Source: Flavobacteriaceae bacterium
GTDB lineage: Bacteria; Bacteroidota; Bacteroidia; Flavobacteriales; Weeksellaceae
Length of the DNA: 49,561 bases
Direction: 5' to 3'
NCBI GenBank assembly: GCA_012522185.1
Contig: JAAYKY010000042.1
Span: 1-49,561, forward strand
The number at the start of each line of letters is the position of its first letter. Position 1 is the first letter of the stretch. This document shows positions 1 through 49,561 of the stretch, piece by piece. The notes below the pieces were generated by a model. The model did not search any database, was not told where the DNA came from, and saw nothing but the letters and a program-made list of their open reading frames with translations. Both the position numbers and the translations under genes were made by a program.

Positions 1-40
1 AAAAGATGAGTGCTTAAACAAAGAGAATAGCTCATCTTTT
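1..40. terminator. Inverted repeat, probable terminator of an off-window gene
   Basis: A perfect 10-bp inverted repeat (1-10 AAAAGATGAG against 31-40 CTCATCTTTT) with a 20-nt loop. The A-rich left end and T-rich right end fit a terminator readable in either direction. The gene it serves would lie left of the window, so this is inference. Confidence 0.4.
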
Positions 41-88
41 GTGCATTGCTTGAATGTAATCACTCTTTTATTCTAAATTATAGGGTAT

Positions 89-123
89 AAAAAAAAACCG
101 TCCCGATTTTGTAAACGAGACGG
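89..123 (-). terminator. Rho-independent terminator of secDF
   Basis: Read on the minus strand, an 8-bp stem (116-123 with 98-105, one G-U pair) is followed by nine U residues (89-97). It lies about 35 bases beyond the secDF stop codon, which is the expected place for the end of that transcript. Confidence 0.85.
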
Positions 124-156
124 CTTCCTTTTATTTTTAAATGAAATGATATTCGT

Positions 157-3060
157 TTAAGAATTTTTCACTAATCTTCTTGCTTCTCCTTTTTTGGTCA
201 AATCATACATTATCTGAGAAGAAATATAAATCGATGAATAAGTACCTACGATTACCCCGATGATCATCGCAAACATAAATCCTTTGATTGTTTCACCACC
301 GAAAATAAAAATAATCAATACCACCAACAACATACTCAGAGACGTATTCATCGTTCTCGAAAGCGTATTATTGGTTGATTTATTAATCAAATCGTAGAAT
401 GGCATTTTGGGATATAGTCCAAGGTTTTCACGGATTCGGTCAAAGATAATTACCGAGTCGTTGATTGAGTAACCGATAGCGGTCAAAATAGCTGCAATGA
501 ACGCTTGGTCAATTTCAAGGTTAAAAGGAAGGATTCCATGAAGTGCTGCAAACAATCCGAGAATCACAATCACGTCGTGAACAGCTCCTACGATAATGCC
601 GACTCCAAATTGCCATCTAAATCGGAAAAGAATATAAATACCTACACCTAATAAAGCCAATATAACAGCGATAATCGAAGCTCTTGTCGTATCGTCCGCG
701 ATGGTAGGCCCTACTTTTACGATGGAAAGAATCCCGACTTCGGTGTCGTCTTTGGAGAAATCTTCATAACTCATACCAGGAAGGAAAGATTTAACTCCTT
801 CGTAGATTTTTTGCTTGATTTCTTCGTCCACTTCTGTAGATTCCTGATTGGCTTTTAGTTTGGTCGTCACTTTTACCTGATTGGATGGCCCGAAAATCTT
901 CACGGTTGGAGCCGTAGTCGTTCCGTCGTCATTTGTCAATGTTTTTTCAAGTTCCAATCTCAACTCATTGGTATTAACAGGTTGTTCAAAACGGATGGTA
1001 TAAGTTCGCCCTCCTTCGAAATCAACTCCCATATCAAAACCACGAACGAAAATAATGACTATGAAAATAAGAGAAATTACAGTCGAGATGATGTAGAACA
1101 ACTTTCTTTTTGACATGAAATCAATGTTCAAACCTTGGAACCAGTTTTTGGTAATACTCGTAAAGAATTGAACATTTTTGCCTTCTTCCAAACGTTTATC
1201 GATAAACATTTTGGTCAAGAAAATGGCTGTAAATAAGGAACAGAATAGACCGATGATCAGTGTAATGGCAAACCCTTGAACAGGTCCTTTTCCAAATAAT
1301 AAAAGAATAGCAGCCGTCAATATCGATGTGATATGACCGTCAAAAATAGCCGAAATGGCTCCTTTCCACGAGTAAGCAATCGAGACCGCTTCTTTTAATG
1401 ATTTCCCAGCAAATAATTCGTCTTTTACCCTTTCGTTGATAATGATGTTTGCGTCAATCGCCATACCCAAGGTAAGGATGATCCCCGCAATACCCGGTAA
1501 GGATAGAGTTGCTCCAAATAGTCCAACCAATAGTCCCATCAGGAACAAAATATTAATCGTCAAAGCAATATCTGCATAAATTCCAACTCGGCTGTAATAG
1601 AATACCATCCAAAGAAGAATCAACACAAATACAACCGCAAAGGAGATCAATGAGCTGTTAATAGCTTCCTGTCCCAAAGAAGGTCCTACTTCTTCCAATT
1701 GAACGATTTTAGAAGAGGCCGGTAAACTACCTGCTTGTAGGATATTTGCAAGGTCACGCGCTTCTTCCAAAGTGAAATTCCCTGAAATCTGCGAGCTACC
1801 CCCCGAAATCTTTTCGTTAATATTCGGAGCGGAATAAACCATATTGTCTAGTACGATGGCAATCGAGTTTCCAACGTTTTCTTCTGTAATTCGAGACCAT
1901 CTCTGCGCTCCTTCTGCATTCATTCGCATCGTAACAATCGGTTCGTTTGAAATACTTCCGGTATTTCTTTCTCCGGTTGCTTCATCTACGACATCACCTG
2001 GAAGCAATGGCGCATTGTTTTGATCGCCACTCAATGCATAAAGCGAAAGGAATCTTGCATTTGTATTGGCATCACGTGTTTCAATAGGCTTGTGTCCCCA
2101 ATAATATTTATAGTTTCGGATACTGGTTGGCATGCTCGCTCTTAAACCGGGAGCATTCAATATCTGATTAAATATGGCGGTGTCTTTTGTTGCTACCGAA
2201 AACAAAGAATTTCCTTCCATCGGAGGCATGATGATTTCATGCAAACTCTCTAATTCGGTTTTAATTCCTAAATTTTGAGGATTCAAAGTGCTGAAAAATG
2301 AATTCACTTGAGGGTTATTGGCTTCAACCTTCCAGAATTCAAGTTTAGCGGTACTTTGAAGTAAGTTTTTAATTCGGTCTTTATTTTTTTCACCCGGCAT
2401 TTCCACAAGAATTCGTCCGTCAGCATCACCACCTAAACGCTGAATGACAGGTTCAACCACACCAAAGCGATTGATACGTGAAGAAATTACTTGATAAGCT
2501 GTACCGATTTTGGAATCAATATCTTTTCTGATTTTTGATTTTACGGACTCATCACTTTCATTGAAATCGATGAAGGTTGCATTTTGGCGATTTCCAAAAA
2601 TATCAGCCGAAGCATAACGTAAATCAGTTTGACCTTTCTCGGCACGAATTCTTTCAAATTCATCAAAGAAAATGTCCACATAGGCACGGTTACCTTGTGT
2701 ACGCTGACGGATGTCGGCGGCATCAAGTGCTTCTGTGAAAATTGGATTTTTACTGTTGGTCGAAAGGTTTTCCAAAAGGTCACGAACCTGAACCTGAAGA
2801 ATCACACTGATTCCTCCACGAAGGTCAAGACCTAATTTAAGTTCCTTATTTTTAGCATCATGATAATTGTAACTAATGATGCCCAAATTGAGCGTGTCAT
2901 TGGCCAAACTGTCCAAAATAACTTGCTCATGAGCTTCATCTGTCGCCAAAGCAAATGCCTCACTTTCGATTTTATTGGTGTACCAGGTATAACTTAATTG
3001 TCTGATGGAAAGAATTCCCAGAATGATCGCAATACCTGCAATAAGCCATTTTCCTTTCAT
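157..3060 (-). CDS. secDF: Fused protein translocase subunit SecDF
   Basis: SecD and SecF use the proton motive force to help SecYEG move proteins across the inner membrane. Here both are one 967-aa chain, the usual arrangement in Bacteroidota. An N-terminal membrane anchor is followed by the SecD motif LGLDLRGG near residue 77, a large periplasmic domain, and a six-helix bundle with GMAIDANIIINERVKDE. The SecF half begins near residue 640 with its own helices, the MGVDFEGGRTY motif, and a second bundle containing AIGYSINDSVIIFDRIRE. The ATG at 3060 sits 32 bases from a good -7 box. The gene stands alone, with its own promoter and terminator. The family call is secure. Confidence 0.97.
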   Translation of the reverse strand: MKGKWLIAGIAIILGILSIRQLSYTWYTNKIESEAFALATDEAHEQVILDSLANDTLNLGIISYNYHDAKNKELKLGLDLRGGISVILQVQVRDLLENLSTNSKNPIFTEALDAADIRQRTQGNRAYVDIFFDEFERIRAEKGQTDLRYASADIFGNRQNATFIDFNESDESVKSKIRKDIDSKIGTAYQVISSRINRFGVVEPVIQRLGGDADGRILVEMPGEKNKDRIKNLLQSTAKLEFWKVEANNPQVNSFFSTLNPQNLGIKTELESLHEIIMPPMEGNSLFSVATKDTAIFNQILNAPGLRASMPTSIRNYKYYWGHKPIETRDANTNARFLSLYALSGDQNNAPLLPGDVVDEATGERNTGSISNEPIVTMRMNAEGAQRWSRITEENVGNSIAIVLDNMVYSAPNINEKISGGSSQISGNFTLEEARDLANILQAGSLPASSKIVQLEEVGPSLGQEAINSSLISFAVVFVLILLWMVFYYSRVGIYADIALTINILFLMGLLVGLFGATLSLPGIAGIILTLGMAIDANIIINERVKDELFAGKSLKEAVSIAYSWKGAISAIFDGHITSILTAAILLLFGKGPVQGFAITLIIGLFCSLFTAIFLTKMFIDKRLEEGKNVQFFTSITKNWFQGLNIDFMSKRKLFYIISTVISLIFIVIIFVRGFDMGVDFEGGRTYTIRFEQPVNTNELRLELEKTLTNDDGTTTAPTVKIFGPSNQVKVTTKLKANQESTEVDEEIKQKIYEGVKSFLPGMSYEDFSKDDTEVGILSIVKVGPTIADDTTRASIIAVILALLGVGIYILFRFRWQFGVGIIVGAVHDVIVILGLFAALHGILPFNLEIDQAFIAAILTAIGYSINDSVIIFDRIRENLGLYPKMPFYDLINKSTNNTLSRTMNTSLSMLLVVLIIFIFGGETIKGFMFAMIIGVIVGTYSSIYISSQIMYDLTKKGEARRLVKNS

Positions 3061-3092
3061 AATCGGTGTCTTATTAAGAATTTTTTAACGCG

Positions 3093-3124
3093 CAAATATA
3101 GAAGTATATGATAACTTTACCAAA
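3093..3124 (-). promoter_or_regulatory. Bacteroidota-type promoter of secDF
   Basis: On the minus strand TTTG (3124-3121) is followed after 20 bases by TATATTTG (3100-3093), matching the Bacteroidota -33/-7 pattern. Initiation would fall near 3086, giving a short leader before the ATG at 3060. Confidence 0.7.
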
Positions 3125-3172
3125 ATTATACAGATTGTTCACAAGTTTTTTTCAACAATAAATGGTGCAAAC

Positions 3173-4498
3173 TTACAATAATTCGTTTGCCAGATTGGCT
3201 AACTCACTTCGCTCTCCTTTAATTAATTGAATATGAGCAAATAATTTCTGACCCTGAACCTTATCAACCAAATACGATAAACCATTGGATTGCTCATCCA
3301 GATACGGCGTGTCAATTTGCTTAATGTCACCAGTGAAAATAAATTTTGTGTTTTCACCCGCTCTTGTGATAATCGTTTTGATTTCATGAGGTGTCAGGTT
3401 TTGTGCTTCATCCACAATGAAAATCACATCGGACAAGCTTCTTCCGCGGATATAAGCCAATGGTGTAATCAGTAATTTTTCCTGTTCCACCATCAGATTG
3501 ATTTGCTTATATTCCTTGTCCTGTTCGTCAAATTGATATTGAATAAATTTCAAATTATCCCAAAGTGGCTGCATATAAGGATCGATTTTCGATTTGATAT
3601 CGCCGGGAAGATACCCGATGTCTTTATTGCTTAACGGAACAATGGGGCGTGCCAAGTAAATCTGCTTGTAGTCTTTTTTCTGGGCAATCGCGGCCGCAAG
3701 TGCTATCAAGGTTTTTCCTGTTCCTGCCACGCCATGAAGGGCTACCAATTTGATTTCTTTCTTTAAAATCGAATGAATGGCAAAAGCCTGTTCGGCATTC
3801 TTGGGCTTTATATTAAAAACCGTTTGTTTGTTAACTCGTTCCAATTGCTGTTCAAAAGGATTATAATAGGCCAAAGCCGACGATTTATCACCTTGCAATA
3901 TATAATAAGCATTGGCCGAAATCTCCATTTTTTCCTGAATCATTTCCAAAGGAATCGCATAATCTTTATAAAGCGAATCGATGACTTCTTGGTCAAAGTC
4001 GGTATAAGTTAGGATACCGGTGGGCAGATTGTCCACATTTTGAACCTTACCCGTTTCGTAATCCTCCGCTTTTATACCAAGTGCCTTAGCTTTCAGTCGG
4101 AGATTGACATCCTTTGTCACAAGCGTGACCAATCGATTGGGTTCCTCATGGGCTACAATCAAACAGGAATTCAGTATTTTATTGTCCATGGTTTCCGAGC
4201 CGTAAATCTTCATTGCTGATTTCGGAATTCCATTGGTTTCCATAACAATTTTAAAAGAACCCTTTCCCTCACCCGGAAGGGGAATCCAATCTTGAATCAA
4301 ATGATCTTTGGAGTTTTTGTCAAGGAAACGGATAAATTCACGGGCTTCAAAGTTCTTGGTATCATTTCCTTTTTTAAAAGTGTCTAGCTCTTCCAAAACC
4401 GTAATCGGGATTACGATATCATGCTCATCAAAGCTCATGATGGATTTGTGGTCAAAAATGATAACAGACGTATCAAGTACAAAAATTTTCTTTTTCAT
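3173..4498 (-). CDS. PIN domain plus PhoH-type ATPase
   Basis: A 441-aa two-domain protein. The N-terminal PIN nuclease-like domain (about residues 1-150) starts MKKKIFVLDTS and shows the acidic residues expected in that fold: D9, E36/E37, D105 and D130. The C-terminal PhoH ATPase (about 235-441) has Walker A GVAGTGKT at 256-263 and Walker B IVDEAQ at 361-366. In mycobacteria this architecture (PhoH2) is an RNA helicase/ribonuclease; applying that activity here is inference. The metal-binding acids look intact. It stands alone on the minus strand, and no phosphate-box operator is evident. Confidence 0.92.
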   Translation of the reverse strand: MKKKIFVLDTSVIIFDHKSIMSFDEHDIVIPITVLEELDTFKKGNDTKNFEAREFIRFLDKNSKDHLIQDWIPLPGEGKGSFKIVMETNGIPKSAMKIYGSETMDNKILNSCLIVAHEEPNRLVTLVTKDVNLRLKAKALGIKAEDYETGKVQNVDNLPTGILTYTDFDQEVIDSLYKDYAIPLEMIQEKMEISANAYYILQGDKSSALAYYNPFEQQLERVNKQTVFNIKPKNAEQAFAIHSILKKEIKLVALHGVAGTGKTLIALAAAIAQKKDYKQIYLARPIVPLSNKDIGYLPGDIKSKIDPYMQPLWDNLKFIQYQFDEQDKEYKQINLMVEQEKLLITPLAYIRGRSLSDVIFIVDEAQNLTPHEIKTIITRAGENTKFIFTGDIKQIDTPYLDEQSNGLSYLVDKVQGQKLFAHIQLIKGERSELANLANELL

Positions 4499-4527
4499 GC
4501 GATCTTTTCAAAATTAATTTTCTGACA

Positions 4528-4554
4528 GATGAAATCTTTGGATTGTATTTCATC
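4528..4554. repeat. 8-bp inverted repeat upstream of the PIN-PhoH gene
   Basis: GATGAAAT (4528-4535) pairs with ATTTCATC (4547-4554) across an 11-base loop, 30 bases before the PIN-PhoH start. It could be an operator dyad or a leader hairpin. No U-run follows on either strand, so it is not a terminator. Confidence 0.3.
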
Positions 4555-4660
4555 AGTTTTCAATTTTATAAATTGACAAAAATTTTGAACGATTGATGTG
4601 AAATTAAATTAAAATCTATCAATAATTATCAACGAAGTATCAACAAATGAAAATTGAAGT

Positions 4661-5545
4661 TTATTCTACACTTTCTAAATTGACCTGAACTTCACGGTTG
4701 TAGAGGTAATTCGGCTGAAGTCCTTCGCGTTTTACGATGAGCTGACCTTGATTGGAACCGGCAAATCTTGAAAAACCACTCCCAATCCCAAATCCAGGTT
4801 CACGAACGATGAAATATACCCCTTTGAAAAAAGGGTAATTCATGGCTAAAATATTTGGAATCTCAGGTGTTTGTGCCACGCCTTTTTCATCGATAACAGA
4901 GATGATTTTTATGCCTTCCATCAATTCTTTTATTTCCGGATTATCTGCTTCGCTAATTTCATTTAAGCCTATTACACCAATGGATTGTGGCGATTTTTTC
5001 ACGAAATCAATTAGTTTTCGAGCATTTTCCTCGGCCTGAATGCTTTTTCCAGTAGGAATCTCCAAGCCTAAAACCGTTTTTACAGTATTGAAATTCCCAG
5101 AATTTCCGGAATCAAAAATAATCTGATTATTCCCTTCGAAAATCCCATTTCGAATTTGATCAAATGTAATGGAATCCACAGGGTTGTCGACAGAAGTTAT
5201 AAAAATGGCAGCATCATAAGCCAAAAGAGTAGAACGCGGAGTCACATCCGTTTTCTGAGCAATGTACCGCGTTTGCTGTTCAGACAATGGTTGATTGATA
5301 AATGCTGCGTAAGCCACCGTGTCCAATAAATCTTGCAATACCTGATTTTCTGATTTGTAAACAATGTCAAATTTTACTTCCGGATATTTCATGGTGTAAA
5401 TCTGAGTCAAAGCTTCCAATAAACTTTTGGTGGAAGGATCGGCATAAATCCTCATTTCGCCCCGCTGATGAGATGCTTCTTGTTTTAAATCTCCACAAGA
5501 AAAAATCCCAATTGAGAAAATAACCAATAAAAGACTTCTAAGCAT
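4661..5545 (-). CDS. PstS-like substrate-binding lipoprotein
   Basis: A 294-aa periplasmic binding protein of the phosphate/PBP-like type. I place the start at the ATG at 5545, not at the longer open frame up to 5593, because residues 1-17 (MLRSLLLVIFSIGIFSC) then form a lipoprotein signal with Cys17. The mature part has the two-lobe pattern: RIYADPSTKSLLEAL near the N terminus, a phosphate-loop-like segment FDSGNSGNFNTV in the middle, and NYPFFKGVYFIVREPG near the C terminus. No pstCAB permease or ATPase follows, so it probably works in sensing, scavenging or envelope roles rather than in a local ABC importer. The start overlaps the previous stop by 8 bases, indicating co-translation. The ligand is unproven. 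Confidence 0.8.
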   Translation of the reverse strand: MLRSLLLVIFSIGIFSCGDLKQEASHQRGEMRIYADPSTKSLLEALTQIYTMKYPEVKFDIVYKSENQVLQDLLDTVAYAAFINQPLSEQQTRYIAQKTDVTPRSTLLAYDAAIFITSVDNPVDSITFDQIRNGIFEGNNQIIFDSGNSGNFNTVKTVLGLEIPTGKSIQAEENARKLIDFVKKSPQSIGVIGLNEISEADNPEIKELMEGIKIISVIDEKGVAQTPEIPNILAMNYPFFKGVYFIVREPGFGIGSGFSRFAGSNQGQLIVKREGLQPNYLYNREVQVNLESVE

Positions 5546-5729
5546 TCGATTCACGAATGGCTTTGATCGCCCGATAAATTCTGAACAAACCATAAATTAT
5601 AAATAAAATTCCCAATGCTTTTGAAGCAACTGGATTTAAATCAGTGAAAAACCACTCTCTATAGATGACGAAGCCGCCGATAAATCCATAAAGGAGTCCC
5701 ATGATGATGTTGATGTATTGCCTAACCAT
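5538..5729 (-). CDS. Small two-helix membrane protein
   Basis: A 63-aa protein beginning MVRQYINIIMGLLYGFIGG. The open frame runs up to 5948, but the N-terminal extension is low-complexity and basic; the ATG at 5729 gives a compact protein with two membrane helices (about residues 8-24 and 37-52) and a basic C-terminal tail, RIYRAIKAIRES. A -7-like box (TATATTTG, 5742-5735 on the minus strand) lies so close to this ATG that the message may be almost leaderless. It overlaps the PstS-like gene by 8 bases and is probably co-translated with it. The function is unknown. Confidence 0.7.
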   Translation of the reverse strand: MVRQYINIIMGLLYGFIGGFVIYREWFFTDLNPVASKALGILFIIYGLFRIYRAIKAIRESNA

Positions 5730-5851
5730 TCCTACAAATATAGATAAAATAAAAATTCCGAAACTCTTTTTTTTAAGCGACGCGAAATGACGTTGTCGAT
5801 GAGTAAGTTTGAAAAGAAATCGATAACTGTTTAATTTAAAAATCATAAACG

Positions 5852-6145
5852 ATGAGAAATTTTGAAAATATCCCACTGGATGCCGACACCGAAATTTTGT
5901 TGTCTTCACAAATGAAATTTGGAAATTTGGATTGTTTGTTCCAAGCATGGATTTTTGACTCCATTCAAGGCAACTCTTTGATTTTCTTTGCCGAAGATTT
6001 GAAAGGAAAATCCGATGAAGAAATAAAAACCATGGTTTTGACTGAATCTGAAATTGTGATCAATAAATCCCAAATTACTCTTTCCAAAAATGAGAAAAAA
6101 CATCCATATGTATTCGTGAATTTCGATTTTAAATCATGGGAATAA
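5852..6145 (+). CDS. Hypothetical 97-aa protein
   Basis: A small soluble acidic protein, MRNFENIPLDADTEILLSS onward, with a conserved-looking centre QAWIFDSIQGNSLIFFAEDL and no signal peptide or membrane helix. It is divergent from the PstS-like pair and convergent with tonB, and its stop overlaps the U-run of the tonB terminator. Its amino-acid composition looks like a genuine protein. I do not recognise the family. Confidence 0.6.
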   Translation: MRNFENIPLDADTEILLSSQMKFGNLDCLFQAWIFDSIQGNSLIFFAEDLKGKSDEEIKTMVLTESEIVINKSQITLSKNEKKHPYVFVNFDFKSWE

Positions 6146-6164
6146 AAACTCCGCCGAAGCGGAG
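6144..6164 (-). terminator. Terminator of tonB with UUCG tetraloop
   Basis: Read on the minus strand, the stem CTCCGC/GCGGAG closes a UUCG tetraloop and is followed by UUUUUA. It lies 12 bases past the tonB stop. The U-run overlaps the stop codon of the convergent 97-aa gene. Confidence 0.88.
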
Positions 6165-6176
6165 CAGTAAAATATC

Positions 6177-7091
6177 CTAATTCTGAAACTGATATTTCAA
6201 AGGAATTGTAAAATTCATATTGACCGAAGTACCGTCACTTAATTGGGCAGGCCGAATAAGGGACCCTCTCTTAACTAAACGTTCCGAAATTCTTTTCAAA
6301 GCCTCCTGTGCCTCTTTACTGAATTCTTCATTTCCTCCACGTAATGCATGAACTCCTGTGATTTTACCGGATTTGTCCACGATGAAAATCAGTTTAGCAT
6401 GGGCCGTTTGAATGTTGCGATTGGCAGCAACCCGACCAAAACCGTTCAATTGTACGATTAATTCTTCTTGAAGTTTAGCCGACATACAATCTTGAAGTGC
6501 CTTTTTGGTAGTTCCTGCCTTTTCACAACCCGGAAAAACGGCCATTGCAGAAATTTCTCTCGGACTGAATACTCGTTCAGGATCGGGAGCTGCTAAGGGA
6601 AAATCACCTTCGCTACTACCCTCTGTACTCCCTACAACCGCTGGGGTTTTCATGCCTGTATCTCCAGATGTATTTCCAACGTCAGGCATCGTAATTTTCC
6701 CCAAATCACGATGAATGGCAGGCGGAGTCTCTACATCCGGACTTTCTGTCGGATTGGGCGTTGTTTTATTTTCCATTTTTCCTTTTGTAACCGAAACTGG
6801 AATTGCCTTTGACATAGCAGGTTTTTCTGGAAGAGGAGGCTTTCTGTCTTTGATGTTTTCTAGTATATGTTCCGTCAAAGGTGGATTGTCCTTTTCGATT
6901 GCAATTTCATTGTTCTTATTTGCAAAAGAAAAGAATACCACCATAATTCCGACCAATAATAGCCCAATCAGAAGTGATTTTAATAAATTATCACTTTCTC
7001 CGGTTCTCAGTGCATAAGCTCCATACGCTTTGTTACGATTTTCAAACAGATAATCGTCCCAAGAAAATTGTTGATTTTTTTTCATTTCCAT
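6177..7091 (-). CDS. tonB: Energy transducer TonB
   Basis: A 304-aa TonB-family protein that carries proton-motive energy from the inner membrane to TonB-dependent outer-membrane receptors. The cytoplasmic start with WDDYLFENRNKAYGAYALR is typical of Bacteroidota TonB. One membrane helix lies at about 38-56. A Pro/Glu/Thr-rich periplasmic linker follows (about 70-170), then the C-terminal domain with FPGCE and a second Cys about 15 residues later, and FIVDKSGKITGVHALRGG. Two ATG codons are possible (7091 or 7085); both keep the anchor. exbB/exbD are not adjacent. It ends in a strong terminator and appears monocistronic. Confidence 0.92.
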   Translation of the reverse strand: MEMKKNQQFSWDDYLFENRNKAYGAYALRTGESDNLLKSLLIGLLLVGIMVVFFSFANKNNEIAIEKDNPPLTEHILENIKDRKPPLPEKPAMSKAIPVSVTKGKMENKTTPNPTESPDVETPPAIHRDLGKITMPDVGNTSGDTGMKTPAVVGSTEGSSEGDFPLAAPDPERVFSPREISAMAVFPGCEKAGTTKKALQDCMSAKLQEELIVQLNGFGRVAANRNIQTAHAKLIFIVDKSGKITGVHALRGGNEEFSKEAQEALKRISERLVKRGSLIRPAQLSDGTSVNMNFTIPLKYQFQN

Positions 7092-7148
7092 TTTTTTAAA
7101 GGTTGAACAAAATCAGTAGCTAGCATTTTTGATTTATATTTTTTTGTA

Positions 7149-7158
7149 TATCATGATA
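7149..7158. repeat. Short palindrome TATCATGATA
   Basis: A perfect 10-bp palindrome in the divergent tonB/dnaB spacer. It may be an operator half-site or chance in AT-rich DNA. Confidence 0.2.
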
Positions 7159-7241
7159 TTTGTCATAATTCAAACTCTATGCCTGAAAAGATTGAAACAG
7201 ATACTTTAACAATCCCCTTCCATGTTCAAAACTTTATTTAT

Positions 7242-7261
7242 ATAATTAGGGCTCTAATTAT
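7242..7261. repeat. Palindrome upstream of dnaB
   Basis: ATAATTAG (7242-7249), a GGCT loop, then CTAATTAT (7254-7261): a perfect 8-bp inverted repeat ending 27 bases before the dnaB ATG. A weak -7-like TACCTTAG follows it. It is a candidate operator or leader element for dnaB. Confidence 0.35.
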
Positions 7262-7288
7262 GGACAAATTCATACCTTAGCAGACCCT

Positions 7289-8866
7289 ATGGAAAATTTG
7301 GATGTAACTACAAAATATCAGGCTAAATCACAGAAAGTCATTAACTTAGATAGAGGGAAACTTCCTCCGCAAGCGATTGATTTGGAAGAGGCTGTGCTCG
7401 GAGCGATGATGATTGACAAGAAAGGAATCGATGAAGTAATCGATGTTCTTTTGCCTGAAATGTTTTATAAAATTCAGCATCAAACTATTTATGCTGTTAT
7501 CCGAAAATTATTCAATGCCACGCAACCGATTGATTTACTGACCGTATCTAATGAACTTCGAAACGAAGGGAAACTTGATATGGTGGGCGGTGATTATTAT
7601 CTGATTCAACTAACGCAAAAAGTATCTTCGGCAGCACACATTGAATTCCATTCGCGAATCATCATCGAAAAGTATATTTTGCGTCAATTGATTGAAATTT
7701 CCTCCAATATCATTGAGAAATCTTATGATGAAACCACTGACGTTTTCGATTTGCTTGATTTTTCTGAAAGTAAACTTTTTGAAATCACCGAAGGAGGAAT
7801 CAAAAGAAGTTTCTCAGATTCCAATACATTGGTACGCGAAGCCATTGATAAAATCAAAGCCATGTCTGAGAAAGAAGGTATGAGTGGGATACCATCCGGA
7901 TTTACACAAATCGATAAGATTACTTCCGGTTGGCAAGATTCAGACCTTGTCATTTTAGCGGCTCGTCCCGGTATGGGGAAAACCGCTTTTGTACTTTCCA
8001 TGGCAAGAAATATGTCGGTAGATATGAAGATACCGACTGCTGTTTTTTCACTTGAAATGTCAAGCGTTCAGTTAATTACGCGTATGATTTCTAGCGAAAC
8101 AGGTATATCCTCTGAGAAATTGAGAAAGGCCACTTTGGAAAATCACGAATGGAAACAATTGTACAATAAAGTAAAAAGTCTCGAAGACGCACCATTGTTC
8201 ATTGACGATACGCCGGCTTTGTCCATTTTTGACTTGCGTGCAAAAGCGAGACGTTTGGTTTCGCAACACGGTGTACGGCTAATCATCATCGACTATTTAC
8301 AATTGATGACGTTGGGTGGCGGAAAGACAACTGGAAACCGAGAGCAGGAAATCTCGACAATTTCTCGAAGCTTGAAAGCCATCGCCAAAGAATTGAACAT
8401 TCCGGTGATTGCACTTTCCCAACTTTCTCGATCGGTCGAAACGCGAGGTGGAAACAAACGTCCATTGCTGTCTGACCTGCGGGAATCGGGCGCAATCGAA
8501 CAAGACGCAGACATCGTATCCTTTATTTATAGACCTGAATATTATAAACTCGATGTTTGGGACGATGAAAACGCTACCCCCTGTGCAGGGCAAGCTGAAT
8601 TTATCATTGCCAAACACCGAAACGGTGCCTTGGAAAATATTCGATTAAGATTTATAAATGAACAAGCAAAGTTTGCTGATTTGGAAGAGGATTTCGGTTT
8701 CAGCGGATTTGAATTCCAGAGTTCCATGAACAAAGAAGACTTGGGAAGCATGGAAATCGGAAGCTCCATTAATTTACCAGTCGGAAACCCAGAAGATTCT
8801 TTTGGGGCAATGGATGATTTTAGTTCTGATTTTGATGATGAGGACGATGACAATATGCCTTTTTAA
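7289..8866 (+). CDS. dnaB: Replicative DNA helicase DnaB
   Basis: The 525-aa hexameric helicase of the replication fork. The N-terminal primase/loader-interacting domain (LPPQAIDLEEAVLGAMM) covers about 25-125. A linker follows, then the RecA-like helicase domain with Walker A ARPGMGKT at 225-232, Walker B LIIIDYLQLM at 331-340, and the arginine-rich C-terminal motifs (SQLSRSVE, DLRESGAIEQDAD). The last 60 residues are a disordered acidic extension ending DFDDEDDDNMPF, which resembles the acidic tip of Bacteroidota SSB. No intein or insertion interrupts the ATPase core. Confidence 0.97.
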   Translation: MENLDVTTKYQAKSQKVINLDRGKLPPQAIDLEEAVLGAMMIDKKGIDEVIDVLLPEMFYKIQHQTIYAVIRKLFNATQPIDLLTVSNELRNEGKLDMVGGDYYLIQLTQKVSSAAHIEFHSRIIIEKYILRQLIEISSNIIEKSYDETTDVFDLLDFSESKLFEITEGGIKRSFSDSNTLVREAIDKIKAMSEKEGMSGIPSGFTQIDKITSGWQDSDLVILAARPGMGKTAFVLSMARNMSVDMKIPTAVFSLEMSSVQLITRMISSETGISSEKLRKATLENHEWKQLYNKVKSLEDAPLFIDDTPALSIFDLRAKARRLVSQHGVRLIIIDYLQLMTLGGGKTTGNREQEISTISRSLKAIAKELNIPVIALSQLSRSVETRGGNKRPLLSDLRESGAIEQDADIVSFIYRPEYYKLDVWDDENATPCAGQAEFIIAKHRNGALENIRLRFINEQAKFADLEEDFGFSGFEFQSSMNKEDLGSMEIGSSINLPVGNPEDSFGAMDDFSSDFDDEDDDNMPF

Positions 8867-8905
8867 TCTCCTGATTCTAATATTTTTAAATCAAAAGACT
8901 GCATT

Positions 8906-8929
8906 CCTTAGTTAAATTACTAATTAAGG
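8906..8929. repeat. AT-rich inverted repeat after dnaB
   Basis: CCTTAGTTA (8906-8914) pairs with TAATTAAGG (8921-8929), one G-U, with a 6-base loop, followed by AAAGTTTTTA. It may act as a weak terminator for dnaB. A -7-like TAAATTTG (8944-8951) for the next gene follows directly. Confidence 0.35.
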
Positions 8930-8972
8930 AAAGTTTTTATTGCTAAATTTGACGAACCAAAACAATACGTAA

Positions 8973-10145
8973 ATGCCGCTATTTGACGACGCCCAAACAG
9001 CTTTTGAATCCAAGTCCGACAAAGATTTGAAAAAAGCGCATATGCTTTTTAAGCTGATAGCAAATCCTACTTTGACCAAAATGGGAACCTGGATGTTCAA
9101 GATTCCCTTTGCAACCAATATTCCTTTGGTAAAACCCGTTATCAGAAATACAATTTATAAACAGTTTGTAGGTGGCGAAACGACGGCGGAATGCTTGAAA
9201 GTTGCTAAAGAACTTTATAAATACGGCGTGAGCTCCATTATGGATTATTCGGTAGAAGGTCAGGAGTCCGAAGCGGAATTTGACAGTGTGAAAGAAGAGA
9301 TTTTACGTCTAATTAAAATTGCAAAAGACAACCCAAATGAACTTCCTTTTGTGGTTTTTAAGCCAACCGGATTTGGTCGAAAAGATATCTATGAAAAAGT
9401 CGGGAAAAACCTTCCAATGACCGATGAAGAAAAGCAAAAATGGCAAGCCATACGAAATCGTTTTGATGAAGTCTGCAAATCAGGATTTGAAAAGGATGTG
9501 ACCATTATGATCGATGCCGAAGAAAGCTGGATGCAGGACGCGGCCGATGATCTTGCCGATGAGATGATGCAGAAATACAACAAAGAAAGATGCATCGTTT
9601 GCAATACGCTTCAGATGTACCGCCACGATCGTTTGGATTATCTGAAAAAAATGTTTGAAAAAGCCGAAAGAGAAAATTATCTTTTAGGATATAAAGTAGT
9701 TCGGGGCGCTTATATGGAAAAAGAGCGGGAGAGAGCTGAAGCTGAAAATTACCCTTCACCAATTCAACCCGACAAGGCTTCAACCGATCGGGATTACAAT
9801 CTGGCACTGGAATTCATCGTGGAAAATAACTATAGAATTTCACTTTTTGCCGGTACTCATAACGAATACAGCAGTGAATTACTGACCGAACTGATGCGCA
9901 AATACAATATTCCGAGCAATATCCACAAAATCTGGTTTGGACAATTGTACGGAATGAGCGACAACATCAGTTTCAAACTGGGAAATATGGGCTACAATAT
10001 CGCCAAATACCTACCGTACGGACCGATCAAAGAAGTAATGCCGTATCTCATTCGTCGTGCGCAGGAAAATACTTCCGTTGCCGGACAAACCGGACGAGAG
10101 CTTTCATTGATTGAAAAGGAAATCAAAAGAAGAAAACAAGCTTAA
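8973..10145 (+). CDS. Proline dehydrogenase
   Basis: A 390-aa FAD-dependent enzyme that oxidises proline to pyrroline-5-carboxylate, the first step of proline catabolism. It is the stand-alone PRODH form, with no fused P5C dehydrogenase. Visible family features are DYSVEGQESE (strand 1 region), MIDAEESWMQDAADDLAD, NTLQMYRHDRLDYL, LGYKVVRGAYMEKERERA (FAD/substrate strand), the FAGTHNE motif, and YLPYGPIKEVMPYLIRRAQENTS near the C terminus, where the two Arg bind the proline carboxylate in known structures. It lies between dnaB and priA with no evident functional link. The ATG at 8973 lies 21 bases after the -7-like box. Confidence 0.93.
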   Translation: MPLFDDAQTAFESKSDKDLKKAHMLFKLIANPTLTKMGTWMFKIPFATNIPLVKPVIRNTIYKQFVGGETTAECLKVAKELYKYGVSSIMDYSVEGQESEAEFDSVKEEILRLIKIAKDNPNELPFVVFKPTGFGRKDIYEKVGKNLPMTDEEKQKWQAIRNRFDEVCKSGFEKDVTIMIDAEESWMQDAADDLADEMMQKYNKERCIVCNTLQMYRHDRLDYLKKMFEKAERENYLLGYKVVRGAYMEKERERAEAENYPSPIQPDKASTDRDYNLALEFIVENNYRISLFAGTHNEYSSELLTELMRKYNIPSNIHKIWFGQLYGMSDNISFKLGNMGYNIAKYLPYGPIKEVMPYLIRRAQENTSVAGQTGRELSLIEKEIKRRKQA

Positions 10146-10172
10146 ACTTCATTTAGACGGTTGAAGAACGAC

Positions 10173-10202
10173 TTTGTACAATTCCACAATTGTACTAACT
10201 TG
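10173..10202 (+). promoter_or_regulatory. priA promoter with palindromic spacer
   Basis: TTTG (10173-10176) and a weaker -7-like TAACTTG (10196-10202) are 19 bases apart. The palindrome GTACAATT-CCAC-AATTGTAC (10176-10195) starts on the last base of the -33 box and fills the entire spacer. This geometry suggests a regulator dimer site inside the promoter. The priA ATG follows at 10214, so any leader is very short. Confidence 0.45.
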
Positions 10203-10213
10203 CCCTTTCAATT

Positions 10214-12673
10214 ATGGCAGACCAATTCTTTGCAGAAATCATTCTTCCACTGGCTTTGCCGGGAACTTTCACTTATGAAATTTCGCCCGCCGATTTGCCT
10301 TACCTGAAAATCGGGCAAAGAGTATCCGTTCCTTTTGGAACCAATAAACTCTACACCGGAATTGTGTGTTCCATTCATCAAAACAAACCCGAATTATTCA
10401 AAACCAAAGAAATCGACACGATTCTCGACAGCGAACCTTTGGTGACCCAAATTCAGATTAAATTTTGGGAATGGATGGCGGATTATTACATGAGCTCGTT
10501 GGGTGAAGTCTATCGGAATGCTTATCCCACGGCACTAAAATGGGAAAGTGAAACTTTTGTAAAATTTATCGGAACCATTAACAAGATCGAAGAGAAACTT
10601 TCCGAAGAGGAATGGATGGTGGTGAATGCACTCGACAAAAAGGGAATTCTTGCCGTGAGCGAAGTCGCCAAAATTGTCGAAAGAAAATTTGCCATAAAAG
10701 TCATCAAATCCCTTTGGGAAAAAGGAATTCTTCAGCTCGATGAAGTTCTGAAAGAAAAATACACACCCAAAGTCGAACTTTTTGTAAAAGTAATTCCGGA
10801 ATTGAAAACGAATGAGAAATTATTCAATCAATCCATTGATAAACTAAAAAACGCACCCAAACAGCGCGAAACTTTATTGCAATTAATTGTTGAAGAAGCT
10901 CAAAACCCCAAACCGATTAAAATATCGGCTTACCTAAAAAAATACGGCGGAAATCATTCCCTGTTTCGTTCGCTGGAAGAAAAAGGATTGGTGGAAATCT
11001 ACAACCTTGAAATTTCAAGAATTCAGAAAGTAGAGCAGGATATTGTAGATTCCGAACAATTAAATTTGGAACAAAATCAAGCGCTGAGATCCATCGAAGA
11101 ATTCTTCCAAAACGATAAAACCGTTTTACTTCACGGCGTGACTTCAAGTGGGAAAACCGAAATTTATATTAAACTCATCGAACAATTTATAGAAGAAGAT
11201 AAAACCACTTTGTTTCTATTGCCGGAAATTTCGCTTAGCTCACAGATGGTGCAAAGAATTCGCAAACATTTTGGCGACAAAGTCGGGATTTATCATTCCA
11301 AATTCAATCAAAATGAACGCGTAGAATTATGGGAGAAAACTTTAAACGATGACTATAAAATCGTTTTGGGGCCACGTTCTGCTTTGTTTTTGCCGTTTCA
11401 GAATTTAGGATTGGTAATTGTAGATGAAGAACATGAAACCGTTTATAAACAAACTGATTTCAAACCTTTTTTCCATGCACGCGACATGGCTTTGGTCTTG
11501 GCCAACTTTTTCAAAGCAAAGGTAATTCTCGGTTCGGCAACGCCGTCTTTGGAGTCCTATCACAATGCCCAAACCGGAAAATACGGATACGTGGAACTGA
11601 CTAAACGTTTTACCGAGGTGAAAATGCCGAAAATCGAATTGGTGGATTTACGCACGGCGATGCGCACCAAAGAAATTACGGGCGATATTTCCCATAGTTT
11701 GCGTGATGCGATGGAAGAAACCATTCGAGAAAAAAAACAAGTATTGATTTTCCAGAACCGACGTGGTTTTGCGCCTGTGATGGAATGTCTTTCCTGCGGT
11801 CATTCGCCGTTCTGTCCGAACTGCGATGTGCCACTGACTTTTCATAAATTCTCCAATTCACTCAGGTGCCATTATTGCGGTCATTCACAAGCAAGACCTT
11901 ATAAATGTTCCAATTGTCAAAGTCAGGAACTGACCACAAAAGGAATTGGAACCGAGCAAATTGAAGCTCAATTGCAATCGCTTTTCCCGAAACTCAAAAT
12001 CGCCAGAATGGACATTGATGCGATGCGGAGAAAAAATGCCTACGAAAAAACTTTGGAAGCTTTTGAAGAACAGGAGATTGACATCTTGGTGGGGACGCAG
12101 ATGATTGCCAAAGGTTTGGATTTTTCAAATGTGGGATTGGTGGGTGTGATTCGTGCTGACTCTATGTTGAATTTCCCGGATTTTCGGGCGCACGAAAAGG
12201 CTTTTCAATTATTGACGCAAGTCGCAGGACGAGCCGGCAGACGAAATGAACAGGGAAAAGTGTTGATTCAGACATTTAATCCCGACCATGAAGTGCTTCA
12301 AAATGTGACGCGTTATGATTATGAAAAAACGGCCAGAGATATTTTGTACGAACGAAAATCCTTTTTGTATCCGCCGTATTTGCGTTTGATCCGGATCACA
12401 TTCCGACATGCAAAAAAAGACAGACTCGATAAAGTTTCGGATGAATTTGTCAAATTGCTCAAGCCACAATTCGATGAGAAATACTTATTGGGTCCGGAAG
12501 AACCTTCGATTGGTCGAATTCGAAATTTATTCATTAAAAATGTATTGATTAAAATTCCTGAAAATGCTTCGCCACAAAAAGTTAAAAATTTGATTTCAAA
12601 AGCGATCGAATCTTTGCATACGGTGAAGGCATTTCGTTCAGTTCGAATTGAAATTGACGTTGATCCACAATAA
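10214..12673 (+). CDS. priA: Primosomal protein N' (PriA helicase)
   Basis: The 819-aa superfamily-2 helicase that reloads DnaB at collapsed forks. The N-terminal 3'-end-binding domain is at about 1-105. The helicase core has Walker A GVTSSGKT at 308-315, the DEEH box at 404-407 and GSATPS at 440-445. A complete two-zinc cluster follows, with eight cysteines: C525, C528, C534, C537, C552, C555, C565 and C568. Motif V-VI region: GTQMIAKGLDFSNV and QVAGRAGR. The length is normal for Bacteroidota. dnaB lies 1.3 kb upstream, so two replication-restart partners are close but separated by proline dehydrogenase. Confidence 0.97.
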   Translation: MADQFFAEIILPLALPGTFTYEISPADLPYLKIGQRVSVPFGTNKLYTGIVCSIHQNKPELFKTKEIDTILDSEPLVTQIQIKFWEWMADYYMSSLGEVYRNAYPTALKWESETFVKFIGTINKIEEKLSEEEWMVVNALDKKGILAVSEVAKIVERKFAIKVIKSLWEKGILQLDEVLKEKYTPKVELFVKVIPELKTNEKLFNQSIDKLKNAPKQRETLLQLIVEEAQNPKPIKISAYLKKYGGNHSLFRSLEEKGLVEIYNLEISRIQKVEQDIVDSEQLNLEQNQALRSIEEFFQNDKTVLLHGVTSSGKTEIYIKLIEQFIEEDKTTLFLLPEISLSSQMVQRIRKHFGDKVGIYHSKFNQNERVELWEKTLNDDYKIVLGPRSALFLPFQNLGLVIVDEEHETVYKQTDFKPFFHARDMALVLANFFKAKVILGSATPSLESYHNAQTGKYGYVELTKRFTEVKMPKIELVDLRTAMRTKEITGDISHSLRDAMEETIREKKQVLIFQNRRGFAPVMECLSCGHSPFCPNCDVPLTFHKFSNSLRCHYCGHSQARPYKCSNCQSQELTTKGIGTEQIEAQLQSLFPKLKIARMDIDAMRRKNAYEKTLEAFEEQEIDILVGTQMIAKGLDFSNVGLVGVIRADSMLNFPDFRAHEKAFQLLTQVAGRAGRRNEQGKVLIQTFNPDHEVLQNVTRYDYEKTARDILYERKSFLYPPYLRLIRITFRHAKKDRLDKVSDEFVKLLKPQFDEKYLLGPEEPSIGRIRNLFIKNVLIKIPENASPQKVKNLISKAIESLHTVKAFRSVRIEIDVDPQ

Positions 12674-12773
12674 AATTGTAGTCCTTTTTTGAATGATTCG
12701 AAGAAAATCAAATCTTACTGTAACTTTTGAATTGAATTCTCTACCAATAATAAAGTTATTTTGCATGAATAAA

Positions 12774-12795
12774 GAATTCAAATTGGAATTCAAAT
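12774..12795. repeat. Tandem GAATTCAAAT repeat upstream of the ABC operon
   Basis: GAATTCAAAT occurs at 12774-12783 and again at 12786-12795, a 12-base period, just before the start at 12813. This period could be a tandem regulator site in the promoter/leader. It may also be chance in AT-rich DNA. Confidence 0.25.
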
Positions 12796-12812
12796 AACAC
12801 CAAAATCGAACA

Positions 12813-13547
12813 ATGATAAAAATCCGAGGTTTAAACAAATCATATAAAATGGGTGCGACTTCGCTTCATGTTTTGAAGGGAATAGATTTGGATGTCGAAG
12901 AAGGCGAATTTGTTGCAATTATGGGTGCTTCAGGCTCAGGGAAATCCACTTTGCTGAACATCATCGGGATGTTGGATACGCACGATACGGGTTTGTATGA
13001 ACTCGACGGATTTAAAATTGAAAAATTAACCGAAACAAAAGCTGCGAATTATCGGAATAAATTTCTTGGATTTATTTTCCAATCTTATAACCTGATTAAT
13101 TTCAAAAATGTATTGGAAAACGTTGCTTTGCCACTATATTATCAGAAAGTAAGTCGAAGCAAACGCGCCGAAATGGCTATGAATTATCTGGAAAGAGTGG
13201 GCTTGAAGCCTTGGGCGCATCATTTGCCGAACGAACTTTCGGGCGGACAAAAACAAAGAGTTGCCATTGCGCGGGCTTTGGCTGCAAAACCAAAATTGTT
13301 GTTGGCAGACGAGCCAACAGGAGCTCTCGATTCCAAAACTTCGCAGGAAGTAATGCGTTTGATCCAGGAAATCAATGACGAAGGAAAAACCATTTTGATG
13401 GTAACGCACGAAGATGAAATTGCGCAAATGTGCAAACGAATTGTGCGTTTGAAAGACGGTGTAATCATCAGCGATGACCGCATTGAGCAAGTGCGTGCGA
13501 AAGAAATAGATAATAATGTAAATAATCCGAATTTGGAAGATGTTTGA
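12813..13547 (+). CDS. MacB/LolD-type ABC transporter ATPase
   Basis: A 244-aa nucleotide-binding subunit of the MacB/LolD/FtsE class. It has Walker A GASGSGKST (about 38-46), the Q-loop in FIFQSYNL, the signature LSGGQKQRVAIARAL, Walker B LLLADEPTGALDS and the switch His in VTHE. It opens a four-gene operon: ATPase, two permeases and an HlyD-type adaptor, and overlaps the first permease by 8 bases. By family it powers mechanotransmission across the envelope (export of peptides, lipids or small molecules), not classical import. The substrate cannot be read from sequence. Confidence 0.93.
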   Translation: MIKIRGLNKSYKMGATSLHVLKGIDLDVEEGEFVAIMGASGSGKSTLLNIIGMLDTHDTGLYELDGFKIEKLTETKAANYRNKFLGFIFQSYNLINFKNVLENVALPLYYQKVSRSKRAEMAMNYLERVGLKPWAHHLPNELSGGQKQRVAIARALAAKPKLLLADEPTGALDSKTSQEVMRLIQEINDEGKTILMVTHEDEIAQMCKRIVRLKDGVIISDDRIEQVRAKEIDNNVNNPNLEDV

Positions 13548-14772
13548 TCTGGACCGCTGGCGCGAAATATGGGCTTCGATTGCAAGCAATAAACTGCGGG
13601 CAATCCTTTCAGGGTTTACCATTTCGCTGGCATTGTTTGTGTTTATTGTTTTGTTTGGAATGGGAAATGGCCTTCAAAATGGATTTCAGAAAGAATTTTT
13701 TCAGGCAGGAGCGATGAATATGTATGTCTTCGGAACGAGGACATCTGAGTCCTATGCTGGTTATCAAAAGGGGAGAAGCATCGTTTTGGAAAATGAAGAC
13801 CTCGATTATATTCTTGAAAATTATTCAAATCAAATTAAATACATAAGTGGTGAATACGATCAGCAAATGATGGTAAAAGTAGGCGGTGAGTCCGGAACTT
13901 ATTCTGTAAAAGGAGTAAATGCGAGCTACATCGAAATGGTCAATAATCAGCTTGACAAAGGAAGATTTCTCAGCGATGAAGATTTGAAACAACAAACCAA
14001 GTCGGTGGTTCTGGGACGAATGGTCATTGAGGATTTGATGAAAGGTCAAGATCCAATCGGAAAATACATCAACATAGGAACGGGTATGTATGAAATCGTA
14101 GGAATTTTTTCCAGTAAAACAAATGATGACCGGGAAGAACGAATGATTTATGTACCTCTTACCACATTGCAAACCATTTACGGTACGTGGGATTTACCAA
14201 CGATTACCATAGCACCGAAAGACGGGATTTCCACCAAAGATTTGGGGAAGTTTTCAGATGATTTGAGAAGTGATTTGAAATCGAGACACAAAGTCAGCCC
14301 GACGGATCCTTCGGGAATACGAATTTGGGATTCTTCGCAACAGATGAGTGACACCAATGCATTTTTCTTTGTACTGACCATCATCGTTTTTGTCATCGGC
14401 GGTGGAAGCTTGGTGGCTGGTGTCGTAAGTATCGGAAATATCATGGTGTTTAGTGTGAAAGAACGAACCAAAGAAATCGGAATTCGAAAAGCTTTGGGAG
14501 CGACGCCTTATAAAATCATCACCTTGATTATGCAGGAAGCGGTGGTAATTACCTTATTATTTGGTGTCATCGGGATTTTGCTTGCGACCCTTTTGGTAGA
14601 AAATATCAACGAAGGTTTGGCGGATTATTTTATTTATGATCCAGGTGTAAGTACTGTTTCGCTGGTGATGGCTTGTGTGATTTTATTTGTAGCCGGATTT
14701 TTGGCAGGATTTCTTCCCGCAAGGTATGCAGCGAAAATCAAACCGATCGATGCTTTGAGAGATGATAAGTAG
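13540..14772 (+). CDS. MacB-like ABC permease (first)
   Basis: A 410-aa FtsX/MacB-family permease. One N-terminal helix (about 19-40, AILSGFTISLALFVFIVLFG) is followed by a large periplasmic MacB_PCD domain (about 45-270), then three C-terminal helices in the FtsX domain, including KERTKEIGIRKALGATPYKI, the coupling segment. Its last residues, RYAAKIKPIDALRDDK, closely match those of the next permease, so the pair are paralogues. It is translationally coupled to the ATPase gene by an 8-base overlap. The pair probably forms a heterodimer on one ATPase dimer (inference). Confidence 0.9.
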   Translation: MFDLDRWREIWASIASNKLRAILSGFTISLALFVFIVLFGMGNGLQNGFQKEFFQAGAMNMYVFGTRTSESYAGYQKGRSIVLENEDLDYILENYSNQIKYISGEYDQQMMVKVGGESGTYSVKGVNASYIEMVNNQLDKGRFLSDEDLKQQTKSVVLGRMVIEDLMKGQDPIGKYINIGTGMYEIVGIFSSKTNDDREERMIYVPLTTLQTIYGTWDLPTITIAPKDGISTKDLGKFSDDLRSDLKSRHKVSPTDPSGIRIWDSSQQMSDTNAFFFVLTIIVFVIGGGSLVAGVVSIGNIMVFSVKERTKEIGIRKALGATPYKIITLIMQEAVVITLLFGVIGILLATLLVENINEGLADYFIYDPGVSTVSLVMACVILFVAGFLAGFLPARYAAKIKPIDALRDDK

Positions 14773-14851
14773 GGGGGAGAATAGAAAATAGAGAAAAGGG
14801 GATAGAGAATAAAACTAATCAATTATATAAATACAGTATAGAAATTAAAAA

Positions 14852-16096
14852 ATGAAACCCATACTATTTGACAGAGACGCCTGGTCTGAAGTTTATTCGG
14901 CGATTCGCAAAAACAAAATGCGAACGATGTTGACGATGATCGGTGTGGCTTGGGGGATGTTTCTTTTTGTGGCGCTTCTGGGTTCTTCAAGGGGTATTCA
15001 AAACGGTTTTGATAAAATTTTTGCCAATGCGGCGACCAATAGTCTTTTTGTTTGGATGCAGCAAACGGCGATTCCATTTGAGGGCTATCAGCGAGGCCGA
15101 ATGTTGGAATTGAAAATGGAAGATATAGAAGCCATTAAGGCAAATTTCCCTCAAATTCAAAAAATTGCACCCAGAGGTCAGGAAGGAGGTGCGACGGTCA
15201 AATACGGGACCAAATACAGCACTTACAGTGTTTCGGGGGATTATCCCGAGCAAAACGAAATGTTTAAAAAACCAATTGTTCAAGGAAGATTTATAAATCC
15301 GGATGATATCACATACGGCAAAAAAGTATGTGTCATCGGGATGGATATTCGCGATGAACTTTTTCCCGAAGATACAAATCCAGTTGGCAAAATGATTCAA
15401 ATCGGATCGGGAATGTACACGGTGGTCGGAGTTTATCAGCAAGGTTCCATGGGGTTTGGTCGGAACAACGAAATTCATATTCCATTTACTACTTTTCAAC
15501 GGGTTTACAATCGGCAGGATGTGGTGAATTATGTGATTATCAATGCAAAAGACAATGTGGATATCGTGGCCTTTGAAAAACAAATCAAAGATTTTCTCAA
15601 AGAACGAAAAACCGTTCACCCTGACGATACGCAGGCGATTGGTGGTTTTAATCTGGGCGAAAATCTGAATAAAATGTTTTCCTTCATGAGTGGACTTCAA
15701 CTTTTAGCGATTGTCGTGGGTGCGCTGACTTTATTTTCAGGTGTGATTGCGATTGCCAGTATTTTGTTGATTACGGTATCGGAACGAACCAAGGAATTCG
15801 GCATTCGCCGGGCTTTGGGAGCAGTCCCGGGACAAATTCGTTCGCAAATTTTATTGGAAGCCATTGTTTTGACCCTGATTGCTGGGCTTTCGGGAATTGT
15901 CGGCGCTAGTTTTTTGCTTTTCCTGATTAATTCTTCGGTAAACAGCGATATATTTCCATTTATAAATGCTTCGGTAGATGTAACAACTCTTGGAGTTGCG
16001 CTACTTATCATGATAGTGATGGCGATGCTCGCCGGATTGATCCCCGCACAGAGGGCGATTTCCATCAAGCCGATTGATGCTTTGAGAGACGAGTGA
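14852..16096 (+). CDS. MacB-like ABC permease (second)
   Basis: A 414-aa paralogue of the preceding permease with the same layout: N-terminal helix (RTMLTMIGVAWGMFLFVALLG), periplasmic MacB_PCD domain, and three C-terminal helices with SERTKEFGIRRALGAVPGQI. It ends SIKPIDALRDE. A 79-base purine-rich gap separates it from the first permease, with no terminator, so co-transcription is likely. Keeping two separate permease genes with one ATPase argues for a heteromeric exporter. Confidence 0.9.
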   Translation: MKPILFDRDAWSEVYSAIRKNKMRTMLTMIGVAWGMFLFVALLGSSRGIQNGFDKIFANAATNSLFVWMQQTAIPFEGYQRGRMLELKMEDIEAIKANFPQIQKIAPRGQEGGATVKYGTKYSTYSVSGDYPEQNEMFKKPIVQGRFINPDDITYGKKVCVIGMDIRDELFPEDTNPVGKMIQIGSGMYTVVGVYQQGSMGFGRNNEIHIPFTTFQRVYNRQDVVNYVIINAKDNVDIVAFEKQIKDFLKERKTVHPDDTQAIGGFNLGENLNKMFSFMSGLQLLAIVVGALTLFSGVIAIASILLITVSERTKEFGIRRALGAVPGQIRSQILLEAIVLTLIAGLSGIVGASFLLFLINSSVNSDIFPFINASVDVTTLGVALLIMIVMAMLAGLIPAQRAISIKPIDALRDE

Positions 16097-16181
16097 TTGG
16101 AGTGGGAGGGTGTTTGAGTTGAAAAGAGAAATTAGATTATAGAATTAAAATAAATACGAATTTCGTCAAACGAAAATAAGA

Positions 16182-17324
16182 ATGAAAAAAGGTTTAAAAA
16201 TTTTATTGATTGTATTGTTTATTGGCGTTGTTTTGGCGGCTTTCTATTATATGTATGCCACGAGCACAAAGGACAATGTGAATTATGAAACAACTGAAGT
16301 TGCGATTCGAGATATTTCAACCAAAGCGGTCGCTACCGGTGCGGTGAAGCCACGTGAAGTCATTGAAATCAAACCCAATATTTCGGGAGTGATTTCAGAA
16401 ATTCATGTAGTGGAAGGAGAAACAGTGGAAGAAGGCGCATTGATTGCCACACTTCGTGTTATTCCAAACGTTCAAAGTCTGAATGCGGCGCAGCAACAAA
16501 TAAATTCAGCACAAATTACCTTGAACAATGAGAAGATTCAGTACAATCGTACCAAATCTTTGTACGATCAAGGCGTTGTACCTAAGCAAGAATACGACAA
16601 TGCATTGGCGACTTATCAGATGGCGCAACAAAATCTGAAAGCGGCACAAAGTGATTATAAAATTGCCCAAACTGGAATTGCGCCGGGATTGGAGCAATAT
16701 GCGACGATTCAGATTCGAGCGACGATTTCGGGGATGATTTTATCGATCCCGGTTGAAATTGGAAATACAGTTCAGGAAATCAATAATTTCTCGGTGGGAA
16801 CCACGATTGCTACGATGGCCGATGTGAACCAAATGATTTTTGAAGGAAATGTGGACGAAGCCGATGTCGGGAAATTAAAGGAAGGAATGCGGCTTTCGGT
16901 TATGATTGGAGCTTTGCCGGATGAGCGTTTCGAAGGAGTTTTGAATTTTATTTCACCTTCGGGTGTGGAAACCAATGGCATTGTTCAGTTTGAAATCAAA
17001 GCCGATGTAAATTTGAAAGAAGATATTTTTCTTCGTGCCAATTACAGTGCGAATGCGGAAGTGATTTTGTCCGAAGCAAAAAATGTAGTGACTTTGGAGA
17101 CGGCGCATATACAGTACGATGATAAAGGGCAGGCGTATGTGGAAGTTCTGAAACCAGGAACTGAAAAATACGATCAGCCTGTATTTCAGAAGAAATTATT
17201 GGAAACTGGAATTTCTGATGGAGTTCATACCGAAATAAAATCGGGATTGAAACAAGGCGAACAAGTGAAAATATTCAATACTGATTTAGAAAGTATGGGA
17301 CATGGAGGTCCGAGAAGAGGTTAA
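16182..17324 (+). CDS. HlyD/MacA-type periplasmic adaptor
   Basis: A 380-aa membrane-fusion protein. An N-terminal anchor helix (about 5-25) is followed by a lipoyl-like half motif (VKPREVIEIKPNISGVISEIHVVEG in essence, about 58-82), a coiled-coil hairpin (about 95-150, rich in Gln/Ala), the second lipoyl half, and beta-barrel and membrane-proximal domains ending HGGPRRG. It would link the MacB-like permeases to an outer-membrane TolC-family channel, but none is encoded nearby, so a shared one is likely. The terminator directly after it marks the operon end. Confidence 0.9.
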   Translation: MKKGLKILLIVLFIGVVLAAFYYMYATSTKDNVNYETTEVAIRDISTKAVATGAVKPREVIEIKPNISGVISEIHVVEGETVEEGALIATLRVIPNVQSLNAAQQQINSAQITLNNEKIQYNRTKSLYDQGVVPKQEYDNALATYQMAQQNLKAAQSDYKIAQTGIAPGLEQYATIQIRATISGMILSIPVEIGNTVQEINNFSVGTTIATMADVNQMIFEGNVDEADVGKLKEGMRLSVMIGALPDERFEGVLNFISPSGVETNGIVQFEIKADVNLKEDIFLRANYSANAEVILSEAKNVVTLETAHIQYDDKGQAYVEVLKPGTEKYDQPVFQKKLLETGISDGVHTEIKSGLKQGEQVKIFNTDLESMGHGGPRRG

Positions 17325-17350
17325 AAAAATCTAAATGAATTAGAAAGAAA

Positions 17351-17378
17351 TCCGGCAAAGAATTGTCGGATTTTTTTT
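17351..17378 (+). terminator. Terminator of the exporter operon
   Basis: A 7-bp stem (TCCGGCA/TGTCGGA, 17351-17357 with 17364-17370, one G-U) with a 6-base loop is followed by eight T residues. It lies 26 bases past the adaptor stop. Confidence 0.9.
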
Positions 17379-17416
17379 GGTATATGTTAAATTTAAATTT
17401 AATAAAAAAAAATAGT

Positions 17417-17424
17417 TACTTTTG
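17417..17424 (+). promoter_or_regulatory. Candidate -7 box of the secreted-protein genes
   Basis: TACTTTTG matches TAnnTTTG and lies 80 bases before the ATG at 17504. No clear TTG is found at the -33 distance, so this is only a candidate. Confidence 0.35.
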
Positions 17425-17503
17425 AAGTTAAGTAAAAATTAACCAACGTAATCTTTGAGGGAAGATTTTAATTTTTACAACTAATAAATTAACACAAAAG
17501 GAG

Positions 17504-17920
17504 ATGAAATTATGTAAATTCATATTGCCAATTGCTTTGGTAATATCTTCAATAGGATTAAGTCAGGAAACCCAATCTTCAAATGCTAAAGACAATTACA
17601 TCGAGATTGACCTGTCCCAATCACATCCAAATAATAGAACCATAGATCGTTTATACTATTTAAGTAACCATAGTGATTCTGTTGAACTACCTGCAGATGT
17701 TTTGCGGTTTTTAGATTCAGTTGATGATGGAAATGATCCCAATGTTCACGAAAAATACACGTTTCAAAGATCAGAGATTTTAAAAGTTTTATATAATGAG
17801 CGAATAAGTCCAGAGGACAAAAAGTTTATTTGCAATCATTATTTACAAATTACCGATTCGCAGGGTATAACTCCTATCCATTCAATCCTTCAGAAATATA
17901 TCGATGAAGGTAAACTTTAA
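17504..17920 (+). CDS. Small secreted protein of unknown function
   Basis: A 138-aa protein with a clear signal peptide (MKLCKFILPIALVISSIGLS, cleavage likely near residue 21). The mature part is acidic, with EIDLSQSHPNNRTIDRLYYLSNH and a helical C terminus. An AAAGGAG sequence six bases before the ATG is an unusually good ribosome-binding site for this phylum. It lies 44 bases upstream of the 938-aa T9SS protein gene and is probably co-transcribed. I do not recognise a family; a role as partner of the large secreted protein is inference from position. Confidence 0.7.
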   Translation: MKLCKFILPIALVISSIGLSQETQSSNAKDNYIEIDLSQSHPNNRTIDRLYYLSNHSDSVELPADVLRFLDSVDDGNDPNVHEKYTFQRSEILKVLYNERISPEDKKFICNHYLQITDSQGITPIHSILQKYIDEGKL

Positions 17921-17964
17921 TACTAATTTGGTAGAAGGTCAATAATCACACAAAACTTTACTCA

Positions 17965-20781
17965 ATGCGAAGAATTAAATTTTATATACTATTTTTCCTG
18001 ATAGCTCAATTCAGTTACGGACAAAGCATCACGGTGTTTGACATCGTTCGGACAGGTAATTTTAATTGTGGAACTGCTCCAAATATCACTGCGGAAATTA
18101 TTCAAGGAGAAGGAAGTGCCGTAATTGATGGAGAATTGGTGGTCACGGATCCTTGTGGTTTTACTACACTGAGAGTAACCATGAATAATCTAAGGTACGA
18201 TCAACCGGGCGCTAACTGGGCACATGGTTTCTTTTTTCCGACCGGAGAGAATATTACAATTGCCAACGTAAGCTTACCCGCAGGATGGATTTATCAAGAT
18301 TCTTGTACGGGTGCTTATTGTTCCGCAGGAGATACCGGAGGGGTAGGATTTTATTATGACGGTACCAGTGGACAATCTTGTTGTCCGGGAAATAGTAACA
18401 ATGATGGAGTTCCTGGTAATAATTATGGACAATCATCGATGAGCTGTAGCACTCCCTTTACGATTGCTTTTGATATGACGTTTTGTAATAGTAAGATTGA
18501 AACTGAAGTAACCTCTTTCGTTTTGGAGGGTTCTTCAGATGGGAATACGGGTTGTTGGTCAACTCCCGATGTAAATACAAATAGAGTGAGCTACTCCATC
18601 AGTACAGTAGCTTCAGAAATTCCTTTGTATGAAGTTCCACCCATCAATCCAGAAGTCATTACCGAATGTTTCGATGGGGGAGATAGTTTTAACTATATAG
18701 CTGTATTGGAGTCTGTATGTGGGACGGGCGATGATGTTACTTGGTGGGATGCTCCGGAAGGAGGAAATCAAATCGGTACGGGATCTCCTTTCTTGTATGA
18801 TACACCGGGAAGTACTTGTCCCGAGGGAATGATCGTGTATGCATCTTGTTGCCCCGACGGTGAAGGATGTGAACGAAGCCCTGTGATTATAGGCGAATGC
18901 CTTCCTCCAAGTGAAGTACCTATTTTTATTCCAATTCTACCTCAGTGTGCAGGAGGAGAAAATCCATTGCCTTCTACTTCCAATGATGGTTCAACGGGAA
19001 CTTGGTCACCGGAATACGATCCCTTCAATACAACTACTTATACTTTTACACCCGATCCAGGACAATGCGCAACCGTTCCTGTGGAGGTAACTGTTGAAAT
19101 CATACCTATTGTTACGCCAACTTTTGATGAAATAGAACCTATTTGTCAGTTTGCAACCGCACCTGAATTGCCTATTCCAAACGAACCGGGTATTACCGGT
19201 ACTTGGTCGCCGGCAGTAATCGATACGACTCAACCCGGAACTTTTGAATTTACATTTCAGGGCAACGAAGATTGTGTGGAAGAAGTTACCATCCAAGTAG
19301 AAATTTTACCGGAACTTCCCGTGGAGGTAGATATGCCGTTGAGCTATTGTCAGTTTTCGGAAGCGGTAGAATTACCCACTGAACTGGATAACGGCATCAC
19401 AGGACATTGGTTGCCAGCTGAAATCGATACAAGTATTCTGGGAATGCAGGATTATACATTCTATCCAGACGAAGAACATTGCGCAGCGGAAACCACATTT
19501 ACCATAGAAATCATTCCGCAACCGATTTTGAATCCTTTGGATGTACAACTTCTTTGTGATGATAATTTTGACGGAATTTATGAATTTGATTTAACGGATT
19601 TGAATCCTTTATTGGGTGCCGGAATGACCTATTTCTATTATGCAAGTATCGAGGATGTTACAAATAATAATCCCATTCCCGCAAACCAAACAACGAATTA
19701 TACCTTTACTTCTTTGCCGACTACGATTTATGTAATTGGCGAGACACCGGAAGGCTGTCGCTCCATTGAACTGCCAATTGAATTCGAAGAAAATCAAGCA
19801 GTGGATCATGTTCCAGGACCTTTTGGGCCCATTGAATATTGTCCAGAAGATACCGTTGACTTGACGCAGTACGAAGGAGATATCACCAATACAGGCGCAA
19901 CTTTCTCATATCACCCTACGATGAACGATGCTCAAACGGGTTCAAATGAAATTCAAAATATAACTGAATATACGCCGGGGGAAAACCAGACCTCTGTTTT
20001 TGTACGAGTGGAATTGGCGGATTTCTGTCCTGTGATAGTTGAGATTCAGTTGTTGAAACATCCGACTCCAAGTTTGGAACTTTCTTTGACAGAATACAGC
20101 TTGTGTCCGGGCGATAGTTTCGAGGTTACTGCCGAAAGCGATGATCCTGCGGCAACTTTTGAATGGACGCTTCAGGACGGAACCCTACTGACCGGAGCAA
20201 CTCAAGAGATTTCACAAACAGGAACGCATACCGTCGTGGCGTATAGTGCAGAGGGGTGTATCAGTGAAACTCGAACGATAACAGTGACATTGCCTTCGGA
20301 ACCTGTGATTACCAATATAGAAATGGGGAGAGATTACATCATTGTGGGAGCAACCAACAATGGAGAAGGGCCGATGGAGTACTCACTTGACGGAACACTA
20401 TGGCAAAACAGTAATCATTTCACAAATTTAATTCCGGGTGAAACTTATACTGTTTGGGTAAGGTCATGGGGCTGTATGATTGATCGATATACCTTCACGA
20501 TTTTGAGCCTTCCTAATTTCTTCTCGCCAAATAATGACGGAAAGAATGATATATGGGAAATCAAAGGAATTGAAACAACACCGGATGCGACGATCAAAAT
20601 TTTTGACCGCTACGGAAAAATATTTGTGGATACGAATTTCCAAGGAAATTATTTCTGGAGTGGAAAGTACTTAGGAAATCCTGTGCCTTCCGGAGATTAT
20701 TGGTACATCATACATGTGCCGGCAGATGGAATTCTTGTGGAGAGAAAATTTGTAGGACACATCACCGTGAGAAATTATTGA
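17965..20781 (+). CDS. Large secreted protein with T9SS type B sorting domain
   Basis: A 938-aa exported protein. The signal peptide is MRRIKFYILFFLIAQFSYG. A Cys- and Gly-rich N-terminal region (about 25-310) carries at least 16 cysteines, suggesting disulphide-bonded secreted modules. Three related Ig-like repeats of about 65 residues follow (about 320-380, 385-450, 452-518), each with a conserved GTWSP or GHWLP core and ending EIIP or EILP. The C-terminal 90 residues (NFFSPNNDGKNDIWEI, IKIFDRYGKI, PSGDYWYIIH) are the CHU_C/gliding-associated type B T9SS signal. It is probably an adhesin or surface protein. The porP/sprF gene downstream is its likely anchoring partner, as in other Bacteroidota. 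Confidence 0.93.
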   Translation: MRRIKFYILFFLIAQFSYGQSITVFDIVRTGNFNCGTAPNITAEIIQGEGSAVIDGELVVTDPCGFTTLRVTMNNLRYDQPGANWAHGFFFPTGENITIANVSLPAGWIYQDSCTGAYCSAGDTGGVGFYYDGTSGQSCCPGNSNNDGVPGNNYGQSSMSCSTPFTIAFDMTFCNSKIETEVTSFVLEGSSDGNTGCWSTPDVNTNRVSYSISTVASEIPLYEVPPINPEVITECFDGGDSFNYIAVLESVCGTGDDVTWWDAPEGGNQIGTGSPFLYDTPGSTCPEGMIVYASCCPDGEGCERSPVIIGECLPPSEVPIFIPILPQCAGGENPLPSTSNDGSTGTWSPEYDPFNTTTYTFTPDPGQCATVPVEVTVEIIPIVTPTFDEIEPICQFATAPELPIPNEPGITGTWSPAVIDTTQPGTFEFTFQGNEDCVEEVTIQVEILPELPVEVDMPLSYCQFSEAVELPTELDNGITGHWLPAEIDTSILGMQDYTFYPDEEHCAAETTFTIEIIPQPILNPLDVQLLCDDNFDGIYEFDLTDLNPLLGAGMTYFYYASIEDVTNNNPIPANQTTNYTFTSLPTTIYVIGETPEGCRSIELPIEFEENQAVDHVPGPFGPIEYCPEDTVDLTQYEGDITNTGATFSYHPTMNDAQTGSNEIQNITEYTPGENQTSVFVRVELADFCPVIVEIQLLKHPTPSLELSLTEYSLCPGDSFEVTAESDDPAATFEWTLQDGTLLTGATQEISQTGTHTVVAYSAEGCISETRTITVTLPSEPVITNIEMGRDYIIVGATNNGEGPMEYSLDGTLWQNSNHFTNLIPGETYTVWVRSWGCMIDRYTFTILSLPNFFSPNNDGKNDIWEIKGIETTPDATIKIFDRYGKIFVDTNFQGNYFWSGKYLGNPVPSGDYWYIIHVPADGILVERKFVGHITVRNY

Positions 20782-20813
20782 TGAGTTTAATTCATTGAAA
20801 ATCAAAATAAAAT

Positions 20814-20846
20814 AAGGACTGTCCAAAAGTGATAGTCCTTCATTTT
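20814..20846 (+). terminator. Terminator after the T9SS cargo gene
   Basis: AAGGACT (20814-20820) pairs perfectly with AGTCCTT (20834-20840) across a 13-base loop and is followed by CATTTTT. It lies 33 bases past the stop codon. Confidence 0.7.
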
Positions 20847-20925
20847 TAAGAAAATAAATAAGGGGATTTTTCGAGTAAATTGAAAAAGAACTGAGAATAT
20901 GAGAATAATTAAATAACTAACAAAA

Positions 20926-21087
20926 TTTACGCTAAGAAATAATGTTCAAATAATTTGAAAATGAAATTTATAGCTACAAGGAATTCAAAACTCAGAAAGA
21001 ATGGAGTGTTAAAAAATTTGACCGATATGAAAAATTCTTGTAGATTCGGAACTCCAAAATATTCCGGGAATGATAATGAAAACAAAT
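20926..21087 (+). pseudogene. Decayed T9SS type B sorting domain
   Basis: This noncoding stretch carries the order and spacing of a CHU_C domain, broken over several frames. Frame starting 21008 reads VKKFDRYEKFL then a stop, matching IKIFDRYGKIF of the intact gene upstream. Shifted frames then read KILVDS and FGTPKYSGNDNENK, the usual continuation. At the start, bases from 20926 (TTTACGCTAAGAAATAATG) resemble the FSPNND coding sequence, and the distance from there to the FDRY motif is about the same as in the intact gene (84 against 75 bases). It looks like the dead 3' end of a second cargo gene. The rest of 20850-21195 shows nothing recognisable. Confidence 0.55.
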
Positions 21088-21195
21088 AACTGAATAAGAG
21101 AGACAATTACAGGTATTGGATTCATTAGAATTTAACAGAATTCATTGGTTTGAAATAAATTGGGCAAATTAGCGTTAGGAACAGAGACTAAATAC

Positions 21196-22158
21196 ATGAG
21201 AAAAATATTTTTTGCGACAATCTTTGCATTCGTATCATTTCAGACTCTTGCACAGGAGGGATTGCCTTTCTACAAACATTATCTTGTAAGTGACAGGTAT
21301 TTAATTAACCCTTCTTATGCGGGTGCAAACCCCGAAGTCTTGAGCGTTTCGGGTACCTATCGAAACCAATGGGCGGATTTGCCGGAAAGCCCCAACACCC
21401 AAACCTTGAGTTTGCATTCCACCGTTGTGGATCGTCTCGCTTTTGGACTCTATGTTTTTAATGACGAAAACGGCCTTTCCAGTTTAAGAGGAGTTAATTT
21501 GGCAGCCGCTTATCATATTCCGATTAATTCCGATAGAGATTATCGTTTCAATGAAGAAGAAGATCTATTCTCTTTTGGAGTTTCGTATAGTCATATGCAG
21601 CAGAGACTTGATTTGGATCGCGTGATCGTGAATGATCCGACGGATCCTTTGCTAAACGATCCTAATTTTAATTTGAATTATTTCAACGTAGGAGTTTCTT
21701 TTAAATACGCAGGTGCATTTGGTGGCGTTTCCGTATTAGATGTTCCGCTGCAGGAAAATGAAGCCATCTCAAACGGCATCGAACCATTGCCAACTTGGTA
21801 TTATTTCCTTTTGGGGTACCAAATCTATTTCGGAGAATCTTTCCGCTTGGAACCTTCCGTCGTAATGAATTTAAATTCCAATTCCGAGCGTCAATTTGAC
21901 TTGAATCTTATGTCGCATATCTCGTTTGGAGATCGACAACAAGGTTTGGATTTAGGCGTTTCTTACCGTTCCGATACCGATAAAAACGGTTCGCAAGGAT
22001 TGAGTATTTCACCCATTATGAAAATGAAAATTGGAGCGCTTAAAATCGGAATGGCCTATGACATTGGTTTGTCAGACATCGCAAAAGAAGCTGGAAACGG
22101 AGTTTTATTTAGTCTTGGATACGACTTTGGAAATCCGTTTAGTCCGGATTTTAGATAA
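21196..22158 (+). CDS. PorP/SprF-family type IX secretion membrane protein
   Basis: A 320-aa outer-membrane protein of the PorP/SprF family, which secretes or anchors T9SS type B proteins encoded next to it. I use the ATG at 21196 rather than 21160 because it gives a clean signal peptide (MRKIFFATIFAFVSFQTLAQ). Family marks are the start of the mature part, EGLPFYKHYLVSDRYLINPSYAG, the RNQW motif, an alternating beta-barrel pattern, and the ending GNGVLFSLGYDFGN. It lies 0.4 kb after the CHU_C-bearing gene, with a decayed CHU_C copy between them. Confidence 0.92.
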   Translation: MRKIFFATIFAFVSFQTLAQEGLPFYKHYLVSDRYLINPSYAGANPEVLSVSGTYRNQWADLPESPNTQTLSLHSTVVDRLAFGLYVFNDENGLSSLRGVNLAAAYHIPINSDRDYRFNEEEDLFSFGVSYSHMQQRLDLDRVIVNDPTDPLLNDPNFNLNYFNVGVSFKYAGAFGGVSVLDVPLQENEAISNGIEPLPTWYYFLLGYQIYFGESFRLEPSVVMNLNSNSERQFDLNLMSHISFGDRQQGLDLGVSYRSDTDKNGSQGLSISPIMKMKIGALKIGMAYDIGLSDIAKEAGNGVLFSLGYDFGNPFSPDFR

Positions 22159-22183
22159 ATTTATAATTAATTACAGAATAGAA

Positions 22184-22210
22184 AATCACCTCAATTGGGG
22201 TGATTTTTTT
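22184..22210 (+). terminator. Terminator of the PorP/SprF gene
   Basis: AATCACC/GGTGATT stem (22184-22190 with 22199-22205), extendable inward, followed by seven T residues. It is 25 bases past the stop. Confidence 0.88.
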
Positions 22211-22324
22211 ATTTCCATAAATTAAAATAAAAATAATCACATAAAATTATATATCATAACTACCTGATTTATAAGGGTTAAACCAGATTTAAGAAGAATT
22301 TAAATTAAATTTATAGTACTTTGT

Positions 22325-22357
22325 TTTGCATAATACTATCTTTTATTTATATATTTG
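22325..22357 (+). promoter_or_regulatory. Promoter of the padR-pspC operon
   Basis: TTTG (22325-22328), 21 bases, then TATATTTG (22350-22357): a good Bacteroidota promoter 24 bases upstream of the PadR ATG. No PadR-type ATGT-N8-ACAT operator is obvious. Confidence 0.6.
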
Positions 22358-22381
22358 CAATACAAATTAAGATAGACCATA

Positions 22382-22726
22382 ATGGATATAGAAAAAACAA
22401 AAACGCAAATGAGAAAGGGCATACTTGAGTATTGCATTCTCAGCATCATCAAAAGGGGAGGTGATGCCTATGCGTCGGATATCATTGACGAACTGAAAAA
22501 ATCGGAAATGATTGTCGTAGAAGGAACCCTTTATCCACTTTTGACCAGGTTGAAAAATGAGAATCTACTCAATTATCGTTGGGAAGAATCGACTTCAGGA
22601 CCTCCGAGAAAGTACTATACCTTAACGGAAGAAGGGGTTTCCTTTTTGGGTGAATTGGCCGAAACTTGGAAACAATTACAAGAAGCAGTAAATAAAGTAA
22701 CTCTAGATACAAATCAACATGGATAA
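22382..22726 (+). CDS. PadR-family transcriptional regulator
   Basis: A 114-aa winged-helix regulator. It begins KTQMRKGILEYCILSIIKRGGDAYASDI, the PadR helix-turn-helix start; VVEGTLYPLLTRLKNENLL is the recognition-helix region and GPPRKYYTLTEEG the beta wing. A C-terminal dimerisation helix follows. It overlaps the PspC-domain gene by 8 bases. In this arrangement PadR usually represses its own operon in response to envelope or antibiotic stress; that is family knowledge, not read from the sequence. Confidence 0.92.
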   Translation: MDIEKTKTQMRKGILEYCILSIIKRGGDAYASDIIDELKKSEMIVVEGTLYPLLTRLKNENLLNYRWEESTSGPPRKYYTLTEEGVSFLGELAETWKQLQEAVNKVTLDTNQHG

Positions 22727-24413
22727 GACAATTTCAATCAGTTTAGGCGGTTTCTCGTTTATAGTAGATGACCGTGCTTACATAAAGTTAAAGAACTATC
22801 TGGACGATATCAGAAAGTCTCTTCATGGAATGGAAGGAACAGATGATATCATATCGGATGTAGAAATACGCATCGCTGAAATTTTCAGGGAAAAATTGGG
22901 TGCACGCGAAGTTGTAGGTGAACAAGACGTAGAGCATATCATAGAGGTGATGGGGCGTCCCGAACAATATGTGGACGAAGATGCCGAAACCAATGATAAT
23001 TATTCTTATAAGTCCATTTCCAGTGAGAAAATTAAAAAGAAATTATACCGTGACCCAAATGATACGGTGATTGCAGGTGTGCTTTCCGGACTTGCACATT
23101 ATTTAGGTATTGAAGCATGGATTACAAGAATTTTATGGATTGTGATTTTCTTTTCAGATGTTTTCATATCAGGCGCTTCGCTTACCATTATAAGTTACAT
23201 TGTACTTTGGATAATTTTGCCGAAAGCAGAAACAGCCACACAAAAATATGAGATGTACGGACAAGCCGGTGATTTTGAAACCATAAAAAAAAATGCCAGT
23301 CAAGCGGCATCTGAAATGAAAGGCGTGGCTCGCGATGCTTCCTCTACAATGGGAAACTTGTTCAGTGTATTGGGAAAAATCATTCTGATTTTCATAGGAA
23401 TTATGTTGATTTGTACCGGAATCGGATTGATTATCGGAGCCATCGCTCTTTTGATTACTTCTGCAAGTGAAATCCCAAGTGAATTCTTTGGCTACTTTGT
23501 AGATTATCCTTGGCAAGATTGGTCAGCCAAAATCATGGGCTTGGTTTTATTGACCATTCCGGCCATTTTATTCATTCTTTTTGGAGCTAGATTGATTTCA
23601 AGAAGAGTGAAAATCAGTAAATATTTCGTCATCGGTTCCTCGTTTGTTTGGTTTTTGGCAATTGTCGGGTCAGTAGTACTTGTCGGAACTTTGTTTAAGA
23701 ATTTTACACGAAATATTGAATTCTCTGAACGAAAAACTTATACAGTTGAAGCCGATACGCTCCGTATTGCATTTGCCGAATACAAAAACTTCGGTGAACG
23801 AAAGATCAAATGGTCAATTGATGATGATATGGGAGGGTTTGTTCAGTTCGAAGGAAAATTACACCGAACAATCTATGATGACATCCAAATACGAAATGCC
23901 GAAAACGATCAGATCTCGGTTGAGGTTTTGTATTATTCAAAAGGAAGAAGCATGGACGATGCACGGAAAAATGCAGAAATGATCCAGTATAATTATAAAG
24001 TAAGTCCAAACGGAGAACTGACATTTGACAATTTTCTAACCTTACCCGAAAACTCCAAATTTCGAGATCAAATGACCAAATTAATAATTTATGTGCCCAA
24101 AGGAAAAACCATTTATGGAGTGAATGTAGATGATTTTATTTTTAGCAATGAGGCCGGGAATTATAAAAACTATGAAGATGGAACCAATAAATATTATAAA
24201 TTTGTAAACAATCATTTCGAATGTCTGAATTGTGGTTGGAATTCATCAGATGAAAATTTGAAGGTGGAGTTTGACTCAGACAGCGCAGGGATTAATATTT
24301 CCGGAGACGGAATTGAAATCCGAGACGGTGAGGATCAAGTAATAATTAAGAACAATAAAATCAAGATTTCAGATGGTACAGATTCTGTTAACGTTAACAT
24401 CTCTGGTGATTGA
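22719..24413 (+). CDS. PspC-domain membrane protein
   Basis: A 564-aa protein. The N-terminal cytosolic part (about 1-100) carries the DIISDVEIRIAEIF segment often fused to PspC. A PspC domain follows (about 107-170, KKLYRDPNDTVIAGVLSGLAHYLG). Two more membrane-helix pairs lie near 215-245 and 265-330, and a long extracytoplasmic tail is rich in Asp/Asn and ends SVNVNISGD. PspC proteins monitor or protect membrane integrity. Coupling to PadR by an 8-base overlap makes this a small envelope-stress operon. A terminator follows. Confidence 0.85.
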   Translation: MDKTISISLGGFSFIVDDRAYIKLKNYLDDIRKSLHGMEGTDDIISDVEIRIAEIFREKLGAREVVGEQDVEHIIEVMGRPEQYVDEDAETNDNYSYKSISSEKIKKKLYRDPNDTVIAGVLSGLAHYLGIEAWITRILWIVIFFSDVFISGASLTIISYIVLWIILPKAETATQKYEMYGQAGDFETIKKNASQAASEMKGVARDASSTMGNLFSVLGKIILIFIGIMLICTGIGLIIGAIALLITSASEIPSEFFGYFVDYPWQDWSAKIMGLVLLTIPAILFILFGARLISRRVKISKYFVIGSSFVWFLAIVGSVVLVGTLFKNFTRNIEFSERKTYTVEADTLRIAFAEYKNFGERKIKWSIDDDMGGFVQFEGKLHRTIYDDIQIRNAENDQISVEVLYYSKGRSMDDARKNAEMIQYNYKVSPNGELTFDNFLTLPENSKFRDQMTKLIIYVPKGKTIYGVNVDDFIFSNEAGNYKNYEDGTNKYYKFVNNHFECLNCGWNSSDENLKVEFDSDSAGINISGDGIEIRDGEDQVIIKNNKIKISDGTDSVNVNISGD

Positions 24414-24471
24414 ATTTCTGATTTCATTCCTCAGTTGAAAATTTAGATCTCACTTTTTAGTGCAAAATAAG

Positions 24472-24496
24472 CCGGATGTTGTATTCCGGTTTTTTT
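24472..24496 (+). terminator. Terminator of the padR-pspC operon
   Basis: CCGGA (24472-24476) pairs with TCCGG (24485-24489) over an 8-base loop, followed by seven T residues. It is 58 bases past the PspC stop. Confidence 0.8.
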
Positions 24497-24529
24497 ATTG
24501 ATTTGATAGACTTGATTTATATTTGATAA

Positions 24530-25090
24530 ATGAAAAAGTTTCTTGGTAAATCTATTTTGAAATTAATTGGTTGGAAACTCGACATTTCCATTCCCATCGA
24601 AAAAATCCCAAAATCTATTTTGGTTGCGGCTCCGCATACATCTAATTGGGATTTTTTCTATACCATTATTTCGTTTTGGGCATTGGAGGTTCCTATGAAA
24701 TTTTTCATCAAAGACGATTGGACAAAACCTTGGTATGGATTTATCATCAAATCAATGGGCGGAATTGGGATTGATCGTTCCCAACGCGCCAACCGAGTGG
24801 ATTATGCCACTGAACTTATGAAAAACTCCAAAGCTTTGTATTTGCTAAACACACCCGAAGGTTCCCGCTCCCGAGCCGAAAAATGGAAAACCGGATTTTA
24901 TTATATGGCAAAAAAAGCCGAAGTTCCCATTTTACTTGCTTATTGTGATTATGAAAAGAAAATAGCCGGAATCGGAAAAATCATCCATTTGGAAAAGAAA
25001 TCGAAAGAAGAAATACTTACGGAAATTCAGGAATATTATATCCATGTAAAAGGAAAATATCCCGAAAATTATAACCCAAAAATATTTTGA
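24530..25090 (+). CDS. PlsC-like acyltransferase
   Basis: A 186-aa member of the lysophosphatidate acyltransferase superfamily. The catalytic HX4D motif is HTSNWD (about 36-41), and the substrate motif is NTPEGSRSRAEKWKTGFYYMA (about 108-128). It lacks the N-terminal helices of long PlsC proteins, so it is the short soluble or peripheral form common in this phylum, and its acceptor is uncertain. A TATATTTG box at 24518-24525 ends only 4 bases before the ATG, which could make the message leaderless. It overlaps the next gene by one base (TGATG). Confidence 0.87.
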   Translation: MKKFLGKSILKLIGWKLDISIPIEKIPKSILVAAPHTSNWDFFYTIISFWALEVPMKFFIKDDWTKPWYGFIIKSMGGIGIDRSQRANRVDYATELMKNSKALYLLNTPEGSRSRAEKWKTGFYYMAKKAEVPILLAYCDYEKKIAGIGKIIHLEKKSKEEILTEIQEYYIHVKGKYPENYNPKIF

Positions 25091-25512
25091 TGGAAAAGCA
25101 AATTCAACTCGACAAGCTCAATCAAATGAACAGCAATACGCTGATGGAAACACTGGAAATTAAATTCACAGATCTTGGCGAAGGATTTATGGAAGCCCAA
25201 ATGCCCGTGAGCTCAAAGGTGCATCAACCCTATGGGATTTTGCATGGCGGCGCAAGCATCGCCTTGGCCGAAACGGTAGGAAGTGTTTTGTCAGTTGTTT
25301 CCATTGATAATCAAAAGTTTAAATCGGTAGGGATGCAGATGATCGCCAATCATTTAAAACCGAAAAGAGAAGGATTCCTGAGAGCAAGAGCGGAATTTGT
25401 GCGTAAAGGAAGAACCGTTCATTTGATTAAAATTGAAATTTTTGATGAAACAAATGAACTGATTTCTTATTGTCACCTCACCACTTCCATCGTGCCCAAT
25501 GATTATGTTTAA
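25090..25512 (+). CDS. Hotdog-fold thioesterase, candidate MenI
   Basis: A 140-aa PaaI/YbgC-type acyl-CoA thioesterase. The ATG at 25090 overlaps the previous stop (TGATG); the TTG three bases earlier is not needed. The active-site region is QPYGILHGGASIALAETVGS (about 46-65), with the HGG and catalytic Glu expected in the 4HBT family, and a C-terminal strand VRKGRTVHLIKIEI. The next gene is a MenF-like isochorismate synthase, so it is probably the 1,4-dihydroxy-2-naphthoyl-CoA thioesterase of menaquinone synthesis. That substrate is inferred from context. Confidence 0.85.
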   Translation: MEKQIQLDKLNQMNSNTLMETLEIKFTDLGEGFMEAQMPVSSKVHQPYGILHGGASIALAETVGSVLSVVSIDNQKFKSVGMQMIANHLKPKREGFLRARAEFVRKGRTVHLIKIEIFDETNELISYCHLTTSIVPNDYV

Positions 25513-25650
25513 TTAGTAAATATTGAGATTACTTTGTCAAATTTTTCTTCAGTCAGAATGTGCTTCGGCCAAGTTTTAAGCGTAGAAGAAGAAATGGGTG
25601 TACTTAATCAACTTGTTAATCTAAAAAAAGTCTTGATTCATATTACTTAA
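25513..25650 (-). other. Possible gene remnant between thioesterase and menF-like gene
   Basis: On the minus strand one frame reads about 30 residues after an in-frame stop, ending LKTWPKHILTEEKFDKVISIF and a stop near 25513. It has no start codon. The composition looks protein-like, so it may be the tail of a lost gene, but it could equally be chance. Confidence 0.2.
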
Positions 25651-25666
25651 ATCTTGATACTCAAAA

Positions 25667-26674
25667 ATGAAATCAGAATTTTCAAATAAATTAAAATCAG
25701 CTGTTCAAAATCAAATACCTTTTGTATTGTTTAGAAAACCAGACGAAAAGAAAGTTTGGATGTATGTGGAAGACGCATCGGACTCCCATCGTTTTTTGAT
25801 GCATTCTTTTGATTCCAAAGTAGAAAAGTCAATTTCGGATGCGAATCCAATTTTTTTGGATCTGGATGAATTTGATTTTGAGGATGAATTAAATCTAAAC
25901 TCAGCGCCCGATACTCAACCTAAAACTCAATCCGAATACGAAACATTGATTCGTGAAACCATTCAGGAAATTAAAAAATCAGAAATCCGAAAAATTGTCA
26001 TCAGCCGGAGAAAAGAAATCAAAAACACGGGGTTTAATTTATTGAGATCCTATAAAAATTTGTTGAATCTTCATCCACAGGCTTGGGTCTATCTTTGGCA
26101 TCATCCGGGGCAAGAAACTTGGATGGCAGCAACGCCTGAACTTTTACTGAGCCAAAATGGCGAAGAAGTCAAAACCGTTTCTCTTGCAGGAACAAGGCGC
26201 CCCGAAGTAGAGTGGACGGAGAAAGAATACGACGAGCAAAAAATCGTGACCGACTTTATTCTCGAGAATTTTACCGGGATTCAAAACCTCGAAGTCCATG
26301 GGCCGGAAACGGTCCAAGCCGGAAAATTCCTCCACCTGAAAACTTTCATTGCCGCCCAAAAAGCAAAAGATTTTGACTTAAAACAGGTCTTGGAAAACCT
26401 TCATCCTACACCGGCGGTTTGTGGTCTTCCCAAAATGGAAGCTTTTGAGTTTATATTGAATAAGGAAGGCTATGACCGAGCGTTTTATGCAGGCTATTTG
26501 GGAATTGAAAAAGATGAACAAAAAGAGTATTTTGTAAACCTTCGCTGTGCCCAAATTTTCAAAGATAAAATCTGGATCTACGTAGGAGGTGGAATTACAG
26601 CTGATAGCGATCCCGAAAAAGAATGGCTGGAAACCGAACTGAAATCGGGTACAATTTTGAATGGGTTGGCGTAA
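25667..26674 (+). CDS. Isochorismate synthase (MenF-like)
   Basis: A 335-aa chorismate-binding enzyme that converts chorismate to isochorismate for menaquinone. Motifs are KIVISRRKEI (strand with the catalytic-region Lys), TPELLLSQNG, SLAGTRRP, the HPTPAVCGLPK segment typical of isochorismate/anthranilate synthases, and FYAGYLG with the final IYVGGGITADSDPEKEWLETELK metal-binding helix. It is short because the variable N-terminal part is reduced, as in other Bacteroidota. The remaining men genes are not in the window. It ends four bases from the extended end of the convergent GLPGLI gene. Confidence 0.9.
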   Translation: MKSEFSNKLKSAVQNQIPFVLFRKPDEKKVWMYVEDASDSHRFLMHSFDSKVEKSISDANPIFLDLDEFDFEDELNLNSAPDTQPKTQSEYETLIRETIQEIKKSEIRKIVISRRKEIKNTGFNLLRSYKNLLNLHPQAWVYLWHHPGQETWMAATPELLLSQNGEEVKTVSLAGTRRPEVEWTEKEYDEQKIVTDFILENFTGIQNLEVHGPETVQAGKFLHLKTFIAAQKAKDFDLKQVLENLHPTPAVCGLPKMEAFEFILNKEGYDRAFYAGYLGIEKDEQKEYFVNLRCAQIFKDKIWIYVGGGITADSDPEKEWLETELKSGTILNGLA

Positions 26675-26678
26675 TTCG

Positions 26679-26792
26679 CTAATCAGTATCTACACCGCCA
26701 CCCTGCATATTCATAAGTCGATCCATATACAAACGGTGTTCTTCTTGGTATTCTTTTAGACTTAGTTTCTTTCCTTTTTTGGGAGGAATTAT
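26679..26792 (-). other. Out-of-frame C-terminal tail of the downstream GLPGLI gene
   Basis: After the stop at 26789 a different frame continues open for 37 codons, beginning IIPPKKGKKLSLKEYQ and ending MNMQGGGVDTD with a TAG at 26681-26679. The switch point is a run of seven T (26792-26798; A7 in the mRNA): one extra base would read VIKKIIPPKK without interruption. The PPKKGKKLS motif fits a GLPGLI C terminus. A true frameshift, transcriptional slippage on A7, or a homopolymer sequencing error could explain it. Confidence 0.6.
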
Positions 26793-27394
26793 TTTTTTAT
26801 GACCTCAATTTTGCTAGCCAGATAATGGGTGCCTTCTTTATTGCCATTCTCATATTCTATCACTGTTTTTAGTTCTAAAATAACACCAGGTAATCCCCAA
26901 AACTTTTCGGGTCCCGTTTTGTAACTAAGTTTAGGAGCGTACCAAGCTTCGATTTTTGTTTGATTTTCATCTTCCAGAACGGCGATGGCTTTTAGGGTTG
27001 AAATTCCTGCAATTTCTTTTGTTTCTTTCTTAATTTCCCAATTGATAATGGGTAAATCATCTTGAACTAAAAACGCCTTTCCGCTCAATTTTATACCTTC
27101 TACGTATTTTTTTGTTTGGAAGTTTTTATAAACTGGATTTTCATCTGCAGACATCATAGCCATAGAAAATCCACTTATTTCGGATTGGGAATTATTTATA
27201 GTGGGGACAACTGTGTAAATCGACTCGCTTTCAGTTGAGATTAATTCAAATATACTTGTGACTGAATTTACTGAATTATCAACTCGATTAATGGACTCAA
27301 AATAGGGCTCTACTTCGTACTCAATTCTTAATTTTTCTTGTGCCTTTGATAGACTTAGGTAGAATAAAAAGTTGAATAAAAAAATGTACTTCAT
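26789..27394 (-). CDS. GLPGLI-family secreted protein, C terminus frameshifted
   Basis: A 201-aa member of the GLPGLI family, named after its conserved motif (here WGLPGVILEL near 170). The signal peptide is MKYIFLFNFLFYLSLSKAQ. Family marks are PIINWEIKKETKEIAGISTLKA and AWYAPKLSYKTGPEKFWGLPG. The reading frame stops early at 26791; the missing 37 residues continue in another frame (separate entry). It follows a second GLPGLI gene in tandem. Members are periplasmic or surface beta-rich proteins of unknown function, often next to TonB-dependent receptors, but none is here. Confidence 0.85.
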   Translation of the reverse strand: MKYIFLFNFLFYLSLSKAQEKLRIEYEVEPYFESINRVDNSVNSVTSIFELISTESESIYTVVPTINNSQSEISGFSMAMMSADENPVYKNFQTKKYVEGIKLSGKAFLVQDDLPIINWEIKKETKEIAGISTLKAIAVLEDENQTKIEAWYAPKLSYKTGPEKFWGLPGVILELKTVIEYENGNKEGTHYLASKIEVIKK

Positions 27395-27403
27395 TTTGCT
27401 GAT

Positions 27404-27541
27404 TTATTTTTGTTCCCATTCATAAATTTTCTCAGGTCCCGATCTATTTAAAGTAATAAAAAAATTACCAGGTTCCCCAATAGCTTTTGAAACTCTCGTA
27501 GCTTCTTTAATTGCTTCGTCGCGATTAAATATTATCCCATT
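27404..27541 (-). other. Out-of-frame tail of the upstream GLPGLI gene
   Basis: The interval between the two GLPGLI genes is open in one minus-strand frame from about 27541 to a TAA at 27406-27404. It reads GIIFNRDEAIKEATRV, then NFFITLNRSGPEKIYEWEQK, and has no ATG. One extra base in the GGG at 27538-27536 would join it to the end of the 216-aa protein and leave only 9 bases before the next ATG. I read it as the displaced C terminus of that protein; a separate remnant is the alternative. Confidence 0.45.
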
Positions 27542-28182
27542 TCTTTATAAAAGTCTCTAAGGAAGTAGAAAATTGGTCTGTATATGTTAAATTTATAGAG
27601 GTTTTTTTTGTATGGATAAATAATTTTGGTTGCTTTCGAGTAATAATTATGGTTATCGTCCAATGTTATTTCAAGAATCAAACCAGGCAATCCGCTGAAT
27701 TTCCATGGACCAAAACTCATGGGAATTTCTTTTGTAAAGTAAGCAGTAAAACTTGATCCTCTAAAACTAAGTTTTGCTTGTCCACACTCGTAACCATTTA
27801 TAACTTTGGTTTTACTTGAATCAATTTCCCAATGCAAGGCAGGAATCGTATCTGCGATAAAATATTTAGTATCATCTATGTAATCTTCAAAAAAAACAAC
27901 ACCTTGATTGAACTTTGTGTAATAAGATCTTGGTTTTATACTTTCATTATCTATTGTATTAATTGTATTAGAGGTCTCATCTGTAAAGGCAAGTTTGGAT
28001 TTTTCCTTTACTTTGCGTTCTAAAATGTCATATTTAGCCATTTCTTTATTGGCAATTAAGACTTCTGTATTTGAGTAATTTTTAAAGAATTCCCCATGTT
28101 CATATTCTACATAAACATGATTTTGTGCAATTGAAATTTGAATAAAAAAAACGGACAAAAAGAGTGCTATGTGTTGTTTCAT
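27532..28182 (-). CDS. GLPGLI-family secreted protein, possibly frameshifted
   Basis: A 216-aa protein with the signal peptide MKQHIALFLSVFFIQISIAQ and the family motifs IPALHWEIDSSKTKVINGYECGQAKL, AYFTKEIPMSFGPWKFSGLPGLILEI (about 145-170). It is the first gene of a two-gene GLPGLI tandem. The last residues, FLRDFYKEMG, run into a stop just where another frame takes over with coding-like sequence. A strong 10-bp hairpin lies 20 bases before its ATG. The function is unknown. Confidence 0.87.
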   Translation of the reverse strand: MKQHIALFLSVFFIQISIAQNHVYVEYEHGEFFKNYSNTEVLIANKEMAKYDILERKVKEKSKLAFTDETSNTINTIDNESIKPRSYYTKFNQGVVFFEDYIDDTKYFIADTIPALHWEIDSSKTKVINGYECGQAKLSFRGSSFTAYFTKEIPMSFGPWKFSGLPGLILEITLDDNHNYYSKATKIIYPYKKNLYKFNIYRPIFYFLRDFYKEMG

Positions 28183-28202
28183 AGTTTTTCATATAAATAG
28201 TT

Positions 28203-28229
28203 GGAAATCTTAAGAAAACTAAGATTTCC
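28203..28229. repeat. 10-bp hairpin/operator upstream of the GLPGLI genes
   Basis: GGAAATCTTA (28203-28212) and TAAGATTTCC (28220-28229) form a perfect inverted repeat with a 7-base loop. It lies between the divergent GLPGLI and XRE genes, 20 bases from the GLPGLI ATG. There is no U-run, so an operator (perhaps for the XRE protein) or a leader hairpin is more likely than a terminator. Confidence 0.5.
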
Positions 28230-28339
28230 AGCTTATTACTAATTTATAACCCTGCTGTTGATATTTAATTTATAGTTAAGCGTTAAACTATATCTTAAAA
28301 TTGTTTTACAAAATTGCTTTGTATTTGCATAAATACCCG

Positions 28340-28352
28340 CCCGATAATCGGG
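28340..28352. repeat. GC-rich palindrome CCCGATAATCGGG
   Basis: A perfect 6-bp inverted repeat around one base, 78 bases before the XRE gene and just after a weak -7-like sequence (TGTATTTG at 28320-28327). It stands out in AT-rich DNA. It is a candidate operator. Confidence 0.35.
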
Positions 28353-28429
28353 AACTCCGACCTGTTTTCGTGTCAAATCAGTTAAAGATAGAAAAATATT
28401 TAAATTTATAACCTAAACACTTTACCAAA

Positions 28430-28828
28430 ATGAACGCTAACATAGGGAACAAAATTAGACAAATCAGAAAAATAAGAGGATTCACACAAGAAATCATGGC
28501 TGATAGGTTGAATATTTCTCGTTCAGCTTATTCAAGAACAGAGTTAGGGGAGACTTCAGTTTGGGTTTATCATATAAAAAATATTTGTAAGGAATTGGAT
28601 GTTACATTTGAAGAACTTCTTTTCAGCCCTGAAAGTTTGGAACAACAAGGTGGTCTCCCTACTTTAACAGTTCGAAGCTACAAAAATAAAGACAACCTTT
28701 TTGCTCTCAACCAAATATCAGAGAAGCTAATAAATCAATATGAGAAGCGCATAGAGGAATTGACAAGAAAAATTAAGGAATTAGAAGGTAGAAAAAAAGT
28801 ATGGTTTCCCTTCCTTTGGAGGGGCTAG
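28430..28828 (+). CDS. XRE-family helix-turn-helix regulator
   Basis: A 132-aa protein. The N-terminal HTH_3 domain (about 5-64) has IGNKIRQIRKIRGFTQEIMADRLNIS and the recognition segment SRSAYSRTELGE. The linker is followed by a coiled coil (about 95-120, KRIEELTRKIKELEGRKK) for dimerisation. It lacks a sensor or peptidase domain. It faces away from the GLPGLI pair, with two palindromes between them that could be its operators (inference). It ends 7 bases from the convergent ppx gene. Confidence 0.9.
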   Translation: MNANIGNKIRQIRKIRGFTQEIMADRLNISRSAYSRTELGETSVWVYHIKNICKELDVTFEELLFSPESLEQQGGLPTLTVRSYKNKDNLFALNQISEKLINQYEKRIEELTRKIKELEGRKKVWFPFLWRG

Positions 28829-28835
28829 GGGAGGC

Positions 28836-29720
28836 TTACTTCACTTTCTCATACAACGAGCGGATCATCCCGTCAGAAATCCCAATTTTCGGAACATGAA
28901 TTTTCTTGGCGCGAGACCATTTCATTACTTTGGTGTAGATTTCAAGAGCATATTCCACCACATCGGCGCGGTCGGGTTTCATATTGAGTTCTTGCAATCG
29001 CTCTTCATACGACATTTCCCGAACTTTTTTATAGCGCGAACGCAAATAAGAACCCGCAAGCGGTTTGCCTAATTTTACACCTGAATATTTATAAACGTGG
29101 TTGATGTTTCCACCCGAACCAATCAAATCCACATCGTGTTTACGGATGTTCTCTTCGATCCATTTTTTCATCTCAGGGTAAACGTTCTGTTCTACTTTTC
29201 CTTCCAAAAGACGAACGGTTCCCACTTGAAAAGATTTGGAAAACTGTACCTCACCATCCGAAATCAATGTGAGTTCCGTACTTCCACCGCCCACGTCCAC
29301 ATAGAGATAATTATTCCCATCCAAAATGAAATTCTGAAGTTCAGTAGCAAAAATAAGTTCGGCTTCAGTGGTGCCATCGATAATTTCAATCGAAATTCCG
29401 GACTGCTTTTTTATTTTCCGAACGACTTCTTTTCCGTTTTCGGACTCACGCATGGCCGAAGTCGCATACGCCAAATAATGCTCCACACCGTAAATATCCA
29501 TCATCAACTTATAAGCTTTCATCGCATCGATGAGTCGTGCGGTATTTTTCTCCGAAATCTCTTTGTGGGTAAATACATCTTCTCCCAGTCGGATGGGCAT
29601 TCGGACGATGCTCGTTTTATTGAAAACCGGTTTGGAACCAGGAACTTCATATACATAATTTATCAAAAGACGCATGGCATTTGAACCAATGTCTATCGCG
29701 GCTAATTTTCTGACTTTCAT
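28836..29720 (-). CDS. Ppx/GppA phosphatase (exopolyphosphatase)
   Basis: A 294-aa actin-like ASKHA phosphatase. Motifs are AAIDIGSNAMRLLI (phosphate-1), YATSAMRES, the catalytic Glu region IEIIDGTTEAELIF, and YVDVGGGSTEL (phosphate-2). It has only the two N-terminal domains, without the HD-like C-terminal part of E. coli Ppx, so it is the short form. It lies directly after ppk1 (the stop of ppk1 adjoins its ATG) in a polyphosphate operon and probably degrades polyphosphate or pppGpp; which one is not decidable here. Confidence 0.93.
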   Translation of the reverse strand: MKVRKLAAIDIGSNAMRLLINYVYEVPGSKPVFNKTSIVRMPIRLGEDVFTHKEISEKNTARLIDAMKAYKLMMDIYGVEHYLAYATSAMRESENGKEVVRKIKKQSGISIEIIDGTTEAELIFATELQNFILDGNNYLYVDVGGGSTELTLISDGEVQFSKSFQVGTVRLLEGKVEQNVYPEMKKWIEENIRKHDVDLIGSGGNINHVYKYSGVKLGKPLAGSYLRSRYKKVREMSYEERLQELNMKPDRADVVEYALEIYTKVMKWSRAKKIHVPKIGISDGMIRSLYEKVK

Positions 29721-31811
29721 TTAATTATCTTTTATTTCTTCTTCCAATTCATGCAAGAGTTCATCGGTTACATTGGCTTCGTACAAATAATCATAAGTAG
29801 CAAACTGCGAGCGGATGGAGGGAAGGTTATTTCGGCGGTAGGTCATACTTTGATGTGCATCGTGGTAGCGCGCTTTTACATTGTCATGAAAGCTAATTTC
29901 AAAAGTATCCTGTACCATTTTCTTTAATTTTTCGTCGTAAATTGGGCAGGCAACTTCCACACGGAAATCAAGATTTCGTTCCATAATATCGGCAGATGAA
30001 ATAAAAACACGATCGTTTCCTCCATTTACAAACCAATAAATTCGTGGATGCTCGAGGAATTTATCCACGATACTGATCGACTCGATGTTCTCCGAAAGTC
30101 CTTCTATCCCAGGAATTAAACAATGAAGCCCTCGCACGACAAGTCGCACTTTTACTCCGGCATTGGATGCTTCGTACAGCATATCGATGATTTCTTTGTC
30201 GCTCAAACTATTGAGCTTTAAGTTGATGCCCGAAGGAAGACCTTTCTTGTGGTTTTTAATTTCTTTTTTGATGAATTTGAGTAATTTTTTACGTGTTTGT
30301 TGGGGAGAAACCAACAAATGCCGATAGGATTGCACCAAATAATTGGCTTCAAAAAATTTAAACAGTTGAGAGATTTCCTCACTGATTTCTTCATTTGAAG
30401 TCAAAAGTGTATAATCCGTATAAAGTTTAGCCGTCCCTGCGTGAAAATTCCCTGTGCTGACAAAGGCATAGCGTGAAGCATAACCTTCTTCTTCCTTTCT
30501 TTCGATGTATCCGATTTTGGAATGAACCTTTAATCCGGGGACACCAAAAATTACTTTTACGCCTGCGTCTTGAAGTCGTTTGGACCATTTTACATTATTG
30601 GCTTCGTCAAATCGGGCTCTTAATTCCAAGACTGCCGTAACTTCTTTTCCGTTTCGGGCGGCATTGATCAGCGCGCTCATCACTTGGGATTCTGCTGCTA
30701 CACGGTATATCGTAATTTTAATTTTGGAAACTTTTGGGTCAATGGCTGCTTCCCTCAAAAACCTTAGAAATACCGAATAATCATGATAAGGAACAAACAA
30801 AAGGTGATCTTCATGGGTAATCGCCTCAAAATGATTTCGGTATTTTTGAAAGCTATACGGGATGATGGCTTTAATTTTTTCATAAATCAAATCTTTTCGA
30901 CCTAAATTGGGAAACTTCATCAAATCACGTTTATTGTGGTATTTACCGCCAGGATTGATGCTGTCATAATCATCGATGCTAAGTTTTTTAATTAAAAACT
31001 CCAATGTATCCGGAGCAACTGCGCGATCGTAAACAATCCGAACGGGTTCGCCTTTTCTCCTCCCTTCTAAACTCTTTGAAACTTTCTCCAACAGGCTGTG
31101 TTCTAAATCATTGTCGAAGTCTAATTCGGAGTCTCGTGTGATTTTAATGGAGTGAGCTTCGATTTGTTCATAACGGAAAACTTTGAAAATTTCATCCAAA
31201 TGGTAGCGAATGATGTCTTCCAAATACATCACATATTGTTTATCATCAGTTTTGGGCAATAAAACAAATCGTGGAAAAATATGAGTGGGTAAATCGATGA
31301 GCGCATAGTTCAGATTTTCCTTGCCCCAAAATTTAACAGCAAGATAAAAAGCGCCATCGCGAATGGCGGGCGATTTTAAATTGTCTTGTAAAATATAAAT
31401 CGCAATAGAGTGACTCAGTTCCGAATTGAAATAATTGGAAACAAAATCAATATGCTCTTCCGGAATATTTGTATCGTCAATGAAAAAAATACCTTGCTCC
31501 TCCAATTCCATCAGAATACTATCGTACAATGCATCGTATTCTTCTCGTTGAATGGCGACAAGATCGTTAATCTGTTCGATCAATTCTTCATCGGTTTGAT
31601 CCTCCAATATATTTCGGTAAACTTTATTTTTCAATTGGATGGAGCGCAATACTGCCGAATAGCGTACGGAATAAAACTCATCGAGATTGTTGGAATAAAT
31701 TCCAAGAAATCGAAGTCTTTCCAATAAAGGAACTTGCGGGTCTTTTACTTCTTGCAAAACTCTTCCGTTGAAGTGTAACCAGCTGATTTCTCTGTTGATA
31801 TATCTTGTCAT
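29721..31811 (-). CDS. ppk1: Polyphosphate kinase 1
   Basis: A 696-aa enzyme that reversibly makes polyphosphate from ATP. The open frame begins at 31868, but the ATG at 31811 is preferred: it starts MTRYINREISWLHFNGRVL, the family N terminus, and overlaps the sixA stop by four bases (ATGA). The catalytic His is in GLKVHSKIGYIERK (about His430), with the second conserved His in KFLEHPRIYWF (about 588). The N, head and two phospholipase-D-like catalytic domains are all present. It is co-translated with sixA and ppx in one operon. Confidence 0.97.
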   Translation of the reverse strand: MTRYINREISWLHFNGRVLQEVKDPQVPLLERLRFLGIYSNNLDEFYSVRYSAVLRSIQLKNKVYRNILEDQTDEELIEQINDLVAIQREEYDALYDSILMELEEQGIFFIDDTNIPEEHIDFVSNYFNSELSHSIAIYILQDNLKSPAIRDGAFYLAVKFWGKENLNYALIDLPTHIFPRFVLLPKTDDKQYVMYLEDIIRYHLDEIFKVFRYEQIEAHSIKITRDSELDFDNDLEHSLLEKVSKSLEGRRKGEPVRIVYDRAVAPDTLEFLIKKLSIDDYDSINPGGKYHNKRDLMKFPNLGRKDLIYEKIKAIIPYSFQKYRNHFEAITHEDHLLFVPYHDYSVFLRFLREAAIDPKVSKIKITIYRVAAESQVMSALINAARNGKEVTAVLELRARFDEANNVKWSKRLQDAGVKVIFGVPGLKVHSKIGYIERKEEEGYASRYAFVSTGNFHAGTAKLYTDYTLLTSNEEISEEISQLFKFFEANYLVQSYRHLLVSPQQTRKKLLKFIKKEIKNHKKGLPSGINLKLNSLSDKEIIDMLYEASNAGVKVRLVVRGLHCLIPGIEGLSENIESISIVDKFLEHPRIYWFVNGGNDRVFISSADIMERNLDFRVEVACPIYDEKLKKMVQDTFEISFHDNVKARYHDAHQSMTYRRNNLPSIRSQFATYDYLYEANVTDELLHELEEEIKDN

Positions 31812-32290
31812 GCTAATGATTTCGGTTTTATGATGTGCAAAGTTTTCCCTTTTTCGATGGATTTCCAATCTTTTGTATCAAACTCAAAAATGGCCACGCC
31901 CGATGTAGGTAGGTTTTCGATGTATTGATTGCCCATACGATTAACGAATTCAGTATAAGCTTCATTGTGTCCAAAGAAAATGGCTGTTTCTATGGAGTTG
32001 TCAAGATTTTTGATGAATTTCAATAAATCAAAGAAAGAAAAAGTATAAAGCTGTTCATCGGTTTTGATTTCGGGATTTGAGAAAAAATCTGCAGTGAGAT
32101 CGGCTGTTCTTTTGGCGCGAACCGCTGGGCTTGAATACCAAGCATCAATCTCAAAATCAAGGTATTCTGACAAAGAACGAGCTGATTTTTTTGTGCGTTC
32201 AATCCCGGTTTCCAGCAAATCACGTTTCATATCTGTGACGTTCATGTCCCAGCGACTTTTGCCATGCCTGAAAAGTATTAATTTTTTCAT
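31808..32290 (-). CDS. SixA-like histidine phosphatase
   Basis: A 160-aa protein of the RHG (phosphoglycerate-mutase-like) superfamily. The start at 32290 gives MKKLILFRHGKS with the catalytic His9, and overlaps the upstream stop by four bases (ATGA); the longer frame to 32368 lies inside the aminotransferase gene. The second core residues are in YSSPAVRAKRTAD and the second His in FFGHNEAY. SixA of E. coli dephosphorylates histidine phosphotransfer domains; here the operon with ppk1 and ppx may point to Ppk phosphohistidine or other phospho-compounds. That link is inference. Confidence 0.9.
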   Translation of the reverse strand: MKKLILFRHGKSRWDMNVTDMKRDLLETGIERTKKSARSLSEYLDFEIDAWYSSPAVRAKRTADLTADFFSNPEIKTDEQLYTFSFFDLLKFIKNLDNSIETAIFFGHNEAYTEFVNRMGNQYIENLPTSGVAIFEFDTKDWKSIEKGKTLHIIKPKSLA

Positions 32291-33492
32291 TTCTCTATTT
32301 GATTTGTTTGATTGATGATGATTTTCACAATTTTCTCTCCGATTTCTCTGATTTCCTCTTCCGTCCATTTGAGTGATAATGGTATGGTAATGGTTTTTTT
32401 GATGATTTCATCGGACTGTGTAAAGTCTTGACTTTCATAATCCGGTAAAAGATCTCTTTGCTCTTTGAACAAAGTGGTATCAGATTTCAAAGCTTTGAAG
32501 TGATCCCACTTTCTTACATAATGCCAGTTGTTGTCGTACCAATAAGCCGATGGAATTCCAGACGATTTTAATTCTCTAATGACTCTTCTAGCCAAATTTT
32601 CACTTTCCAAAAAGAGGGAAAGAAAAGAAGCATTGTCACCTTCTTTATCTGGAATCCTTCGGAATTTTACATCCGTATTTTCTTTGAGGATATTTTTGAT
32701 TGAGTTTTTAATTGACTTCTGTTTATTGAGAATCTGATCCAATTTCGTCCATTGCGCGAGCCCGATGGCCGATTGCAGTTCGGAAATTCGGAAATTTAAA
32801 CCAATGATGGGATGGTTTTCAGCGCCACGGTCATTTCCCAAATGATCATGTCCATGATCTGTAAACCGATGACAATAGTCGTATTTCGATAAATCATTGG
32901 TCAGAATTACACCTCCTTCGCCACAAGTGATGGTTTTAACGAAGTCAAAGGAGAGGCACCCGATGTGCCCAATAGTTCCCAAATATTTCCCTTTGTATTT
33001 TCCACCAATGGCTTGGCAGGCATCTTCGATGACCCAAAGATTATTTTCTTGAGCGATTTTCATCAATTCATCCATATCGGCCATGGCACCACACATATGA
33101 ATGGGCATAATGGCTTTGGTGCGAGGTGTAATGGCTTTTCGAACCGAATCAGGCGAGAGTGTGAGGGTATCGTCAATGTCGGCAAAAACGGGAATAGCTC
33201 CGGTAAATAAAATAGCTTCAAAACTTGCAACAAACGTAAATGGAGGCATGATGATTTCGTCTCCGGCTCCAATTCCGAGTGCTTTGATAGATGTGATCAA
33301 GGCAGTCGTGCCGCTACTGCTTAGATGGGCATAAGCGACTTTTAGTTTTTCCTGAATGGCTGTTTCAAACTCTTTTGCTTTCCAATGTGCATTTCGCAAT
33401 GGTTCGAAGTTGTAGCGCATCAGAACTCCGGAGTTCATCACGTCTTCGATGTGTTTTCTTTCTTCTTCTCCAAAGATTTCAAATCCCGGCAT
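32287..33492 (-). CDS. DegT/DnrJ/EryC1/StrS aminotransferase
   Basis: A 401-aa PLP-dependent sugar-type aminotransferase. I choose the ATG at 33492 (MPGFEIFGEEERKHI), because the TTG at 33516 lies inside the -7 box of the promoter. Motifs are HLSSSGTTALITSI, the cofactor Asp in VIEDACQAIGG (Asp157) and the Schiff-base Lys in SFDFVKTITCGEGG (Lys186), and GLNFRISELQSAIGLAQ. These enzymes aminate keto-sugars for surface polysaccharides or antibiotics. It is the first gene of the operon with sixA, ppk1 and ppx, an odd partner for polyphosphate genes. The substrate is unknown. Confidence 0.9.
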   Translation of the reverse strand: MPGFEIFGEEERKHIEDVMNSGVLMRYNFEPLRNAHWKAKEFETAIQEKLKVAYAHLSSSGTTALITSIKALGIGAGDEIIMPPFTFVASFEAILFTGAIPVFADIDDTLTLSPDSVRKAITPRTKAIMPIHMCGAMADMDELMKIAQENNLWVIEDACQAIGGKYKGKYLGTIGHIGCLSFDFVKTITCGEGGVILTNDLSKYDYCHRFTDHGHDHLGNDRGAENHPIIGLNFRISELQSAIGLAQWTKLDQILNKQKSIKNSIKNILKENTDVKFRRIPDKEGDNASFLSLFLESENLARRVIRELKSSGIPSAYWYDNNWHYVRKWDHFKALKSDTTLFKEQRDLLPDYESQDFTQSDEIIKKTITIPLSLKWTEEEIREIGEKIVKIIINQTNQIEK

Positions 33493-33513
33493 ATCATCTG
33501 TTTTTGGTTCAAA

Positions 33514-33546
33514 CAAAGATAGGAATTCAACTGAACCCTAAAACAA
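33514..33546 (-). promoter_or_regulatory. Promoter of the aminotransferase-polyphosphate operon
   Basis: On the minus strand TTG (33546-33544), 22 bases, TATCTTTG (33521-33514). Initiation would be near 33507, 15 bases before the ATG at 33492. Confidence 0.55.
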
Positions 33547-33556
33547 TTAAAAAAGA

Positions 33557-33584
33557 AAAGAGACCGAATTTTTTCGGTCTCTTT
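33557..33584 (-). terminator. 12-bp stem terminator between the small gene and the aminotransferase operon
   Basis: AAAGAGACCGAA (33557-33568) pairs perfectly with TTCGGTCTCTTT (33573-33584), with a TTTT loop. Read on the minus strand it is followed by a U-rich run (CTTTTTT), so it ends the transcript of the small gene at 33638-33994. It could also act weakly in the other direction. Confidence 0.8.
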
Positions 33585-33637
33585 CACAGGTAGTTGTACT
33601 CCTTACTGTTTTGAGTTTAACCTCAGAACACCTCTTG

Positions 33638-33994
33638 TTATAAGGTTAGCAAAAGGCAATCACTAGGGTTAGTAGTGATCTGAAAGGTTTTGGTTGAGTT
33701 TTTAAAGTAGATTGAGGTTGTGAATTGAGTACAAATAATCTGATCGTTTAAAATAAAACCACTTGGCAGTAAGTTTTTAGTTTTCATGACACTTGAAGAG
33801 AGGCGTCCCAAAGGCATTAGATACGCCGAAATGGGGGTAAACACTTTTTTTACATTCTCTAACATTGGAGATCGCATCAGCAAAATAAATGACTTTTTTC
33901 CATTGTGAACTGTGTTCGTTTTACAAGCGTCTGACTTGATTAAAAATGAACCCAATGCAGGCTGAAAATTATATTTATGAGAGAGATTAGTCAT
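33638..33994 (-). CDS. Hypothetical 118-aa protein
   Basis: A small protein beginning MTNLSHKYNFQPALGSFLIK and rich in Ser, Thr and Asn, without signal peptide or helix. The open frame reaches 34045 only with a TTG start; the ATG at 33994 lies 20 bases past an excellent -7 box, and a strong terminator follows the gene. Promoter and terminator together argue that it is expressed, even though I do not recognise the family. It lies downstream of the TPR-LuxR regulator and may be its target, which is inference. A noncoding transcript from the same promoter is the alternative. Confidence 0.5.
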   Translation of the reverse strand: MTNLSHKYNFQPALGSFLIKSDACKTNTVHNGKKSFILLMRSPMLENVKKVFTPISAYLMPLGRLSSSVMKTKNLLPSGFILNDQIICTQFTTSIYFKNSTKTFQITTNPSDCLLLTL

Positions 33995-34013
33995 ATCATT
34001 TTCACTAACAAAA

Positions 34014-34046
34014 CAAATGTATCTATAAAACCCAAAAAGGCGCAAA
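34014..34046 (-). promoter_or_regulatory. Promoter of the 118-aa gene
   Basis: On the minus strand TTTG (34046-34043), 21 bases, TACATTTG (34021-34014). Both boxes match the Bacteroidota consensus exactly. The -7 box is identical to those of rplC and rpsH. Confidence 0.65.
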
Positions 34047-34109
34047 AAATAGAGTTACAAAAACGTTACATTTTTACATGTGATTGATTTTCAGTATTCT
34101 GTGTGTGTT

Positions 34110-35915
34110 TTATTGATTTAATAATTGTTCTTGTTCAAATTTTTTCAAGAATTCGTCAGGAGTAATTTTCTTTTCTACCTCTAATTTTTTGCGCATTCGG
34201 TGCCAAGTTACCCTCACACTTGAATCTGAAACGCCCAAAGCAGCGGCGATTTCATTTTGTCTTAAATTGAGTTTTACCAAACAGAGGTAACGGATTTCCG
34301 CTGGAGTAAGATGGGGATAAGTTTCACGCAAAGTATAGTAGTAATTGGGGTAAACTTTGTTGAACTGCGTCCGGAAGTTAACCCAGTCCTCTTTGGTTAG
34401 AATGGTTGTGGATTGAAGTTCAGATAAATTGGAATTTCCGTTTTGATGATCATTTTTTAAGTTTTCAATAACTGCATTGTTTTGAATTATTTTCTTTCTA
34501 AACTCTTCGAGCAATGCATTTGATTTTTTGATAATTTCCTGACTTTGAAGATAGTTTTTTTCGGCTTGTACTTTTTTCTGGTTCAACTTTAATAATTCAA
34601 TTTGCTTTTGTTTGCGGTAACGGTAATATAGCGAAATCAAAATGGTCAATAATAGAGCGCAGATGATTAGAATTAAATTTCGGGTAGAAGCTTGTTGGCT
34701 GATTCGATTTTCAGCTTCTGCAATGGTTTTTTCCATTTTTTCGTGCTGTAAACGATTGGTAACCGACAAAAGTTTACTTTGATTAATTGCTCGGTTGGCT
34801 TCCCGTTCATAAAAATACTTTTTCTCACTATAGAAATAGGCGCTGTCATATCTTCCGCTTTGTTTGAAATGAAATTCGAGTGCTTTTGTCGCTTGAATAG
34901 CTTCCCGTAGCGTGTTTGTTTTCAATGAATTCCTCAAAGCATTTTGGCTCAAAAGGTATGCTTCCTGATTTTTACCTAGTTTTGTATAGGCTTCAGCTAA
35001 GAGGTTTTGAGCTTTTGCTACATCATTGTACTCGTGGTGGATGGAGCTCTGCTGTATATTGTACTTCAAATAAGGAATAGCTTCTTCGTAATTTTCTTTG
35101 GCAATCATAACTCTTGCTAAACCACCTTTAGAAATTCCAAGCCATGTATTAAAATAAGGGGAATTGTATTTATCAAAACCTTCCTTGTAATTTTGATAAT
35201 TTTGATTGTATTCAATTAATTCATTGTAAATCTGATTGTAACAGTAAAAGCTACTATCGATTTTATGAAGTTTGAAATAAGAAGTTCCCATCAAATCCAT
35301 ATTTAAAACATAAATACCTAAATATTCTTTAGGCGAACCCAAGTTTTCCAGACTTCTTTGCGAGTACCTAATGCTTTCATTGTAAAGCGATAAATTGTAA
35401 TAACTGAGTCCTGCAAAAAACAAACGCATATAAAATTTTGGAAAATATTCCGTGCCCATTTCTTCTTGGATTTCAATGGATTTAATGATGTAAAATAAAT
35501 TATTCTCAAATGAAGAAGAGCTGTTTTCGGCATAAAGCGCATAGAGTTCAGAAAGGATTTGATTGTCTTTGAGGGAGGCCGCTATTTGAAATAAATCGCT
35601 TATTTTTTTTTCGTTCTCAGGAGATAATTTTGTTTGAGTAATGCGCAAATCCTTTAAGACTTCGTACATTTCCAAACGTACTTGGATGCGTGGATTGTAA
35701 TTTTTTTGTTGAATTTTTCGTATTTGACTGATGATTTTCTCATAAACTACGGGATTGTAATTTAGGTTTAAATCGTCATAAGTCTTCTCGGCTTCGATGG
35801 TTTGATTGATTTCCTGGGTTTTCCATTTCTCAATCAATTCCTGAGAAGTCATGTTCTGAGCGTTGAGAAGCCCCGAGCTCAAAATCAATAATGAGATGTA
35901 TAGATAGTTCAACAA
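34110..35915 (-). CDS. TPR-containing LuxR-type regulator
   Basis: A 601-aa membrane-anchored regulator typical of Bacteroidota. It begins with a signal-like helix (LNYLYISLLILSSGLLNAQ). The only in-frame start that keeps it is TTG at 35915, because a stop lies upstream with no ATG between. TPR repeats fill about 30-380 (for example YSQRSLENLGSPKEYLGIY, AIPYLKYNIQQSS). A transmembrane helix (about 412-430) is followed by a coiled coil and a C-terminal HTH (LTPAEIRYLCLVKLNLRQNEIAAALGVSDSSVRVTWHRMRKKL in two parts). The periplasmic TPR part would sense and the HTH bind DNA. The ATG at residue 22 is an alternative start lacking the signal. Confidence 0.87.
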   Translation of the reverse strand: MLNYLYISLLILSSGLLNAQNMTSQELIEKWKTQEINQTIEAEKTYDDLNLNYNPVVYEKIISQIRKIQQKNYNPRIQVRLEMYEVLKDLRITQTKLSPENEKKISDLFQIAASLKDNQILSELYALYAENSSSSFENNLFYIIKSIEIQEEMGTEYFPKFYMRLFFAGLSYYNLSLYNESIRYSQRSLENLGSPKEYLGIYVLNMDLMGTSYFKLHKIDSSFYCYNQIYNELIEYNQNYQNYKEGFDKYNSPYFNTWLGISKGGLARVMIAKENYEEAIPYLKYNIQQSSIHHEYNDVAKAQNLLAEAYTKLGKNQEAYLLSQNALRNSLKTNTLREAIQATKALEFHFKQSGRYDSAYFYSEKKYFYEREANRAINQSKLLSVTNRLQHEKMEKTIAEAENRISQQASTRNLILIICALLLTILISLYYRYRKQKQIELLKLNQKKVQAEKNYLQSQEIIKKSNALLEEFRKKIIQNNAVIENLKNDHQNGNSNLSELQSTTILTKEDWVNFRTQFNKVYPNYYYTLRETYPHLTPAEIRYLCLVKLNLRQNEIAAALGVSDSSVRVTWHRMRKKLEVEKKITPDEFLKKFEQEQLLNQ

Positions 35916-35989
35916 ATGACTAAGTTTTAGTTCACTTTGTCATAGGGAGGGTTGGTGTTATTTGTATAGTTTTAAATGGGTTAGGATTT

Positions 35990-36025
35990 CAAATATACAT
36001 AATATGCTTGTATGTTTTTAACAAA
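35990..36025 (-). promoter_or_regulatory. Candidate promoter of the TPR-LuxR gene
   Basis: Minus-strand TATATTTG (35997-35990) with TTTG 24 bases upstream (36025-36022), a slightly long spacer. The leader to the TTG start would be about 70 bases. Confidence 0.4.
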
Positions 36026-36135
36026 ATTTTAAAATGATGGAGTTAAATTCATATTTAAAATCACTATGAAAAACTAAATTCGGAAAGAACTCCCATTAAA
36101 TTATTCGTATTCAATTGAAAATAAATAATCCATAA

Positions 36136-36166
36136 TTTGTGTACTTAATAAAAAATTGTACTTTTG
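36136..36166 (+). promoter_or_regulatory. Promoter of the rpsL-rpsG-fusA-rpsJ operon
   Basis: TTTG (36136-36139), 19 bases, TACTTTTG (36159-36166). Initiation near 36173 gives a 30-base leader that contains a small CCCA/TGGG hairpin (36171-36184) before the rpsL ATG at 36204. Confidence 0.8.
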
Positions 36167-36203
36167 CAGTCCCAAAAAATGGGGTTAAACATATTTTTAT
36201 AGT

Positions 36204-36584
36204 ATGCCAACAATACAACAATTAGTAAGAAAAGGAAGAACAAAACTAGCCAAGAAGAGTAAATCGGCTGCTTTGGAATCTTGTCCTCAACGTCGCGGTG
36301 TATGTACACGTGTGTACACGACTACGCCTAAGAAACCTAACTCAGCGATGCGTAAAGTAGCGCGTGTTAGACTTTCAAACGGTAAAGAAGTCAACGCTTA
36401 CATCGGTGGAGAAGGGCACAATTTGCAAGAGCACTCGATAGTATTGGTTAGAGGAGGAAGGGTAAAAGATTTACCTGGTGTACGTTACCACATCGTTCGT
36501 GGAGCGCTGGATACCGCTGGAGTTAGCAAAAGAACTCAGCGAAGAAGTAAATATGGTGCAAAACGTCCAAAAGACGCTAAATAA
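36204..36584 (+). CDS. rpsL: 30S ribosomal protein S12
   Basis: 126 aa, universal uS12, at the decoding centre. The streptomycin-region loop [12 protein letters not shown] (Lys43, Lys44) and the second loop [13 protein letters not shown] (Lys88) are wild type, so no classical streptomycin-resistance change is seen. A C-terminal basic tail ends RPKDAK. First gene of the str operon. Confidence 0.98.
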
Positions 36585-36599
36585 TTAAAACTTTGAGAA

Positions 36600-37076
36600 A
36601 TGAGAAAGACAAAAGCTAAAAAAAGACCGTTACTTCCAGATCCAAAGTTCAACGATCAATTGGTAACTCGATTTGTAAACAATATGATGTACGATGGTAA
36701 GAAAAGTGTTGCATTCAACATTTTTTACCAAGCTATGGACATCGTAGAGAGTAGAAAAGAAAATACAGAAAAATCTGCACTTGAGATATGGAAAGATGCC
36801 TTGACAAATGTGATGCCTCACGTAGAGGTTCGTTCACGTCGTGTCGGAGGTGCTACTTTTCAGATCCCTATGGAGATTCGTCCGGATAGAAAAATTGCAA
36901 CTGCAATGAAATGGTTGATCCTTTACGCAAGAAGACGTAACGAGAAATCGATGGCTCAGAAATTGGCCGGTGAAATCATCGCCGCTGCAAAAGAAGAAGG
37001 AGCAGCCGTTAAAAAGCGTCAGGATACCCATAAAATGGCAGAAGCCAATAAAGCATTCTCACACTTTAGAGTATAA
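36600..37076 (+). CDS. rpsG: 30S ribosomal protein S7
   Basis: 158 aa, universal uS7, a primary assembly protein of the 30S head. Family marks are [15 protein letters not shown] and [20 protein letters not shown], and a C-terminal [14 protein letters not shown]. It lies 15 bases after rpsL and 5 before fusA, a tight operon. In E. coli S7 represses this operon; I see no obvious S7 site between rpsL and rpsG here. Confidence 0.98.
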
Positions 37077-37081
37077 TTAAG

Positions 37082-39208
37082 ATGGCAAGAGATTTAAAAT
37101 ACACAAGAAATATTGGTATTGCTGCGCACATCGATGCCGGTAAAACCACTACAACAGAGCGTATATTGTTCTATACAGGACGTAACCACAAAATGGGAGA
37201 AACCCACGAAGGTTCTTCCACAATGGACTGGATGGAGCAAGAAGCAGAAAGAGGAATTACCATCCAATCAGCTGCTACAACTTGTAAATGGCAATTCCCA
37301 ACCGATCAGGGAAAACCAGTACCAGGTTCTCACGAATATCATTTCAATATCATTGACACTCCTGGGCACGTGGACTTTACCGTTGAGGTAAACCGCTCTT
37401 TACGTGTTTTGGACGGATTGGTGTTTCTGTTCTCAGCGGTAGATGGAGTAGAGCCTCAGTCAGAAACTAACTGGCGTTTGGCAGATAACTACAAAGTTCC
37501 GCGTATGGGGTTTGTAAACAAAATGGACCGTCAAGGATCTGACTTCTTAAAGGTTTGTCAGCAAATTAAAGACATGTTAGGTTCCAACGCTGTTCCAGTT
37601 GTTTTGCCAATCGGAGAAGAAGCAGATTTCAAAGGAGTAGTGGACTTAATTAAAAACCGCGCAATTGTATGGCACGATGAGAATTACGGCTCTACCTTTG
37701 ACGTAGTGGAAATTCCTGATTCAATGAAAGATGACGTGAAGAAATTCCGTAGTCAATTGATTGAAGAAGTTGCAGCTTACGACGAAAATTTATTGGAAAA
37801 ATACATGGAAGATGAAGACTCCATTACCGAAGATGAAATCCACACGGCTTTGCGTGCGGCTACTTTGGATATGAGTATCATCCCAATGTTCTGTGGTTCC
37901 TCATTTAAAAACAAAGGAGTTCAATTTATGATTGACGGAGTATGTCGATACTTGCCTTCTCCATTGGATAAAGAAGCTATCGATGGTACAGATCCAGATA
38001 CAGAAGAACCAATTTCAAGAAAACCATCAGTTGATGAACCTTTCTCAGCATTGGCATTTAAAATTGCTACCGACCCTTTCGTAGGGCGTTTGGCTTTCTT
38101 TAGAACTTACTCAGGTCACTTAGACGCAGGTTCATATGTCTTAAACACTCGTTCAGGAAACAAAGAGCGTATTTCACGTATCTTCCAAATGCACTCCAAC
38201 AAACAGGAACCAGTTGAATACATCGAAGCAGGGGACATCGGAGCAGCTGTTGGGTTTAAAGATATCAAAACTGGAGATACACTTTGCTCAGAAAAGGCAC
38301 CTATCGTTTTGGAATCCATGAAATTCCCAGACCCGGTAATTGGTATCGCTGTAGAGCCAAAAACGAAAGCCGATATGGATAAAATGGGTATCGCTTTGGC
38401 GAAATTGTCTGAAGAAGACCCGACTTTCCAAGTTAGAACTGACGAAGCTTCAGGACAAACAATTATTTCTGGAATGGGTGAGCTTCACTTAGATATTATC
38501 GTGGATCGTATGCGTCGCGAATTCAAAGTAGAAGTAAACCAAGGTCAGCCTCAAGTTGAGTACAAAGAAGCATTTACCGTTAATGCAAACCACCGAGAAG
38601 TCTATAAGAAACAAACCGGAGGTCGTGGTAAATTTGCCGACATCGTATTTGAAATCGGACCTGCAGAAGAAGGTAAAATTGGATTGGAATTTGTTTCAGA
38701 AATCAAAGGAGGAAACGTTCCGAAAGAATACATCCCTTCGATTGAAAAAGGATTCAAAGCCGCTATGAAAAACGGACCTTTGGCCGGATACGAAATGGAT
38801 GCTATGAAAGTTGTTTTGAAAGACGGTTCATTCCACCCGGTGGACTCTGACCAGTTGTCGTTCGAATTGGCTGCAAAATTAGGATACAAAGAAGCGGCTC
38901 GTGCTGCAAAAGCTGTAATCCTTGAACCAATCATGAAGCTGGAAGTATTGACTCCGGAAGAAAACATGGGTGACGTTGTAGGTGACTTGAACAGAAGAAG
39001 AGGTACGGTAACCGGAATGGATGACCGTGCAGGATCTAAAGTTGTAAAAGCTTTTGTTCCACTTTCTGAAATGTTTGGATACGTAACTGCGTTGCGTACG
39101 CTAACTTCGGGAAGAGCAACTTCTACCATGGAGTTTGACCACTACGAACCAGCTCCGAATAACATCGCAGAGGAAGTAATCGCAAAAGCAAAAGGTACAA
39201 CTGTTTAA
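37082..39208 (+). CDS. fusA: Elongation factor G
   Basis: A 708-aa translocation GTPase. G1 is AHIDAGKTT (about 15-23), switch [11 protein letters not shown]4 NKMD. Domains II-V follow, including the domain IV tip region and the C-terminal [14 protein letters not shown]-like segment (here [16 protein letters not shown]). It lies between rpsG and rpsJ, the standard bacterial order minus tuf, which is not here. No fusidic-acid-type deletion is apparent, but single substitutions were not checked. Confidence 0.98.
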
Positions 39209-39218
39209 TCTTTAAGAA

Positions 39219-39524
39219 ATGAGTCAAAAAATCAGAATAAAATTAAAATCATACGATCATAATTTGGTGGATAAATCTGCCGAGAAAATCGTAAAAACTG
39301 TAAAATCTACAGGAGCGGTTGTAAACGGTCCCATTCCATTGCCAACCAACAAAAGAATCTTTACAGTATTGAGATCTCCGCACGTAAACAAAAAAGCGCG
39401 CGAACAGTTTCAATTGAGTGCTCACAAAAGATTGTTGGACATCTACAGTTCATCATCCAAAACAGTTGATGCCTTGATGAAATTGGAACTTCCAAGTGGA
39501 GTAGAAGTAGAAATCAAAGTCTAA
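39219..39524 (+). CDS. rpsJ: 30S ribosomal protein S10
   Basis: 101 aa, universal uS10, beginning [20 protein letters not shown], with [20 protein letters not shown]. It doubles as NusE in transcription antitermination. It is the last gene of this transcript: a strong terminator follows at 39620-39647, so unlike in most bacteria it is cut off from rplC by 1.7 kb of other DNA. Confidence 0.98.
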
Positions 39525-39529
39525 TCTAG

Positions 39530-39573
39530 CCCACGATTTCAATCGTGGGGTTGAAAAGATTTCAATCGTGGAA
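39530..39573. repeat. REP-like palindrome with partial direct repeat
   Basis: CCCACGAT-TTCA-ATCGTGGG (39530-39549) is a perfect 8-bp hairpin directly after rpsJ. Its right part GATTTCAATCGTGG recurs at 39559-39572. Palindromes of this type are scattered in many Bacteroidota genomes, which would make them REP elements moved by RAYT transposases; that needs a genome-wide count. Confidence 0.6.
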
Positions 39574-39619
39574 ATTTAGATTTCAACAAACATTTGAAAT
39601 TATAGTTTCAAAATATAGA

Positions 39620-39647
39620 ATCCGCCTCAAAAGGGCGGATTTTTTTG
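39620..39647 (+). terminator. Terminator ending the rpsL-rpsJ transcript
   Basis: ATCCGCC (39620-39626) pairs with GGCGGAT (39634-39640) over a 7-base loop, followed by eight T residues including the stem end. It is a textbook terminator inside what is normally a continuous S10 operon. Confidence 0.92.
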
Positions 39648-39670
39648 TTTTGAAAATTTTTAACCAAGTA

Positions 39671-39703
39671 AGATCTCCAAGGTTTTCAAAACCTTGGAGG
39701 TCT
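39671..39703. repeat. 16-bp REP-like palindrome
   Basis: A near-perfect inverted repeat with a 16-bp stem (one G-U) around a single base. Its core is CTCCAAGGTTTT / AAAACCTTGGAG. It is too long and too regular for chance, and similar palindromes are known as dispersed repeats in Bacteroidota. It could act as a structural barrier or bidirectional terminator. Confidence 0.75.
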
Positions 39704-39793
39704 TTTCTTAATCGATGGATTGATATATTCAGGAATTATTAATTTTGGATTTAAAACCGATAGAAAATGAGGTTACACGGGATGTTTAAACCA

Positions 39794-39840
39794 CACGATG
39801 CAATCGTGCGGGAGCGGGGGGAGTGCCGGAGCGGGGGGGG
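39794..39840. repeat. Third palindrome followed by a G-rich block
   Basis: CACGAT-GCA-ATCGTG (39794-39808) is followed by G-runs of 3, 6, 2 and 8, containing GGAGCGGGGGG twice. Four G-runs on one strand could form a G-quadruplex. The GC content is far above the surrounding 30-35% DNA. The rest of 39704-39793 shows nothing recognisable. Confidence 0.6.
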
Positions 39841-39866
39841 TATTTCTAATAAATTCAAAAATGCTC

Positions 39867-39874
39867 TATATTTG
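39867..39874 (+). promoter_or_regulatory. Candidate -7 box of the lipoprotein-HEPN module
   Basis: TATATTTG, 20 bases before the ATG at 39894. No clear -33 box is present; the G-rich block occupies that place. Confidence 0.4.
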
Positions 39875-39893
39875 AAAGATTAATTACCTAATT

Positions 39894-40508
39894 ATGAAAA
39901 GAATTTTGTTGAGTTTAATTTTTTTAATACATATCCAATGCGTTGAAGATAAGACTAATCATAAAATAGCAGAATTGGAGCAAAAAATTGAACAACAATC
40001 GCTTTTGTTAGAACTTCAGAATAAAAAAATTGATGAAATAGCAAAAATTGAAGAAACACAAGAGGTGGAAAATAATTTGAGCAGTTTATTTCATAAATAT
40101 TGCAATGATAGATTTTCGTTTTGCATAGAATATCCATCACAATTCACTCCAAATGGGGAGTCCGAAAATAGAGATGGACAAAATTTCACTTCTGTAGATG
40201 GTCTTACATCAATATCGGCTTGGGGAAATTTAGTGATAGTAGACATAAATGATTTAGATGCGAATTTTAATTATGAATTAAATAATCCTAATCTAAATGT
40301 GACTTATAAAATTAAGAAGGAAAATTATTTCGTTATATCTGGTACCTACGATCAAAATGTTTTTTATAGAAAAACAATTTTAAAAAAGATTAATTATTTA
40401 AATCAAGGTTCTACAGATGTATTAATAACGTGGCAAATTACATATCCAATAAATCAAAAGAAAACTTTTGATTCTTATTGTGAGAAGATAAATAATCAAT
40501 TAAGATAG
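39894..40508 (+). CDS. Lipoprotein of unknown function in the rpsJ-rplC gap
   Basis: A 204-aa protein with a lipobox signal (MKRILLSLIFLIHIQC, Cys16). A coiled coil follows (about 22-60, KIAELEQKIEQQSLLLELQNKK), then a globular domain beginning FSFCIEYPSQFTPNGESEN, the pattern of a small envelope-exposed domain with two more cysteines. AT-rich codon use is stronger than in the neighbouring ribosomal genes, suggesting acquisition. The HEPN-domain gene starts two bases after its stop, so the two are co-translated. I do not recognise the family. Confidence 0.75.
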   Translation: MKRILLSLIFLIHIQCVEDKTNHKIAELEQKIEQQSLLLELQNKKIDEIAKIEETQEVENNLSSLFHKYCNDRFSFCIEYPSQFTPNGESENRDGQNFTSVDGLTSISAWGNLVIVDINDLDANFNYELNNPNLNVTYKIKKENYFVISGTYDQNVFYRKTILKKINYLNQGSTDVLITWQITYPINQKKTFDSYCEKINNQLR

Positions 40509-40510
40509 AT

Positions 40511-41038
40511 ATGTTTAACGAAAATGAATGGTTTAAATCTTTTTTTCAATTAGAAAATAAGGACTTCGATTTAAGTAAGATCGAGAGTGCAAAAAATTTT
40601 GTTTTATTTTGGAGTTTATTTGAAAGATATTTTTGTGACAAAGAGGCGAGTTTAAGAGTTATTGATGATAATTTTACTAAGCTATCAGATTCATATTCTA
40701 TGCCTTCCGAAATTACAGAACATTATTACGAACTTTTTAGAAATCGATATACTTCTAACGGTGTAGTAAATTCATTAATTGAGTCGTTAAATTTTAGAAA
40801 AAAATACTCGGATCCAAATTATAAGAGTAAACTAATCGAAATTTTAGAAAATGATAGTGCCTCAGAAAAAGATAAAGTTTTTGCCTGTTTTATTATTATT
40901 TATAGATATAGGAATAACCTCTTTCATGGCTCAAAGAGAATAGCGAATATAGAAACTCAATTAGAAATTTTTGAAAATTCAAATAATGTTATAGCAATTT
41001 TTTTAGATTTTTTAAAAAGCAGTAGCAAACTAAAATAA
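40511..41038 (+). CDS. HEPN-domain protein
   Basis: A 175-aa, mainly helical protein. The decisive motif is YRYRNNLFHG (131-140): Arg134-N-N-L-F-His139 is the RX4-6H signature of HEPN ribonucleases, in the form RNNLFHG seen in Apea-like HEPN proteins. The N-terminal helix FVLFWSLFERYF (30-41) with Glu38 is the other conserved helix. No nucleotidyltransferase antitoxin is adjacent; instead the partner is a lipoprotein two bases upstream. It may be an RNase toxin or an abortive-defence effector, or a non-catalytic HEPN; only the motif is seen. It sits inside the S10 operon, just before the rplC promoter. Confidence 0.75.
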   Translation: MFNENEWFKSFFQLENKDFDLSKIESAKNFVLFWSLFERYFCDKEASLRVIDDNFTKLSDSYSMPSEITEHYYELFRNRYTSNGVVNSLIESLNFRKKYSDPNYKSKLIEILENDSASEKDKVFACFIIIYRYRNNLFHGSKRIANIETQLEIFENSNNVIAIFLDFLKSSSKLK

Positions 41039-41137
41039 TTCTACTTATTAAATTAATTGATAATGAGCGCAATGCTTAGTGCTGTTAGTTCTTCCTCAAA
41101 AACTTCAACATCTTCTCTAAAAAATACTTAGATAAAA

Positions 41138-41168
41138 TTTGTGTTGTGTAAATAAATTCCTACATTTG
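41138..41168 (+). promoter_or_regulatory. Promoter of the rplC-rpsN operon
   Basis: TTTG (41138-41141), 19 bases, TACATTTG (41161-41168). The 15 bases TTCCTACATTTGCAC (41157-41171) are identical at the rpsH promoter. Initiation near 41175 gives a leader of about 90 bases; it holds only weak short pairings, so I do not claim a structure. Confidence 0.82.
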
Positions 41169-41265
41169 CACACTCTTTTTTAGGGGTGGATTGTGCCTAT
41201 TTCACAGATAGTTATCAGCAAACCCTTATAAAGACAAGGAAATATAAAAATCAAATTAGTAAAAA

Positions 41266-41892
41266 ATGTCAGGAATCATTGGAAAGAAAATTGCCATGAC
41301 GAGCTTGTTCGATGAGAACGGGAAAAACATCCCGTGTACCATCATCCAGGCCGGTCCCTGCGTCGTAACACAGGTCAGAACCGAGGAGAAAGACGGATAT
41401 AAATCCGTTCAGCTTGGTTTCGATGACGCAAAAGAGAAGAACACACCTGCTGCTTTGAAAGGTCATTTCAAAAAAGCGGGAACTACGCCAAAAAGAAAAT
41501 TGGTGGAATTTTACGGAGCATTTGTTGACGAATTGGAATTGGGGAAAGAAATTACCGTAGACATCTTCAAAGAAGGTGAATATGTGGACATCACAGGAGT
41601 TTCAAAAGGAAAAGGTTTCCAGGGTGTTGTAAAACGCCACGGATTTAGTGGAGTAGGACAAGCTACCCACGGGCAACACAACCGTTTGAGAGCGCCGGGA
41701 TCTATTGGTGCTGGATCAGACCCATCAAGAGTATTCAAAGGAATGCGTATGGCGGGAAGAATGGGCGGTAAAAACGTTACTGTTCAGAATTTGAATGTAG
41801 TTAAGATAGACAAAGAAGAAAACCTTTTGATTGTAAAAGGTGCAGTTCCGGGTCCTAAAAATTCATACGTAATTATCAGAAAATGGAATTAA
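41266..41892 (+). CDS. rplC: 50S ribosomal protein L3
   Basis: 208 aa, universal uL3, an early assembly protein near the peptidyl-transferase centre. The tip loop reads [26 protein letters not shown]; the Gln methylated by PrmB in E. coli is replaced here (GAGSDP), so that modification should be absent. It is first in a new transcript and overlaps rplD by 10 bases. Confidence 0.98.
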
Positions 41893-42512
41893 CAGTACTA
41901 AATATACAAGGTAAAGAAACCGGAAAGAAAGTTTCTTTAGACGATTCGATTTTTGGAATCGAACCAAGTGAGCATACTGTTTATTTGGAAGTGAAACAAT
42001 ATTTAGCAGCTCAGCGTCAAGGAACGCACAAAGCAAAAGAACGCGCTGAAATTGCTAAATCTACTCGTAAAATTAAAAGACAAAAAGGTACAGGTACTGC
42101 TCGTGCAGGATCTGCTAAATCACCTTTGTTCAGAGGAGGTGGTACGATCTTTGGCCCAAGACCAAGAAGCTATGATTTCAAATTGAACAAAGCTCAGAAA
42201 AGATTGGCCAAAAAATCTGTATTGAGTCAGAAGTTGAAAGACAATGAAATCAAAGTATTGGAAGATTTCAATTTCGAAGCCCCAAAAACCAAAGATTTCA
42301 TCGAAGTATTGAAAGCTTTAGGATTGGATACGAAAAAGTCTTTGTTTGTATTAGGTGAAGCAAATGAGAACGTTTATTTGTCTTCCCGTAATTTGCAGAA
42401 AACCAAAGTGGTTAGCAACGCAGAATTGAACGTTTATGATTTGATCAACGCTTCAGAAGTTGTTTTCCTTGAAGGTTCACTCGCAAAAGTTCAAGAAAAT
42501 TTAAATAAATAA
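41883..42512 (+). CDS. rplD: 50S ribosomal protein L4
   Basis: 209 aa, universal uL4. The extended exit-tunnel loop is [21 protein letters not shown] with [17 protein letters not shown], unchanged in the macrolide-contact KGTGTARAG segment. It overlaps rplC by 10 bases. In E. coli L4 represses the S10 operon; no matching leader is clear here. Confidence 0.98.
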
Positions 42513-42523
42513 AACGAAAAGAT

Positions 42524-42808
42524 ATGTCAGTTTTAATCAGACCCGTAATCTCAGAAAAGGCCACGAATTCAAGTGAATTGCTTGGGCAGTATTCGTTTTA
42601 TGTAAATCCGAAAGCCAATAAATTGCAGATCAAAGAAGCAATTGAAAAAGCTTATGGAGTAACTGTAACCAAAGTGAGTACGCTTATTTCAGCTCCTCAG
42701 GTTAAAACCCGTTTCACAAAAACAGGTATGCAAACCGGGAAAACAAACAAAATGAAAAAGGCGATTATCCACGTTGCAGAAGGACAAGAAATAGATTTGT
42801 TTAGTTAA
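42524..42808 (+). CDS. rplW: 50S ribosomal protein L23
   Basis: 94 aa, universal uL23, at the tunnel exit, where trigger factor and SRP dock. Marks: IRPVISEKAT, YSFYVNPKANKLQIKEAIEKAYGV. It follows rplD by 11 bases. Confidence 0.97.
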   Translation: MSVLIRPVISEKATNSSELLGQYSFYVNPKANKLQIKEAIEKAYGVTVTKVSTLISAPQVKTRFTKTGMQTGKTNKMKKAIIHVAEGQEIDLFS

Positions 42809-42833
42809 ATAATTAATTCAAAATTAGAATTAA

Positions 42834-43655
42834 ATGTCAGTTAGAAAATTAAAACCTATCACTCCCGCTCAGCGTTTCAGAATTGTAAACAATTTTGACA
42901 AAGTTGAGTCAGTGAAACCGGAGAAAACTCTTACGGTTGGAAAAAACAAGAGCGGTGGTCGTAACCATTCAGGTAAAATGACCATGCGTTACATAGGGGG
43001 TGGACACAAGCAAACCTATCGTATCATCGACTACAAAAGAGATCGTGATGGAATTGCCACTGTTGAGTCAATTCAATATGACCCAAACAGAACAGCTTTC
43101 ATCGCATTGATTTCTTATGAAGATGGTGAAAAACGATATGTGATTGCTCAGAATGGATTGAAAAAAGGTCAGACTATTGAAGCGGGTGACTCAGTTGCTC
43201 CTGAAGTAGGAAACACAATGAAATTGAAAAACATCCCATTGGGTACTGTTATTTCATGCATCGAGTTACGACCTGGTCAGGGAGCTTTGATGGCGAGAAG
43301 TGCCGGATCTTATGCACAATTGGTGGCAAGAGAAGGCAAGTACGTTACCATCAAACTTCCAAGTGGAGAAAGCCGTATGATTTTGACGGAATGTAAAGCG
43401 ACAATCGGTGTGGTTTCCAACTCAGATCATCAGTTGGAAGTATCCGGTAAAGCTGGTAGAAGCAGATGGAAAGGACGCCGTCCACGCACAAGAGCAATGG
43501 TTATGAACCCGGTAGATCACCCGATGGGTGGTGGGGAAGGCCGTGCGACCGGAGGTATTCCTCGTTCTAGAAATGGTATGCCTGCAAAAGGTTACAAAAC
43601 CAGATCTAAGAAAAAGGCATCTAACAAATATATTGTTGAAAGAAGAAAGAAATAA
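42834..43655 (+). CDS. rplB: 50S ribosomal protein L2
   Basis: 273 aa, universal uL2, needed for subunit association and peptidyl transfer. It has the [22 protein letters not shown]-terminal region, the conserved loop [16 protein letters not shown] with the essential His, and a C-terminal [15 protein letters not shown]. Full length and intact. Confidence 0.98.
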
Positions 43656-43658
43656 TCT

Positions 43659-43937
43659 ATGGCACGTTCATTAAAGAAAGGACCTTTTATCCATTATAAA
43701 TTAGACAGAAAAGTTCAGGCAAACGTTGAATCAGGAAAGAAAAACGTGATCAAAACTTGGTCAAGAGCTTCCATGATATCGCCGGACTTCGTAGGACAGA
43801 CAATTGCGGTTCATAACGGGAAACAATTCATTCCTGTATATGTAACTGAGAACATGGTAGGACATAAATTGGGCGAATTTGCTCCAACTCGTACATTTAG
43901 AGGGCACGCAGGTGCAAAAAACAAAGGTAAAAGATAG
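43659..43937 (+). CDS. rpsS: 30S ribosomal protein S19
   Basis: 92 aa, universal uS19 of the 30S head. Marks: [55 protein letters not shown]. Three bases after rplB. Confidence 0.98.
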
Positions 43938-43943
43938 TAGGCA

Positions 43944-44366
43944 ATGGGATCTAGAAAAAGAATCAGCAACGAAAAAATTCAGGAAGCTAACAAAAGTATA
44001 GCTTTCGCGAAATTGAACAATGTTCCTACTTCACCTCGTAAAATGAGATTGGTAGCAGACATCATCCGTGGAGAAGATGCTCAGAAAGCACTTGCGATTT
44101 TGAAATACTCAAAACAGCACGCAGCTGACCGTCTGGAGAAACTATTATTGAGTGCAATCGCTAACTGGCAAGTCAAAAATGAAGACGCAGATGTTGAAGA
44201 AGCTGGTCTTTATGTGAAAAGCATCACAGTTGATAGCGCACGTCAATTGAAAAGAATCCGTACAGCTCCACAAGGTAGAGCGCACAGAATCAGAAAACGT
44301 TCCAATCACGTAACCATCGTTTTGGGAACAAAAGAAGATAAAGTTAAAGCAGAAGATAATAAATAA
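43944..44366 (+). CDS. rplV: 50S ribosomal protein L22
   Basis: 140 aa, universal uL22, longer than the 110-aa E. coli form through N- and C-terminal extensions ([30 protein letters not shown]), as usual in Bacteroidota. The tunnel hairpin is in [21 protein letters not shown], without insertions that would suggest macrolide resistance. Confidence 0.97.
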
Positions 44367-44367
44367 T

Positions 44368-45084
44368 ATGGGACAGAAGACTAATCCAATCGGAAATCGT
44401 TTAGGGATCATCAGAGGATGGGACTCAAACTGGTACGGTGGAAATGACTACGGCGATAAAATTGCAGAGGACGCAAAAATCCGTGAATACTTGAAAGCTC
44501 GACTTTCAAAAGCAGGAGTTTCTCGCGTTTATATCGAACGTACATTGAAACTGATTACCGTAACCGTTACGACAGCTCGTCCCGGAATTATTATCGGAAA
44601 AGGCGGACAGGAAGTAGATAAACTAAAAGAAGAATTGAAAAAAATCACCGGAAAGGAGGTTCAAATCAATATCTTTGAAATCAAACGACCTGAATTGGAC
44701 GCAGTACTAGTTGGTGATAGCATCGCACGTCAAATTGAAAATCGTATCTCTTATAGAAGAGCGATTAAAATGGCGATTGCTGCAGCAATGAGAATGAATG
44801 CAGAAGGAATTAAAATTCAGATTTCAGGACGTTTGAACGGTGCGGAAATGGCACGTTCAGAGTCGTACAAAGAAGGAAGAATTCCTTTGTCAACTTTCAG
44901 AGCAGACATTGATTATCATATCAGTGAAGCACATACGACTTACGGACGTATGGGAATCAAAGTTTGGATTATGAAAGGAGAAGTCTATGGAAAACGCGAA
45001 TTGTCTCCACTGGTTGGACTGCAAAAAAAGCAGGGAAAGAAAAAATCAGAAGGCCGTGGTGACAGAAAAAGACAACCGCGTTAA
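44368..45084 (+). CDS. rpsC: 30S ribosomal protein S3
   Basis: 238 aa, universal uS3, mRNA-entry protein. It begins [22 protein letters not shown]. The type II KH domain has the [16 protein letters not shown] motif (about 72-87). The C-terminal domain ([25 protein letters not shown]) is followed by a basic tail [10 protein letters not shown]. One base after rplV. Confidence 0.98.
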
Positions 45085-45113
45085 TTAAGTTTAACTTATT
45101 AAAGATTTAAAAA

Positions 45114-45533
45114 ATGTTATCACCGAGAAGAGTAAAATATAGAAAAACCCAGAAAGGCAAAATGAAAGGCAACACCAAGCGTGGAGCTGAGCTTGCCTAC
45201 GGGACATTCGGTATCAAATCTTTAGACGAAGCATTCATCACTGCGCGTCAGATTGAAGCAGCACGTATTGCAGCTACCCGTTTTATGAAACGTGAAGGGC
45301 AATTATGGATTAAGATATTTCCGGACAAACCAATGACCAAAAAGCCTGCAGAGGTACGTATGGGTAAAGGTAAAGGAGCACCAGAATATTGGGTAGCACC
45401 CGTACAACCCGGAAGAATTCTTTTTGAAGTAGGAGGGGTACCTCAGGATGTAGCAACTGAAGCATTGCGTTTAGCAGCTCAGAAACTACCGGTAAAAACA
45501 AAGTTTATTGTAGCTAGAGATTACTCAGCTTAA
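45114..45533 (+). CDS. rplP: 50S ribosomal protein L16
   Basis: 139 aa, universal uL16. It begins [20 protein letters not shown], with [20 protein letters not shown] and [20 protein letters not shown] (the evernimicin-region loop). The Arg hydroxylated by YcfD in E. coli lies in the RMGKGKG region and is present. Confidence 0.98.
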
Positions 45534-45549
45534 TTAAAAAAGATTTGTT

Positions 45550-45744
45550 ATGAAAGTATCAGATATCAAAGAAATGAGCATAGAAGACATCAAAGCACAA
45601 ATCGCTGAGCAAAAGGAAAACTATGCTAAACTGAAAGTAAGCCACAAAGTTTCTCAGTTAGAAAATCCTTTGTCGATCCGTGCGTCTCGCAAAACTATCG
45701 CGAGATTGTCAACCGTGTTGAACCAAAAATTAGCTCAACAGTAA
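45550..45744 (+). CDS. rpmC: 50S ribosomal protein L29
   Basis: 64 aa, universal uL29, a helical hairpin near the tunnel exit. Marks: MKVSDIKEMSIEDIKAQI and the QLENPLSIRASRKTIARL segment. 16 bases after rplP. Confidence 0.96.
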   Translation: MKVSDIKEMSIEDIKAQIAEQKENYAKLKVSHKVSQLENPLSIRASRKTIARLSTVLNQKLAQQ

Positions 45745-45756
45745 AAACGTCTCAAG

Positions 45757-46011
45757 ATGGAAAGAAATTTAAGAAAAGAAAGAATTGGAGTAGTTTCCAG
45801 CAACAAAATGGAAAAAACCATTGTAGTTTCGGAAACCTACAAACAAAAGCACCCGTTCTACGGGAAATTCGTTAAGAAAACGAAGAAATACACTGCACAC
45901 GATGAAAATAACGAGTGCAATGAAGGTGACACAGTTCGTATCTCTGAGACGCGACCGTTGAGTAAAAACAAGCGTTGGAGATTAGTAGAAATCATAGAAA
46001 GAGCTAAGTAA
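45757..46011 (+). CDS. rpsQ: 30S ribosomal protein S17
   Basis: 84 aa, universal uS17, an OB-fold primary binder of 16S rRNA. Marks: [41 protein letters not shown] split over the middle, and [14 protein letters not shown]. One base separates it from rplN. Confidence 0.97.
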
Positions 46012-46012
46012 T

Positions 46013-46381
46013 ATGTTACAGCAAGAATCAAGATTAAAGGTGGCAGATAACACAGGGGCTCGTGAAGCGCTGGTTATCCGTGTTTTAGGTGGTACTAAAA
46101 GACGTTATGCTTCTGTAGGAGACAAAATCGTTGTTTCCATCAAAGAAGCAACCCCTGCTGGAAATGCGAAAAAAGGAACCGTTTCCAAAGCAGTTGTAGT
46201 CCGTACCAAAAAAGAAGTTAGAAGAAAAGACGGATCTTACATCCGTTTTGATGACAATGCGTGTGTATTGCTTAATGCTCAAGGTGAGATGAGAGGAACA
46301 CGTGTGTTTGGACCTGTTGCGAGAGAACTTCGTGACAAGGAATATATGAAAATCGTATCACTGGCTCCTGAGGTGCTTTAA
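46013..46381 (+). CDS. rplN: 50S ribosomal protein L14
   Basis: 122 aa, universal uL14, which contacts RsfS and the intersubunit bridge. Marks: [65 protein letters not shown]. Full length. Confidence 0.98.
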
Positions 46382-46393
46382 AATTTAATTACA

Positions 46394-46705
46394 ATGACAA
46401 AATTGAAAATTAAAAAAGGAGACAAAGTAGTTGTTTTGTCAGGATCTTCAAAAGGAACCAAAGGTTCTGTTTTGAAAGTTTTCCCAGACAAAGGAAAAGC
46501 TATTGTCGAAGGTGTGAATAAAATTAAAAAACATACCAAACCGAACGCAGAAAACCCTCAGGGAGGAATCGTAGAAACTGAAGCTCCTATTTATGTAAGC
46601 AAATTGGCTTTGGTCGATTCCAACGGAAATCCAACTCGAGTGGGTTACGAAGTGAAAGATGGTAAGAAAGTAAGAGTTGCTAAGAAAACCGGTAAAGAAA
46701 TTTAA
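46394..46705 (+). CDS. rplX: 50S ribosomal protein L24
   Basis: 103 aa, universal uL24, an assembly initiator. The KOW motif is [20 protein letters not shown]; then [20 protein letters not shown] and the C-terminal strand [19 protein letters not shown]. Confidence 0.97.
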
Positions 46706-46707
46706 TC

Positions 46708-47274
46708 ATGAGTACAAGTACATACAAACCGCGTCCGCAAGTAAAATACCAAGAGGAAATCGTTCCGGCAATGAAAGAAGAATTTTCATATTCTTCAGTT
46801 ATGCAGGTGCCTAAATTAGAGAAAATCGTATTATCTCAAGGTTTAGGAGCCGCAACTGCTGATAAGAAAATCGTTGACTATGCCGTAGAAGAAATGACTC
46901 TGATTGCAGGACAAAAAGCAGTAGGAACTATCTCCAAAAAAGACGAGGCCGCCTTTAAATTACGTAAAGGAATGCCTGTTGGAGCAAAAGTAACCCTAAG
47001 AGGAACTCAGATGTATGAATTCTTAGACCGTTTGGTTTCAGCATCTTTGCCACGTATCCGTGACTTCAACGGAATCAGTGCAAAAGGTTTCGACGGAAGA
47101 GGAAACTATAATCTGGGAATTACAGAACAAATCATCTTCCCTGAAATCAACATTGATAAAGTGAAGAAAATCCAGGGAATGGACATCACTTTCGTGACTT
47201 CTGCCAAGACAGATAAGGAAGCAAAAGCTTTGTTAGAAAAATTCGGTTTACCATTTAAAAAAGATAAAAAATAA
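46708..47274 (+). CDS. rplE: 50S ribosomal protein L5
   Basis: 188 aa, universal uL5, which binds 5S rRNA. Marks: [68 protein letters not shown]. Its stop overlaps the rpsN ATG by one base (TAATG). In E. coli S8 represses the spc operon at the rplE start; here rpsH is separated, so that control cannot act in the same way. Confidence 0.98.
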
Positions 47275-47543
47275 TGGCTAAAGAATCAATGAAAGCGCGT
47301 GAGCGCAAAAGAGAAGCTATGGTCGCTAAGTATGCGGAAAAGCGTAAAGCATTGAAAGAAGCAGGTGATTATGAAGGACTTCAAAAATTACCAAAAAACG
47401 CTTCACCAGTGCGTTTGCACAACCGTTGCAAATTGACCGGACGCCCAAAAGGATATATGAGAACTTTCGGACTTTCACGAGTTACATTCCGTGAAATGGC
47501 CAACCAAGGACTTATCCCGGGTGTGAAAAAAGCAAGCTGGTAA
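47274..47543 (+). CDS. rpsN: 30S ribosomal protein S14
   Basis: 89 aa, universal uS14 of the long, zinc-free type: the positions of the CXXC pairs are not cysteines, and only one Cys ([18 protein letters not shown]) remains. It is the last gene of this transcript. A strong terminator follows, and the usual next gene, rpsH, is 1.9 kb away. Confidence 0.97.
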
Positions 47544-47550
47544 GATTTTT

Positions 47551-47583
47551 TTCGATGGCTGAGCCCATACTGAGTTAATCGAA
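47551..47583. repeat. Imperfect REP-like inverted repeat after rpsN
   Basis: TTCGAT (47551-47556) pairs with ATCGAA (47578-47583), with a small inner GGC/GCC hairpin. The outer part resembles the TTCGA...TCGAA palindromes dispersed in Bacteroidota genomes. It is degenerate, so this is a weak call. Confidence 0.35.
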
Positions 47584-47620
47584 GTACGAAGCCAGAGGTT
47601 TAAAATCTAGATATAAATTA

Positions 47621-47650
47621 ATCCAATCTCGAAAGAGGTTGGATTTTTTT
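47621..47650 (+). terminator. Terminator of the rplC-rpsN transcript
   Basis: A 10-bp stem (47621-47630 with 47635-47644, one T-G) closed by a GAAA tetraloop and followed by seven T residues. It is very strong and isolates rpsN from rpsH. Confidence 0.93.
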
Positions 47651-47681
47651 GTTTTATATAGTGCTATAATCGGATAGTCAA

Positions 47682-48533
47682 CTATTTCTTGTTGATAAAA
47701 TAACTAAACTCCAAAACCTTCAAATTCCACAAAGTAAGGATTTGCTTTGCACTGATTTTTTCTTCCTTAATCTCAAATGAAAATTTATTTCGAAAAGAAC
47801 GAACGTATTGAGAATGCAAAATTCCTTTTGAGTCGTTTAATACGAAATAAAACCCCGGGTCACCGAACGTTTTCCCTGATGCATTTAGGATAAATTGCCC
47901 TTTCTTATCTATTTCAGGTTTCAGAATAACGGTAGCATTTCCATTGGGTAACGGAAAGGAGGCTTTGATACAAGTTTTTCCTGAAGGTATAATACAGGTG
48001 GAATATACCCCTGAAAACATAGTTGTTTCACTAGCAAGAATTGTCCTGTACCAGATTGTATATTTAATTTGAGCTGTCTTTGTATCTGAAAGTGTAATTA
48101 TTTCACTTTTTAATGCTTGGGGATTTTTGATGTTTTTAGTGGGGATGTTCAATTGACCAATTCTGGTACTGAACCATTTGTTTATTAGTTTCCCTGAAAT
48201 CTTAAATAAAGGGTTCCATTGAATGGCCAAATGCAATTCATAAAGTTCAGTCCTTTCGTAAAAGTCACTAATTGCTTTGGAAAGCTTACCTTGATCAGTC
48301 AGATTTAAATCATTAAATGATGGAATTAAACCCTCAGTTTCTTTCGTTTTATCAATGAATAAATTTTCATCTTTTATAATTTGACCTATAAATTCTTGCC
48401 CTGACATCCCAGGTTTTCCAAAGGGATCTAAAAGCCATTTATGTAATTCTGCGTCTATTTTTCTTCCCCAAAGAATTGCCCACTGTTGAGTTAACCAATC
48501 CTGAAATTTTTGTTTTGGAGGAGCGAATTTCAT
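47682..48533 (-). CDS. Hypothetical 283-aa protein in the rpsN-rpsH gap
   Basis: A soluble protein with no signal peptide or clear membrane helix. It begins MKFAPPKQKFQDWLTQQWAI. A mostly helical N-terminal half (1-130) is followed by a beta-rich half with VYSTCIIPSGKTCIKASFPL and KTFGDPGFYFVLNDSKG, ending with NLKVLEFSYFINKK. The GDPGFYF segment looks like a conserved family mark, but I cannot name the family. Its ATG overlaps the stop of the CrtA-like gene by four bases (ATGA), so the two form a co-translated pair. It runs against the ribosomal direction. Confidence 0.75.
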   Translation of the reverse strand: MKFAPPKQKFQDWLTQQWAILWGRKIDAELHKWLLDPFGKPGMSGQEFIGQIIKDENLFIDKTKETEGLIPSFNDLNLTDQGKLSKAISDFYERTELYELHLAIQWNPLFKISGKLINKWFSTRIGQLNIPTKNIKNPQALKSEIITLSDTKTAQIKYTIWYRTILASETTMFSGVYSTCIIPSGKTCIKASFPLPNGNATVILKPEIDKKGQFILNASGKTFGDPGFYFVLNDSKGILHSQYVRSFRNKFSFEIKEEKISAKQILTLWNLKVLEFSYFINKK

Positions 48534-49225
48534 TTCAAAGAAATAATATTTGTTTTGTCATTCCAGGATCCATATTCGGCAAGGGGCTTAAATCTAAGCG
48601 TAGTGAATTGGTAATGAAAATCTTTTCTGTTTCGCTCTTTCATTGCAACTGCATGACGTTTGGGTTGTGGTACAATTCTTCCATGCACCATATCTATCAT
48701 TTCTTTTTGAGATTTCCAAATAGAAAATGTGGATACTGTACGAGGAAAACGGATGCTTGCGTGTGCTATTAAAGTCCCCGGATGATCTCGAACCAATTTT
48801 TCAGTTGGTCGTCCCCAACGGATAAAACGAGGAAGTTGGGATAAACGCATGCGGGCAATTGTAACTGCTACTACGGGCTTATTTGAGTCGTAATCAAATT
48901 CTGCCTTTGGAATGTCAAATCCATCAATTTCCCCCCATTGTCTTAAATATTCAAGTCGTACATGCCAACCTTTTGAAAGTTTTTTACCAAATGAATTTTT
49001 TTCTAAAAAAAAATCTAAGGCTTTTTCATTTTCCCATTGGGCAAATACAACAACCTTTCGAAATAAAATGCGAGAAGGTGAGAACACAGGCGAACCCAAT
49101 GTCATCATTGACATCAATTCCAAACGTATCAGTCCCGGAATTCGTTGTGGTTTAGGAGGGTTTAAATGCAAACCTAAAACTGAATTTAAAGGTAACTTGA
49201 TAAGATGATAGGAAAAAACACTCAT
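48530..49225 (-). CDS. CrtA-like (spheroidene monooxygenase-type) protein
   Basis: A 231-aa protein. VVAVTIARMRLSQLPRFIRW, the TLIAHASIRFPRTVSTFSIW segment with WKSQKEMIDMVHG, and the end RKDFHYQFTTLRFKPL...GSW follow the pattern of CrtA-like proteins: a dimeric alpha-beta barrel, first-strand repeat, T-FS-W motif and C-terminal F-R-F-W pattern. CrtA of phototrophs is a haem enzyme oxidising carotenoids. Assigning that substrate here is unsafe; I only claim family resemblance. It is co-translated with the 283-aa protein and is read against rpsH from a divergent spacer. Confidence 0.5.
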   Translation of the reverse strand: MSVFSYHLIKLPLNSVLGLHLNPPKPQRIPGLIRLELMSMMTLGSPVFSPSRILFRKVVVFAQWENEKALDFFLEKNSFGKKLSKGWHVRLEYLRQWGEIDGFDIPKAEFDYDSNKPVVAVTIARMRLSQLPRFIRWGRPTEKLVRDHPGTLIAHASIRFPRTVSTFSIWKSQKEMIDMVHGRIVPQPKRHAVAMKERNRKDFHYQFTTLRFKPLAEYGSWNDKTNIISLK

Positions 49226-49269
49226 TTTGTTAACTGAAGGAATGTAAGTTATTTGAAAATTTTAATATT

Positions 49270-49277
49270 CAAATATA
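49270..49277 (-). promoter_or_regulatory. Candidate -7 box of the CrtA-like operon
   Basis: Minus-strand TATATTTG, 45 bases before the ATG at 49225. No convincing -33 TTTG is seen. Confidence 0.35.
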
Positions 49278-49336
49278 GTTAATTGTGAATTAGAATATAA
49301 ACTTAAGATTAAACCAAAAAAAGAATTCACTATTAA

Positions 49337-49367
49337 TTTGTCAAATAAAAAAAACTTCCTACATTTG
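49337..49367 (+). promoter_or_regulatory. Promoter of the rpsH operon
   Basis: TTTG (49337-49340), 19 bases, TACATTTG (49360-49367). The same architecture and the same 15-base block TTCCTACATTTGCAC (49356-49370) as at rplC. Initiation near 49374 would place the following hairpin at the 5' end of the mRNA. Confidence 0.82.
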
Positions 49368-49371
49368 CACG

Positions 49372-49406
49372 CCTAAATGTATGCCAACGTACTGGTTTCA
49401 TTTAGG
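49372..49406 (+). promoter_or_regulatory. Leader hairpin of rpsH, candidate autoregulatory element
   Basis: CCTAAATG (49372-49379) and CATTTAGG (49399-49406) form a perfect 8-bp outer stem. After a 4/3 internal loop an inner CCA/TGG stem (49384-49386 with 49393-49395) closes ACGTAC. It lies at the predicted 5' end of a roughly 95-base leader. S8 is a known autorepressor in E. coli, so an S8 or related protein site is plausible, but it is only inferred. Confidence 0.5.
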
Positions 49407-49468
49407 GAAGTTTAAGTTTAAAAGTAGATCGGTCTGTTCCGCTCTATACTGTAAAATAAACAAAATTT

Positions 49469-49561
49469 ATGTTAACAGATCCAATTTCAGATTATCTGAC
49501 GCGCATAAGAAATGCGATGTCAGCAGGCCACAAAGTAGTGGAGATCCCTGCGTCTAACCTT
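49469..49561 (+). CDS. rpsH: 30S ribosomal protein S8 (5' end only)
   Basis: The first 31 codons, [20 protein letters not shown] onward to the window edge, match the uS8 N terminus ([13 protein letters not shown]). S8 is a primary 16S rRNA binder. It begins the second part of the spc operon from its own promoter and a structured leader. The gene continues outside the window. Confidence 0.96.

Follow-up and report, generated by a model that had tools for sequence, protein, structure and literature searches.

A HEPN-type protein family with one member beside a probable lipoprotein gene at the rpsJ–rplC junction of a Flavobacteriaceae bacterium

The gene pair and its site

Between rpsJ and rplC the window (by which we mean the whole 49,561-nucleotide stretch analyzed here, from contig JAAYKY010000042.1 of a Flavobacteriaceae bacterium) carries two genes on one strand with 2 nt between them, the first encoding a probable lipoprotein and the second a HEPN-type protein. 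The features of the locus are:

39219-39524: rpsJ, upstream flank of the pair, named by eye
39532-39547: hairpin, upstream of the pair
39617-39643, + strand: intrinsic-terminator-like hairpin with a T run, 3' of rpsJ
39670-39704, strand not given: near-perfect palindrome, terminator-like
39867-39874, + strand: TATATTTG, fits TAnnTTTG and ends 19 nt before the lipoprotein start
39894-40508, + strand: probable lipoprotein gene, 204 aa (ORF list; phrog_37818 match, E 1.9e-5)
40511-41038, + strand: gene for the HEPN-type protein, a predicted endoRNase, 175 aa (ORF list, 88-sequence alignment, model)
41161-41168, + strand: TACATTTG, a possible, weak candidate promoter element for the downstream rplC unit
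41266-41892: rplC, downstream flank of the pair, named by eye

The initial annotation of this DNA had described two genes coupled by two bases and rich in AT, and our analysis agrees on both points: GC is 0.262 in the lipoprotein gene and 0.252 in the HEPN gene (GC3 0.20 and 0.19) against 0.36–0.43 in six neighboring str/S10 genes, and the GC of the pair lies below that of all 485 same-length segments of the window taken in 100-nt steps. It had also placed REP-like palindromes on both flanks. The strong hairpins are upstream only, however, and downstream of the pair a hairpin scan returned a single weak one (41066-41083). The REP-like label does not fit either, since the genome contains three exact copies of the palindrome core (39677-39697) and one more with two mismatches (control, 0), which makes it a low-copy repeat. 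The hairpin at 39617-39643 would, from its sequence, uncouple the pair from rpsJ transcription, and the element at 39867-39874 is a possible, weak candidate for the promoter of the pair. TAnnTTTG is the Bacteroidota -7 element; it is no commoner than chance in the scanned DNA (6 matches versus 5.3 expected), and a sigma-70 promoter scan was likewise at chance level (9 versus 10.2). We also observed two G-rich 17-nt direct repeats, 88% alike, immediately 5' of the cassette (39806-39839), and elsewhere in the window a second AT-rich stretch (27001-28750; GC ~0.29–0.31 in windows starting at 27001-27601).

The rpsJ–rplC junction is variable in the window's bacterial family. From 40 searched genomes we collected 30 rplC loci, of which 16 allowed the distance to rpsJ to be measured; rpsJ was not found in 12 further rplC stretches, 4 of them running to a contig end, and two loci (G745, G739) were left out of the count. 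The distance is 1741 nt here, 22–110 nt in six relatives (two from the family and four from the order), 319 nt in G742, ~400 nt in G065 and 2.6–6.8 kb in seven family relatives (G730, G733, G743, G744, G747, G674, G738), two of which are of the same genus as the window. The earlier description of the pair as sitting in a ribosomal operon is therefore right about its flanks but does not capture a site at which seven relatives have other genes. Position at so variable a junction tells little about ribosomes, and the pair is cargo within a broken operon. HigBA-like genes precede rplC in G730 and a HigA-like ORF does so in G731, both named by eye. In two same-genus relatives the HigBA-like toxin-antitoxin genes before rplC lie at L166:6836-7496 and L185:21-791 (by eye), and L185 has another lipoprotein-like ORF before rplC as well, so that the site gathers cargo of this sort. 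Separately, positions 15710-15885 of an unannotated "Bacteriophage sp." record (MT836236.1) match the rplC start at 70.5% over 176 nt, which is possibly bacterial DNA inside a phage record.

The upstream protein and its relatives

The upstream protein is probably an exported lipoprotein, as judged from its N terminus, in which K-R and a hydrophobic stretch are followed by Cys16 and then a heptad-like helix. These features fit the lipoprotein with a coiled coil that had been proposed, whereas the residues at the cysteine fit it less well: H-I-Q-C is not a canonical lipobox, and neither a simple lipobox pattern nor a hydropathy scan flagged the N terminus. No transmembrane segment emerged from that scan for the protein as a whole. 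A helical or coiled-coil part (~21-60) precedes a C-terminal domain (~66-204); a single-sequence model places residues 1-50 in blocks of pLDDT 81–94 and leaves the C-terminal domain unmodelled, with a pLDDT of 45.9 for the whole. Bacteroidota surface lipoproteins have the LES consensus K-(D/E)2 or Q-A-(D/E)2 after the cysteine (PMC5080379; this and the papers below are cited for their accessible parts), and no such surface signal is present after Cys16 of the window lipoprotein, where the sequence reads V-E-D-K.

Of the 395 genomes in the class, 4 others share the C-terminal domain, as do 6 plasmid records. All eight of the ten relatives that we read (L128-L135) start with a signal-like stretch and three (L128, L129, L133) have a plausible lipobox, both by eye. 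The lipoprotein matched no Pfam family, and a PDB sequence search with it gave weak matches only; a weak PsbP_2 match (0.046, in 1 of 9 relatives) was rejected.

The two genes had been put forward as a module, an idea to be given up if they never occur together elsewhere, and in the DNA searched their distribution speaks against it. The lipoprotein occurs in none of 122 HEPN loci and the HEPN gene in none of 8 lipoprotein loci in the flanking DNA searched, which spans ~1.5 kb or less for L128-L131 and under 2 kb on one side in 22 of the 122 HEPN loci. In the closest HEPN relative, which comes from a genome of the same bacterial family (G953; 43% identity), the lipoprotein profile likewise found no relative of the lipoprotein among the neighbors; there a 264-aa protein is encoded 35 nt upstream of the HEPN gene and three further genes lie on the other side. 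Across all the sequences searched the lipoprotein–HEPN pair is confined to the window, and the pairing is probably local. Two observations on the G953 locus were made by eye. Its five adjacent same-strand genes (L241:2314-7229) include two that encode RN...H-like stretches, and the start of the 329-aa protein at 2314-3303, which the lipoprotein profile does not match, recalls the lipoprotein's C-terminal domain.

A HEPN-type family

The second protein contains the motif RYRNNLFHG, that is R134-N-N-L-F-H139, in agreement with the RX4-6H signature noticed at the outset. By our estimate a lone R-x4-6-H in 175 residues would be common by chance and is weak evidence alone; the motif is more than chance because it is invariant in 88 aligned sequences. 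These comprise the window's own sequence, 73 from genome contigs and 14 from viral contigs, drawn from 34 viral-contig loci and from 80 genome-contig loci taken on from the 96 that a pattern scan found for the family, with fragments and near copies omitted; at L010, L039, L073, L104, L105 and L107 the gene is fragmentary or split. Ten residues are invariant across the alignment (E38, R79, Y80, R134, N135, N136, H139, G140, K142, Q150). Because the pattern used to scan genomes prescribed the RNN core, and the two used on viral contigs contained RNN..HG or the WSLFE block, the RNN, HG and WSLFE-block columns are not independent evidence; R79, Y80, K142 and Q150, which lie outside every search pattern, do count as such. 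All ten residues are kept in seven plasmid relatives found without a pattern. A tblastn search with the HEPN protein matched 11 plasmid records, from which a Fusobacterium record was dropped; that locus (L011) lies inside another ORF and is unmatched by the HEPN profile.

Every one of the 88 aligned members matches PHROG 27260, a family of unknown function, at E<=0.001, with a best E of 2.4e-14 and 1.8e-7 for the window protein; weaker matches are to PHROG 19013 in 14 of the 88 and to 37557 in one. PHROG 27260 is a phage family without recorded function or fold, and 73 of the 88 members aligned here come from bacterial genome contigs. A match of the window protein to phrog_10051, an "endolysin" (E 0.0017), was dismissed. 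Scans of both window proteins against Pfam, NCBIfam (run on these two proteins only) and PADLOC gave no useful match. Among the 88 members the Pfam and PADLOC matches were scattered and weak, the best being MecA (0.0037) and DUF2290 (1.5e-4), each in a single member, and none of the 23 Pfam families matched by any member at E<=0.1 is a HEPN family. Neither HEPN_Apea (PF18739) nor HEPN_MAE_28990 (PF18737), the families suggested initially, appeared in these 88 members or, with their Pfam models, in the window's genome. Single-sequence searches of viral contigs gave no relative of the HEPN protein or the lipoprotein, and annotated phages gave no match to either window protein or to one viral-contig HEPN relative. 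The gene is present in 2 of 246 genomes of the window's bacterial family, 1 of 6 of its genus and 1 of 395 of the phylum, the last being the window's own; a match in G315 from the class search (60 residues, E 6.3e-4, 4 stops) was dismissed. The family was not found among the names in Table 1 of the main HEPN survey (PMC3710099, accessible part), nor was a description of it in the literature searched, a scope outside which subscription papers and supplements fell. From its sequences, then, the HEPN-type family is real, widespread and uncatalogued in the libraries searched, and the initial description of the unit as undescribed holds for the curated ones (Pfam, NCBIfam, PADLOC; PHROG with function unknown).

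The predicted structure of the window protein is confident (pLDDT 91.3, pTM 0.88) and helical throughout except for two short bridges. R134 ends helix 119-136, H139 is in the loop before helix 144-170 and E38 is in helix 21-42, which is where HEPN domains have their motif and an extra acidic residue (PMC3710099); E38 fits the conserved acidic residue of the earlier helix, and the Ex3[KR] form given there is not kept. Foldseek comparison of the model with known structures and with viral models returned nothing at E<=0.001, and a PDB sequence search with the protein or its profile returned nothing below E 1. When VIA-align, which re-ranks only the candidates supplied by Foldseek, was applied to 537 PDB chains, the best was 6m6w_B, the HepT toxin chain of the MntA-HepT pair (Z 4.8, rmsd 3.5, 95 residues); the next was the unrelated helical protein PorLM (Z 4.2), and 6m6w is the only HepT entry among the best 50 of the 537. 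Comparison by hhalign gave E values of 0.06 for HepT (27 sequences), 0.033 for DUF4145 (10), 0.089 for MAE_28990 (2) and 0.39 for Apea (2), as against 0.19–0.79 for 16 reversed or shuffled controls, so that the Apea score is no better than the controls. The local matches to HepT and MAE_28990 have the R-N-x3-H motif in register, whereas that to DUF4145 does not.

No profile or fold search gave a significant match to a known HEPN protein. Membership of the 175-aa protein in the HEPN superfamily is nonetheless well supported by the motif, the modelled topology, conservation and context. The identity proposed at the outset thus stands, on an invariant motif placed as in HEPN domains within a helical model, a weak best match to HepT and neighbors of defense type. 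With HepT of the HEPN/MNT systems (PF01934) the window protein shares a small all-helical build, the top VIA-align chain and, in the best local profile match, an R-x4-H in register. It is longer (175 aa versus 133 in 6m6w_B), shows no significant profile match (hhalign E 0.06), has no MNT partner and lacks the tyrosine two residues after the histidine, the RX4HXY tyrosine that MntA modifies in HepT (PMC7641770).

Gene neighborhoods and possible roles

To describe the partners of the family we listed 90 ORFs of at least 80 aa on the same strand and within ~100 nt of the HEPN gene at 102 deduplicated loci, the window excluded. By Pfam these include ten GIY-YIG-type MUG113 proteins, three PglZ, three reverse transcriptases, three AAA_13 and single cases of HsdM, GmrSD_N and DUF4238. 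In four loci (L044, L056, L074, L090) the HEPN gene is near a pglZ-type gene and, going by sequence, apparently inside a BREX operon; three of these records are Gastranaerophilales with the gene 11 nt before pglZ, and in L056 it lies 6 nt after an Eco57I/N6-methylase gene. DRT4/DRT6-like reverse transcriptases adjoin it in two Myroides genomes and, by eye, in one Pseudomonas (L072:3965-6002, L087:3965-6014, L088:3914-6253; L072 confirmed by Pfam). TrlF-annotated ATPases share gene rows with it on two plasmids, and BLAST found TrlF-like proteins in seven HEPN loci, directly upstream in L028. In L013 the gene lies 131 nt before AbiV, and L012:830-5527 reads HsdS, a DUF4145-like HEPN gene, the window's HEPN family and GmrSD_N, the first two by eye. 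L012 thus presents two HEPN-type genes adjacent within a restriction locus.

Membrane proteins also recur. In three Bacteroidota loci (L019, L020, L022) a multi-TM protein of 284–288 aa begins 2–3 nt downstream of the HEPN gene, and L054 has a 102-aa ORF with a similar start; relatives of the multi-TM protein occur on 4 plasmid records, none of which was matched by the HEPN protein. In two PglZ loci (L044, L090) a 252-aa protein with hydrophobic stretches is encoded 21 nt upstream. A same-strand ORF of at least 80 aa lies within 30 nt of the HEPN gene in 50 of the 102 loci, a count inflated by spurious frames in GC-rich loci; the other 52 have none, so many members may stand alone, and 7 of the 102 are near a contig end. 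The apparent enrichment in defense genes is an impression from uncontrolled neighbor counts.

On a tree of 103 sequences that includes the window but not G953, with labels set by hand, the GIY label needs six changes and the TM-protein label one, which argues that partners have been swapped although some pairings last. The GIY label stands on 13 rows, as against the Pfam domain in 10 of 90 neighbors, a total not broken down by neighbor; the one in L003 lacks the domain, those of L003 and L043 resemble GIY members by BLAST, and the label of L051 is unconfirmed. L019, L020, L022 and L054 form one clade (support 98/97). The window groups with L012-L015 (98/95), a placement that its long branch and odd letter composition make tentative.

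Several described systems invite comparison. Tha, of Staphylococcus prophages, is likewise a HEPN-domain protein directed against phage, and non-specific RNase activity is reported for Tha-1 (PMC11087260); Tha is triggered by phage tail proteins, and its likeness to the window protein is taken from its published description. The HEPN "backup effectors" of BREX/PglZ systems are standalone HEPN proteins in or beside BREX, as in L044, L056, L074 and L090, whereas the window copy is outside a BREX locus and the accessible part of PMC12839542 does not name the PHROG 27260 family. The membrane-associated HEPN proteins of PMC3710099 (section 15) share the idea of an external stimulus controlling an inner-membrane RNase; those proteins carry HEPN and TM parts in a single chain, and here the lipoprotein is separate and exported.

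We favor, as a reasonably probable reading, a model in which PHROG 27260 proteins are cytoplasmic HEPN RNases that serve as a movable effector of anti-phage loci, with the copy described here in an acquired cassette beside an ordinary lipoprotein. A functional module, in which an inner-membrane, periplasmic or surface lipoprotein senses envelope damage or phage contact and controls the HEPN RNase through a membrane link, we consider distinctly unlikely. The 2-nt spacing, common strand and equally low GC would suit it, but the spacing suggests shared expression, not shared function, and the distribution described above (no lipoprotein at 122 HEPN loci or in the 43% relative, no HEPN gene within the flanks of the lipoprotein's eight relatives) argues against it, as does a lipoprotein in which the hydropathy scan saw no transmembrane segment to carry a signal inward. 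Multi-TM proteins recurring beside other members (L019, L020, L022, L054; L044, L090) leave room for a membrane sensor in the family, as do the membrane-tethered HEPN proteins described in section 15 of PMC3710099, but the lipoprotein profile does not match these TM partners. A broader version, with PHROG 27260 as the common killing arm for BREX, type I restriction-modification, reverse-transcriptase systems, GIY-YIG and TrlF, answering here to a lipoprotein of the envelope that signals contact with phage or damage from outside the cytoplasm, strikes us as far-fetched. We regard it as highly improbable that the two genes are antitoxin and toxin, the upstream one neutralizing a HEPN toxin: two-gene order and spacing, the MNT antitoxins that commonly partner HEPN toxins (PMC7641770) and the HigBA-like and HigA-like genes before rplC in G730 and G731 would suit it, but the neighbors here are the lipoprotein, without a Pfam match, and rplC, with no MNT gene adjacent, and the RX4HXY tyrosine is replaced by S141 in a family whose consensus is HGxKW. 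Because the lipoprotein looks exported, it could not restrain a cytoplasmic toxin after processing.

The remaining alternatives concern the HEPN protein itself. That it is a non-nuclease, a nucleic-acid-binding or scaffolding helical protein keeping a HEPN-like motif, is unlikely. Such a protein would account for the lack of significant structural or profile matches to characterized nucleases, and some HEPN domains are thought to be non-catalytic; the same paper (PMC3710099) ties those roles to domains that lack the motif, whereas R, N and H are invariant here in 88 of 88 sequences, as are further charged residues. We judge it very unlikely that the cassette serves no purpose today and is passenger DNA undergoing decay. 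It has the lowest GC of the window and a long tree branch, and no HEPN match is found in the 5 further genomes searched from the genus or in 244 of the 246 of the family, but neither frame is interrupted and the HEPN protein retains its full set of ten invariant residues.

Returning to the effector model, we envision a HEPN protein that probably works as a dimer in which R134, N135 and H139, with E38, K142 and perhaps R79 and Y80, would cut RNA in a metal-independent manner. Once released or activated it may arrest either the cell or the phage, in the manner of Abi systems and of Tha, with a partner that would differ from locus to locus. The AT-rich cassette was probably acquired recently, at an rpsJ–rplC junction that was already variable, and the adjoining lipoprotein would be an ordinary exported protein that arrived on the cassette or was picked up next to it.

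For the window, these results correct an attractive but unsupported story of sensor and effector. If its members are RNases, the family supplies a HEPN effector missing from the catalogues searched, with representatives on plasmids, among viral contigs and at chromosomal loci of several phyla. Its swapped partners also allow the idea of a single RNase serving many sensors to be put directly to the test.
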